Of a DNA stretch of 64,000 bases, positions 1 through 64,000 are shown in pieces (position 1 is the first letter of the stretch; every line of letters begins with the position of its first letter). The notes beneath the pieces are model-generated. The model saw only the letters and a program-made list of their open reading frames with translations, did not search any database and was not told the origin of the DNA. Both the position numbers and the translations under genes were made by a program. Source of the DNA: Circinella minor (Eukaryota > Mucoromycota > Mucoromycetes > Mucorales > Lichtheimiaceae); assembly GCA_016758965.1 (NCBI GenBank), contig JAEPRB010000020.1, positions 62,001 through 126,000 of the forward strand. The letters run 5' to 3'.

Positions 1-3000
1 ATGTTAGATTGTTACCTTGAGAATAAGCCGCCTGGTTTTGATGGTGGTTATTGTTATTATCATGTGGATGACGGTGATCATGAAGATGATTATTATTTTT
101 TATGTTACTATGATTATTACTGTTGCCAATACTCTCGTACATATGGCGAGCCAAAGCGGTGGGTATTCTTGAAGGTAATCCCACTAATGATGTCGGCTCA
201 GTGGTAGCAAAAGAATTAGGCGTTTCAATACCAAAAACTTGAAGTAAAGTGTGGAATAATTTGGCCCGACGGATAGGTTTGGTGATCCTTGTAACACGGG
301 CATTTTCATTTTTTGTGAATCCACCGCTGGCAAGTTGATGACGGATACTTTCCATGGCAGGTGCATATATGACAATGATATGAAGATGACAAAGATCGGG
401 ATCCATATCAGTGGTTTCTAGTAGATAGCGAAGCGTTTCATGTGATGGAGCGTCTACAAGAAGACAGTTATATGGTTCGCCTCGTCGTCCACTAGCCCGC
501 GCACACTCAAGAGCATCTTGTACTGAAGAAACACATGTTGCTACAACAGTGGATGGCAGTAAAGAACATATCATGGAGCCTTGGCGTGGTGATGTACTTA
601 GTAGCAAACGCTGTTTACCCAGAATTTTGCTAAGCTGTTCAAGTTCGCGATTCCGGCGGTCGGAATCAACCCCAGGTTCAGCAACAGAGGATGATTTGGT
701 TACGCGAACTCTAAAATAGAATGTTGATCCAACATCGATATCCGATTCGACCCACACATCACCTCCCATGAGTCGTACGAGTTCAAGACATATTGATAAC
801 CCAAGACCAGTACCACCAAAATTACTATTATACGTATATGGATTAAGTTAGCAGCTTATAATACTCTTTCAATTTTTACTTCAGTTGTCGTCTTTCTTAA
901 ATGATTACCGAGTGGTCGAGCCATCTACTTGACTAAAAGGTACAAACAAACTCTTGATTTGTTCTTTTGTCATTCCAATACCGGTATCTTGAACAGAAAA
1001 TCGAAGCATAAGCTCATCATCTCCCAATGGTGTCTTAAGTAGTTCTGTTTCTTTTTCTACACTGCATCGTACAACGACTTCACCATGCATCGTAAATTTG
1101 ATGGCATTACCAATAAGGTTCATAAGAACCCTGGTGTTATAATTATTTAAGTTTTTTTTTTTGATATGTAAGTATATAGTTTGTAATCTTGAATAAAAAA
1201 TATACCTATATAATAATATACTTACTGGCCAATTCGATTTCCATCTGCATAAATCATTTCTGGGACGTCTTTGTCCGTGAAACACGTTAATTCCAAATTT
1301 TTATTAGATGCAAGTGTAATTAGTAATTCGACTCGATCCTCGATTAAATCTTCCACATAAAACAGACCATAATGTAATTTGACTTTATGTGCTTCAAGCT
1401 TGCTGAAATCAAGCAAATCATCTTATATATAAACATAAAAAGAGTATAAAGGTATCTGTTTTGTTATTCTCCAGTATTCCTATATGTAGCTCATTTTCAC
1501 GAGATAAAACAACTATTACCAATGATTTGCAACAGCATTTCACAACTCTGCTTGGCGATAAAAACAAATTCACGTTGCTCAGGATCCAGTCTTGTATTAC
1601 TGAGCAACTGAATCATACCATAGAAACCAGCAAATGGTGTTCGTAATTCATGTGCTATTTAAAACATATACACAGTTATTTTTCATTATACACGTACCAT
1701 ATATGGAAATGCCATGTAAAAAATGAAAAAAAAAATGTATCACTTACACATATTTGCCAGGAAATTGGATTTCAATTCTGTTGCTTTAAGTGCTTGTTCA
1801 CGACTCGATCGGGCTTCTTCTAAAGCTTCCCGTTGTTTTGCAATCATTCGCGTATTTGCCATCGTTGCTTTCTGTACAGACTTGAATAGCAAAGCATTTG
1901 TAATAGATATACCAATTTGATGGCATAAAATGTGAAGCACTGTCACATGTTTATGAGTAAAAGTATTAAGATTGGCTTGAAGATATAATACACCAACGAG
2001 TGTGTTCTTGTGAATGCATGGCATACAAATAACAGACTTGGGACCTGATCTTGCAAACCAAGTGCCAGTTGCAAAACGGGTATCCTCCATTGTGTTTGGA
2101 ATAAACAAAATGTTCTGAGTATGAATGACATAATGAACCACAAGTGTAGAAATCAAATTATCGTCGTTAACGTCTGTTACCGAAGAAGAAGAAGGGGCAG
2201 AATCATCATGTAATGGTTTAGGTGGATCAAATGTCTCACAACCGGTTAATCGACTGGAATGAGCAGCAATCCCAAAATTACCTTCCTTAATGATGATTGC
2301 ACCTGATTCAGCAGCTGAATTAGTCATGATGATTTGCATCATTTTTTTTAATAATTCATCAAACGAGTTCATTTCGTTGGATATGACTTGTGAACTTTTG
2401 ATAATGGATGTTAAATCGACGATATCCAGGGATAAAATGGCTGTTTCAGAGGTACATGATGTGGCTTCTTCTTCACCATAAAGTTCACGGATTGACGGTT
2501 CCGGCATGATATCTTCCCAAACGATGCCTTGCTCCATGACAGGGACAATATCAGAAGGCAGCTCTTCAGAAGTTTGAGTGGATGCATCCACAGATTTGGC
2601 AATGACCGTTTGTTCATCCAATATGCTGCTGTGTTTTTCGGATAAATGACGAGCTGTACCCCAGGCGTCCCATGCATTATAAATCTCGAGAGATTGTTGG
2701 AGCATTGGAAGAGCAAGCATTTTCATGTGGCTACGAATATAATGCTCCGCTGTAAGCTGGTAAGCGAGTGCAAGAAAGGGATGCCATTGACCTTGAGTAC
2801 CAAGCTCGATTGCGTCATTATAAAGCGTTGGTGTTAATAATGAATCTTCAAGTGTTGACAGTTCGGCCTCCTATTTAATAATCAAAAACACCACCACCAA
2901 AAGAAATTAGTACGTATTACAACATATAAACATGTACATATACTGTTTATTATTTGTATGTATCAAAAAAATCAAAACATACCACAAGTTTATGATACAT

Positions 3001-6000
3001 CCGATAATTAATCTCTGACTGGGTAGCCCATTCATTCAATGCTTGTTGATTCTTTTCAATCTGGATACGGTACTTGCTGATCGTGTCTTTATCCACATTA
3101 TCACGAATACAAGCAATCATAGCTATACTATGATAAAAAATAGCAATACCATAATGACGATGTTCTGGATGTTTTACAGAAGCCTCAAAGATATGAAATC
3201 CCAATTGAGCCGCTTCCCGATGATGATCAAAATGTACTAATACAATAATTTTGAGACTCCAGTGCCAATTGAACGGACTACTACTATTGCTTGAATTGAT
3301 AACATAGTTCTTGTTACTGCGCACATTTTCCAGAAGTCCTTTTGCTTCAAAATTTGGATCATCAAATGCCTTGTCTGCATCTGTCGACATTTTGCCTTGA
3401 AGTGCTAATATAGAGCGCCCTAAAGAGACATTCAAGTTAAATATGGCATCTTTTTTCATATCATCTTCTTCAGATTCTTCAATCATATCGCTTAAATATG
3501 TTTGGAGTTCGGATAAATTACAGCCTGTATAGTAAAGTGTTGTCGATATATGAAAGAGAGCCATGGATGAAAATATCTGTATATATTCAATATTAATATA
3601 TCAATATGTGTTGTATTCTTTTTGTCATGAGGGAAGCGTAAATGTTGTCGTTCTTGGGTACCATCATCATGTCTCTCTCTCTCTCTCTCAACTTATAGTG
3701 TTTATTTTGTTACCTTATCACCGCCAGCAACAGCATATTTATATGCACGTTGAAAATGCTTGATACAATCTCTAAAATGACACCCTGGCGACCATTGTGC
3801 AAGCATACCATAATGTACTACGATGGATTGTGCAATTTCTGGATTACCAGCATATTTTTTACTGATTTGTAGACCAAGTTCGCCCAGCTGGGCACCGAAT
3901 CCATATTCTTTTAGCCGGGCAGCAGTACAACCTAACCAGATAAATCCACTTCCACTGGTCACGCTATGCCCATGTTCAAGTGACAGTTCCACCAATTTGA
4001 TCGCTATCATGTCCACGAGTGTAGGGCTTAGCCAGATTGCGCCTGTACATGCTTCATTCAATAACGTCATAATAGCCAACATTCTTCTATCCCTACATCG
4101 TTCCATAGCGACTAATCCATCAAATCCAGTTTCTAATATGCGTTTTTTTACTTTGTTGTAAAGTGGATATACATCGGTAATAGCTGTGGCTTTATCATCA
4201 TTACTAGGAAGCGTCATCGTTGGGGTATGTAAATCAGCTCGTATATTATCCATACCCAATTCACGCAAAGCATCAAAAATAGCTTCGATTCCCCGGTCAT
4301 TTTGTTGTAATTGAAAATACATCCGTGCTTGAACTCTCCATGCTTGCGCTCGTTCCACTGGACGCCCTTGTGTATGTGCCATGATTTGATCTAACAATGC
4401 ATTGGCTTCTTCTCGTTTATTGCTCCACCAATCCAATTCTGCCATTCTCATATGTAAATCCAATGTTTCTCGATACGACACATCTGGCGAACTTTCCTCA
4501 TCCCATGGATTTGATGCTAACAATGTCATTGCACACTCATAATAAATACGAGCAATTTGAAGTGCGCCAGAAGAAAGTGCTTCTTCTCCTGCCTTGATAA
4601 GTATGTGTCGATATTTAGCCCTGGACCGAAAACGTTTAATTAAATCAGCACTCTTGACGAAATGGTCGGCTGTCAAAAAAACATCAGTAGACAAACTAGT
4701 ATCATTGTCGATCATAAGCATTTGACCAATTCGTAAATGCATTTTTTCCCGGTCTTTATCGTCTACAAGCATAGAAGATGCTTGACAATATCGGTCATGA
4801 CTGAACTGATATTCGTTGTTACCAATTTTTGGTTGAATGATACCTTCTTGTAATGCTGTTTGTAAACCTGTCACGGCCTGATTATCTCGTTGTTTATGAT
4901 TAGAATTATTGTCATGAGCGGGAGGAGTATGATAGGCGTCTGTCGGTGCATGTTCAAGTGAATCTAACACAAGATGATCAGTATCGCCACTGACGATACT
5001 GATACTGTCACTAAGGTCACTGCAAGAATCATCTAGACTGCAAACAAGATCTGTTGCCATCATAAGCCATTTTATTTGTCGAAAGTCAAACACTGTACCA
5101 ATAAGACTAGCCCACATTAAAAATGCTTGTGTGTAATGATCTAGATCTTTGAGATGTGATACCAGATGTCGCACATCGAGAACCCCGTCAATCACAAGAC
5201 CTCCACTAATACTAGTAGCACCACTACCAGTGCTATCCCTATTATTAATACTATTATTACTACTGTTGCTACCGTTCTTTGTTGGTGGTGGTGGTGGTAA
5301 TGACGATGATGATACTTGTTGTTGCTTTGGTGGAAATAACATTTGGTTTACGTTGTCAAGTCGGAATTTCCATTGTTTTGCGTCCCAGTCAAGCCAGATA
5401 TCACCCTTTCGTTTCATCATTAACATTAACTGTTTGGCGTAAAATGGGTTTCCATGGGTACGGTGAAACACGATATCAGCTAATGGTTGAACAGATTCAG
5501 CCGTTTGATGTAAAGTTTGACTAACAAGTTGTAAGATAGCATCTACTCCAAGCGCTGCAAGTTTAATAAATGTTACTCGGGCATCCGGATTATCTTCTGG
5601 GTCAATCTCGTCTTGGACACATTTGGGTAATTTATCACGACATGTAAGAATAAGAAGCATCTTGATACGGGCAGAAATCAAATTGGATATTAAATGTAAT
5701 GATGGTTCATCTAATGTTTATATGATTTTGATTAAAAATAAAGGGTAGAATAAAATAAAGAAAGGAGAGGATAGTTATTTTCATTATTAGATATATTAGT
5801 CATATCGATTTTTATTACTTACCTGCTTCATGTAAATCATCTAAACACTGTAGTCAATTTAATACGTAAGAAGGATTGTTCATGGTTGGTGGGTTAGAGT
5901 AGAGCCATGTGGTTAGTATCAGCTGGTTATTGTTAAAACCAAATTAGATTGAAAAAAAAGAAAGGTAATTAAAACATAACAAAACTTACTAGTGTAATTG

Positions 6001-6095
6001 TCTTTTTCCTCGTGATAGTTTTAATCACATTTAGAAATACCTATCAATTATAACTCACCATGAGTTCAACAAGAATTACATAACTTGTGATTTTG

Positions 6096-6127
<32 letters not shown>

Positions 6128-8575
6128 TCTATCCGAAACATAAATAGAATACTTTACCGCATGAAATCGCGATTCGGTACTGATATTAGGTAACATATCA
6201 TCATATATGACATTTCTCCCATGATCGCTTAATATAGGTTTTAATTCAGGCACCATATCAACCATAAGACGTAGATTACTGAAATGTGGTCCTAATTGTC
6301 GTTTTAAATCTTCATAAAAATCATGAATAACTGCTTCTGATTCAGTTAAAAGTTGACGTAAGACGGAAGATAAACAACGCAATAAACCATTATAAGGTCG
6401 TTTTTGATTGGAATCGAATTTTGAGGAACCAAGGTAACCATATTGTCTTGCGTAGTTATAAATTGAAGATCCAAGAGTCGATTTTCCTTGTGGTGTTTTT
6501 ATTGTTATTAAAAAAATAAATTAATCATTAACAAATCTAGGTCTGTGTGGATTTCTATTTTTATACATGCACACACAAACAGACGTGCACAAAAGTTTAT
6601 ATTTTTTCCAAAGTAATTTTTTTTTCAAACAGTAATTTTTTTTTGTGTATACAACTAACCTATACCACCAGGTCCTGTGATGACCACAACCTCACAAGCA
6701 GCTCTATCCAAAGGAGAGGCCATTCTTGTTGGACTATCTTCGTCACCTTGATTATGATAACGTTGCTGTACATGGCTGTTGTCGTTTGCAGATCGACGAG
6801 TCGCAGCGCGTAACTGTTCAATTTCTTGATCACGACCATAAATACTATTAGGAAATTGGAACACAGAATTGATGTCATGTAGACCTAAGGGAAAAAAAAC
6901 AAGCGACTATAATAATAATAATTCACTCTTATCAAAAATTCCATTTTTCACATTATTTTACAGCTCTATATACAATAACGAATATTATATTGGTACCTCA
7001 CACCCTTCTCCTTTGAGTCTTCGTATACACTCCATTAAATCCTCCTTTACCCCATAAGCGCTATCATATCGTTCATCCACAGCCTATATAATATATATGT
7101 ATATATAAGTATTTTACTATTTTCTTGTATCCTTTATATATATATGTATTATTATTATTATTTACCTTACGCGTTAACTTATCAATAATAAGACTAACAA
7201 CAGGTGGGACATCTGGACGAACAGTATGAATTAATGGTACATTTTGAGATAAAGCTGCTTGAATAACAGACATCGGGGATCCATCAAAAGGAGTTGACCC
7301 TGTGAGTATCACAAAAAACATGATGCCCAATGAATATAAGTCGGTCCTATGATCTAGAACATTGGATGTCCGGCCCGTTTGTTCCTTTTTTTAAAAAAAA
7401 ATATACATTGTTATTATTCTTAAACTTTATAATAAAGTATATCTGGGTTACTCAAAATAAGAACATTATACTTACAGGACTAACATAAGCTAAAGCATTT
7501 TGAAATCCACGCGGGGCAGATCTTGTTGTAAAAGAACCAGATAAAGGATCCAATAAAGCTGGATCATCTAAAATATCATCATGCGCTGCTGCTGCCAAAA
7601 CTGCACGACGCCAACCTGAACTTGTAAGTAGAATATCTTCGTACGACTTGAGACCAGCACCAAAGTTCCAGATCTTTACTGTCATCGAACTATTCTTGTG
7701 CCAGTGAAACGCAGATGGACGAAGCTCACCATGTATAATACCATTCGCATGTAATAATTGTAAACAAGAACAACACTCAACTGCAAAATTTAAAAACGTT
7801 TCAATATCAATAAGTGGTGTTACCGATAATGATGTTGTTGTTGATGATTGTTCCCCTGGTTCTTGTTCCCGTTCTTCTTTAAGCTCTTTGTTGTCATCGT
7901 TTTCATCTGTTGATGTCGGTGGTGAAGTCACCCAAAGCCGATAATGTGAAAAATAACGTTGTTCGAGACATGTTAAGTCATCTTCTGAATCCTTGTCGGC
8001 ATAAATAAGAGCAGTAAGTCCGTCTTGAGGAAGTGAATGTAAATCGATGACCTGAGGAATGTAACGTTTACCATCTGGTTGTGCATAAAGTCGTCGTGCA
8101 ATGTAATATTCGCGTTCAAGCCGAATGGCATAGGGTGAAAGTTTAACAAGAACTGGTAGATTGTCATTTAGTCTATATATATATATACAGATATAGTAAC
8201 GCAGTTGATAAGCAACAAATAATATTTAAAGTGCAGGTTCAGATACTAATATAAGAATACCCACCGTTTACCATTGGCGAACGCAATGTGGCCACCTGAT
8301 CCTGGTAATAATGTAGGTTTACCAAATGTGTAATTTGGTATTAAAATATTATAAGTATCATAGTTGACGTTAAAGTTTGCTTGTGGTGGTGCGCGAGAGA
8401 GGAGTCTGTCAAGTTGAGAGGAAGTATGACGCTTATTGTTATAATGATTTGCTGTAGTAGTTGAACCACTACTATTTGGCTTATCTGACGAAGACGAGGG
8501 TGGGAAATGATGAAGTGCTTGTCGATGTAATAAATGATTATAATGGTGATGATATGGCGAGGTAGAAGAGGACAT
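1..8575 (-). CDS. Giant hybrid histidine kinase (pseudokinase-AAA-TPR-GAF-HisKA-HATPase), 3' partial
   Basis: A two-component sensor of the fungal Mak2/Mak3-like class, which in other fungi feeds stress (peroxide) signals into a phosphorelay. About 2,340 residues are visible over 15 exons: 8575-8265, 8172-7476, 7384-7166, 7083-6997, 6884-6660, 6486-6158, 6040-5990, 5847-5823, 5710-3714, 3576-2983, 2870-1748, 1654-1520, 1421-1226, 1130-909, 824-<1. Order: a protein-kinase-like domain (residues 1-440), a P-loop split by an intron (GPGGIGKST) with a Walker B-like LDDLHEAD, a long helical/TPR-like middle, a GAF domain (about 1650-1850), the H-box SHELRTPF, the N-box NAIKFT, DTGIGM and the G2 box GTGLGLS, then a receiver-like segment (LLVDAP, later TKP). 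The C-terminal receiver must lie beyond base 1. The kinase lobe has HGELRPSAF in place of HRDxKPxN and NFG in place of DFG, so it is probably inactive. The start at 8575 is the first Met; a Ser/His-rich tail follows it. Confidence 0.9.
6097..6126. repeat. Poly(A) homopolymer in a kinase intron
   Basis: An uninterrupted A tract of nearly 30 bases lies inside the intron between exons 6 and 7 of the hybrid kinase. Read on the gene strand it is a poly-T tract about 60 nt upstream of the 3' splice site. It is a likely site of length variation and sequencing error. Confidence 0.9.
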
Positions 8576-9038
8576 TTTGTATAATGTTAATGATAATACT
8601 ACTGGATTATAAATATAAAGGAGAAAGGTTTCTTATTTTTTTTTTCGTTTATTTACTCTTCTCTCAGCTCTCTCACTCCTCTATTATGATCTTCTCTTTC
8701 CCACTCTTTAAAGTGATGAATAAAGGGGAGAAAATAGTAAATTTAAATAAAAAAAAATACTGTGTGATAAAAAAAAAATAGAAAAATAAAAAGAAGAAAA
8801 AAAAAAAGTATAAATAAATGCAAGTCGTCATGTACAATTTAAAATAAAAAAATTCGAGGCAGTGTAACAATAGTATTACAAGAAACAATGTCCCTTTATA
8901 CAAGTGTGCTGATGAGCAACTCCAAAAACGTTATAATTCGAAATTTTATTTTATTTGGGGTATATAACTCAATATTATAACATTAAAATCGGCTGACCTT
9001 TTTAAATAAACAATAAAATTTATATTTGCGAGTATATA
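8576..9038. other. Intergenic, A/T homopolymer-rich
   Basis: This gap lies between the start of the hybrid kinase and the stop of the four-pass membrane protein. It is pyrimidine/A-rich with several T and A runs of 8-11 bases. I see no gene in it. It should carry the hybrid-kinase promoter and the membrane protein's 3' UTR. Confidence 0.7.
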
Positions 9039-10299
9039 TCAAGAATCATAAGGTGGAGGAGGAAGTACTTTTTTACTACTATCTTTATGTGATGGTTTAG
9101 AATTATTTAATACAATAATATTTCTGCCACTGGGTCCCATTCCATGCATTGGCATAGCCCCACCTCCACCTGCCATCATAGGTGGTGGAACTCCTGGAGG
9201 TGGTGGACCATGATGGTGGTGATGATGATGTGGTGGAAGACCACCTCTATGTGGCATTGCCACATGATCCACTGGTGCTCCTATGATGCTGGATAAAATG
9301 ATGGCTTTTTTGATACGATAAGATCGGAAACACATTGCCCAATATACCTGTTTTTTTTTTTTTTGTTTTAGTTATTTTAACAATAATCATTTCGATCGCA
9401 TTTTTTTTTTTTTTTTGGTTTGTAAACAATAAAGGGGGAGGGGCTCTTACATAAAAACCAATCATCATAAGGATCGCCATTAAGCCAAATTTAAGTTCAT
9501 CTTCCCAAGTTCTACTACAGTTGTAGAAATCGTCTTCCGTCCTGATCTTAGTGTCACCCACCGCTGGTTGTAGTCCATCCGATCCGATATCAGTACACCA
9601 GCTAATATAATCGTCTCGTTGTACAATGAATAAAATTACATTTATAAGACCGTCTACAAGGACTATAAATAAACACACGATAATTGCATGCTGTGCTGTT
9701 CGGATGTAATCTAGTAGATCCTATCATATATTTCAATGTTAATAATAATAACAAAAAATAAATGGAAATACTATATATTTATATAATTGATTTTTTTTTG
9801 TACGAATTTGAATATATCATTATCCTATATTATATACTTACCAGATATAATGCTCCCAATGCTAATAATGATACTATTGCAAGTAATAAATTTGCTACTC
9901 CAAATACGATTAATGGGGAGGATGACAAATGTGAATAAAAAGCTATATTGTTAAAATATATAATAAGGATGATAATGTAAGTTAACCAGTCACTGTGTTT
10001 TCCAGAAGAGCGTTTGCAGAATGAATGAGTCAACAACTTACGGCTATAGGTCTGAAAAGAAACAATGGAAAAATATAACGAGAGGCCCTAATTGATTATT
10101 ATTATATTTGATTAATTGTAAGAATTTTATCATCATATAAAAATGTAGGTAGAAGAAATATATGACTTACCACCCATATTACGCATGCTAGTGCGCTACC
10201 AACTCTTAAATGTATACATCCACAACATTTCCGTAATGCCTGATGTTGAGTATGCATCACTCTTCTTTTTTTGTACGGTCGAAATAGATAAAAATCCAT
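9039..10299 (-). CDS. Four-pass membrane protein with PPxY tail
   Basis: A predicted membrane protein of about 272 residues that I do not recognise as a named family; its layout resembles MARVEL- or tetraspanin-like fungal proteins. Exons as read: 10299-10171, 10051-10042, 9942-9842, 9720-9451, 9347-9039. Four hydrophobic segments are visible: around LRVGSALACVIWV, LIVFGVANLLLAIVSLLALG, AIIVCLFIVLVDGLINVILF, and FGLMAILMMIGFYVYWAM. A loop of about 50 residues with WC and NC cysteines lies between the third and fourth. The cytosolic tail has a His stretch, Pro/Gly/Met-rich sequence, and ends PPPPYDS, which contains a PPxY motif of the kind bound by WW domains of Rsp5/NEDD4 ligases. The second exon is only 10 nt. 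An upstream in-frame Met at 10374 would add 25 residues; I prefer 10299 because the extra segment looks like 5' UTR. It is divergent from the Nudix gene, with about 275 bp between them. Confidence 0.72.
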
Positions 10300-10574
10300 G
10301 ATAAACTTGAGTGGATGAAGAAGAAAAATATGTAAAGAAGAAAAAGGAGGAAAATGCCGAGCCGACAATACCAATAAAAAAAAAGTTTATACGAGCATAA
10401 TAATAGAAAACCTAATCCAGTGTTTTGTTTGTCAATGTTCCAAATTTGGTATCTGGCCTAGTTTAGGGTTTTAGAGGTTAAAAAAAATTCAGCTTAATTG
10501 GTGATATTAGAAGCTTTCATAATAAAAACACACATAAACTTTTTTTTATAATAATAATAATAATAATAATAGTT

Positions 10575-11521
10575 ATGTCAGCGTCGCGTGCAGCACTTAC
10601 TTTGGATACACAAACACTTTTGCTTTTTAGTCGTCGCTTATTGAACTGTCCAAAATATAAATTCGGGTACAAAAGTAATGTCAAAGATGCAGCTGTATTA
10701 ATGCCCTTATGTACTGTCGATGGTCAATCCAGTGTATTATTTACAGTTCGTAATCTTAACATGAGAAGTCATCGTGGAGAAATAAGGTAACTTTAAACAG
10801 TTTTTAACATTATTTATTATTTTCTTTTTTGTATTGTGAAATCACATTTCCACGGATGACGATATCTTTTTCTAATATATATTCCCACCGTATTTTATAG
10901 TTTCCCAGGTGGAAAGGCAGGTACTTTAAAATATTATCGGATCATCAATTAATCAGTTATATTAGGAAAAAAAAGTTATAAGAATCAAAGAATCACTAAT
11001 TTTATATACGTATCATCATGGTAACACTATGTCAAAAAGATATTGAAGATCCATCACTGGAACATACAGCTTTAAGAGAAACACAAGAAGAAGTTGGAAT
11101 TGATCCATCATCCATTGATATTCTGGGCAGTTATTCTCCTCTTCCAAACTATAATGGTTCTTTACGCGTCCATTCCTATCTTGGATTTATAAGAAATCCA
11201 TTAGATCCAAATTTGTTGAAATACAACGAAGATGAAGTATCAACCGTATTTACATTACCATTAGAATATCTTGCAAGAAAAGATGTTCGCGAAATTCGAA
11301 AATTTCGAGAAACTAAACAGAAATATCCAGTATTTAAAGTACCCAAACATATTGAAGGTGAAGGTGAAATATGGGGGTTGACATCATTTATTTTAGACGG
11401 TAGGGAAGCAAAAAAAAAAAGCAATTAAAATTTTTCATTTGGTATGACTTATTGAATATTGTGCTAAAAAAAAACATTTTTAGGAATATTGCGTAAAATC
11501 ATTCCAGAACGATATCCATAA
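10575..11521 (+). CDS. Nudix hydrolase, CoA diphosphatase-like (PCD1/NUDT7-8 type)
   Basis: A Nudix hydrolase of 209 residues. Enzymes of this type cleave CoA and acyl-CoA to acyl-phosphopantetheine and 3',5'-ADP in peroxisomes or mitochondria. Exons: 10575-10786, 10901-10920, 11040-11399, 11484-11521. Joined, they give GEISFPGGKAD followed by ALRETQEEVGI, that is the FPGGK lead-in and the REtxEExG Nudix box with its metal-binding glutamates. The 20-nt second exon encodes SFPGGKA. The last exon restores the family-typical ending LDGILRKIIPERYP; reading through its donor instead gives a Lys-rich nonsense tail. No SKL-type C-terminus is visible, so peroxisomal location is uncertain. The N-terminus (SASRAALTLDTQTLLLFSRR) could act as a mitochondrial presequence. 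It converges with the SAP-domain gene downstream. Confidence 0.88.
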
Positions 11522-11759
11522 AATTGCCGGTTTTCCTCCTTATTGATTATTCATTGTTGTCTTGGTGTATAGATATATGGGATAGACAGTTAAATAGATA
11601 GAAATGGATGGATGATGGGATGATATTTATTACAGTTTTAATTTTATATATAGAGAAATGTTAATTTCTCTTGTTACGTATTTATATTCTGTTTTCTAAT
11701 TTTGAATTAATATAAAGGGAGAGGGGAGGGAACTATTTACATGTTGATTTCGTTATTAT

Positions 11760-12848
11760 TTAGGAGGAGGATGTTGTCAAAAATGAAGCGATTTTCGTAA
11801 ACCCGTTCTGTCCGCTGACGATCCATATTAAAAGAGATGAACCAACAATGGAGTTGAGTATATAATTACGAGAAGAATTATTATTTTTATCATTAATATC
11901 ATTCTTATCATTATCATTATTATTATTAATATCATTATTATTATTAGTACTATTATTAACATCATTTTGCTCACCGAATCCAGCGGATTTTTGCAATTGA
12001 TCGTGGATATCAATTCCTTTTGACTTGGATGTTTGAATCCAGTCTAATCCATTAGGTTCTGCCGAATCCAAAGATGCCCTGAAAGAATCTTTTCCCAGAA
12101 TTTGATGGCGTAAATTTCTATTTGTAGTTTTTTGTTCAAATGCTTTGACCCACGCCTGGTCAATGTCATCTGGCATTGTTGTAGAATTTTCGTTTTTATC
12201 TGCTGTGGAAGCAGAATGAGTGCTTGCAGCCTTTTCTTGTTGTTCTTTTATATGTTGTTGATGTTGCTCAACTGGTTCCATGGTCGATGGAGGAGCTTGT
12301 GAAGGTTTTGAGGAAGAAAACATACTTGGTTGTTTAGGTTTCGAACGAAGCCGACTACTACCCAACTTGAGTTCAAATGCTTCCATCCATCTTTCAGCTT
12401 CTAAGTCCTTGGTCATATTACCACCATTTTGACGAATAGCTGTTGTAGAACTACTAGGATCCGTACCACCACTACCTGGTTGAGATTCCACATGATTATT
12501 GACATCTTTGGATACAGTGTCCATGAATGTTTCCTTGGTACCAGGTAAATTGTTTTCATGACTTGCTTCTTCTGCTACAGCGGTATTAATACGTCGTTCC
12601 ATTGAATTTTCAGCCTTAGGTTGTTCTTTCAAAAGACGTTCCACAATATCTGATTTGGTACCCTTGACATCCATATTATTTTCTTGTGCAAGTTCTTCTA
12701 GCTGATTTTTTCGTAGCCGCATAAGTCCTGAACGAGTCCATGAAGATCGAGGCAAATGAATTTCATTGTTATTGAGAATCACTCTACTTGTAGAAAAAGT
12801 TCGAGTGAGACCCTTTGGTACTGATCGTTGGAATGTTCGTAATAGCAT
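11760..12848 (-). CDS. SAP-domain protein with mitochondrial presequence and C-terminal membrane segment
   Basis: A single-exon gene of 362 residues. The N-terminus (MLLRTFQRSVPKGLTRTFST) is Arg/Ser-rich without acids, typical of a mitochondrial targeting peptide. Residues about 34-72 form a SAP-like helix-extended-helix (WTRSGLMRLRKNQLEELAQE, then GTKSDIVERLL), a motif that binds DNA or RNA. The middle is low-complexity and contains two related blocks, WMEAFELKLGSSRLRSK and WVKAFEQKTTNRNLRHQ, that look like an internal repeat. A Asn/Asp run precedes the hydrophobic segment ILNSIVGSSLLIWIVSG near the C-terminus. From this I infer an inner-membrane-anchored mitochondrial protein, possibly linked to nucleoids; I cannot name it. 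It faces the Nudix gene tail-to-tail, with about 240 bp between stops. Confidence 0.78.
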   Translation of the reverse strand: MLLRTFQRSVPKGLTRTFSTSRVILNNNEIHLPRSSWTRSGLMRLRKNQLEELAQENNMDVKGTKSDIVERLLKEQPKAENSMERRINTAVAEEASHENNLPGTKETFMDTVSKDVNNHVESQPGSGGTDPSSSTTAIRQNGGNMTKDLEAERWMEAFELKLGSSRLRSKPKQPSMFSSSKPSQAPPSTMEPVEQHQQHIKEQQEKAASTHSASTADKNENSTTMPDDIDQAWVKAFEQKTTNRNLRHQILGKDSFRASLDSAEPNGLDWIQTSKSKGIDIHDQLQKSAGFGEQNDVNNSTNNNNDINNNNDNDKNDINDKNNNSSRNYILNSIVGSSLLIWIVSGQNGFTKIASFLTTSSS

Positions 12849-14169
12849 TTGGTTTATCGTTATTATTTTGTCGTTTTTGATTCAGAAAGAAAGAAAAAAG
12901 GACAGGAAAGAATAGTTAAAAAAAACAATAGCAGTGAAAAAATTCCCTTCCAGCCTCCCATTTTTATAAACACAAAGAAAAAAAAAATATATATATTTTA
13001 AAGTTCCGCTTGGCAACAATTTAGGTATATTTTCTTTACTTCTTGCATTATTGTTTAGTTCGATTCGTCGAGTCTTAAAAAGTTTAATTGAAACATTTTT
13101 AGTTTTATTTAATTTATTGGTATTCGATCGATTTCATCCGCAATCATATGACATGGTTTCAATTCATATGTAAATCAAAACTATTATTATTATTATTATT
13201 ATTAAATATAACAAGTAGTACGCTACCAAATATTATCAGTGCGTATTTATATGTATCATTCATCATGAAGATATATATTCGATTGATTAATTGGTATTAC
13301 TTAGAGATATAATAGCAACAGTAGCCGCATTATTTCGTACAAAATTCAGAAAATACATTGTACTGGTTCATCAATCTTTACCCTTTACAGGATTCGTTGT
13401 TTCATGCTTGAAATGACTGGATAAAATCTATAGAAATCCCATGACAAGCTCCTTTGTTAAATACTGGATATGTTTTTAATATTGTTGGTCTCCAATTCCT
13501 TCCATATATGATTAAAATTATTGCTAATAGAATAACTCTCGAATAAATTAAATTGTAGAGTATTATTGTCGTAGATCTACCTATTCCCTTTTTATCATGG
13601 CCATTGATTGATAAATTTATTTGTCGTTCTTCTAGAAGTAGAGAATTGTTTTGGAGGGTAATTTATAAGGCTTCATTATGACTAAACTCTGAATTTCTTC
13701 GATAATTTTATCTCTACGCGCATTCATGCAAAATACTCGAGTTCCAGTTTTATTGGTCTTTAGTAAGTTTTGTTCGGATAAATAACATTTGAAACGAATC
13801 ATTTTCATCGCATGATTTTAATGTTATTATTCAACTGACGACCCTTCAAGCTCGATTATTTCTTAGTTTGAAATTCGAATGCTATTTACTATTGTCTAAA
13901 TCGTGTGTCATTATTAAACCGTAGCTTTTAATTGGCACAAGCATCGTATCCATTTGCAACATACCATAATACGTTATTAACAGATTTATTTATTAATGAA
14001 GAAAGATAGTTTATATTCAGGATTTGAGATATCAGTAGGAAACTCCGAAATTTGCAAATCCAACACTTATAGGTCGTACCTTTATATTTTTTTCTGATCG
14101 ATTGATTTAAACGAACATTGACATCCAAACCGATATAGGTTTCTTAATCCACATACAGCAACAAAGAAA
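12849..14169. other. Intergenic between SAP-domain gene and ash2
   Basis: About 1.3 kb with no intact gene. It contains an ATT trinucleotide run near 13,182-13,205. Minus-strand readings near 13,360-13,760 and 13,928-14,128 resemble decayed coding sequence full of stops (see the separate retroelement entry). It must also hold the divergent promoters of the two flanking genes. Confidence 0.6.
13360..13760 (-). pseudogene. Possible decayed non-LTR retroelement fragment
   Basis: On the minus strand the readable pieces include LEERQINLSINGHDKKGIG followed by a segment with NLIYSRVILLAIIL. The order (RQLSxxG..KG..., then NxLIxSRxW/V..LR) recalls the region C-terminal to the reverse-transcriptase core of fungal LINE elements. 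Stops interrupt every frame, and no YxDD box or endonuclease is visible. This is a pattern match by eye only and could be chance in AT-rich sequence. Confidence 0.22.
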
Positions 14170-16451
14170 ATGAGCCTTACGTGGAATGATACTTATACCG
14201 TCAATCTTGAACATCAATATTGTTATTGCGGTCAAGATAGAAACTTACTTGAGATCTCCCTTCAATGTCGCTGTAAGTGTCGCGTCATTCTTGTTTAACT
14301 TGGCAAATGCATCACAAACATGAAGCATTAATAAATGGACGTTTTCCAAAAAAAAAAAAAAATATGATTGTAATATGATTAGATTGTAAAAACTGGTTCC
14401 ATGCTGAATGTACTTCTGTCAGAGATCCACCTGATTTATTATTTACTACCAACTATGTCTTTGCTTGCACTAACTGTAATGACAATAATACTGAAAGCTT
14501 TGAACGAACCACAGCTGGCTGGAAAGATATATGCTCAACAACCATTGCCAACTTGATTCTTGAACAAATATTATTTCGAGTGGGTACAAATGATAAAGAA
14601 TTATTTGAAAGTAAAAATGCAGCATTAATGTTACAATGGAATCCGGAACAATACTTTTTTAACAAAAAGGAAATCATACCGTATGTTGATAAACATTGGC
14701 AAAGTATATGTACTGAACGCGTTCGCACGCCTACCTGGTAATAATCCATTTATTTTTATTATCATCATTTTTATTATTGTTAGTACTTGGGTTTATTTTG
14801 TTGACTAATTGATATTTTAGGTGGGCAACTTTGGGAAGTTGTCTTTATTCGTCTAAAGAAACCTTTACTGCACGAGACGAACGTCAACGATCAGCAGCAT
14901 CAGATTTTTGTTTAGCAGATGCTAACTTATGGCATGTCCGACCTGGTACGACACAAGTAAGTGTTAAAAAAAATTAGGAGAATTGATGCAGTTGAAGAAG
15001 AAACATTAATGTAATTAACACGTTGAATTGATGATAATAATAATAAGTCTAGTGGGAAAGCACCTGTATCAGCACCACGGATATCCAAAGAAAAACGTAA
15101 ATCACAAGATGTTGATTCAATTTTACCAGCAAGACCTGCTCCTGCACCACGCACAGACATACGGCGACGTTCAACGACACCTACTACTACACCATCACCT
15201 CGCGGACATTCACCCATTATACCGACCAACACATTAGCATCGGCATTTCCAAGCTCATCTGCTGCAACAGTTGATCATCCTTTCAATCGTTTTGGTTTTA
15301 AATATATCCCATGTAAATCATCTATACTTCCACATGTAGCATATCAACAAACTGATAATGAAGATACTCGTTGTCGAATAAGTATTACCGATAAAAGTCC
15401 CTACGTCTCTGTTGCTCAGGATGGTCTCACTGTTGCTACTGAAAAAGGATTTCGAATGTGCCGTGCCAATGTGGGTGTCAAAGAAGGAAATTGGTACTGG
15501 GAAGCTACTGTTCAAAATGCTCAAGGGAATAAAAGTGCAGATGGCGCTCATGTTCGTATTGGTTGGGTTAGGAGAGAAGGTAAAAAAAAAATCACACTTT
15601 TGAAAAATGATGAATTATAAAGTGTCTATATTTTTATTTGTTACTAAATCAATATTTTACAATGAATGAATAATAAACTATTTGTAGCATGCTTGAATGC
15701 ACCTGTTGGTTATGATGCTTATGGATATGGCTATCGAGACCGTACAGGTGAAAAAATGTTTTGTTCACGCGCAACAAAATTCGGAGAGCCTTTTGAAACG
15801 GGAGATGTAATTGGTCTTTATATTCGATTACCCCCCAAACAAAATACAGCATTCAAAAGCCCAGGAAGGAAACGGATTCCCATCGTCTTCAAGGAACATT
15901 TATGGTTTGAAGAAAAGGATTTCCGACCTAGCAAAGAAATGGAAGCTTTGGCAGATCCTTATAATAAACCATCCGACCTCGATTATCAACCTAAGATTAT
16001 ACCGGGGTCTTCAATTGTTGTATTCAAAAATGGTGTTTGTCAAGGTGAAATGTTTACGGATTTATTCGATTATGAAGACTTTGGGCGATTACCGGAAACA
16101 GTAACGGCTCGGAAGACAAAGAAGCGAAAGAAACAAAAAAAGGGTACAGATGAAACGCCTCGTATGCGGATGGAAAATGAAGAAGAATTTGAAAGTGGAG
16201 TACGACATCAACAATGGTCTCCAGATCCACCGATCGATGATGACGGAACGCTTGGTTATTATCCTGCTGTCAGTGTTTACAAGGGAGGTATGGTGTCCTG
16301 CAATTTTGGTCCTGAATTCCAATATCCACCGAAAATAGACGAGGATTGGAAACCTATGAGTCAACGATATGACGAGTATATGGCAGAAGAATCTATGTGG
16401 GATTTAATAGATGAAGTATCTAAATCATTACGAAAAACTACTATGGTATAA
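14170..16451 (+). CDS. ash2: COMPASS subunit Ash2 (histone H3K4 methylation)
   Basis: A 629-residue homologue of Ash2/Bre2, the SPRY subunit that with RbBP5-type partners activates Set1 methylation of H3K4 in the nucleus. Exons: 14170-14272, 14383-14737, 14821-14956, 15048-15579, 15688-16451. The N-terminus has an atypical PHD-like Cys/His pattern (CYCG, CRYCKNWFHAEC, then CTNC), followed by a winged-helix-like DNA-binding segment (LILEQILFRVG ... WWATLGSCLYSSKETF). A basic, Pro-rich linker leads to the SPRY domain (FNRFGFKYIPC, GNWYWEATV, HVRIGWVRREACLNAPVGYD, YGYRD). A Lys-rich insert (KTKKRKKQKK) and an acidic stretch interrupt the SPRY domain, as in family members; SPRY resumes with ISVYKGG-like AVSVYKGGMVSCNFGP. 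The acceptor at 15,047 rather than 15,052 is needed to keep frame. It converges with the sulfotransferase gene, 177 bp apart. Confidence 0.93.
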
Positions 16452-16628
16452 TAATACTTATAATTTTGTAGCATGATTACCCTTTTAGTTAGTTATGTTC
16501 TATAATAAACACTACACATATCCACATATAATACTTATGTATATACATATTTACAAACAACATTTGTTCACTCAACATTGAAATTGTTTTTTCAAATCAA
16601 CTACATTTTTTTTTATTAAAATTGGGTT

Positions 16629-17476
16629 TTACTCTTTCAAGTTAATCTTAAGAAATCCTGGCATATTTGCACTCATTTCACTGGTTGAATTAGATCGTGG
16701 ATACGGTTCAGGAGGCACAGGCTTATCAAGAAATTCACATATCTTTTCCCATCCAATTCCTTCATCCAAGTTCAAAACTAATAGTCGATCTTTTGGTACA
16801 TATTCTTTCACCCAAGCGTTGTGTGCTTTATATTTTGCCTTAACTTTTTCCGGTTCGTTGGTATATTCATTGTTGAGAAATGCTCCATCTAACCATATTT
16901 TTCGAGTCAAACGATGAACAGCTTGGCCATACTCAGTATAAGGACTCATGTCTACTGTGTTATATTCTAAAATCGTATTCTTGACCGATTTGTACCATTT
17001 TTCCACATCTCGTTCAATAAGGATTACTTTAGCATCAGGATATTTCTCCATAAGTGGTTTCACAAAACACACAGTAGGACTACATAAATATAAACATACA
17101 TATATATTGTTAGGCAATAGTGGACGCTATCAATACGATACATAAATATAAGTGTGTTGCATAATATACTACATACCTATCTACAGCTGCGTCCCAACCC
17201 TCATAAATGTAATCCCAATCAATATCTTTTTCAGGATGGTCCCATGCTTCTTCAAAGAGTTCGGGTTTACCGCCACCATCAATCATATTAATCATATGAT
17301 GTGTATTGTAGCTATAGCAAAAATATGAAGATAAATTAATTTTAGGAATTATGTAGGTTTGAGAAATCAAAGAATAGAATCTTTTTCTTTATGTACCCTA
17401 ACATATTCAGAGCAACTCGTAAACTATTAGTTCCGTTACGACTATAGGCAGCTCCTATAACTTTCAATGGAGCCAT
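16629..17476 (-). CDS. Sulfotransferase-family protein (P-loop, fungal small type)
   Basis: A 221-residue protein of the sulfotransferase/NAD-epimerase-like family common in fungi; substrate unknown. Exons: 17476-17397, 17311-17177, 17079-16629. The N-terminal GAAYSRNGTNSLRVAL matches the PAPS 5'-phosphosulfate loop (family form G-x-G-R-T-G-T-x-S-L). The sequence continues with YEGWDAAVDSPTVCFVKPL, then YPDAKVILIERDVEKWYKSV, the typical 3'-phosphate-binding strand with Arg and the W-x-x-S/V helix. Near the end are LVLNLDEGIGWEKICEFLDKPVP, which is also family-typical, and a short tail. It lacks the C-terminal extension seen in larger relatives. No signal peptide is seen, so it is probably cytosolic. 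It starts about 1.5 kb from the divergent eIF2D gene. Confidence 0.85.
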
Positions 17477-18941
17477 TTTTTTTCTGAAGAAATGAATGGA
17501 GGAACGTAGAAAGAGAGAAGAAAAATATTGAATTTGATTTACTAGTACTTAAATACGATGTGCTGTCGTCAGCATGATAGCCTCAGCCTCCATCGTGGGT
17601 ACAAACTTTATTTATCAAATGTTAATTATGTGATCTTGGTCATTATATAGGGTATAGTTTGCAGAGTGCTCAATTAATACTTTTTTCGTTTTACTCGATG
17701 TACAACAAGATGATACTATACAGCTGAGTTGCAACGCCAGAATGATATTAAAACGAATGGATTTTATTTTACTATAAATAAACAGACGTAACCTATTACA
17801 AAAATTGTTTTATAATAAATAACTTCCAACCTCTTTAATTGCATAATATGGCGCAAGATATTTATCTGTGTAACAGGGGAAAGTGTTGAAAAACAAAATG
17901 CGAATTATGACATCATTTCTTCTCGTATAGTGAGAAAAAAACTAAAAAGGAAGGCCCATGAAGGCGAGTTGCTCTTCAAGTATGATCAGAAATTCATCAC
18001 CAAGCGCAGAGAAGTCTGGTGAAAAACAAAATTTTCCGACAATCTCATATAAGCTTTATGTTGTATACGTAACCGTTATCCTAAAGATAGATAATATATG
18101 TTAGGCAGTCACCTCTCTTATTCACTGTTTGTACCATGATATATCTTAATTTTTAACGTAAATAGATACAGAAGTACAATGTGTAAACAACCGTATGATG
18201 AAGGCCTCGCTGGGATCGAACGGAGAACCATTTAGAATTGCTTGACTTGTGGTACTATAGAAGATTCTTTCGCTACAGTCATCAGAATAATTACAATAAA
18301 TAAGCTGGAGAAGAAAGATTACCAGCTGTCAATATTATTTTCGGGGTCATGTTTGATTAAGCGAAAATTCGATAGCAATTGACTACTACACATGATCTCA
18401 CAGTTTATATATAGCTGGGCTTTTAGTATATTTAGGGCTTATACTCTTTTCTTTTCGATCTCCTTTTGTTACTGAGGCACCAGCCGTTCTACATTCGTGG
18501 ATGACAAGTATATTTGCCTTATCTTCCCCGCCAGTAAATTATACAATGTTATTGTCGATCAACTTGAGCAAAAACAAGGTAAATATGATGATAGAGTTTA
18601 TTTTAGTTGCTCGGAACATGAATAGAGCGCGTTGCATGTGTACAATACCACATTATATACATATTATTTTCATATGTTATATGCTTATGATCTTTATTTT
18701 GGATACTTAATGGATAGAATTAACCTCAATAATAATATAGTATTTTGAATCAGATGAGACCCGTCGCCTAGGCTTCCAAGTATGAATCCTATCAGTGATC
18801 CTAATAAATTAAATTAAAAAAAAAAGGCCTATCACGAAAACGTCACTACTGGTTTAAAGCGCGTTTTTCTTCAGCATTAATCACCGCAGCTAGCCTTCTA
18901 TATACTTCTTGCCCTCAACCTTATAAAGTAACCCCCAAGGA
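17477..18941. other. Divergent intergenic region, sulfotransferase / eIF2D
   Basis: About 1.5 kb without an intact gene. A minus-strand tRNA-B-box-like string (GTTCGATCCCA, near 18,213-18,224) is present but no cloverleaf forms around it. Otherwise I see only AT-rich sequence expected to hold the two promoters. Confidence 0.6.
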
Positions 18942-21449
18942 ATGTTCAAAAAACCACCTGCTGCAGTTAAATCATTTAGTCCACTACGATCTTCTGATCG
19001 ACGACGATTTCAAAATGAAGCTTATGAAGCTTTTCCTCATTTAAAAGAAAAATGTACACAAGAAGGTGCTTCACCACTTATGCCAGATCCTTTACAAGGT
19101 GCCAAATTTAAATCACATATTAACGAGAATGGTTTTATATATGTTGCTGATGGAAAGCCTTTATGGTTGAAACTTGAGAATCGTACACAACCCGTTGTAC
19201 CAACAGGTAAAAATAATAATAAAAGGACAATAACGTTGGTATAGATAAACTAAGACCCTAAAATTAATAATATGTTAATATATAGTTTATACACTCTGGC
19301 AACACCCTGATACTTTACCATTATTATATACTTGGGGTCCAGTTATTCATAGATTGACAGAAGGAGCAGGTTGGTTTATAAATATAATTATATTCTCTTA
19401 AACAAAGATGATTTATGGGGTAGTAATAAATCAACTCTTTTTCTCTCTCTCCTCTTTTAACATGCTACTATTTAGATTTGATGATCCCTGGATTGGTATT
19501 AGGTCCTGAAGGTAAACTTCCTGATCTTAAAGTAGGCGATTTGGTAGCAATCACTATTAAAGGATATCCGTATGTAATTTTTTATTAATTTTATTTTTGC
19601 CAGTAAAGTATATTTCGAAATGAATAATAACAACAATCAAAATATAGATATCCTTTGGCTGTCGGAACAATGACATTGCCAACAAGTGAAATTCGGGTTC
19701 GATCAGGAATGAAAGGAAAAGCAGTCCACATTATTCACGTATATCGAGATTTCTTGTGGGCAATGGGTGATAAATCAGACCCACCTGAGATAGTTGATAT
19801 TTCTGGTGATGGTGATGAGGAATATACTGATGATGAAGAAGGACACGAAAACAATAACAAGGAAAATGTATCACAAAACCACAGTTCATCCCCCACTGCT
19901 GCTACTAAGGAAACGTCTAATGTAGAGAAAACTAATGATAATAAAGAAGAGAAACCAAAATTATCAACGGAAGGTAATGTATTTATATTTATATGTATCA
20001 TTGATCAATACAATTATAGGGGAGGCAGAAGAAGGAAGGAAAATGAAAAAATTATTAATGTAAGTTTATGTTGATAAATTATAGAGACCGATAATGTTCT
20101 TCAAACTGCATTACTACAAGCGCTCAAATTCAAAATGACACCAGAGAATGCACAAAGTCAATTACCTATATCAGCATCCGCTCTTTATTCGACCTATATT
20201 TTACCTAGTAGACCACGTGGGCGAGGATCTGATGCTGATATCAAAGGATCGAGTTGGAAAAAGGTTCAAAAGTTTTTGAAGATAATGGAAAAGAACAAAC
20301 TCCTGAAAGTAAAAGAGCAGCGTGGCGAAATGATGGTTACTTCTGTTAATTGGACGCATGAAAGGTAATAAATAATAATATTTAATTAATGATGTATTAA
20401 AGATCTCGACTAAATTATTATGTATAGTTTACAAAATCATGATTCATATAAGACGGTGGGGACAATTAATTCATCAGCACAACAGCAGAATTCTACTAAT
20501 TCACATAACAATACTGATAAAACTCAAAGTAATAATAATGTGTCTTCATCTTCTGGTGGTTCTTCACAAGGACAAATTGAAGTACAAGATGTTTTCAAAC
20601 CACATGGAAATCCAGTACATATATTTTTTGAAGCAGCAAAACAAAGTAAGGAAGAATTATATACACCTGCTGAAATCCGCAATATTGTAATGGGATATAT
20701 CAAGGAAAATAACTTGGCAAGTCCTCGAAATCAAAAGTAAGTAAATAGATCACATAGTAGGATAAGTGTTAAGATGTTAGTAGGACTTATTTTTTGATTA
20801 ATGGTGGATCTATAAATATAGGTTGGTTTTACTTGACCCAATTTTGCAAGACGCAGTATTAAAAAAGAACGAGACAAAGGATACTCTTACACGAGAAGTT
20901 ATTGTAGAAAGGTAATAATAACAATAATACAAAGAGAATACCATTTTATATAATCCATGACTCACTTGGTGGATTATTTCAATAGACTTCGAGAAAAAAT
21001 GCAACCTTTCCATGTGGTCACTTTGCCTGGCAAAGATCCAGCATTGCGTAAAGGTGCTCCTGTACCTATTCAAGTAACACAAGAAATACGACAAGGACGT
21101 AAGACAATTACTAAAGTGGTGGGTGTCGAACGCTTTGAACTTGATGTTGGTGATCTTTGTAAAGAGTTGACAAAATTATGTGCAAGTAGTGCAACACGTA
21201 AGTCCATTATTAATTAAATATAACAATGCCCGAACAACAAATGAAAAAAAAAGTAACCAAATTATTATCAATACTACTACTATAGACAACCCTCTTGCTG
21301 GTACAAGTCCAAAGAATCCTGTACAAGAAATCATGGTACAAGGTCCGCAAATCAAGCATGTTTGTACTCTTTTAGGAAATAAAGGTGTTCCCAAACGATT
21401 GATTGCGACAGATGATAAAACTTCAAAAAAGGGCAAAGGAAAGAAATAA
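18942..21449 (+). CDS. Translation factor eIF2D (ligatin/Tma64)
   Basis: eIF2D binds the 40S P-site, delivers or removes tRNA independently of GTP, and helps recycle post-termination subunits. Nine exons: 18942-19206, 19286-19369, 19476-19569, 19648-19973, 20085-20364, 20428-20736, 20822-20911, 20986-21197, 21286-21449. Start: MFKKPPAAVKSFSPLRSSDR, the usual family beginning. Domains in order: DUF1947-like N-terminal lobe, PUA domain (LMIPGLVLGPEGKLPDLKVGDLVAI ... YPLAVGTM), acidic low-complexity linker, winged-helix (KGSSWKKVQKFLKIMEK), SWIB/MDM2-like segment with YTPAEIRNIVMGYIKENNL, and a C-terminal SUI1 domain ending PQIKHVCTLLGNKGVPKRLI, before a Lys-rich tail. All parts are present with intact frames. 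Its stop lies only 33 bp from that of the convergent TRAPPC5 gene, so the 3' UTRs must overlap. Confidence 0.93.
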
Positions 21450-21482
21450 TAATAAAAAAAATATGTTTTTTTTTTCCCTTTT

Positions 21483-22435
21483 TTACTTTAATAATTCTTC
21501 GCGTTGCAATATTTCTTTATCTAATTTGATCAACACAGTTGTTCGTTGTGGGAATCCATCAATAGGTACAGTATGTGCAGTAACTCTTGAAGGCTATATA
21601 TAAATTGAAAAAATTAAATTATTATTTTCTTTTTTCTTTTAACCCGGCTTTTTTTTCTTATCAACGCAAAAATATACTTACAAACTGACAACCATCTAAT
21701 ACTGCTTCGACAATACCAGCTACAAATGCATTGCAATTTAACTGCGACAATTCTTTAGGAACAGAGATATATCTGCTAAGAATGGGCTCATTATCTGAAA
21801 TCATATCTACACAGATAAAAATACATCCCAGCTTTTTATTAGTTTTCGCTTCGTACAGTATGTAAATAATAGTATCTTACATTCATCTTCATTTTCGGTA
21901 CTCTTTTCTAACGAATCAGCCTGCTTCCCAAATAATGCCTTCCATACTACACTATGAATAAAGTACAAAACCCCTAATACTCGTGTTTCACGCTTCGCGG
22001 TCTTTTCACGCCAGACAAGTAATTCAAGCATCCTTGTGCCGACACGATATCCAAACTCGTTAAGTCTTTGTTTTTTTGAAATATCAATTTGTTAAAAAAA
22101 ATATACCTTTCTTAAGCGATATAAGTTTCTTGTTCCTTGTCAATAAACTTACTTGCGTTCTAGATCTTGAATACCATTAACTCGTTTTTGTGTATATTGG
22201 AGCATCTCAGAAAAGAGGAACGTTTGTGCACTTAAACTGACCTTGAATGAATTCAGGTGGGTTAACACATATGATATTATATAAACGTGATGTGGTTCGA
22301 TTGAAGAATTTACATTACCTCTGTGCCTCTCGTTTTATTGAGATTCCTTTCGAGAATACTTTTGGCACGAGCCATTCGTTGTTCACTATACATTGTTGAG
22401 GTGGTTGATGCCCTTGAAGGCGAATTGGTCGACAT
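21483..22435 (-). CDS. trs31: TRAPP complex subunit TRAPPC5 / Trs31
   Basis: A core subunit of the TRAPP complexes, which act as Ypt1/Rab1 exchange factors and tether vesicles in ER-Golgi and later traffic. Five exons are read: 22435-22319, then a segment starting at [38 protein letters not shown] through [32 protein letters not shown], and a final exon [20 protein letters not shown]. These match the Bet3/Trs31 fold order: N-terminal helix, GYRVG turn, the YMI-N-EP strand, and the [16 protein letters not shown] helix that carries the family Cys. The end ILQREELLK is as in homologues. There is a short Ser/Thr N-terminal extension. It is cytosolic and peripheral at Golgi membranes by family knowledge. 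About 595 bp of divergent intergenic DNA separates it from the nucleoporin. Confidence 0.92.
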
Positions 22436-23030
22436 TTTTTTTTATGTAAAGTTGTAAGCGGGAATGAAAAAATATAAAGTGGAAAGCTAGCAAACTGTAC
22501 ACGAAAAAATTACCAAAAAGGAGATAGGCTGTCGCATTTCTATAACAACAAGCTCCATACTTCTTATTCATCACATACACCATGTATCATAGCAAACGCT
22601 AAAGTACAATAAAAACATACAACAACGGTTTCCAAACAACCATCGAAACTTTTGAATAATTGATTATATGTATTTAAGAGAAGGTGTTGTATTGAATCTT
22701 TTTTCTATAGCCCTTCTTTCTTAAGATTATAGGTAAAAGTAGCCCTACAAGGTTTATGAAAACAGCTCTCCTATTAAAATAACAGATCTAATATGTAGAT
22801 GTATATGTGGATATTGATATTCATCTTGAAATAGCACGCGCGAATCATTGATGTCAAGAGACCTTCGTGTCAACCATATAAAAAGTCAGTTAGTAACGGA
22901 GGAGCAATCTGAACCAGTAACCAAATTTTCAAAAGTCAGTATGCTTTTTTTTCCCTCTTTTCTTTCTTGGTTCAACAAAGACGCGTTTTTTACTACAAAA
23001 TCGAATCGCGGCAGTTTATTATAAACAACC
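22436..23030. other. Divergent promoter region, trs31 / nucleoporin
   Basis: About 600 bp with no gene visible. It contains pyrimidine-rich T/C tracts just upstream of the nucleoporin start (22,946-22,970). It is presumably shared regulatory DNA. Confidence 0.6.
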
Positions 23031-23602
23031 ATGAAAAATTCACAATTTGTTTGTACTTCATTACAGCCTTTATCTAGCGATGCTATACAATATACTGTAG
23101 CTTACAATTCAGAAAACAGCCCCAACGACTATTCGATCAAACCTCGAGTAGCATTGCATCTTGCGAATAACCTTTTGATCCATGCGCAGCTGACAGAAAA
23201 TAACAAAACACTCGAGTTACGACCATATACTTTAACAAAATCAACGCAAACAATACTATCACCAGTCAAGATCAAATATCCAACCTCGATTGTGTCTCCC
23301 ATTGTGTTCGTAGATAATAATGACGACGAGTTATATTGTTGGTTGATTTCTCAAGATAATCATATAATTCGACACCGATTTACATTAAGCAAGTTGTTTA
23401 ATACCAGGGAGAAAGACGAAGAATTTGTTGTTGTAAGACCATTACCAATAGCCCCCAATATCAAATACTCGTCACTTTCAGCAACTCCACATGGTATAGC
23501 TACTGTAGGATTTGTCGATGGATCTGTTATTCATTTTCAAGAGGGTGACAAACTATTCCCCTCATCATCCTATCAAGTAGATATTGTTGATAAAGGTAAG
23601 AG

Positions 23603-23657
<55 letters not shown>

Positions 23658-25740
23658 GTGTGTGAAACGATGAAATGAAGATAGAATTCCAATATTAATT
23701 TTTATTGTTATTGTTGATCTTGTGGGTGTATATAGAAGATCCGCGTCTCTGCTCATATAAACTACATGGAACTACAAGCTTCCCATTACTGAAATATTTG
23801 AACACTGTAACTCGGCACGCATTGAAATGGGATATTGATGAAGAAGGAACAAGTACACAAGCGCGCACAACAGTATTGTCATCATCACATAATAAAGATG
23901 CAACAGTGGGTATACGACGTGATCACCGACTTGTTAGTTGGACATGGACCAATGGTGGACTGAGACGATCGTTATTAGAATTACCACAATTTGACAGTAA
24001 TGGGAAGTTGGTGGATCCGGAGGAACAAGATATGACATATCAATTACCTGGCAGTTTTACACCAAGAAATCAAGCAAAGAAGCAAGGAGGAGGGGAATTT
24101 CACCAACAAAAGGATGGGCATGCTTATGACGTTAAAATCCTTGCACAACATCAAGATGATAATGAAAACAGTTATAGAACAGTTGCTTATATCGATACAC
24201 AAAACGAACCTTTTTTTGCAATCTATGATACCAAGAAAAGATCCGAAACCGCAGTATTATCCGCTATTATTATTGCACCAAAACTTTCAACGGGACAATT
24301 CCTTGGATTTAATGCTTCTCTTACGGAAAACAACACATTAAGATTATGGACAATTTGGCAAGAGGCAAAAACGGTATTTGTCATGTCAGCAACAATTAAC
24401 TTATTATCAAAAATGGCAACAAATGATAAGCACAACATCATCCGTCATAGTGGTTGGATAACAGACTCAATCGATACAGGGGCCAATGACCGAGCCGTTA
24501 TTGATACGTGGATTGTAGATAACAAAAACATGTTAATTGGTGCGTCAGATCAAATACAAACTATACGATCTCTAGATAGATTGGAGGATTTACATTATCA
24601 TCACAGTGACGAAGATGACAACTCCGTTGCAAAAGCTGTATCAACGCTTGGTAAGATGTCAATAAGCATTGATTCGAACATTCGATCAAAATTGGAAACC
24701 TGTTTGCGTGACAGCTTCTCCAAACCGTCATGCGATACAACTGAATTTTATACAACACAAATCAAAGCCAATCAAGCATTGAATATCTTAGCATCATTCC
24801 CAAAAATCGACAAGTCTTCCGTGACATCCATTCTCCAATTACTAAAAGACGAAACACAACGACAGCAAATCAACGATGAAAATGCACAACAAGCCAGTAA
24901 AATGACAACGTCATTAATAATACAAGCGATTGTGAGTATAATCACAAACCGCTACAACATTTTGTTTTGCTTATTTCTTGTTCTATGCGGGCATGAAAAT
25001 ACATTCAAGGATGAATTACTAACAATTCGGGAACAACTACGAAGCCTTGACTCATTAAGATGGATTCCGGGACCCGTATTTGAACGATTGGTTGAACCAC
25101 TAGTTGTTCAAGAAAATGCGCGGTTGGACGTGGGATCAGCTGCTTATTATGCACTATCAAAAGCAAGTGATGTGATTGAAAACTGCGACACCCTGGCAAG
25201 AGTAGGCGAAGCAGATGTAGCATTGGATATGGCACGTATGTTTTTAGACATAACAGCGGGTGATTGTGAACAAGGTAAAAAAGGTGAAATACTTCGTACT
25301 GTCAAATTCCGAAGTGCATTAGCCAATCATGATTTTAACGGTGCTATTGATATCCTTTCAAGAATGACGAATGAAAAGGAACAAGGAAAATTACTGGAAA
25401 ATTTGGTGGATCAAGCATATAATGATGAAGAATACCAAACCATTTGCAATTTATCACTCCAACCTCAAGTTGTGGGAAACATTATTCAAGATCGTGCTAG
25501 TAAACAAGTTTCCGTCTCAAAACGATTAAGCTGGTGGCAAGTTGGATATTCTTATTTCACATTTACAAAGGAGACTGAAATAGGTAATTTTTTTTTCAAT
25601 CTTAAGGCACTGTGGCCACCATATATAACATCATCAGGACTAATTGTAATTTCTTGTATTATCTAGCGAATAAGTGCATGACTGAACATTTGAAACTAAT
25701 TGGATCTACCGATGAACCCCTGAAACAATTTTTTGCCTAA
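23031..25740 (+). CDS. Nucleoporin, Nup120/Nup160-like
   Basis: A predicted scaffold nucleoporin of the Y-complex (Nup84/Nup107 complex), 828 residues. Exons: 23031-23595, 23736-25583, 25667-25740. The N-terminal half reads as a WD-like propeller: IVSPIVFVDNNDDELYCWLI, GIATVGFVDGSVIHFQEGD, then TVGIRRDHRLVSWTWTNGG, the family's equivalent of the 'disk-K-LR-WS' blade. The C-terminal half is helical with ARLDVGSAAYYALSKASDV and KFRSALANHDFNGAIDILSRM, repeat-like alpha-solenoid segments. The last exon gives only ANKCMTEHLKLIG and a short tail, making the protein shorter than yeast Nup120 (about 1,040) or human NUP160 (about 1,440). Either the C-terminal domain is lost or further exons were missed. 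The assignment rests on blade order and could be confused with Nup133. A TA/TG microsatellite fills intron 1. Confidence 0.62.
23601..23664. repeat. (TA)n(TG)n microsatellite
   Basis: A compound dinucleotide repeat, TA units followed by TG units with one CG interruption, lies inside the first intron of the nucleoporin gene, just after its donor site. Confidence 0.95.
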
Positions 25741-25889
25741 TTGACTATATAGTAAAATAAAAAAACTATATATAAATCGTAGCATGTATAGAAACATGTA
25801 GTTGTGTATACCAAAATCTATTCACTACAAAAATTAATAAAAACATAAAAAAGCATGAAGAATATTACAATAATTCACTTAGACTGTAT

Positions 25890-25953
<64 letters not shown>

Positions 25954-26071
25954 GTTTTTTATTACTTTTATATACTATAAATTAAAAATGTAATGAAAAA
26001 AAAAAAGAGAGAGAAAGAGGGTTATATTTATGTAATAATCTGACATATACAATTAACTTTTTTTTATGTGG
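25741..26071. other. Convergent 3' region, nucleoporin / formin
   Basis: About 330 bp between two stop codons. It has AATAAA-like strings near 25,839-25,850 and a 62-base poly-T (separate entry). No gene is seen. Confidence 0.7.
25891..25952. repeat. 62-base poly(T) tract
   Basis: Sixty-two consecutive T residues, the longest homopolymer in the window, lie in the convergent 3' region between the nucleoporin and the formin. It could be a fossil poly(A) tail of a retrotransposed sequence, a slippage product, or an assembly artefact; no retroelement body is recognisable beside it. Confidence 0.9.
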
Positions 26072-29000
26072 TTATTGAACAATAGATTTTTGGATTCTTG
26101 GAACAGGAGGACTATCAGAATCCGTTTGAATGCTACGTAATAAGTCCTCCGCCATGACAGCAACGGATTCACTTCGTTGTAAACGACGTTCACGCGCAGC
26201 ACTTCGTTCTCCTCGTCGTTTTGTATTGCTAGTATCCAAATCACCCGCTCGTAATCGATCTAATAAATTATCCATAATATTCTTATCTTCATCTGTACCT
26301 GCTGGCCCTGGTTCTTCACTTGTATCCACACCACGATGGCGTTGTGCTTTAATACGTTCACGACGTTCAGATTCCATGCGACGTGCACGTTCCATTTGTT
26401 CTAATTTCTTTCTTGCAGTTTTGTTGTCACTCATAGCACGCTATAGTAAAGAAAATTAATTTCTGCTCGTTTGTTTGCTTTCATGCAAAAAAAAAAAAAT
26501 TATATGAAACAATTTTACCTCCCAACTTGACGTAAATGTTTTGAAAATACCAAAGAATTCATCAGGTTTCATTTCGGATGGATTTTCACCATAAAAGCTT
26601 ACTACATCCTTATATGCTACATCCATAGAAGTATATCGAACTTCTAATTCTTCAAACTTGCTTAATGCTTTATCTCTAAAGTCAGTCATAAGTTGTGCAA
26701 AGTTATCCCCTTCGGGTGCTTCATAATCTGGACCGTAATGAGCTTCTAGTTCTCCTATCAGCTTTTGTAACCCACTCCGTAATTCGTTATATTCTTTGAC
26801 AACATCTTGTAAAGTGACTAATGTAGCCAGTATAGAAATTGTTATGATCGTTTAGAGTTAGAATAAACATTGCTGGTAAAAAAAAGCGTTTATTACCTCG
26901 ACATGCTTGACCAGTTTCTTTGAGATCATTTAAAAACCCATGAATACGTGGGAATTTAGACTCTACTGTATCGACCAAAAAGTGCAATAAAGTCGTTGAA
27001 CTTTCAGTTCCCTTGGTATCGACAAGCTATTATATTTATGTCGAGGATAGTTAATAACTTTTGTAATAAGTCCATCTTCATCGAGTAGACTTTTTTTTTT
27101 ACCTTATTGATACTGGCAATTCGGATACCAAATGCACCACCTTGGAAAGTTGTTCCGTTCATATAGTTACCAAGAGTTAAAATGAGCTAATAATAATAAA
27201 ATATATTGAAGTTAATAATGAAACTTTCTCCATAATGACTATATGTATACATACCTTAAGAAGCTCCTTGAATGCTGCAGAGTCTTTTACTGCAGTGGAT
27301 GCTTCAAGCACAGAGGTCATATTCTATATTTTAAAAGAAGTAATTAATGACCTTATCTGATGAATAACACTGTATGTAAAAACAAAACAAAAAAAATGGT
27401 TCTATTACATACACTACTAAGTTGTTGATGTTTTTCAAAAAATGTTTTACGGAAAAGCATATTTTCAACACGTTCCTTGTATCGATCAATTTTCATGACC
27501 TAAAAATTCAGATATATATAGCATGGATCAGCTTATCAAAAGATCATAAACATCTTATGTCTTTTTTTTTTTACCTCATAAGAGAATGTGTCAGGACGAG
27601 ATAATGACGCTACGTCTTCTTCAGATGCACTCTTAACGAAAACAGATAATTTTCCAAATTCATCCGGCGTTGGTATATTTTCTTGTAAACTTTTAAGAAG
27701 ATTTTCAGTAAAAAGAGGATCTTCTCCAGCATATATTTTCTTTACAATAGTGGGGAATGGAATATGCTTGAGTTTTGCCAAAATAGATATATCTTTTAAA
27801 AATAATGTTAGTTACTTTCTTTTAGAGTCAAGATACTAATATAAACTTGTTTCTCCTGCAATAAATCAAACTTACTAATACTGTTAATTTTTTTAGGATC
27901 TAAAATGAAAATTTCTTGTTTTTTAGTTTCCAAAACACGTCGTTTTCGTTGGACTTGTCTTTGAGCGAATAGTTCTTGGATAGAACTAAAAACACCAAGT
28001 TCATTCATTTCATCTTCAAGTGCATCTTCATCAACAATATCATCACCCCAAACTGTTTTTCCGACCACTTGGTGTTGCATTTTGGTCCATTGAAGTGCAC
28101 GCGTTTTAACATCTGGGTAGTATCGTAACATTTTTCGCAAGGGTGCACCTGGTGCTGGTGGAGGTGCAGGACCCCCAGGAGCTGGAGGTGGTGGTGGTGG
28201 TGGAGCAGCGCCTCCAGGAGCTGGAGGAGGGGGTGGAGGTGGTGGAGGAGCAGAGCTTCCAGGAGCTGGAGGTGGTGGTGGAGGAGGAGGTGGAGGAGCA
28301 CCTTGACTGACCGCTGCTAATGATGATGACAATGATGTGGGTGGTGGTGGCGGTGGAGGAGGTATCGAACTTCCACCTGGTGGTGGTGGTGGCGGAGGTA
28401 TACTGGGATCTCCAGTTGTTATTGTACTTGATGATTGGCCTGAAACTGTCTGGCCTGGTACAGGTGGTGGTGGCGGAGGAGGTGGGATATCACTAGCAGC
28501 AGTACTATTTCGTTCATTTGCTTTGTTTGCTATTTGACTAGCCATAGATGCTGGTTTTGATGTAGCTGTGGTAGTTGATATTGAAGAAACCATCGGTGGA
28601 GGCGGAGGTGGAGCATCACTTGATACAGAAGTCTGAGCCTCAGTAATACTAGCAGTACCACTTGTCATTGTTCCTGTTGTTGCTGTTATAGCAATTGTTG
28701 ATTGTTCCTTAGTTTCATATTTTGATTCTTCACCAAGAACAGATATGGACGATTTTGAGTCTGAGACGGATGGTATAGAAACACCCTTTTCTGTAGAAGA
28801 CTTTGTTGTAGCTTCCACTAATGCGTTATCAACGTCAGCTACTTCTTCTGCTTCTGCCTTTTTTCGTAATCTTTGTTCCAAATCCGCTGCCATTGATTTG
28901 ATAGGTTGTTGACTCTTAAATGCAGACACTTCTTCATTATTGGTTTGTTTATGTTTGCCTTCAAGAATTTCCGCGGTCGACATATTATTTACAGCTGCTC

Positions 29001-31893
29001 CACTTTCTCCAGTTGAGTCGTTATAAACATACTGATTTATATCAAAGCTTCCACCTCCTCGACGACGAGTCGATCCGATCAATGGCAAAGTTCCAGGAAT
29101 AACAAATCCTGAAGGAGCACTTGAACCGAGTTGATCACCTAAAGACATCTTAAAGCTTTCAGACAACCCTTCTGCCTTGGGTAAATCCTATACATTGTGT
29201 ATGTACAAGTTTTAATGATTATCCCAGTAAAAAAAAATCTCTCAATAAAATTTATATATTTATATGTATTTGTACCTGATAATCTGATCCTTCTTTATCT
29301 TCCAATATAGCTTGTGCACGTAATCTGTCATAAATTGTACCCTGTGTTCCGTCACCATCTCGATTCTCTTCTGTTTGACCATAAGGTGTATTTGCAATAG
29401 ATGCAGTCTGATACATCTCACGTAACTGTTTGTCCATGATTACAAGATTCTTGTCATATTCTTGTTGTAATGTTTTTAATTTGGATTGAAGTGTTGATAT
29501 TGTTTTACGTGACATTCGTAGTAAATCCTCGAGAGAGTTTGTCTTTTCACGTAATTGACCAACCAATCCATCTAAAAGATATGTTTGTCCCCTTGTTAAC
29601 TTCTCTCAATTTTTTTTTGTTTGCTTCAATGGAAGACTTTATTGGAAAATATTTTTCTTTTTCTTTTTCCAATACTTGCCTCCTTGTAAATTGATTTCTA
29701 GTTCCAATTCCTGTTTCTCTTTAATTGCCTTTTCGTATTTTTCTTTAGCTTCTTGAGCTTCAGCAATTGCGACAGCTAGTTGATCTTGCTCAGCAAACTT
29801 ATCGATAAGTGATGCAACAGACCAACCGAATCCACCTGAAAAGTCATCTGCTGTTAAGCCTTTACGATCCAAAACAATTTGCGTAATTAAGTTATCTAAT
29901 AATTGGTAGTATCGAACTCTAAAGATGATTATGTCAATATATGGTTAATTCGAACAAAGTAATTTTTGTGTGAAACTTACTGGATATCGCTCTGATCGTT
30001 AATCAGTAATAAATGCTGTAATGCACTGAGCAAAAAATCATAGCCCCTTGTTCCTTCTACTCGACCTAGTAGGGATTCAAATACATCGCGTGGATCGTTC
30101 ATGTCGCTTAGAATATTATCGTTTTGTATCTCGATAACCACTTCATAATCATTATCGCTCATTTGCTTGTAGATACTGATATGTCGACGTAAATGTTCAC
30201 TATTGAACTCAAGCATTTTATCTGTAATGGCTTGTAATCCACAGGCATTCATTTGATTCCGTAAATGTACGCGAACTTCAACGTCTTCAACGACACTAAT
30301 AAGTGAATTGACCAACATCATATTGGATAACTATCCAAATTTATATATACATTTCAGTTCCTTATCATGGTTCATATACCAACATATTAAATCTAAAAAA
30401 AAAATAACAATAACTTACAGCATAATCACTCAAATGACTGTCTGGCGCACCTTGACCACCTAGTCGTCTTACATCCTCACTGGCACCGACAAGACTTCCC
30501 ATTTTTCCTCTTCCATCCAATGTAGCATCCAATAATTTAAACCAAGCATCGAACCGACCAAATTCTCGCCGATAATCTTTCAATTTATCCATCCCTTTCA
30601 AAACAGTTTCTTGACCTTTTGGAAGGTCGACATGACATAAAAAGGCTAGCACTTCACAAACAAGTTTTCGAGTTTGAATAGGAGGGGATACCAACGATAA
30701 TACGATTTGATAAATACATTCTGGATGAGATACGGCTTCTCTTGCACCCCACTAATTGTAACAATTATTTTCACATGAGTTATAATTCATGTCTTCATTA
30801 CCCTCATCCGTTTTTACTTACCCGGTTATTAATTAATGATTTAAAGCATTTTAATATTTCGGCTTCCATTTGGAGATCCTCTTCTCTCCTACGATGATAT
30901 TTGAAAAGTATAAGTATGTTATTCCTTTCCTCTAGGCGCGACAATTTTAACGTATAATATCCCCTTTGAAACTTACTTTGTCTCCCGTCTGTTCAATATA
31001 CCAATTACGTTCGTAATAACTTGTAATCCTCTCGCTTCAATAAATTGTCGCACCCAGCTAAAAAAAATATTGTTTAGTATCCAAGCGATTCTTTCATGAG
31101 ACATCATTACTGCACTTTTAAAAAGCTTATTACCTTAATGGCATTGTTCTTAAACTGACAGCCAAATGAGCCACAAGTCTTGGTGTTACTCCTTGCATAT
31201 CAGGTTCCAGAAATTGTTTTATGTAGAATTCAGGTGTACTTTTATCTGGTTCCCGTTGATCATTTGTGTTTTTCTTGTTTGATGATGATACAGAAGGTGC
31301 TGGAAGCATAGATTCTGCATGCATATCTTGCGATACCATGAGCCATTTTTTATCCGTTGGAAATGAAAGCATTGCAGATCGAGAGCCAGCGTCGTGAATA
31401 CCTCGCCGCGTCTTTATACATAATGATAATATCCTTCAGTGTAAGCAAAAACCCCGTATTTTTCATATTAACTTTTATTTTTGCCTCTTTTATTCTTTAT
31501 TACCAGCATTTTTTCAAATAGATCTTCTACTTGTCTCTCAGTAAACCCATTGTATTTGTTCGTTGGTTCTTCATTACTTGCAGCAGATACAGAGTTGGCC
31601 CTAGACGATCGTGAACTATCTACCGACATGGAGTCTTATGAAAAAAAAAGGTTATTAGTTCTCATATTACTAAAAAGTAAATTACTCTTCTTGATGAGTT
31701 AGTTTATTTTGATACCTTGGAAATAAATGTCTAGCATGCCACCGGGAGATTGTTCTGACGATGATGTTGACCATGAATGTTGTGTATTAGTTGATTGAAC
31801 ACTACTATGACGAGGTAGTCCTGGTGATGGAGGGACATCGGCACCTGTTGCTAGGTTACGACGTTGTTTTGATTTGGGTTTGATCCCAAACAT
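26072..31893 (-). CDS. Diaphanous-type formin (actin nucleator)
   Basis: A formin of roughly 1,500 residues split by many short introns (first exon 31893-31716, last about 26440-26072). Formins nucleate and elongate unbranched actin at hyphal tips and septa under Rho GTPase control. Order: short basic N-terminus (MFGIKPKSKQRR), GTPase-binding/FH3 armadillo region (TERQVEDLFEKML ... EFYIKQFLEP ... ARGLQVITNVIG ... LVSLVSPPIQTRKLVCEVLA), a coiled coil (about 29,270-29,870), a long FH1 of repeated proline blocks separated by Gly/Ala (about 28,140-28,640), FH2 from LRKMLRYYPDVKTRALQWTK, with DPKKINSI, VSFYGEN and the helices near 26,500-27,800. The C-terminal exon carries NIMDNLLDRLRAG followed by a basic cluster (KRRGERSAARERR), a clear DAD autoinhibitory motif. 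All expected parts are present, so this is an autoinhibited Rho effector. Confidence 0.94.
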
Positions 31894-33098
31894 TATTATA
31901 GTCTAAAAAAATTAAGAACAAAAAAAGGTACCCTCCGTGATACAAGCAACAAGAAACAACACGGTTCTTTTTTTTATTTCATTGCAGCAGGATTTTTGCT
32001 TCTTCAGGGACACAATTTTCACATCACACTAGCGGCGCTGAAATGCTAATGTATGTGTAACATCTATTTCTCCTTTTCTTGATGTATGTCAATTTATATT
32101 TGTGTACAACCCTTTAATGTCATCATGGCATCAATCTTATTTATTTATGTTATATAGTAAGCAATTGAATTATTTTTAAAGAGTATGCTTTTTTAATAAC
32201 TTAACACATTTTTACGACATATAATCTACTTTTATACATTTGATTATAAAAGAGGAAATCATTTTTTTTGGTATAAATATAAGCAAAAATAGATATTATA
32301 TTCAGTAAAAGTTATTTGTTACTGTAATTTATCTTTATTGTTATGTTACCCAATCCTTATACAAATAAGGAGAAAACATTTTAAACTTGCCGACATTCTG
32401 TTTTATAAATGGGTTTACTACACAAATTATGTTAATGAAAACCTTTCTTGGCTAGCAGTGATTTAAAGTACAAATGAATAGTAGGCGAAAACTATAAGAC
32501 AATCAAGGCTGTACGTAGGGTAAGAAAATTATTTGACTCTGGAAAATAAGAGCATCAAGAAACTTGCATGATATTTCCTTCGATGCAAAATTTGATGCCA
32601 ATAAGTTTGATACTGTACCCCAGTGACGAATGAAATAACACTAGTAAATCAAATTCTTATCACATGATTTGTTTATTAGAATTCAATACTTATTGCAAGC
32701 ACATCAACGCTCAAAAGCCGACCCATATTTTTTTATCAAATTACTGATAATAGATGGGTTATGAAATGTACTTTAATCACCAGTCTTCCATCATAATGAG
32801 CATTAGGTATTATATAAAAACTTGCCACAATAATATCACTGTGAGATTTGTACACATATACTACTACATTGATAGGTATAATAATTTTTATGACCTTTTA
32901 AAAAATATTAATACCAAAAAAGGGTGTTCAACCTTATTGATGGATGCCATAAAAAGATAGTCTCCTGTTGTTGGTCAATGCAGCTATTGTCTGCGGCTAA
33001 ATACCAATTTCCCCAGTAATCGGATTTCCTTCTATTGCATAGCAAAAAACCTTTAATTTTTTAAATTATGTATTCTTTTGTGATAGTGATTATTTTAT

Positions 33099-33162
33099 AC
33101 ACACACACACACACACACACATAACTTCAACTTCGACTTCAACTTCAACTTCAACTTCAATG
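33099..33162. repeat. AC repeat and AACTTC hexanucleotide array
   Basis: A run of AC dinucleotides is followed directly by about six units of the hexamer AACTTC, one of them varied to GACTTC. It lies in intergenic DNA. Confidence 0.9.
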
Positions 33163-33938
33163 ATTTTGTTGTTTATATCACTTTACTGGATTTTTCTAAA
33201 CAGTGTAATTAAAAGTCTTGTATATTCCTTTAAGAAGTATAGTGATGACTTCTTTCCAAATTTAAGCATAGAAAAATGATAGACGTAAAAAAAAACATCC
33301 CTATACTACGTCATGTGTTTATTAGCAAAAGAAAATATTATACATGGGCTACAAACCTTCCAAACTTATGCAACTTTATATACATATTCACAATTATTCA
33401 TAATGCTGTATCTAATGTTGTTTTTGAAAAATTCACACTAATTTTTTTCACTTTCAACAATATATGTCGGGCATAGCTCTTGGTCATGGTAAATATATAT
33501 CTCATTCTTTCAAATAACTATATAAATAATATTTGCTTAATACGTAGAGTTGATTATTATCCAAAATGGGAAAATGGATACTGCAGTAGATTATAATAAT
33601 ATGGTAAGCTATCTGAACTAGAACTACATACCTGAACAACCCGAATAACTTCCAGTGCTGATTTTAAATCATACATAGGCTGTTCAAGTAAGTGCGTAGT
33701 AATATACTTGAAGTTACATATATCTATTTAATTTTACTCTGTGTATTATGCCGTTTCATGTATGCTTTGTCTAACAACAAGGAAGAAGTCTAAATAATAA
33801 AAAAAATAGGAACTGGCGATGAAAACGAGAAGTTTGTTTAAGAATGTATTTTTAAAAACATCCATCGATAGAACAATTTAGTTCGCAGTTACAATTTAGT
33901 TCGCCGTTTCATTCTTAAAGGAACATCATACACTATTA

Positions 33939-34712
33939 CAGTGAGTATTCGCTAAACCGGTACTTAATATATGTGAGGATTTGTACTAGTTTAGCGAATT
34001 ACCGGTTTAGCGAATTGATAATATGTAGAATATACTAGAAACATAACTATAATTAAATTAAGCTGTACAGATAAGATAAAAAAAATGATAGTTCATATAA
34101 TCTAGCTTTGCTACTATGATATAAGCTAATCTTTTAGTGATAAAAATGACAATAGTATACTCATCAAATAGTGATAATGAACCAGAGATTGGATCAATAA
34201 TGAATTTACAACAAACAAAGTGTGTTTAATATCATGGACCATGGTTAGCATTTGAATAAATGAGTAAAAGTGAATTGTATCAACAACATAATTACATATT
34301 CAATGGTAATGAACAAGTACATGACAAAGTTGAAAAGAAGTACGTATGTAGACGGATGAGGAGAAAGAAAAAAGCATCTGTGTGAAGTTGGCAAAAAAGA
34401 GACACTACTATCAACAAGATGTTGAGAAGCTTTCTTTTGACGACAAGAATGATTTGTGTATTTTAATTGCTACGGAAACAAAGTAGCCAACTGAAAACAA
34501 AGGGAAGAGCTGAGATTACGTTAAAAGAAGGGTAGATTACTGATTTTACCAATAAAAATACTAATAATACTATTATAAACCCGGTAAATATTTAGGAAAG
34601 CTCACCGGATACCGGTTTAACGAATTACCGGTATTTTACTAAATATATGAGAGATATTACCGCTTTAGCGAAATACAGGTTTAACGAGTACAGGTTTAGC
34701 GAATACTCACTG
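33939..34712. mobile_element. TIR element, pogo/Tc1-mariner-like, TA target duplication (774 bp)
   Basis: The left end reads CAGTGAGTATTCGCTAAACC and the right end, reverse-complemented, is the same; over the first 25 bases there is one mismatch. TA flanks both ends (33,937-33,938 and 34,713-34,714), as expected of the Tc1/mariner/pogo superfamily. Inside, the motif CCGGTTTAGCGAATT recurs in both orientations near each end (33,985-34,016; 34,606-34,705), typical subterminal transposase-binding repeats. The core has short open pieces but no recognisable transposase or DDE motif, so it is non-autonomous or decayed. The A of the left TA and the whole boundary are seen directly; the superfamily is inferred. 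Confidence 0.85.
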
Positions 34713-35606
34713 TATATATTATTTAGGATGGATCATATATGTTGATAGAAAGAATAAAATAGTCTTTTCAAATGTTGGAATCATAAAATTACCTGCATAT
34801 TATTGTTGTATTAATTATCAAATAAAAGCAATATGATATGAAAGGTAAATAACAATGAACAATATACAATGATTCTTATTACAGCTTCCTAATAACGAAA
34901 ACAAACACCACTCAGAAAATTAATAAACAAACAAGAAAGAAAAGATGTGTAATTGTTTTCACGTTTGCGTTAACTGGTTTGTAATAATCAAGCCCTTTTT
35001 TTTCTCACAAAAATTGGGGGTATCAAACGATTTGCTCGGAATAGCATTAGTCGGCTTTTCGATTGCCACAACTCGGAAAGGAAAGAAGTGGCCGAAATTA
35101 TCAAGCCGATAGACTCGCATTGTCCCCTGATTTGACAATTCAATAACTCAGAAAGAAATTAGATGATCAACGCTGCTATTATTATTTTCAAAAAAAAAAA
35201 AAAAAAAGGAATCACTTGGACCTAATATAAAAATTGTGCTAAGAATATTATGACAATAATCATCATTCACTAGGTTATCATGCTTTGATAATTCGAGTAT
35301 GGAATAAATTGAAAGCTAACAAGAAGTTGGAGATAATGTTTTTGACATTGCAAAGCACCAGAATTTCTGCGTTTTTGTTTCCCAAGGAATTATAGTGTTC
35401 TAATACCTAATAAACATTTGTGATTCTATATGAAATCGCTTTTTTTCCCCGGTTATCATTAGTAAACAGGATTACAACGCAACTCAGAAAGGTCCACAGT
35501 CTATCATAAAAAGCTCCACTTTTTTTTTTCAAGGAACGTACATAAACATTTCCTCTACTACTTTCCTCAACAACACTGTTATATAGACTAATAATAACAA
35601 TTCAAT

Positions 35607-38439
35607 ATGACAAGAACATTTGACAATAACGTACCAACAAAGTTCCCAAATCTTCAACCCAAGGCTCCTAATGGAACAGATCTTTTACAAATTGAACGCT
35701 CCAAGGCTTCGTTCGATGTGAATACTTTATCCAAATTTTCATATGGTGAAGAGTTCCTTAATCGAAAGGAGAAGATTTTACGCATTATTGAATCCGATCC
35801 TGCATTTGAAAAATCCCAACGATTTTTTCAGAGTCGTCATGAACGCATGACGCATGCTTATGAAAAAGACAAAAGAACTATTGAACTTTCCGAGTAAGAC
35901 TTTTATCATTTATTATCAATATTACTTTTGATTTTCTGTAGTAAATTATATGTATGAGACATGATAATGGGTAATAATAATAAAAGTTAACAACCATACT
36001 ACATTGATAAATGAATTATATAGGGAATTAGGTTGGGATGATGAAGATCGCCATATTGTTAACTTCCTTTACGATCAACCTAGCCCCGTGAGTTTTTTTT
36101 TTTCATTCACAACGTAATTCGATTTGTATATATAGCTATTAATAACATTTTTGTATACTTCATAAATATAGTATTCGCTTCATTATACCATGTTTGTGCC
36201 AACATTAGCAAATCAATGCAATGAAGAACAGAAGAAGGTGTTTTACGAACGCGCATTACGCCATGAAATTATTGGTTGTTATGCGCAAACCGAGGTACAT
36301 TTGTAACATGTGTATATATATTAATAATAAATTTGTTACTAAAAAAATGAAATCATCCGGTTTCTACGATACTAAAATTTACTACGTATTATTGATATTA
36401 TTATTAGTTGGGTCATGGCTCCAATATTCAAGGTCTTGAAACTACAGCTACTTATATCCCAGAAACCAACGAATTTGAAATTCATTCACCCCACCTTACC
36501 TCATCCAAGTGGTGGATAGGGACTCTTGGCAAGACTGCCAATTATGCTGTTGTTATGGCACGTTTGATTATCCACAGTAAAGATTACGGACCACATCCAT
36601 TCTGTGTTCAAATTCGTAGTTTAGAAGACCATCGGCCTTTGCCTGGAATCACCGTCGGTGATATTGGTCCCAAGTTTGGTTACAATACAATCGATAACGG
36701 ATTCTTAATGTTCGATCACTACCGTGTACCTCATATTTCTTTCCTTGCTAAGTTTTCTCAAGTTAAGCCTGGAACTGGTGAATATGTTAAACCCGTTAAT
36801 GCTCGTCTCTCTTATGGTACCATGGTGCTTACTCGTGCTGGCATTGTCAATGGTAATTACCTTTTATAGTCATCCAGACAACACGTTATAGTATTTTTTT
36901 TTTACTGCTCAAAAAAAAAGATTACTTATGATTACTTTATTATTATAGGAAGTAGTCTCGTTTTAGCACGCGGTGCGACGGTTGCTGTTCGATATTCTGC
37001 TATTCGTCGTCAATTTGTCGATACCGCTGAACCTCGTAAATGGGGAAACGAGATCATTGAAACTCCTGTTATTGATTACACCCAACAACAATATCGTTTG
37101 CTATCCACTGTTTCCAATGTTTATGCAATTCTTTACGCTAGTCAGGATCTTCGTCAACAATATGAAATTAATCAAGTAGAAATGCAAAAAGGCAATTTTT
37201 CGTTATTGGCTGATTTGCACGCAACCTCTTCAGGTTTAAAGGTACATATCATAGTAATTTGTTTAGATTCTCATAATTATAGGTTTTTCTACGTAAATAT
37301 AAGTTACGTACTAAATGCTAAATTGGACCTTTCTAATTTTTGTTATAGTCATTGACCACAACGATGGCATTAGAAGGCCTTGAAGATTGTCGTCGCGCAT
37401 GTGGTGGTCATGGTTTCAGTTTGTTCTCTGGTAACATAAATCATATATATTTACTGCAGTTTAAGATTAAAACTATTAATAATATTGTTTTATTCTATGT
37501 ATTTTTGCTTTAAAAAAAGGTCTGGGGTTTGCATACCAAGATTACTTACCATTTGTTACGGTAATGTATATGTTTATCTCTTTACTGATCATTTTATTAT
37601 TATAATACCTAGCATACAATGTACTAGATAGAACTTACCAAGTCAAATTCTCACTATTATTTTATATTCTATATTTTATATAGTTCGAAGGCGACAACTA
37701 TGTTCTTACTCAACAAACTACTCGTTATCTTCTCAAAACCTTCCGTTCCTTGGTTGCCGGAAAAATATCTACAAAAGCTCATCACCAAAATATGACTACC
37801 ATCTACTTGTCTCAATACCTTCAAAACCCAAATAATACTTGCCCAGCTACCTCTGGTACGGACTTTTTAAGTCCTGAATTGATCTTGACCGCATTTGGAT
37901 TCCGTGCTGCTTATGGTATTGCACAACTTGTTGAAGAACTTGACAAAAACGGTAGCTCGTGGAACTCTGTACTTGTGGACGTTGCTCGTGTTTCCAAGGC
38001 TCACTGTCAATTGGTCATGGTCCAATCTTTCTTTGTCAGGATCCAACAAGCATCGGAAAAAGAATTGCCTGCACCCGAACGCAAAGTCTTGCAATTGTTA
38101 GCTTGTTTGTTTGCTTTGCATACCATGGAAAAGGAAGTTGCTGAATTTTTGGTTTCTGGTTATTTGTCCGCTTCACAATCCAAATTATTAAAGCGACAAG
38201 TTCTTGATTTGGTTGCTCAAATTCGCCCAGATGCAGTTTCGCTTGTGGATGCATTTGCTTTGCCAGATTATTTCTTGGCTTCAGCTCTCGGGCGCTATGA
38301 TGGCAAGGTTTATGAACAATTAGTTGAATATGTGGAAAAGGAACCATTAAATCAAAAATTAGTTGTAGATGGTTATGAGAAATATATCAAACCATTCGTT
38401 CATCGAGGCTTAAAAAGACATAATGATTCTAAACTTTAA
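35607..38439 (+). CDS. Peroxisomal acyl-CoA oxidase
   Basis: Catalyses the first step of peroxisomal beta-oxidation: acyl-CoA to trans-2-enoyl-CoA with FAD, producing H2O2. Exons are read from 35607 through 38439 (first donor at 35,894/35,895; acceptors include TATTCGC, TTGGGTC and GAAGTAG starts). The N-terminal acyl-CoA oxidase domain begins KFPNLQPKAPNGTDLLQIER. The catalytic-core motif LGHGSNIQGLETTATY and SPHLTSSKWWIGTLGK are intact, as are VRYSAIRRQF and GLEDCRRACGGHGFS, with the active-site-region glutamate context TFEGDNYVLTQQTTRYL. The C-terminus is HRGLKRHNDSKL, a classical PTS1 signal (SKL). Total length is close to the usual 660-700 residues. The neighbour at 41.2 kb is an SCP2-domain protein, also with a PTS1-like end. 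A decayed copy lies at 57.7-58.6 kb. Confidence 0.96.
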
Positions 38440-39326
38440 GTAATGTATTTACTTTATTTGTTTTTTGCCAATGTATATTTTTCACATTTATACAATACCA
38501 TATATAGTAACAATATAATATTAATATACAAATACTTATTATGACTAGCTTGTAAATCGCCATAATAAATAAAAAGAACCACGATAGTTAATTTATCATT
38601 ATGTATGATAATATAAATCTTCTATAATTAAAATGATTACTTATAAAGTGTTGTTTTTAGATTTTTCTTTTAAAACTAATTTTTGCATTCAACGTCCTCA
38701 ATTTAAGTAACAATCCTAATATAAGGCTATATTTCTTATATATAAAAAATAATAAAGAAAAAGATACATGTATATAAACCTAATACAGGATTTTGTGGAC
38801 ACAACTCTCGACTTTTTCGCTTATGATAGCAATAATTTTCGCTTAGGATGGTTAATTTTTGTTTTTTTTTGCTTTTGAGCACTTGGTCAATTCCATAAAA
38901 GCAGGTGTACCAAATACGAAAAAAAAAATGGATATCAGTCGCGAAAAACTCCTCCTATCATTTGGGTAAATCTCTAGTCTTCACAAGTGAATCTCAACTT
39001 CGACCTCGTAAGTGAAAAAATCATATATTATAAGCGAAAAAAATTGACATCATAAGCAAAAAAAAAAAAAAAAACTCCCATCATAATCGAGCAAAATCAC
39101 ATATCATAAGCGAAAAAATTGAAGATGAGTGTCCAGAATTGAATGAAAAATCCTGTATATAAAGTCGTATTTTATTCTCTATGACTAAAATAATGAGAAG
39201 TATCATGAAACTTGGTATCTTTAAGCATAGAAATATATTCTTGAAGAGATTAACTAGTACACTACGTTATACCCGATCGCAGCAATAGTAACTGCAGTTG
39301 ATATATAACGAAGATGAAGACAACCA
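38440..39326. other. Convergent region, acyl-CoA oxidase / methyltransferase
   Basis: About 890 bp with no gene. Most of it beyond 38,786 is a TIR element (next entry). The rest is AT-rich 3' UTR. Confidence 0.75.
38786..39155. mobile_element. 370-bp MITE-like element with TIRs and TA duplication
   Basis: The left end begins CAGGATTTT, then GGACAC and TTTTTCGCTTATGATA. The right end, reverse-complemented, begins CAGGATTTTT, then has GGACAC and TTTTTTCGCTTATGATA, with a short insertion between the first and second blocks. TA flanks both sides (38,784-38,785 and 39,156-39,157). The string TTCGCTTA/TAAGCGAA recurs several times inside in both orientations. No open frame is present. It is a different family from the 33.9 kb element but has the same TA-insertion style, so I infer a Tc1/mariner/pogo-derived MITE. 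Confidence 0.75.
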
Positions 39327-40326
39327 TTACTTTTTATGTGCGATGACACGGAGACGAACATACATAATAAACCATTTACCATCTTCTCTCTGGTATCCAG
39401 GACGAAGATGTTCCATGATTTCAGAAATAACCTCTTGACGTTCTTCTTCGGTTTTAAGTACTTTCAAAAACGAAAAACCAAATGTTGTAAGCCAACCAGC
39501 CACGTCTGTATTCAATTGAGTCATACGAGGTACCAATTCAATGGAATCGACATTAAATCCATTTTCTTCCAACAGCTTGGCATATTCAATTTCCGATGGA
39601 AAATACCAAGGTGATAAGGCTTTACCATCGTATCCACGACGATTCAATGCAGTAATCAACCCAGTATGAACTTCTAATCATAGCAACAGAAAATTTATAG
39701 TTATTATAAGTTACAAAAATAAGTGTATTCAAAATATACAAATAAACAATAATTTACCTCCGCAGTTCATGAAACCACCCATTTCAGCAACAAATCGACC
39801 ATTTGGTTTCAATACATGATGAATACCTTGGATAGCCTTGACAGGCTCTTTAAGCCAATGGAGTGCTATTATCATTATGTTCTAAAAAGTGAGTAGATAA
39901 TAATTATATATATAAAAAAAAAGCACAAGGCAAAACTAAAGTTTTAAAAATAGAACTAAACTCACTAGCGTTTGAAAAGACAGCATCAAAAGGTTCTTGT
40001 TTTTCTTGTTGGTCGAACCAAGTGTTGAGGTAATGACCATCAACGACATGGTAAGCAATTCCTGATCCTAATGATTTGGCCTTGTTAATCATATCGGCAC
40101 TAGCGTCAATACCTACAACAGTATGACATTTTTTAGCCAGTTGCTCAGTTAAAACACCATCACCACATCCAAAATCAAGAATACGTTCCGATGGTTGAGC
40201 ATCAAGTTTATTAAGAATAATATTTCCTAGTTTTGGAACAAAGGAAGCATGTGTATCATAATTTGATGCAGACCAATGATCTTTTTCTTGTTGTTGTTCC
40301 GACATTGGTGTTGATCGACTGTACAT
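39327..40326 (-). CDS. SAM-dependent methyltransferase (class I, UbiE/trans-aconitate-like)
   Basis: A 271-residue class I methyltransferase. Exons: 40326-39966, 39865-39758, 39673-39327. Motif I is ILDFGCGDGVLTEQLA; motif II region VVGIDASADMINKAK; FDAVFSNATLHWLKEPVKAI is the motif IV/post-IV segment, formed across the first intron. GIHHVLKPNGRFVAEMGGF is motif V/VI. This arrangement with NATLHW is typical of the Methyltransf_11/25 group that includes bacterial trans-aconitate methyltransferase; the actual substrate cannot be told. A second in-frame Met (40305, MSEQQQEKDHW) would shorten the protein by 7 residues. No targeting signal is evident. It is divergent from the SCP2 gene with about 840 bp between, and faces the acyl-CoA oxidase tail-to-tail. 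Confidence 0.85.
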
Positions 40327-41164
40327 AATATCAAATGATGCAAAATTACTGTTGTTTTCTGGTGACCCTTTATATATGCAGAGAAAAATGGGTAAAAGAT
40401 TGACAGAATCGAGATAATGAATTTTGATTGGATAGACACATTATGATATATTGACCCTTTTGCTGCAAGTATAAAAATAAAGCAAAAGTATTGGTACATA
40501 ACCTTTATTATCCTTACAGAAATTGTAAAGTTGACTCATTAAAAGTATCCTCTCAGGGCTCACATTTATTGATAAGATATATACATAATATATGTATATA
40601 TAGATTAATGTTGATATCTTAACACCCATTATAGTTAATACTCTTTGATAGAATCCGTTTGGTGATATAAAACTATAATCGGCGTGCGTTAAAAACTTAA
40701 ATGTTTTGATTGCATAATTTTTTAATATTTGAATTCGTTTAATGATGAAATAGTATTGCTATGGGAATAACTTTTTACATTCAGATAATTATCCATATAT
40801 GTAAATAGTTTTTATCTACGTAACTTATTGTTGTTATACATACATTAAGTGTATTATTTCACTCCTTTTTTTTTTTTTGCTTCCCCAAACAAATTTATAT
40901 GGAACTTCTCACAGTGATAATTCACATGTTCCTTAAAAAATAAAAACTCACTAGAAACCCACACTTTTAGTATACCCTTATAACAAACAATCTCTCACCT
41001 GTTACACCCGCCCCCCCCTTTTTTTTCCCCATACTTTAACCATACATCATGTATATAAAGCCCGCGTTTGCCCGTCATTTTTTTTTTCTTTCTCACTTTT
41101 TTTTTTTAATTATTATATTGTACGCATAATATTTTAAGAACAATAAAATAATAATAATTTCATA
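40327..41164. other. Divergent promoter region, methyltransferase / SCP2
   Basis: About 840 bp with no gene. The SCP2-proximal end holds a C-run, a TATA-like box and long pyrimidine tracts. Confidence 0.7.
41052..41059 (+). promoter_or_regulatory. TATA-like box of the SCP2 gene
   Basis: TATATAAA followed by a GC-rich patch and a T/C-rich tract lies about 105 bases before the SCP2 start codon. It is the best-placed TATA element I see in the window; function is inferred from position. Confidence 0.5.
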
Positions 41165-41966
41165 ATGGCTAATGGTGACAATTTGAAAAAGCTTGCAAGT
41201 GAACTTCTTTTACCTGAACTTGAACGTCAATTAAAAGAAGAACCTGAACTTTGGCCCAATTTAAAGGGTTTGTTCATTCTTACCATTGCAAAAAAAAAGA
41301 AGCCTATGGCAGTCTGGTATGTTCTATTTTTATTTTACTTTATTTCCATGGATACTCAAGAATAAAAAAAAAAATAGGGTTGTTATGATCATTTCTATGT
41401 TTGCTAAATGATAACGTCGTATATATGTTTATAATGTTTATAGGTATCTTTTACTTCAAGGTTAATATTTTTTAATAAATAGTTTTAGTGCGCAACAAAA
41501 TTTTAAATTGTTGCGATTTATGCTTAACTACTTTTTTTTTTTTTTCCTTTAAATTATTTAGGCAAGGAAGTTATGCCTTTGATTACAGATGATGAAGAAA
41601 AGGCTAGAAGTTCTGCTAAAACCAAAGTTCGCGTTGTCAAAATTCAAGTTGAAGATAGTGATTTAGTCAATTTTATTACTGGTGGTATGACTGGTGTCAA
41701 GGCTTATATGACTGGTAAGATCAAGGTTCGTGGTGATTTGATGCTTGCACAACGACTTGAAGAAGTATTTGAAAAGGCTGGAGGTAGAAAGGTAAAAAAA
41801 AAACATATTTAAAAGTTTGATTGTTATGGAAATGAAAAACTGGTTAAAGAAATCTTTTTTTTCTAAAAAAAAAAAAATGGTTATTTATGTATTGTAGCGT
41901 GCTCTTGATTTTATCAAAGAGAATGATCAACTTCGAGCACTGGCAGGTGGTAAAGCCAAATTGTAA
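41165..41966 (+). CDS. SCP2 sterol-carrier-domain protein (peroxisomal)
   Basis: A single SCP2-domain protein of 155 residues, of the kind that binds acyl-CoAs and sterols and supports peroxisomal beta-oxidation. Exons: 41165-41316, 41444-41460 (17 nt), 41562-41791, 41898-41966. Residues WPNLKGLFILTIAKKKKPMAVWYLLLQGKEV and ITGGMTGVKAYMTGKIKVRGDLMLAQRLEEVF match the SCP2 core (family GKLKIKGNMxLAxKL). The C-terminus is GGKAKL, a PTS1-like tripeptide (AKL). Skipping the 17-nt exon would break the frame between AVW and GKEV. A TATA-like box lies upstream. Together with the acyl-CoA oxidase 3 kb away it suggests a peroxisomal lipid neighbourhood; co-regulation is inference. Confidence 0.9.
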
Positions 41967-42451
41967 TTTAGTATATACTTCAATAATACCATTAAAAACA
42001 AAGTTTTGCTGTGCAAAGAAACAAACATTATAGTATATAAAAAATTCATTTATTAATGAGGATTTATTTGGATTGATTGTCTTTTTTGTTGTTGTTGTTG
42101 TTGTTGTGATAAAAGAGAATATATTTTAAATGACCAAAAAAAAAAAAAAAAAAAAGGAAGGAAAAGGGAAACCTATATTACATTTTAGACATTGTATATT
42201 ATGCTTTTTTTTTTGTATGAGAGATGTAACTAAATATATGAGTGTGTGTGTGTGTGTGTGAAAAAAAAAGATAATTGAATGGGGTTTTTAAGAATAATGT
42301 GTAACTTGAATAAAAAGGTGGGGGGAAGGGGATGGATAATCAGTTCGGATTGGTTTGTAAAATAAGCATTTTGAAGTCGTTGATTTTGTAAATTGATAAA
42401 ATGAATTTGTATGTTGAAAAGAGAGGGGGGGTAAAACAAATCCAATGTTCG
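41967..42451. other. Convergent region, SCP2 / RPB11
   Basis: About 485 bp of 3' UTR-type DNA with a GTT repeat near 42,085-42,106, a poly(A) run of about 20 near 42,137, and a GT repeat near 42,242-42,260. No gene is visible. Confidence 0.75.
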
Positions 42452-43126
42452 TTAAAAATCCAAATCCATACCAGGTCGAGTTGGATCTAAACCACCAGGT
42501 TGTCCACTTCCTTCACCAGTATCAAATGCACCCAAACCAGGTTGAGTTGACTTGGCATCTTCAAATGTACGATGTCGAATAACATCCATATCAAATTTAT
42601 TCTTTAAGGTATTAATTTCTGAAATTAATTCAGAAGTTGCATCTTTCAATGCTTGACCTGGTGCTGTACCAGGAACTGTTTGTACTTTGATTAAAAAGTT
42701 ATGTTCTAATGGATGAGGTACTTTATAACCTGCAAATAATACGCGTGGATCTTTTAATAGTTGACTACTCACAATAAATTACAGTTTATTTCAGTTATTA
42801 TTATTATTTTGATATGATATGATATGATATATATATATATATATATATATATAAAGAAATGAAAGAAATATAAGCTTACGCTCGTAACATATTTCCTAAC
42901 GTATGATCTTCACGTTCGATCTTGAAAGTAGCTGCATTAGGAATTTTTGTATCTACTTCCATCTCCACCCTTTATTTTTATTTTTATCATTATTTAATCA
43001 TTTCATGTCTTTAAAAAAAATATAAGAGATTTGATAATAAGAAAAAAAAAAAAAAAAAGAGAATGAATCGTACTTTCTACGGCCTTCTGGAATCACAAAA
43101 AGTTCAAAACGATCAGGTGCGTTCAT
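42452..43126 (-). CDS. rpb11: RNA polymerase II subunit RPB11
   Basis: Small alpha-like subunit that pairs with RPB3 in RNA polymerase II assembly. Three exons: 43126-43074, a middle exon (about 42,969-42,880), and a last exon from about 42,774 to 42,452. The joined start is [20 protein letters not shown], followed by [25 protein letters not shown], the conserved RPB11/alpha motif, and [21 protein letters not shown]. Helix 2 [15 protein letters not shown] closes the conserved part. Beyond the usual roughly 120 residues there is a Gly/Pro/Asp tail of about 30 residues ending GMDLDF. It is divergent from LSM4 (371 bp between starts). Confidence 0.95.
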
Positions 43127-43497
43127 GATGTAATAAATTGAATAAAATGTAAAAATAAGAATCGATTAAAAAAAAAAAAAAAAAAAAGTTCAAAGTGAAA
43201 GCAACGTCAGCAAAATTGATTTTTTTTTTTTAGTTCTGCCACATTTTTTTTTCTTTGACTTTAAGCGGGTTCAACTTGACTTTTTTTTTTTTCTCCAGAT
43301 CAAAAACGTAAGCATTATAACTTTTTTTTTTTTTTTACCCTTTTTTCATTTTTTTTATGTTAACTTATAAGCAATAAATATATATTTTTGACATCAATGA
43401 AAAGAAATGGATGAAGAAATGAGTTTATTTTGAAGGAATTTGCTTTTCTAATTTATGAAAAAAACAAAACATATTGTATTATTAGATATATGAAAAA
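43127..43497. promoter_or_regulatory. Bidirectional promoter region, rpb11 / lsm4
   Basis: 371 bp between two divergent start codons, with many A or T runs of 10-19 bases, an arrangement that should disfavour nucleosomes. Shared use by the two housekeeping genes is inferred from position only. Confidence 0.45.
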
Positions 43498-43890
43498 ATG
43501 CTTCCACTTTCACTATTACACACAGCAGCAGGACATCCACTTTTAGTGGAATTAAAAAATGGTGAGACTTTTAATGGTCATTTAGTCAATTGTGATAATT
43601 GGATGAATTTGACTTTACGTGAAGTGATTCAAACCTCACCCGATGGAGATCGATTTTGGCGCTTACCTGAGTGTTATATCCGTGGTAATACAATCAAATA
43701 TTTAAACGTTCCAGAAGAAATTGTTGATATGGTCAAGGAAGAGGAAATAAAAGCAAGACAAGCTCGACGAGGAAGAGAGAATGGATATAATAATCGTGGA
43801 AGAGGTCAAAACCGTGGACGTGGTGGACAAAATTACAGAGGTGGAGGTGGACAACGTGGTGGTGGTCCTGCTAGTGGTAATCGAGCATGA
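43498..43890 (+). CDS. lsm4: U6 snRNA-associated Sm-like protein LSM4
   Basis: A 130-residue intronless LSM4. It is part of the Lsm2-8 ring on U6 snRNA in the nucleus and of the Lsm1-7 ring in mRNA decay. Sm1 motif: [31 protein letters not shown]; Sm2: [15 protein letters not shown]. The C-terminus is an RGG/Gly-Arg-Asn-rich tail ([20 protein letters not shown]), as in other LSM4s, where it aids RNA binding and P-body assembly. The start at 43498 matches the family beginning MLPLSLL. The stop is about 740 bp from the convergent transporter gene. Confidence 0.96.
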
Positions 43891-44629
43891 AAAAACAAAA
43901 AAGAAAAAAAGAGCCTTTATATTGAGAGTATTAGCGTTATATATTCCCTCCCTTCTTCTCCCTTCTTTCTATCTTTAACTCTCTTGTTTTTTTTTTCCCA
44001 ATTTAAAAAAAAAATTATGCAACCAAGATAAAAATTCATTAACTAAAGCAACACATTTCTCTATACATATAATACGATATATATATAAAAGCCCCAAAAA
44101 CATTGAATAATAATAATAATAATAATAAAAGAAACAAGAAGCGTATTTTTGCATTTGCATGTAAGTTGATTGGGAGATAATATGGATAAATTACTAAATA
44201 CAGAAGAATCATTTGAAGGAAAAATATATATTCAATCTCAGGAAATATCGTTCTTAAAATAAAATATCATGAAGACACAACAAAAGCAAAAAAAATTAAT
44301 AATAGATAGTTTTTTTTTTTTTTTAGAAAAAAAAAGAGTTGAATTACATTAATAAGAATATATAAAAAATGGTTAAAGTGTATACTATAATACAAAAAGA
44401 ATACGTAAGAAATTGTAAAGTCAAAAGAGAAGGTGGGGAAAGGGGGGGGGATATCAAAAGAGAAGAAAAGGAATTATTATAATTTAAAGAGAGTGATTAT
44501 AGATAGTGTGTGTGGTTATTGTATAAATGAAATATTGTCCAAAGTGTATATGATAATAATAATAACTAATAACTAATAATAATATTCTTTTTACTAAACT
44601 ATAATAACAAGGAACACAAGTATTATAAT
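43891..44629. other. Convergent region, lsm4 / oligopeptide transporter
   Basis: About 740 bp, AT-rich, with ATA/ATT repeats near 44,108-44,128 and 44,553-44,583 and a G run near 44,442. No gene is seen. Confidence 0.75.
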
Positions 44630-47069
44630 TTATGGGCAATTTTCTTGCAAACCTTCAATACAAGAAGCATAGAAAGCGTGGCCTGGAATTCCACTAAGTT
44701 TGAACACAGCTTTTAAAAGAGCAGAGATACCTTGTCCAGCAATCATACCACCAGCAACACTGTACATAAAGTCTTCATGAGACTTGGGGTTCAAACGTTT
44801 CCAGATCTTACCTGAGGTCCAGCCAATGAGCATAGATAATGGAACTTCAGGTGCAGGATTAATCATAGCAATACCAATAGCAGACATAGAGGGGATATAG
44901 CGATGATACTTTTCGGGAACAAACATAAACTTAATAAATGGAATGACAACACCAACAACAGCACACATAGCAGTAACAATAATACAGTCTCTTGTCAATG
45001 GATCAGCGGAACCAGTTAACAATTTGGTAACTTGTAACCAGGCCATGACAGCGACCAATTGGAATTCACAATTCTTTGTGTTCAAATCATCATTGATGAC
45101 ACATGGATAAGCTTCAGCGAACAAAATAAAGAGTCCGACAGCGATACCAATAGCAGGAATGGAGGCAACAGCTTGAGCAAGGAATTGGGATCGTGGAGAA
45201 GCACCGACCAATTGACCTGTTTTCAAATCACCAACCATATCGACAGCTTGAGAAGCAGCAGAAGCAGAAATATTACCGGCCATTAAGTTGTTCTTTTGTA
45301 CTTGTTGGAGGGTGTCTGAAGGCATACCAGCAAAAATCAATTGTGCCATTTTACCAATACTACCAGTAGGATTGATATCTGTTTCACCAGCAGCTTGAAG
45401 ACCGACAAATGACAAAATGAATGCAATAATAACTGCAACAATGGATTGATAGACAGGCATATGGAAGTATTCACCCATAATGGCACATGTGAAGATAATA
45501 GAAATGACAGTTCCGCCGACCCACCATGTAACAGGAACGAGTTCTTCTGGCTTGTAGAGGTCATCACTAGTTGCTGGGCGCTCTCTAGGTGTAGGAGCCT
45601 CTCCACGGAAGACCTTGTGCTTAATATAGCCGTATGCTTCACGAGTACCATAACCTAATTCAGAAACGCCACCTTTGATACCACGCCATAACGTCTCATA
45701 ACGAACAAACAATTCAGTCATTGAGGACAAGACCATAAGTGCGATACCGGGCCATAAAAAGAAACTTTGGGCGGTAGTGCCTTCGTCGCTGAAACCACCA
45801 GCACCAATCCAGTAACCCTTGGTAACACAAACAGGACCAACAACACCCCACAAGAAAACAGACGAGACAAAGAAACTGATAACAGTTGAACCAGGAATCA
45901 TTAGACCAGCGCCAAAGAACGGCCAGTCAAATTGGAAAACCCAACCCCAATCAGCATCAGCACTCATCAAGGGTATATAGTCAGCACTATAACCGATCCA
46001 CCAAAGAATATGAACTATTGAACAATACCATAATGGCAACAATGTAAGTATATCCATAATAACTTGGAGATTCATCTACCCAGACAAGTAATTTATATTA
46101 TCCCTTTCGCCTCCACCCCAATAAAGTTCTTCTTATCACATATTTAAATAACTTACTTGCTTCGAAGAATGGAACCCAATAAGCGATCAAAGTCCAACAA
46201 AAGGTAATTGCAAAGAAGATACCCATCCATTTAGCCTTCTTCATAGCTTCTCGTTCACCTTCCACACTGCTATGTAAAGAGATGATGGTAATGGCAGTAG
46301 CACGTGGAGTAGGGAAAGCCAAATCTTGATTAATGACGAAATGTCGTCGAAGCGGGACAGCAAAGAAAAGACCGTAAAAAGCAGCAGAGATGGTGAAAAG
46401 AACAAGAGCAGCGGCATCAGCTTTGGGTGTGTTCATAAGACCCAATTTGTACAGGGCAGGTACACCAGCAACGAAACCAGCGGAAAGACCACCGGCAGTA
46501 GTAGCAGCTGATTGAGCTGTAACGTTTTCCTTTGGACCAAAGTGACCACCACCAAGCCATAAAGGCAAAACACGAGACAAAGGTTTAATAATAGCAAATG
46601 AGAAAATACCACCGAATAATGATGCAGCAAAAGTCCAACCGATTTTCAAACCGAGATATGTATTTGATGCGGCTGTTGTTGTTAATTGATGTATAATAAT
46701 AATATGAATTGATGGATGAATTGGAATTAAAGCGTCGGAGAGATGAGAAAGCCAAAAAAAAAAAGTAAAAAATTAGTTAAATGATTGGGCGGCATAGCAT
46801 ACTCCGATTCACATCATCAAAAAAAAAAAAAAAATGGGAGAAAAGGAAAAAATATAATAATACTTGCCTACAAGACAACCAAGTAAGGAGCCAACGACGG
46901 TAGCTCGCCATGTAAATTGCCATTCTTCTACGAATTCCTGACCTATAGGTCTATCATCCTTCATCTCAACTTGTTGATCCAAATCATATTGTTCTTTTTC
47001 CTTTGAATCGATTTCATATTCAATTTTTTCTTCCCCTGGGGTAATGTCTTTGTCTTTGACTTCCGCCAT
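44630..47069 (-). CDS. OPT-family oligopeptide / metal-chelate transporter
   Basis: A 700-residue proton-coupled transporter of the OPT superfamily (fungal YSL-like group), about 14 predicted membrane spans. Exons: 47069-46868, 46672-46157, 46014-44630. A charged cytosolic N-terminus (EVKDKDITPGEEKIEYEIDS) leads to EWQFTWRATVVGSLLGCLVAASNTYLGLKIGWTFAASLFGG, where the first intron falls between V-A and uses a GC donor. Other family motifs: ENVTAQSAATTAGGLSAGFV, FPTPRATAITI, DWGWVFQFDWPFFGAGLMIPGSTVISFF, QLVGASPRSQFLAQA, NPAPEVPLSMLIGW and GGMIAGQGI. The second intron must end at 46,015 to keep frame. Plasma or vacuolar membrane location is inferred. Substrate (oligopeptide, siderophore or metal complex) cannot be told. 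Confidence 0.93.
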
Positions 47070-50000
47070 AACTATTGATTAATTATTATCAAAAAAAAAA
47101 ATGGAGGATAAAAATAAAGATCGTTGCTATTTTGATTATTGGATTTGATATAACAGCGAAGAGAAAATAAAGATAAAAAAAAAATAAAAAAAGAAAGAAA
47201 AAAAAAGTAAGTGAAGAAAAAAAAAAAGAAAAGGTTGAAAGAATAAACCAAAAAACCAAGTCTAATTGATTTTATATGCTTGAGTCAAAAAAATAATTTA
47301 ATTCCTCAAAATTGGGTTGATTGTGTTGTGTTCATGCTTATATTTGAGTTGTTGGTGTTATTTAACATTATACACACGACACCACAAGTAACATATATTT
47401 TACACATTGGGAAGGGTTCGTGCGTTTCGTCTTCCGGTTTGACATGGAGGCTCTCTTTCAGGAAATTTCTGCTTGAAATGGCAATTCCCTGTCTATTAGG
47501 TCAAACGGTGCAACCTTGCAGTTGTGTTATCTAAAAAAAAAAAAAATCACCTTCTTTGTCGTACCTTCTTTCCTTTTCCCTTTGAATTAAAAAGTAAGGC
47601 ATCAAAAAAGGTATATTCTAGGTTACGAGCATTCCTCCACCTGTGCTCTTAAATTGTACATTCATTCCTTTTTTTGTCCTTCTTATCCTGATTTGTTCTT
47701 TCACTTTTCGTTTTTTTTTTTTTAACTCTTCCTTGCATAAACATGATTGTTCACTGATACAACAACTTCTGTTGTCGGAGAGAGGAATAAGAAAGGACAG
47801 AAGAGAATATTTTAATTGTTTTCTTAACTTTTTGAATACAACAATCCACCAAAATTGGTTTGTATTCTAATAAAAGCGTTATCTACTTTATTAGTACAAA
47901 ATACTTTTTTTTTTCCTATCATCAACGGACTTTGACGAAAAAATGGGACATGGTGGGGGTTATTTATTTATTTATTTTTTTTCGTTATAATGCAGCTGCA
48001 AACATATAATATCTTTGGCGATTTTTTGTTGTTCTGTTACGCCAAGCCCCTCAGATAATTTCGCTATCAATGACTTTTCTTTATCTTTTTTTTTTCTTCC
48101 CGCGAGCGTGGGACAGGATATAGCCAAAGAGCTGGAGTGTATTATGATATAGATCACACGGGCAGTTTACTATTTTTTGATATACAGGGAAAACGGCACA
48201 TGATGAAGACAAGTTGGTCTTTTTGTTAAATCTTTTACAAAATGTTAATTATATGTATGGATGTACTCAGGGTTATATAATAAAGCTAGTACTTTATTAT
48301 ACTTTTAACTATAATTATAGTTACAGTTACAGTTTCTCTTTCTTCGATCTATAGATGCTGTAAATGAGAAGGGGGGGTAGAGGAAAAGTAAATACAGCAA
48401 TAATTATATCAGTTCTGTAAAGTTGATAATAAAGTGTCTTGATCACATCATCTGTGTAGTGCTTCTATTCAATATTTGGTATGACATGTGATAACAGAAA
48501 AAAAAAACATAATAAACAACTCATATTTAGTTTACTGCTTCTAGCAAAAGTAAACAAAGTGTATTATTGTGTCAGAAGACACTTACTTTAAATAATATGC
48601 GAGTTGCTTATGTATACATTTGATAAATATGTAGTTTTTGTCTGTCCCTTCTTACACCCTTAATTTCTTAACACATCCGTTTTTCAGTATATTTATGTTT
48701 TCCCTGAGAAACCGTTATTGTTTTGATGATAATGTGAGGCGGTATCTGAAATACTTTTTTTTTTTCCTATGCACAGAAGCCATTTTTTTTTTTTGTGAAC
48801 GAAATCCGCGATTATTTGTTTAAGAAAGACCCCTTTTTTCTTTTTACATCTCGTAAATTTATTATCATTATTTTTTGTCTATTCATTAATAACGATCTTT
48901 TATTTTTAAAAAGGTTGAGACCTGATCATCACACCCGCCATCTTCAATGGTAAGTTTCTTTTTTATGATTTTGGATCAGAAAAAAAAAAAAAAACCTTAT
49001 TCTGTTTTATGTTATACAAAAGCGTCGTGTAACAATCAGATGATAGAAAGATGCTTCTTTTCCCACCACTCAAACATGTTATTTTTATTTTGGATGCCTT
49101 TTACTGTTTTTAGTTTTGATACGCTTGACATCTTTAAGAAATTTTTGCCAAAACTGTAAAAAATTTCAAAAACTTGTCTAATCATCTTATAATTATTTTT
49201 TCTACACTCGTAAAAAAATGACATTATGTCCATGATGATAAAATGAAACTTATCATCATCTTGATCTTCTTTTGTTCGTACTAACAAAATAAAGACAAAT
49301 AGACTTGTGTTACAATTAAATATATGTATGGGAAATAATTCAGTAATAATAATAACCTATAATATATCAAGTGATTTGAAGTATTCTTTACATATCCAAG
49401 TAAAAAGATCCTCCATCACAAGGCTAACAGTAGTTTTGAGTTATCAACCAAAAAATTTTTTTTTGGGGGCTAGCATAATATAACTTTTAGTGTATACTAA
49501 ATTTGGTTATTATTACAAGGAGTTCCTTCAAATTAAAATAGAGTTTGTCAACGGTTAAAGGAGTCAATAATGTAGTAGGGGCTGATGTTTGCTTCTAGAT
49601 GTGCAATCTTGTGTGATTCACATTACAGTACGTACTGCTAATATCCCTGTTTACTTTTTTTGGTTATATACACCGAACTATATTATCATTACTCTTACGA
49701 TGACCTGTTTTTTTTTCTTTACTCTAACCCTGAATTTCAAATATAAAAAGAATAACCCCTCTTTAAAGCCTACCGTTATTGAATATCAAAAAGATCATGA
49801 ATTAAAAAGACTCCTGAAAGGGGCCTTCTATATTACTAAAATGGTAATCAATCTAGATCATTGAATTTGGTTTTTTGTTACTAAAATGATGTGGTTACTG
49901 TTATCCAAATAGGTAGCCTAATATCGACAACTTTACCAAAAAGAAAATATTTTATTAAAACACAACATGTTGATAAATGAATCAAAGTTTATACACAGAT

Positions 50001-53000
50001 TATTTCTATTTATTTTTTTCGGTTTGTGTTTAATGAAGATGTAAAGAATGACACGATTAATCGAATATCAAAAGTTCTGATTTTGGTAATGATACATGCT
50101 AACCTTTTATTAATAACTTCAATTTTTTACAACACCATTCAAAAAAAAAATATTCATGGGAAATAGTAATTCCTGGATATTGAACCTTAACTATTTTCAT
50201 TTTTGTCATTAATATTTTTTCAATATATGAAATATTGGGGGGTTTTTTTTAAAAAAAAAAAACATATTAATACTAAATGAATGTATATAAGTTCAACGAT
50301 TAAAAGACTCGTGAGCTTTTTACTATCATACTGTATATAGTCTATTTAAAAAAACGTGTTTGTTATTAAACTCTTTGACTTTTTTCCTTGTTAGAGATAT
50401 ATCACATTCCAATAACACATATCTTTTCCCATAACAAAGGGTCGAATAGAACAAGAAAAATGAGCGATTATTTGCAAAACACTGTTGAAGTTATTTAAAT
50501 ATATATTCCTAACTGGCGGACGAGTGATTATTAGCATAGCTATTAAGGCTCGTGGCGACATTCTCTGTGGGATAGAAGTTTATTCAATTTTATAAGTCCA
50601 ATCATTTTAATCTAACGAGACCCAATCGAAATACTATAAAATAAAAAAATAGAAGCAAGTTAGCAATTGAGCTAATAACATAACACGAATAACTTACAAA
50701 GTAGTAATCTCCCAATTCACAATTATCTCAATACACATTAACTTACTTTAAGCAAATTGAAACGAACCCGTTAGGTGAATATTTTGACATGTGCGTGAAA
50801 AAAAAAAGAAACTAGACTTTAATAAAAAATATTGCTTTCTTATTTAAATAGTTGATAGTCTAAAATAAAATTACAATGCTTACCAAGTAAAACAGCTCAA
50901 TGCTTCTTCTCTTTCAGGCAAAACAACATGAATTTAGTATTTGATTTTATTTTCTTTATGTACAAAAATGTAAATGTCGCTGATAGTAACTGTTCGATGA
51001 TCATGATATCTTTACCATGACAACGAGTTCGCAGTAGCTGTTTAATATACTGGCGTCCACGTGATTAATTGTTAATTACAACAGAGTGCAACAAATAAAA
51101 GTTAAATCTACACGTTGTAAATATTGGTTTAATGCATCTACCAAGATCATACATACTAATACATAGTTTTGTCATTTCAGTTGAGAGCAATACAGTCCCG
51201 GGGTTATAAAATAGACATTACTACACACATAACATTCAAATGATGTTACTGTAGAATGATATTATCACTCGTACGAGGAGATGTTTTATGAGCTATTACT
51301 ATACTGTTAACAGATCATAGACTTTCTAAATAAAAGAACAAATTAATGTCTCACATAAACAGAACACATTTAATATTTGCCATGTTTTGGGACCACACTT
51401 GCTGCCGCGGACTGGAAGAGACAGCTTGAATTATGCAGCAGTGAAAAAAGTTATAATATTAAAACTTAGCATACCCGCCATTAGACGATTGTTACGATGG
51501 ATAATACACGATGACATGAGCAACTACTACCAGCACCGTGTCATTCAATTAGAAATCTCGGATTATTCTAGCCAATCCACGTTAACATCCATCAATATTA
51601 TAAAAGTACCACCAGTAAAACTGGTACATCAATGTGATCGTTCCGCACTGAGATAGGATACACTTGAGGTCAAAAAACTTGTCAATAAATGAAATACGTA
51701 TATAAATCAATATTTTAGCTAAACCCAAACGTGCAATACATTCACAAAGTAGTGGTTTTTAACCAAATAAGATTCCGCCAACATATCCGACACCAAATGT
51801 AACTAGATCCCATAAATCAGTTGCACAACGTTACCAAGTTATTCAACAAGTCGCATTATATAAATTTATACTTTTGGTAGACAATATCTCGTTCTTGCGC
51901 AACAGAATTATACGGTCAAGAATTTACAGGTTTCTGGAATCCTACTTTTCATGTACTTTCCCTGTTGATTGATTACAGTTTCAACTTCCACAAAACGCAA
52001 CTACATTTAACCAAAAAATAAGAACACAGCTATCATATAACCATATATACAATTTGCAGCCTACTAAGATACAAGTCTTATTGGATAACAATGCTATTTG
52101 ATAAAAGAAAGTAATCGGTCTTATTTTTTACTCGAAATCTTTTAGAATATTAATCTCATACCAATTTCGACATGTTGCAAATTGAAGAAACAATTCATTT
52201 TCAATATGTATCAGCTACAAATCAATGGGGTTCCATATGATCACACAGCGGAGAAGCTTTTACGTATACCACTATGTTTTATAACAGTACCATTTATTCC
52301 TAGTCTAGATATTGATACATTTATGTTTATTTAAAATATAAAATCAGTTCAGTACCATTTAGGTGGATCTTCATCTATGAGTTCAATGAGAAACAAATCA
52401 AATACTCACATTGTTCGTTTAATCTTGACAAAACAAAGAAGAATATATCTAAAAAGAACTCAAGCGCTTACGTAAATGATGACAAATGTATTGTGTATAA
52501 AATGATATTAGTAAATAAGCTCAAATTCATGTAGAATATATCTGTCGTTAAAAGTATTTATTCTATAATTTTTATATTTAACTAGTCTTCTGATAGTATT
52601 TTCTCGATCACTGGCACCTGTCATAAAGCCTTCAAAGAATGATATTACTGTTATTACATTATATAAAAGATAATTATTAATTACGTACCAGTTCATCATG
52701 CCCATTTACAGTAAAATGAAACCTTTAGCCTTCCACTAACTAAGACTTTTTGACATCTTTAGCCTTGCAATGTTGCATAACATAAAAAAAAAACAAATAA
52801 GTACAGCAGTGATAAAGTCAGCTTCATATATATAAATAGATGTTATAGAAGACTATCGTTTATAAACGGTCAGTGGAATCACATATTCTACTAAACCTCT
52901 TCTTGACATGCTAGCTAAGTGATAAAGCTTTACACTTTATAAAGTGGGAGTATTATACTTCTATTATCCAAAAACATACATATACTCTATCATCAGCTAT

Positions 53001-53798
53001 GTACAATTACCAATTTTTAGATCAAATGATCAAAATAACGGAGATGAATATTGAAGTACCAAATGTATTAGGTAATTGCACTAGTAGTGTTTTTGCTGTA
53101 TTAGAGCAGTCGTACAAATAAGAACAAGGTTTTCTTAAGTTGCAGAATGATTTAGTAAATATTACCAAGAGATATTATCAAGATATCAAAGAGATCGGGT
53201 ACTTTGGGAAAAATGGGAGAGATTAAGTAATTGAAAATATCTTTTACCGTTTTGTTGACAACTACGTAATACTTTTCGATTCATTACTATTATTATACAT
53301 GGGCTCTTGCAACAACATTTAAGCAACACATTCAGTAAAAAAAATGTATATTACTGTTGTGTTAATAGATTATCATCTTTCATTTTCAAGCTTATCGAAT
53401 AAATGAATAAAACCCTCTTAACGAGCAATCTTGCAGGTACCAAATTATAAAACTGTCGAATATGCACTTAGCCACAAGCTGATCTGTGTGTAACTTCTCA
53501 TACCTACGCCACATTTCAAAATAGATTCTGGTTTATCCCAGGTTACTCTTTTTTTTTTTTTCTTTAAGAAAAAAAGCTATATGTCTATAATTATAACAAA
53601 AACTATAAAAGTATGTGTATATCACTTTATATTATTGTTATTATCCATATTAGTAATACATTTACAAAATAAAATTTATAAATAAATTTATGAGGGTGAG
53701 TGGTATTCAAAATACATTATTTAAATAAGGAGGCTGTACAAAATTTTCTTTTTTTAGAAAGAGTAAATAGAAGTTGAAAAGTCTTTTTTTTTTCAACC
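47070..53798. other. 6.7 kb gene desert
   Basis: No intact gene is found. The first kilobase carries the transporter promoter. Small open frames (for example 49,589-49,864 +, 51,387-51,656 +, 49,036-49,287 -) show no family I recognise and no clear splice partners. Around 53,000-53,270 on the plus strand an almost open reading (NIEVPNVLGNC..., one stop, then QGFLKLQNDLVNITKRYYQD) looks like a decayed coding exon. The region may be an erased mobile-element cluster. Confidence 0.6.
52998..53225 (+). pseudogene. Possible decayed coding fragment, unassigned
   Basis: Starting at an ATG near 52,999 a frame reads about 40 residues (MYNYQFLDQMIKITEMNIEV onward) to a TAA near 53,120, then continues open with QGFLKLQNDLVNITKRYYQD until a second stop after GKNGRD. 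Composition is more protein-like than the surroundings, but I recognise no family. It may be chance. Confidence 0.2.
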
Positions 53799-55192
53799 TT
53801 AGTCGCGATAATGAGGTATATCAAGACCAACATCATTTTCTCTAGTATTTGGTCGTCTAGCAACGTTTGGTTGCTCATTCATTAATGGTTGTTGTTGTTG
53901 TTGTTGCTGCTGCCCTCCTACTCCTAACCCTGTCCCTGTTGGCGCTGGTCCGCCGTTTCGATAGGCTTCGACAGCTGTATCATAAGTAAATAAAGGTGCA
54001 CTGCTTGTATTGGTATTACTACTACTTGACCATCCATATTCACCATTATTACTCGACATTAATGAATGCCTATAGGGATCACCATAGAAATCATCATCAT
54101 AAGAATTACCCGTCTCCATAGGTGATGATAATCGGCGTTGTTGCTGTTGAAGTTGCTCAATCCGCTCGCGTTTTTTCTTTCGGCGCATGAAAAACGCAAT
54201 GGCTGCAATCGCGAGACCAAGACCTGCAACTCCTCCTATGACACCACCAATAATAGCTTTCGTGTTTGGCGAACCTTGTTCAATGGCATCTACCTCAGGC
54301 AGTGTCGGAACGACCGTTCTAAAGATAAAAGTTCAAAGAATAAAAGTTCGTATATATTTAAGAACATTTTTATGAAGATAAGAGATAAAGGATAAAATGT
54401 TTGAATAAATAATAATAATAATAAAAAAGTATCATACACTTGAGAAATAAAAGTTGTGGTTGTTATGGTTTCGCCATTAGTTATTATGACAGTTTCTGAT
54501 GGTACGAGAACAGTAGTCGTGGTAAAGCTTTGTGTTGTTGGGGCTGATGTTGGCTCTGGAGTAGGCTCGTTTACAGTGCTCGTCGGTATTGGATCACTGG
54601 TAGTAGTGATGGTTGGAGGTATATCGGTCGTTGTTGGTGTATCTGTAGGTGGTTGTGTCGTTGTTGAAGGAGAAGGAATATCAGAAGTAGTAGTTGGATC
54701 TACTGTAGCTGTAGGAATTTGTGAAGTAGAAGCATCCTCTGTTGTACTTACAGTTGGGGTTGGATCGGGTGATGTTGTGTCAGGAACAGAAGTGGTAGTC
54801 GGTTCAGGTTCCGAAGTCGTCGCAGGTGGTGATGATATTTCTGATTCTGTAGTGGATGGATTAGGTGGAGAAGACGATGTACTTTCGCCAGGGGCTGATG
54901 TAGTTTCGTCAGGAGGGGGTGCCGTTGTTGTTGGTTCAGTAGAAGGTTCATTATTACTCGAAGTTGGGTCATTAGTTTCTTGTGTTGTTGTTGGTTCAGT
55001 AGAAGGATCATCTTTGCTTGAACTAGGGTTATCAGGTTCTCGTGTTGTTGTTGGTTGATCATCTGGAGACGAGTCTGTCGGAGATGGTCCCGGTGTCTCT
55101 GTAATGGATGGTTCTTCTTCAGCAGATGACATATTAAATAATAAATTATAGTAAAAAAGAGTATTAAGTAAATAAACAAAAAGAATTATCAA
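53799..55192 (-). CDS. Mucin-like single-pass cell-surface protein
   Basis: A 424-residue type I membrane protein, like fungal cell-wall stress sensors in layout but without a recognised sensor domain. Exons: 55192-54438, 54318-53799. With the start at 55192 the N-terminus MIILFVYLLNTLFYYNLLFN is a signal peptide or anchor; the later Met (55132, MSSAEEEPS) would leave none, so I prefer 55192. Residues about 25-250 are Ser/Thr/Pro/Glu-rich with imperfect repeats (EPTTTQETND, EPSTEPTTT) that should be O-mannosylated. A transmembrane helix follows (AIIGGVIGGVAGLGLAIAAI), then MRRKKRER as a stop-transfer signal, and a Gln-rich cytosolic tail of about 125 residues with YDDDFYGDPY. Splicing CAAGT|GTATGA is needed to keep frame into the membrane segment. 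Confidence 0.8.
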
Positions 55193-55619
55193 ACACTGTT
55201 AAAAATAAGTAAAAAAAAAGCGAAAGAAATGGAAAAAAAAGAGAGAGAGAGAGAGAGATTGCGCAAAGAGAAACAAACAAAAGAAAAAAAAAAGTTAAAA
55301 AAAGAGGCGTAGCTTCTATAACAAATAACCGATACAAAGAGAGAAAACATATGCTTTTTATCTTTCTGTGTTTTGAGTTTTATGTGTGTATTGTATACAA
55401 TCACCCATCTGACTTTGACGCCAAAAATAACTTTTTTTTTTTTACTTTATTTTGTTTACAAGTTCTTGGGGATTTGAAAAAAAAAGAAGACTTTTTATTT
55501 TGTAAAATGTGAGTTGTGGGAGTGTGTGCGTGTGTATATAAGTGAATTATGGTAGTTGATGTTTGTTGCTTGTGTCGTCGTGAAATCATATATTTATATA
55601 AATAAAATATATAAAATGT

Positions 55620-56870
<1,251 letters not shown>

Positions 56871-57661
56871 TATGAATGGGATCTTTGTATATAAAGAGTA
56901 GGGAGGGTTAGTTGGTAATGGGGAAAGAAGGCACAAAGAAAAATCTCCAATAGTTTGGACCCGCTTTGCTGTTTTTTTTTTTTTTCTTTTTCTTTAGTTA
57001 TTTTTTGTTCACTCACCAGCCTGTTTCTGCCGAGATTAAAAAACTGTGACGTAACAAATGGTCAGTCGGCGGAAAACCAAAAGAATTAAAATCGTTGTCT
57101 ATGACAACAATTTGTTAGATAGTAAACCTGCTTTTCATTGGAAAATGTTTTGATACATTGTACTAGATTCAACTTTTATATTACGATAGGCATCTTATTT
57201 ATAGGTATAACTCCCAGGTTTCTACAGCCACTGAATTTAAATTAACGGTTTTTGGCGAGTAACGTAATAGCAGTTCAATGTAGCAATGGTCATTGAGAAA
57301 GACATATAGAACAATATTAAAACTTAATTTAAATCAATATATGATTTATAATTCTGTTAAATATCAAAACATGAATCTAACGCATTACTCTTTTATTTAT
57401 TTATTCATTTCATTTATACCAAAATTATATACATCCAACTTCGCTATTAACGACCCAGATTCCTCAGTTGCCTAGAAAAAAATGTCAAACCCAGGACACA
57501 GGATAGCATTTTATTTTATATGAGCTTTTTATAGTAATACTTTAATTTAAGCTATACTTCTTCAAAGTCTGTCACTGATAATGATCTATGATATTTGTAA
57601 ATAGTATTATGATTAAATTAATGAACTACTCTTCATGAGAAACAATAACGAAAAATTGAAA

Positions 57662-58567
57662 TTAAATTCTTTTTTTTTTGTCGCTTCAAACCAGAATATA
57701 CAAACGGCTTAATATAACTTTCGTCAGTACCACTAACTACAGTGATAAAGCTCAATGATACTCCATATTACGAATTTGAACACAATTTGGACGAGGATCA
57801 TAATCTTTACCATGAATAATCAAATGAGCCATTACAACAGTGTGATTGGCTGATTTTGTTAAGGAACAATCCATCGTTTGGATAATATGAGATGACCAGA
57901 TTAATTTGTTCTCTGGTGTATATAGCTGATGTAGATTTCAAACCTTGAACTTCCGAGCATTGACTCAATTATGTATTATCATTATGTGAAAAGAAATTGC
58001 ATCATATAAATGCTATGAATTATTACTCTGTTACTTTATCTTGTATTAATATTATAATTTAGTACCTATGACATAAATATTATAAACTAAATATACCTCA
58101 GTTGAGCATAGTAACCAATAACTTCATTACTAATTCGCACACTCATAAAATAATTTTTGTTGTTCTTCATTAGATTGATTTTTTCTAAAAGTGGGAATAA
58201 ACATAAGATAATGCAAATTACACTATTGATGTTATTATTGCAATTATATATATATTTAAAAAGACAAAGAAATCGTTTAGATTTTACGTATCTTTTATTA
58301 CCATCGCATCAAAAATATGTGTGTTTATAAATCTACTAAAGGAAAAACAAAAGCTAAAACTAATATAAAAATCTTATTGGAGAAACCTGATCATACAAAA
58401 TATTAATAATCCATTTGTTTTCATCATCCCTGCTCTAATTCTCTAAAACAAGGGAAGTTACGTCTTTCTGCTCTTGGTGAGGTAGCACCATCTGTGATAG
58501 TAGGAGCTGTAACGAGAATTGTTTGCTGTGCAATGGATACTTTTGGCATTGTAATAATAGTTGTCAT
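57662..58567 (-). pseudogene. Decayed acyl-CoA oxidase copy with internal deletion
   Basis: Read on the minus strand this follows the intact oxidase gene piece by piece. A start (MTTIITMPK ... APTITDGATSPRAER) corresponds to exon 1; 58,441-58,379 gives DDENKWIINILYDQVSP against DDEDRHIVNFLYDQPSP; 58,222-58,097 gives NEVIGYYAQ against HEIIGCYAQ and ends at a GT donor; 57,968 onward gives TVVMAHLIIHGKDYDPRPNC against AVVMARLIIHSKDYGPHPFC. Just past IRNMEYH the sequence jumps to SYIKPFVYSGLKRQKKRI, the C-terminus, so the equivalent of most of the C-terminal half is gone. Frame breaks and in-frame stops occur throughout and the SKL signal is lost. Intron positions are retained, so it arose by DNA duplication, not from mRNA. 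Confidence 0.9.
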
Positions 58568-59314
58568 TGATTGTGCGAATAACCAACACTTTTCGCATAC
58601 TATTATTCTTTTTTCCAGTGGACTAAAAATGATAGGCTATTGGTTTTTTTTTTCACAAAAAAAAAGTAAAATAAATAGTGTTGGAATCGATACCATACGT
58701 CGAAATTTCAGGAGCAATACTAACCAAAGCGAGCACTAGTAAATAATAATCATTTTTATTGACAATAGTCGTGTTACAGTATGAGAATGAATATTGCTAA
58801 TGTTACTTTTTGGCAAAGCGATAGTTGATTATATTGGATGAAATTTCATTTAAACTGAGAGCTGATTATTTTTCATGCAAAAAAAAAAAACGTATGCTCC
58901 GATTCCCTCCAATTAAGATAATCCGATGTATGGACATACTCTTCAAATGACTATCAAAGACCATCTGTTGTGTCCTTTATGTCATAAGTATTTTTCTAGT
59001 TTAAATATAATATGTTCCTGCCCCTTAATATACCCGGGTCAGGTAATAGTCACGTATTGCGTACCCCCGTTTACTGTTCATTATTATCAAAACATTTCCT
59101 ATTCATCCATCTTAATGTTTGATGTAGTACAAATAATAATGTCTCAGATTTCATATTATAGCTTGATAATAATTATCCTTATTTTTATCATTCTTCCTCT
59201 TGACAAAACTGTTATATATGACGCTCTCCCAGTATATATTAATAGTAATAATATTGGTTCTTGTTGCAGATGAAAAATAATAATAATAGAAAAGGTAAAG
59301 AATATTGCTTTGTA

Positions 59315-59353
59315 TGTGTGTGTGTGTGTGTGAGTGTGAGTGTGAGTGTGTGT
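59315..59353. repeat. GT/GAGTGT microsatellite
   Basis: A run of GT dinucleotides passes into GTGAGT-type hexamers. It lies about 165 bp beyond the stop codon of the CDK gene. Confidence 0.9.
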
Positions 59354-59518
59354 GCAGATATGAATTGAGTGATTGGATTAAAAAATTAAAAAAAAGTGAG
59401 AAACAGAGAAAACAAACCAAAAATGAATAGAGAAAGACAGAATATAAAAAAAAAAGATAAAAAGGAGATTTACATGAAATGGAAAAAAAAATGGGAGAGA
59501 GAAAAAAAGGAAATATTT

Positions 59519-60439
59519 CTATTCAAACTGTTGTTGCATGTACCTGACTTCTTGGAAATATGGATGGTTCATTGCATCCTTTGCAGATATTCTCAATTGT
59601 GGCTGATATTGAAGCATACGCGACAATAAATCGCGGCCACATGCGTCGACATTTGGCAAGATGGTATTTATATGTTGGGGTGGATAAACAACTTGGTTGG
59701 GTTTATATTCAGGCAATTGAGAAACACCTGGCCAAGTTTGTTCAGTTGGGGTACCCATCATCCGAAAGATCTTTTGTAATTGATCTTCATTGGTCGTACC
59801 TGGAAACAAGGGTCTCCCTGTGTACATTTCTGCCATGATACATCCTGCAGACCAAATATCGATTGATGTTGAATACATCCTTGAACCTAATAAAACATCC
59901 GGTGCTCGATACCATAAAGTGACCACTTCATTTGAAAATGTATTCACAGGAATACCGAACGCACGTGCCAATCCAAAGTCCCCCAGTTTTAATTCAAGTC
60001 GTTTATTAATGAGTAAGTTTTGTGGTTTTAAATCACGATGGAGTACTCGGTTTTCGTGACAATAAGCAATTCCTTTTAAAAGTTGGTACATGAATGACTT
60101 GATGATGGTCGTTTCCAATGCTGTATGACCTGTACGCGCCGTGGCATCCATATATTTTTTCAAATCTTGATCCATGTATTCAAAGATTAAAATAAGTTTA
60201 GATTCAGTATGAATGACATCAATAAGTCGTACAATATTGGGATGCTTGAGTTCTTTCATAAGTGAGATTTCGCGAATAGCAGTGGAAGGGGCACCTTCTT
60301 CGGCATCCAAATGAATTTCCTTGAGCGCGACCATTTCGCCACTAAGTCGACTTTTGCCTTTGAAAACTGTTGCATAGGTACCTTCGCCTAGTTTTTCTAG
60401 TCGGGAGTAGCGTTGATCAGGAGTACCTGTAGTCGACAT
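59519..60439 (-). CDS. pho85: Cyclin-dependent kinase, PHO85/CDK5-like
   Basis: A 306-residue intronless CDK. PHO85-type kinases with their Pcl cyclins control phosphate and glycogen metabolism and cell polarity. The glycine loop is [11 protein letters not shown], the catalytic lysine is in MVALKEI, the cyclin-binding helix is [20 protein letters not shown] (PSTAIRE as in PHO85), the catalytic loop is [53 protein letters not shown]. The [11 protein letters not shown]...[11 protein letters not shown] activation segment, lacking a CDK1-type Thr, and the DLKKYMD motif separate it from CDK1. All catalytic residues are present. In a window where most genes carry many introns, its single exon is notable. 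It is divergent from the AGC kinase with 537 bp between. Confidence 0.95.
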
Positions 60440-60976
60440 GAAATGTATAGGGTGTGTTTATGTAAAAAGTAGAGGAAAGAAAAGGCGGGTTTTAGTATGT
60501 AAAGAAACAAGAAAGGAAAAAAAAGAGGGGTAGGAGAGAGTACGTTTTGCTTTTTGTTGTTGTTATGGGTTTTTTTTTTGTTGTTACGTGTAAGAAAAAA
60601 GAGGCTGTTTTGTTTTGCTGCGCCTGTATGTATCTATATATGTGTGTGTGAGTGAGAGAGAGCATCGTGAAGTTTTTTTTTGCCTCAAGCACTATTATTG
60701 TCGTTGTTAGTTATTATTAGTATTACTTACTATATTTTCAGAACTTACAAAAAAAAAGTGAATCTGTTGTAAACATTCTCCTTCTTTTGGATAATAATCC
60801 CATCAAATATCCAAATACACGTTTTTTTCTCTCTCTCTTTTTTTCTTCTTCTCTTCTCTCTCTCTTTTGGTTTTCTTTTTTTTTAATTGGTTTTATTATT
60901 ATTTACTATTACTGCTACATACTACTTTTTTTTTTTTTTTACTTTTAGTTTATAAACAAAACTATATATATACCCT
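60440..60976. promoter_or_regulatory. Divergent promoter region, CDK / AGC kinase
   Basis: About 540 bp rich in pyrimidine tracts, with CTCTCTCT and T runs just upstream of the AGC kinase. Regulatory role is inferred from position. Confidence 0.4.
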
Positions 60977-63900
60977 ATGTTATCACCATGCATTACTCCG
61001 CCTAGCTCCGCGTCCCTTCAAGAGATCGTCCATTCTCAAACAGATTTATTATTAGACTGTCTTGTTGCTGTTTATGCTGATCTTTTCCCACAAAACAATG
61101 ATTCGTCACCATCGTCACAATGTACGTCACTTTTTATTATATCTTTACGCAGATTATCTATTAAAACTAGTAACCATTATTATTATTATTATAGATGAAT
61201 CACTTTATCAACATATAAAACAATTACGTATTAATAAGAACGATTTTGAACACATACGACCTCTTGCACGCGGTCAATTTGCTCAAGTATCCATTGTTCG
61301 ACATAAAAAAAATGGTCAAGTTTATGCCATGAAACAACTTCATAAAGCTCATGCTTTATCACATCACGAACGAACTTTCTGTATGGAAGAACGAAATGTA
61401 TTGGCAGTACAACATCAGCAACATGATAATGATGGTGATAATGATAAGCAAGAATCATTATCATCATGGATACCTAAACTTCATTGGGCGTTTCAAGACG
61501 ATGATTATTTATATTTAGTTATGGAATATGCAGGTGGCGGCGATTTATTCAGTGTTTTACTACGACAGAACAATGAATGTTTGACAGAAGAAGAAGCACG
61601 TTTTTATATTGCAGAAACCATAATCGCTGTGGATAGTTTACATCAAATGGGATATATTCATCGGGATATTAAACCTCAAAATATTTTGATTGATCATACA
61701 GGACACGTCAAAATAGCCGATTTTGGTTCTTGTATATCAATTAATAATGCAAAGGTAATTATATTTATAAGAATAAAATGAAAATACGTACAAAATAACA
61801 AATGGAAAGAATATGTAAGTGCTTATATGTGGCTATATAATAGAAATCGCCACCGACAGTAGCTGTTGGAACATGTGATTATGTTGCTCCTGAAATATTA
61901 CAAGCACAAGAGGGAAATTTGACGTATGGTACTGAAGTAGATTGGTGGTCTGTTGGCATTGTATTATATGAAGCCCTTCAAGTGTTTCCACCGTTTTATA
62001 GTAATGAGAGCCAAAAAGAAACCTACTTAAATATCTTGTTTCATGAGGTAATCTAAGCATATGATTTTAAATTACAGAGTTAGTTATAATTATTAATTCC
62101 CATGTTTAATGTTATGTAGTCTAAGCTTAAGTTTAATGAAGATTTCCCAATATCGGATGAATGCAAAGATTTGATTTGCAAGTAATTTCCTCTTTTATTT
62201 TTTATTTATTTTATACAAATATTTACAAACAAAAAACAACATTATCAAACAACAGCAATAATAATGTTGCTCAAACAAAAATATACATATATTTTTTATT
62301 TTTCTGATTTTGTTGTTGTATACAGATTACTATCGAAACGAGAAACTCGATTAGGTAAAAATGGCGTTCAAGAAATTCAACAACATCCATTTTTCAAAGG
62401 GATCGATTGGAAAAGTTTACGTAAATGTAAGAAATAATGATTAAATAACTGACATGGTGAAGCATCTTTGTTTTTTTATTAGTTAAAATAATAATAATAT
62501 TACTACTTTTTTTTTATATTTTGAATTATAGCAAAACCACCATTTCAGCCAGTTTTGTGTTCCCCAGATGATACATCCAATTTTTCGGATGCAAATGAAA
62601 GTAATGAAGAGCAAGAACCAAATGAACACTATACTTGGTCATCCTCTACATCTGCTTTGCATCAACAACGTTATATATCATTTATTGGATTTTCATTTTC
62701 TGGAATAAATAATATCATCCATCCTACTAGCACTACTATTACACAAACATCTTTATCACACCGACAACAGCAACAAAACGAAATACTTTTGCAACAATTA
62801 CGTGACGAAAATAAACGATTACTTGAACAAATTCGATCCAAAGCAACTGAAGATGAAAAACACACAAAAAAAACGGTCATTGTTGACGATTTACACGAAC
62901 GCATTGATGTCTTGACAAAAGAAAATACTCGATTAAAATCTACCTATGATGATACCCAACGAGAATTACAAAATGAAACAAATCAAAGACTAAATGGTGT
63001 TCAAGAGCTTACTCAAGCTCAACAACACATTGAACTCTTGATAAAAATATCCAAACAAGATAAAGAGGATATAGAAAAGTTATCAAAACAGCTCAATGAT
63101 GCACAACAACGAATCCAACGCTATGTTGAAATAGATCGAGGACAGAAAAAATCAAATCAAGCCAACGATGAACAACAACGGCAACAACTAAAAATTCAAG
63201 ATAATCGATTACAAAAATACGAAAAAAAACTTGAACAACTACGAAATCAAATGATGGAATTACAAAACGAACATGAAATTGAATTGGATGAAATGATTGA
63301 ACATTTGAAAGATGAGTTTAATCGAGTACGCGCAGAAGAAACTGTTCAATTACAAAATAAATATCAACAAGAACTGGAAGAATTTCGCGATCAATTACAA
63401 ATTCAGTACAAGAATGAATATGAACTTTTGAGTCAACAATTGAAAAATGATTATAACGACAAAATCAAGGGAAAAAAACATGATAACAACGGTAGCGATA
63501 GAGACGAGAACGACAGCTTATTAAAACAGCAACAACACCATGAAAAGCTGAGGATGCTACAGCAACAGAAAAAGTATGAAGAAGAAATTCAGCAGTTGCG
63601 TAACGAAAAGCAACAAGAGCTTGACTTTTTACATGTTGAAAATGCTCGGTTGCAAAAAGAAAAACAGGAACTACAACATCAACAAGAAAGAAATTCAGCA
63701 GCTTTACAAAAAGAAATCGAACAGCATTTATACGAAGCACAGTTGCTAAGGGAAGAAATTGTTCAACTAAAAGAACATCACCATAGCAATAGAAGCTACA
63801 ACAACGACAATACGAGTGGTATCCATGACAACAATAATGAAATAGTACCATCGATTGACAAAAGTATTAATATTTCCAATTACAAAAACAAAGAAAGTTA

Positions 63901-64000
63901 TAATCAAATACTTTCTAATACGGACATAGATACGGATACTGAACCAACGGGTGTTATTACTAAAGCAGCTATTCCTACACCTCTACTTGGATCACAGCAA
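60977..64000 (+). CDS. Citron/MRCK/ROCK-type AGC protein kinase with coiled coil, 3' partial
   Basis: A serine/threonine kinase of the DMPK/ROCK/citron group, in animals a Rho/Cdc42 effector acting on myosin and cytokinesis. Exons: 60977-61121, 61195-61754, 61844-62047, 62120-62181, 62326-62426, 62532 to the right edge. An N-terminal dimerisation-like segment ([16 protein letters not shown]) precedes [31 protein letters not shown], the catalytic loop [13 protein letters not shown] and [19 protein letters not shown] and [20 protein letters not shown] are typical of the group, as is the AGC extension [13 protein letters not shown]. From about residue 390 a long Gln/Glu/Lys coiled coil runs to the window end with no stop. 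The glycine loop lacks two of its usual glycines (A-R-G-Q-F-A). PH, C1 or CNH domains expected at the C-terminus would lie outside. Confidence 0.92.

What the first reader, a model, noticed from the sequence alone, without database searches (positions are those of the whole stretch)
57662..58567. Inverted, intron-containing relic of the acyl-CoA oxidase with middle-to-C-terminus deletion
The minus strand reads through the same exon order as the intact oxidase at 35.6-38.4 kb, with intron positions kept, then jumps from the segment matching CVQIRSLEDH straight to the C-terminal YIKPFVHRGLKRH. This shows a segmental DNA duplication in opposite orientation, followed by internal deletion and decay. 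It lies in otherwise gene-poor DNA and would be missed by ORF-based annotation.
Basis: seen in the sequence. Interest (0 to 1): 0.75.

Follow-up and report, generated by a model that had tools for sequence, protein, structure and literature searches.

The report
Dead fragment of acyl-CoA oxidase gene
A short stretch of DNA in the mould Circinella minor is the broken, intron-bearing remnant of an extra fat-burning enzyme gene: an ordinary dead gene copy, though one that was probably a working gene for a long time before it died.

Summary
On the minus strand, 57,663 to about 58,444 matches the acyl-CoA oxidase (ACOX) gene at 35,607-38,439: exon 2, exon 3 and the first half of exon 4, then a jump to the last ~20 codons of exon 8. 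Each of these four pieces beat all 200 of its shuffles. Introns 2 and 3 are in place, so it is not a retrocopy. It is dead: about six frameshifts, an in-frame stop, two of five splice sites lost, residues ~234-676 missing.

Corrections. No intron or flank homology is detectable, so an inverted segmental copy of this particular gene is not shown. The genome (Circinella minor) has at least four other close ACOX genes, one on the same contig; the parent is unsettled, protein trees favouring the window gene's lineage and some DNA scores favouring the contig-mate. A codon model rejects "dead at birth": it probably lived long as a third functional gene. The locus is not gene-poor; it lies between NADH-oxidoreductase and Pho85/pef1-like kinase genes. 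It is an ordinary unprocessed pseudogene.

The parts
35607..38439 (+). Intact ACOX gene, 8 exons (35607-35893, 36024-36087, 36172-36294, 36408-36852, 36949-37241, 37349-37430, 37520-37560, 37684-38439), 696 aa, ends SKL
   Evidence: All 7 introns GT-AG; 100% identical to database protein P0001, INT45_011705 of Circinella minor, on a contig of 325645 bases like C20; Pfam PF14749, PF02770, PF22924, PF01756
58378..58442 (-). Relic exon 2; intron-1 acceptor AG kept at 58444-58443; one extra base relative to the intact exon
   Evidence: (0 of 200 shuffles)
58223..58377 (-). Relic intron 2, about 155 nt; donor GT lost (reads AT), acceptor AG kept
   Evidence: sequence not recognisably similar to either intact intron 2
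58097..58222 (-). Relic exon 3; one 3-base insertion, one extra base, one missing base
   Evidence: (0 of 200 shuffles)
57969..58096 (-). Relic intron 3, about 128 nt; donor GT kept, acceptor AG lost (reads AA)
57755..57968 (-). Relic exon 4, first half (to the segment CVQIRNMEYH), with frame changes of +1, -2 and -1 and a 9-base in-frame loss
   Evidence: (0 of 200 shuffles)
57741..57754 (-). Deletion junction zone; the first codon (57754-57752) is a TGA where both intact genes on the contig have an Arg codon. Residues ~234-676 and introns 4-7 are gone
   Evidence: middle not found in the tested flanks
57663..57740 (-). Relic of the exon-8 C-terminus (SGTDESYIKPFVYSGLKRQKKKNL); the SKL end is not kept
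   Evidence: 0 of 200 shuffles

Best explanation
It is an unprocessed (intron-containing) pseudogene of a peroxisomal acyl-CoA oxidase. Shown: a DNA copy of an ACOX gene lies on the opposite strand, keeps introns 2 and 3 at the family positions, and has lost the middle of the protein, the reading frame and two splice sites; exon 1 is gone or unrecognisable. Inferred: an old duplication gave a third ACOX on this chromosome, close to the lineage of the intact gene at 35.6 kb; it evolved under protein-level constraint for most of its life, then lost exons 4b-8a (about 1.7 kb in terms of the intact gene) and exon 1 and has decayed since. It has no function as an oxidase, lacking the C-alpha and C-terminal domains, the region that carries the catalytic glutamate (position recalled) and the SKL peroxisomal signal.
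For: Segment-wise similarity above shuffles and exon order; intron positions and splice-site state; frame breaks and TGA at 57754-57752; Pfam finds only PF14749 in the frame-corrected peptide (32.8 bits, cut-off 25); placement with the window gene and Phascolomyces P0002, other placements rejected by the AU test (p at most 0.029 and 0.0195, 10 of 13 placements each); dead-at-birth model worse by 7.9 lnL (window-gene topology) or 6.9 (contig-mate topology), and 0 of 40 simulations of it reach the real ratio of 14.15 (maximum 13.12).
Against: SH does not reject the placements with the contig-mate (p 0.13-0.24) and bootstraps are 52-65. Raw DNA, third positions (83 of 146 against 65 of 146) and the tail score the contig-mate higher, and the codon model prefers it by 0.8 lnL; part of this is AT drift. 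The model's best neutral phase is zero, at odds with the plain decay, so its dates are rough. The number of stops (one) does not separate the models: 8 of 40 dead-at-birth simulations had at most one.
Confidence: 0.93

Rival explanations
1. Dead on arrival: an incomplete copy of an ACOX gene was pasted in inverted and never worked, decaying from the start.
For: Lack of a recognisable exon 1 would fit a truncated copy; the number of stops is compatible.
Against: Third codon positions are far more diverged than first and second (identity to the window gene 0.66, 0.83, 0.45); the model is worse by 6.9-7.9 lnL and 0 of 40 simulations reach the real ratio. The model ignores rate variation among sites and composition drift.
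Confidence: 0.15
2. The parent is not the window gene's lineage but that of the second ACOX on the contig (C20:190.2-192.8 kb) or its ancestor.
For: Best raw DNA hit; higher third-position identity; the DNA of the tail matches it better (score 45, 0 of 300 shuffles, against 22, 16 of 300); tblastn slightly better for exon 4 and the tail; 0.8 lnL better in the codon model.
Against: AU p 0.007-0.018 and 0.001-0.0195 against it with the protein data; it shares the relic's AT-rich third positions (GC3 0.17 against 0.32 for the window gene; relic 0.21), and at the 15 A/T-only differing third positions where the relic matches one of the two the split is 9 to 6.
Confidence: 0.25
3. A still expressed, short, differently spliced ACOX-like gene.
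For: Some constraint is visible in codon positions; three of five splice sites remain.
Against: About six frame changes, a stop, two lost splice sites, no start exon, no catalytic or C-terminal domain; no database protein of similar length matches the peptide.
Confidence: 0.02
4. Chance similarity.
For: The exon-1 part is at chance level.
Against: Four segments, each 0 of 200 shuffles, collinear and with introns in place.
Confidence: 0.001

Closest known systems
Unprocessed (duplicated) pseudogenes
   Same: Keeps introns, lies near intact family members, has frameshifts, a stop, splice-site loss and a large internal deletion
   Different: Nothing of kind; flanks and introns too old to show the duplicated unit
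Peroxisomal acyl-CoA oxidase (ACOX; Pfam PF14749, PF02770, PF22924, PF01756)
   Same: Exons 2-4a and the C-terminal tail are homologous to fungal ACOX
   Different: Lacks exon 1, the C-alpha domains, most of the ACOX C-terminal domain and the SKL end
Retrocopies (processed pseudogenes)
   Same: Also dead gene copies
   Different: Introns 2 and 3 are present, so it did not come from a spliced mRNA

Membership tests
Unprocessed pseudogene | Homology to a functional gene above chance | tested here: met
   Four segments, 0 of 200 shuffles each
Unprocessed pseudogene | Disabling changes | tested here: met
   Frame changes, TGA and lost splice sites, missing middle
Unprocessed pseudogene | Introns of the parent at the same positions | tested here: met
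   Introns 2 and 3; intron sequence itself not recognisable. All four paralog models examined have these introns, so they do not point to one parent
Unprocessed pseudogene | Duplicated flanking DNA | tested here: not met
   No flank similarity above shuffles; flanks single-copy apart from a microsatellite. Compatible with age, not required
Unprocessed pseudogene | No protein product or expression | not testable with these tools
   No RNA data; no matching database protein
Functional ACOX | Full set of ACOX domains | tested here: not met
   Only part of PF14749 found in the frame-corrected peptide; PF02770, PF22924 and PF01756 not reported at E <= 0.1
Inverted segmental duplicate of the 35.6 kb gene | Similarity extending into introns and flanks; closest relative is this gene | tested here: inconclusive
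   No intron or flank similarity; parent ambiguous

The most novel reading that the evidence does not exclude
The relic is the grave of a third ACOX on this chromosome that stayed functional for a long time in Circinella-like Mucorales and was lost more recently, beside a pef1-like kinase that is itself duplicated on the same contig; the ACOX and kinase pairs may go back to one old intrachromosomal duplication shared with Phascolomyces.
Probability: 0.5. Interest if true: 0.3.

Novelty: new member of a known kind. Interest (0 to 1): 0.17.

Why it matters
Dead ACOX copies record gain and loss of beta-oxidation genes in Mucorales and mark duplications that gene lists miss. The case also shows that an inverted nearby look-alike need not be a recent copy of its neighbour: another intact gene outside the window competes as parent. 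Beyond that it is ordinary.

Tried and rejected
Exon 1 in the relic: rejected. The open stretch at 58431-58567 has no detectable relation to ACOX exon 1. A copy carrying flanks or introns: none found. Apparent 3' flank match to the contig-mate (250 bases): the part beyond the coding end is at shuffle level (238 of 300). A TAA at codon 158 is the lost acceptor of intron 3 read as a codon, not an exon stop; it was corrected. A second ACOX remnant beside the kinase copy at C20:167 kb: none at tblastn E < 0.2 in C20:42001-216000 outside the three known places (best other hit E 0.24; 181191-186167 reads N). Intron positions as a guide to the parent: useless, introns 2 and 3 occur in all four paralog models. 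Papers: four searches, listings only seen, none read; 'acyl-CoA oxidase' + 'pseudogene' + 'Mucorales' gave 0 papers, 'Circinella minor' + 'genome' 3, and two wider searches listed nothing on this locus.

Controls that limit the reading: the window gene's 3' flank (23 of 300) and the contig-mate's 5' part (43 of 300) were the nearest to a signal, neither convincing; the C2 exon 1 was reached by 1 of 40 shuffles. The tree used 33 proteins: 30 of the 120 listed hits (of 3523 passing) and 3 models of my own from the genome. The simulations used the window-gene topology only.

Full report
What the window is. It is contig C20, bases 62001-126000, of a 46.6 Mb genome in 619 contigs. The intact ACOX protein is 100% identical to INT45_011705 of Circinella minor, whose contig length (325645) equals that of C20; the species belongs to Mucorales, Lichtheimiaceae.

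The observation. The intact gene has eight exons and seven GT-AG introns and encodes 696 aa. Its DNA matches 57769-57850 (79%) and 58089-58213 (72%) on the other strand. A spliced, frameshift-tolerant alignment of the protein to the minus strand scores 364 (shuffles: mean 71, maximum 90, n = 24) and finds exon 2, exon 3, half of exon 4 and the end of exon 8 in order. Tested one by one, exon 2 (62, shuffle maximum 32), exon 3 (115, 40), exon 4a (172, 50) and the tail (65, 39) are each beyond 200 shuffles; exon 1 (24; 154 of 200 shuffles as good) is not there. Exon 1 of eight paralogs against 58447-59500 gave no convincing match; the best, C2, was equalled by 1 of 40 shuffles. The same method applied to intact paralog DNA scores 296 and 263 for exon 1, so an exon 1 in good repair would have been seen.

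Anatomy (minus strand; boundaries read). Intron-1 acceptor AG 58444-58443 kept; exon 2 58442-58378; intron-2 donor GT changed to AT, acceptor kept; exon 3 58222-58097; intron-3 donor kept, acceptor AG changed to AA; exon 4a 57968-57755; TGA at 57754-57752 where both intact genes on the contig have an Arg codon; tail to 57663. By alignment there are about six frame-changing steps: one in exon 2, two in exon 3, three in exon 4; two neighbouring losses in exon 4 could be one event. In terms of the intact protein residues ~234-676 are absent. The frame-corrected peptide still scores above the Pfam cut-off for PF14749 (32.8 bits, cut-off 25) and shows no other ACOX domain. The exact deletion point cannot be fixed within 57755-57741.

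Parent. The genome holds the window gene and at least four other close ACOX genes (C20:190.2-192.8 kb, C2, C68, C21) plus more distant ones (a capped search). DNA search puts the contig-mate C20:190.9 kb first (86 bits; window gene 72.5). With protein data the relic joins the window gene and its Phascolomyces ortholog P0002 (bootstrap 65 and 58, 52). With a mapping agreed by at least 9 of 13 reference proteins, 84 of 135 residues equal the window gene, 83 P0002, 82 Phascolomyces P0005 and 79 the contig-mate. Of 13 placements, the three in the window-gene/P0002 group are accepted and the other ten rejected by AU, but SH rejects only four of these in each (C68 itself, C2, the C2 clade, C21). Third positions favour the contig-mate (83 against 65 of 146), but it and the relic share low GC3; at A/T-only differences the count is 9 to 6. 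The tail's DNA also fits the contig-mate better, and the codon model prefers it by 0.8 lnL. My reading: an old third lineage near the window gene, parent not settled.

History. If the relic had been dead since birth, its three codon positions should have changed alike. Identity to the window gene is 0.66, 0.83, 0.45. A two-phase codon model (constrained, then neutral) beats dead-at-birth by 7.9 or 6.9 lnL; after correcting two border codons the ratio is 14.15, not reached in 40 simulations that include frameshifts and the same mapping (maximum 13.12). Neutral phases up to about 0.16-0.20 substitutions per site stay within two lnL units of the best. The best estimate is zero, which the decay contradicts, so only the upper bound is meaningful. 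I infer a long working life and a fairly late death.

Duplication. Relic introns, 5' side and 3' side do not resemble those of the intact genes above shuffles, and the flanks are single-copy except a TG repeat. The neighbour at 59519-60439 (a pef1/Pho85-like kinase; names) has a second copy at C20:167.2-168.2 kb (271 of 305 aa identical), with third-position identity 0.564 against 0.556 for the two intact ACOX genes of the contig. This suggests an old duplicated block, but gene orientations do not fit a simple inversion and nothing ties the relic to it beyond adjacency.

Verdict.

Noticed in passing
window 38793-39138: Element with terminal inverted repeats of about 86-89 bases (75% alike), just 3' of the ACOX gene; 40 of 67 first-look candidate places were scored and matches lie on many contigs: a MITE-like repeat family (name by recall).
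   Followed up: partly
window 59519-60439 (-) and C20:167.2-168.2 kb: Pef1/Pho85-like kinase duplicated on the same contig, 271 of 305 aa identical; the second copy carries a Gln/His-rich insert. Both copies also appear on one contig length in Circinella umbellata.
   Followed up: partly
window 37431-37519: Intron 6 of the window ACOX gene is absent from my models of the C20:190 kb, C2 and C68 paralogs: gained here or lost there.
   Followed up: no
window about 59269-59366: TG-rich microsatellite that matches 43 other listed places in the genome.
   Followed up: no
G000:C20:181191-186167: Run of N of 4977 bases in the fetched contig, a gap or withheld stretch, next to the second ACOX.
   Followed up: no
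window 54290-55192 (-): 300-aa ORF very rich in Thr, Ser and Pro (cell-wall-like low-complexity protein, by eye).
   Followed up: no
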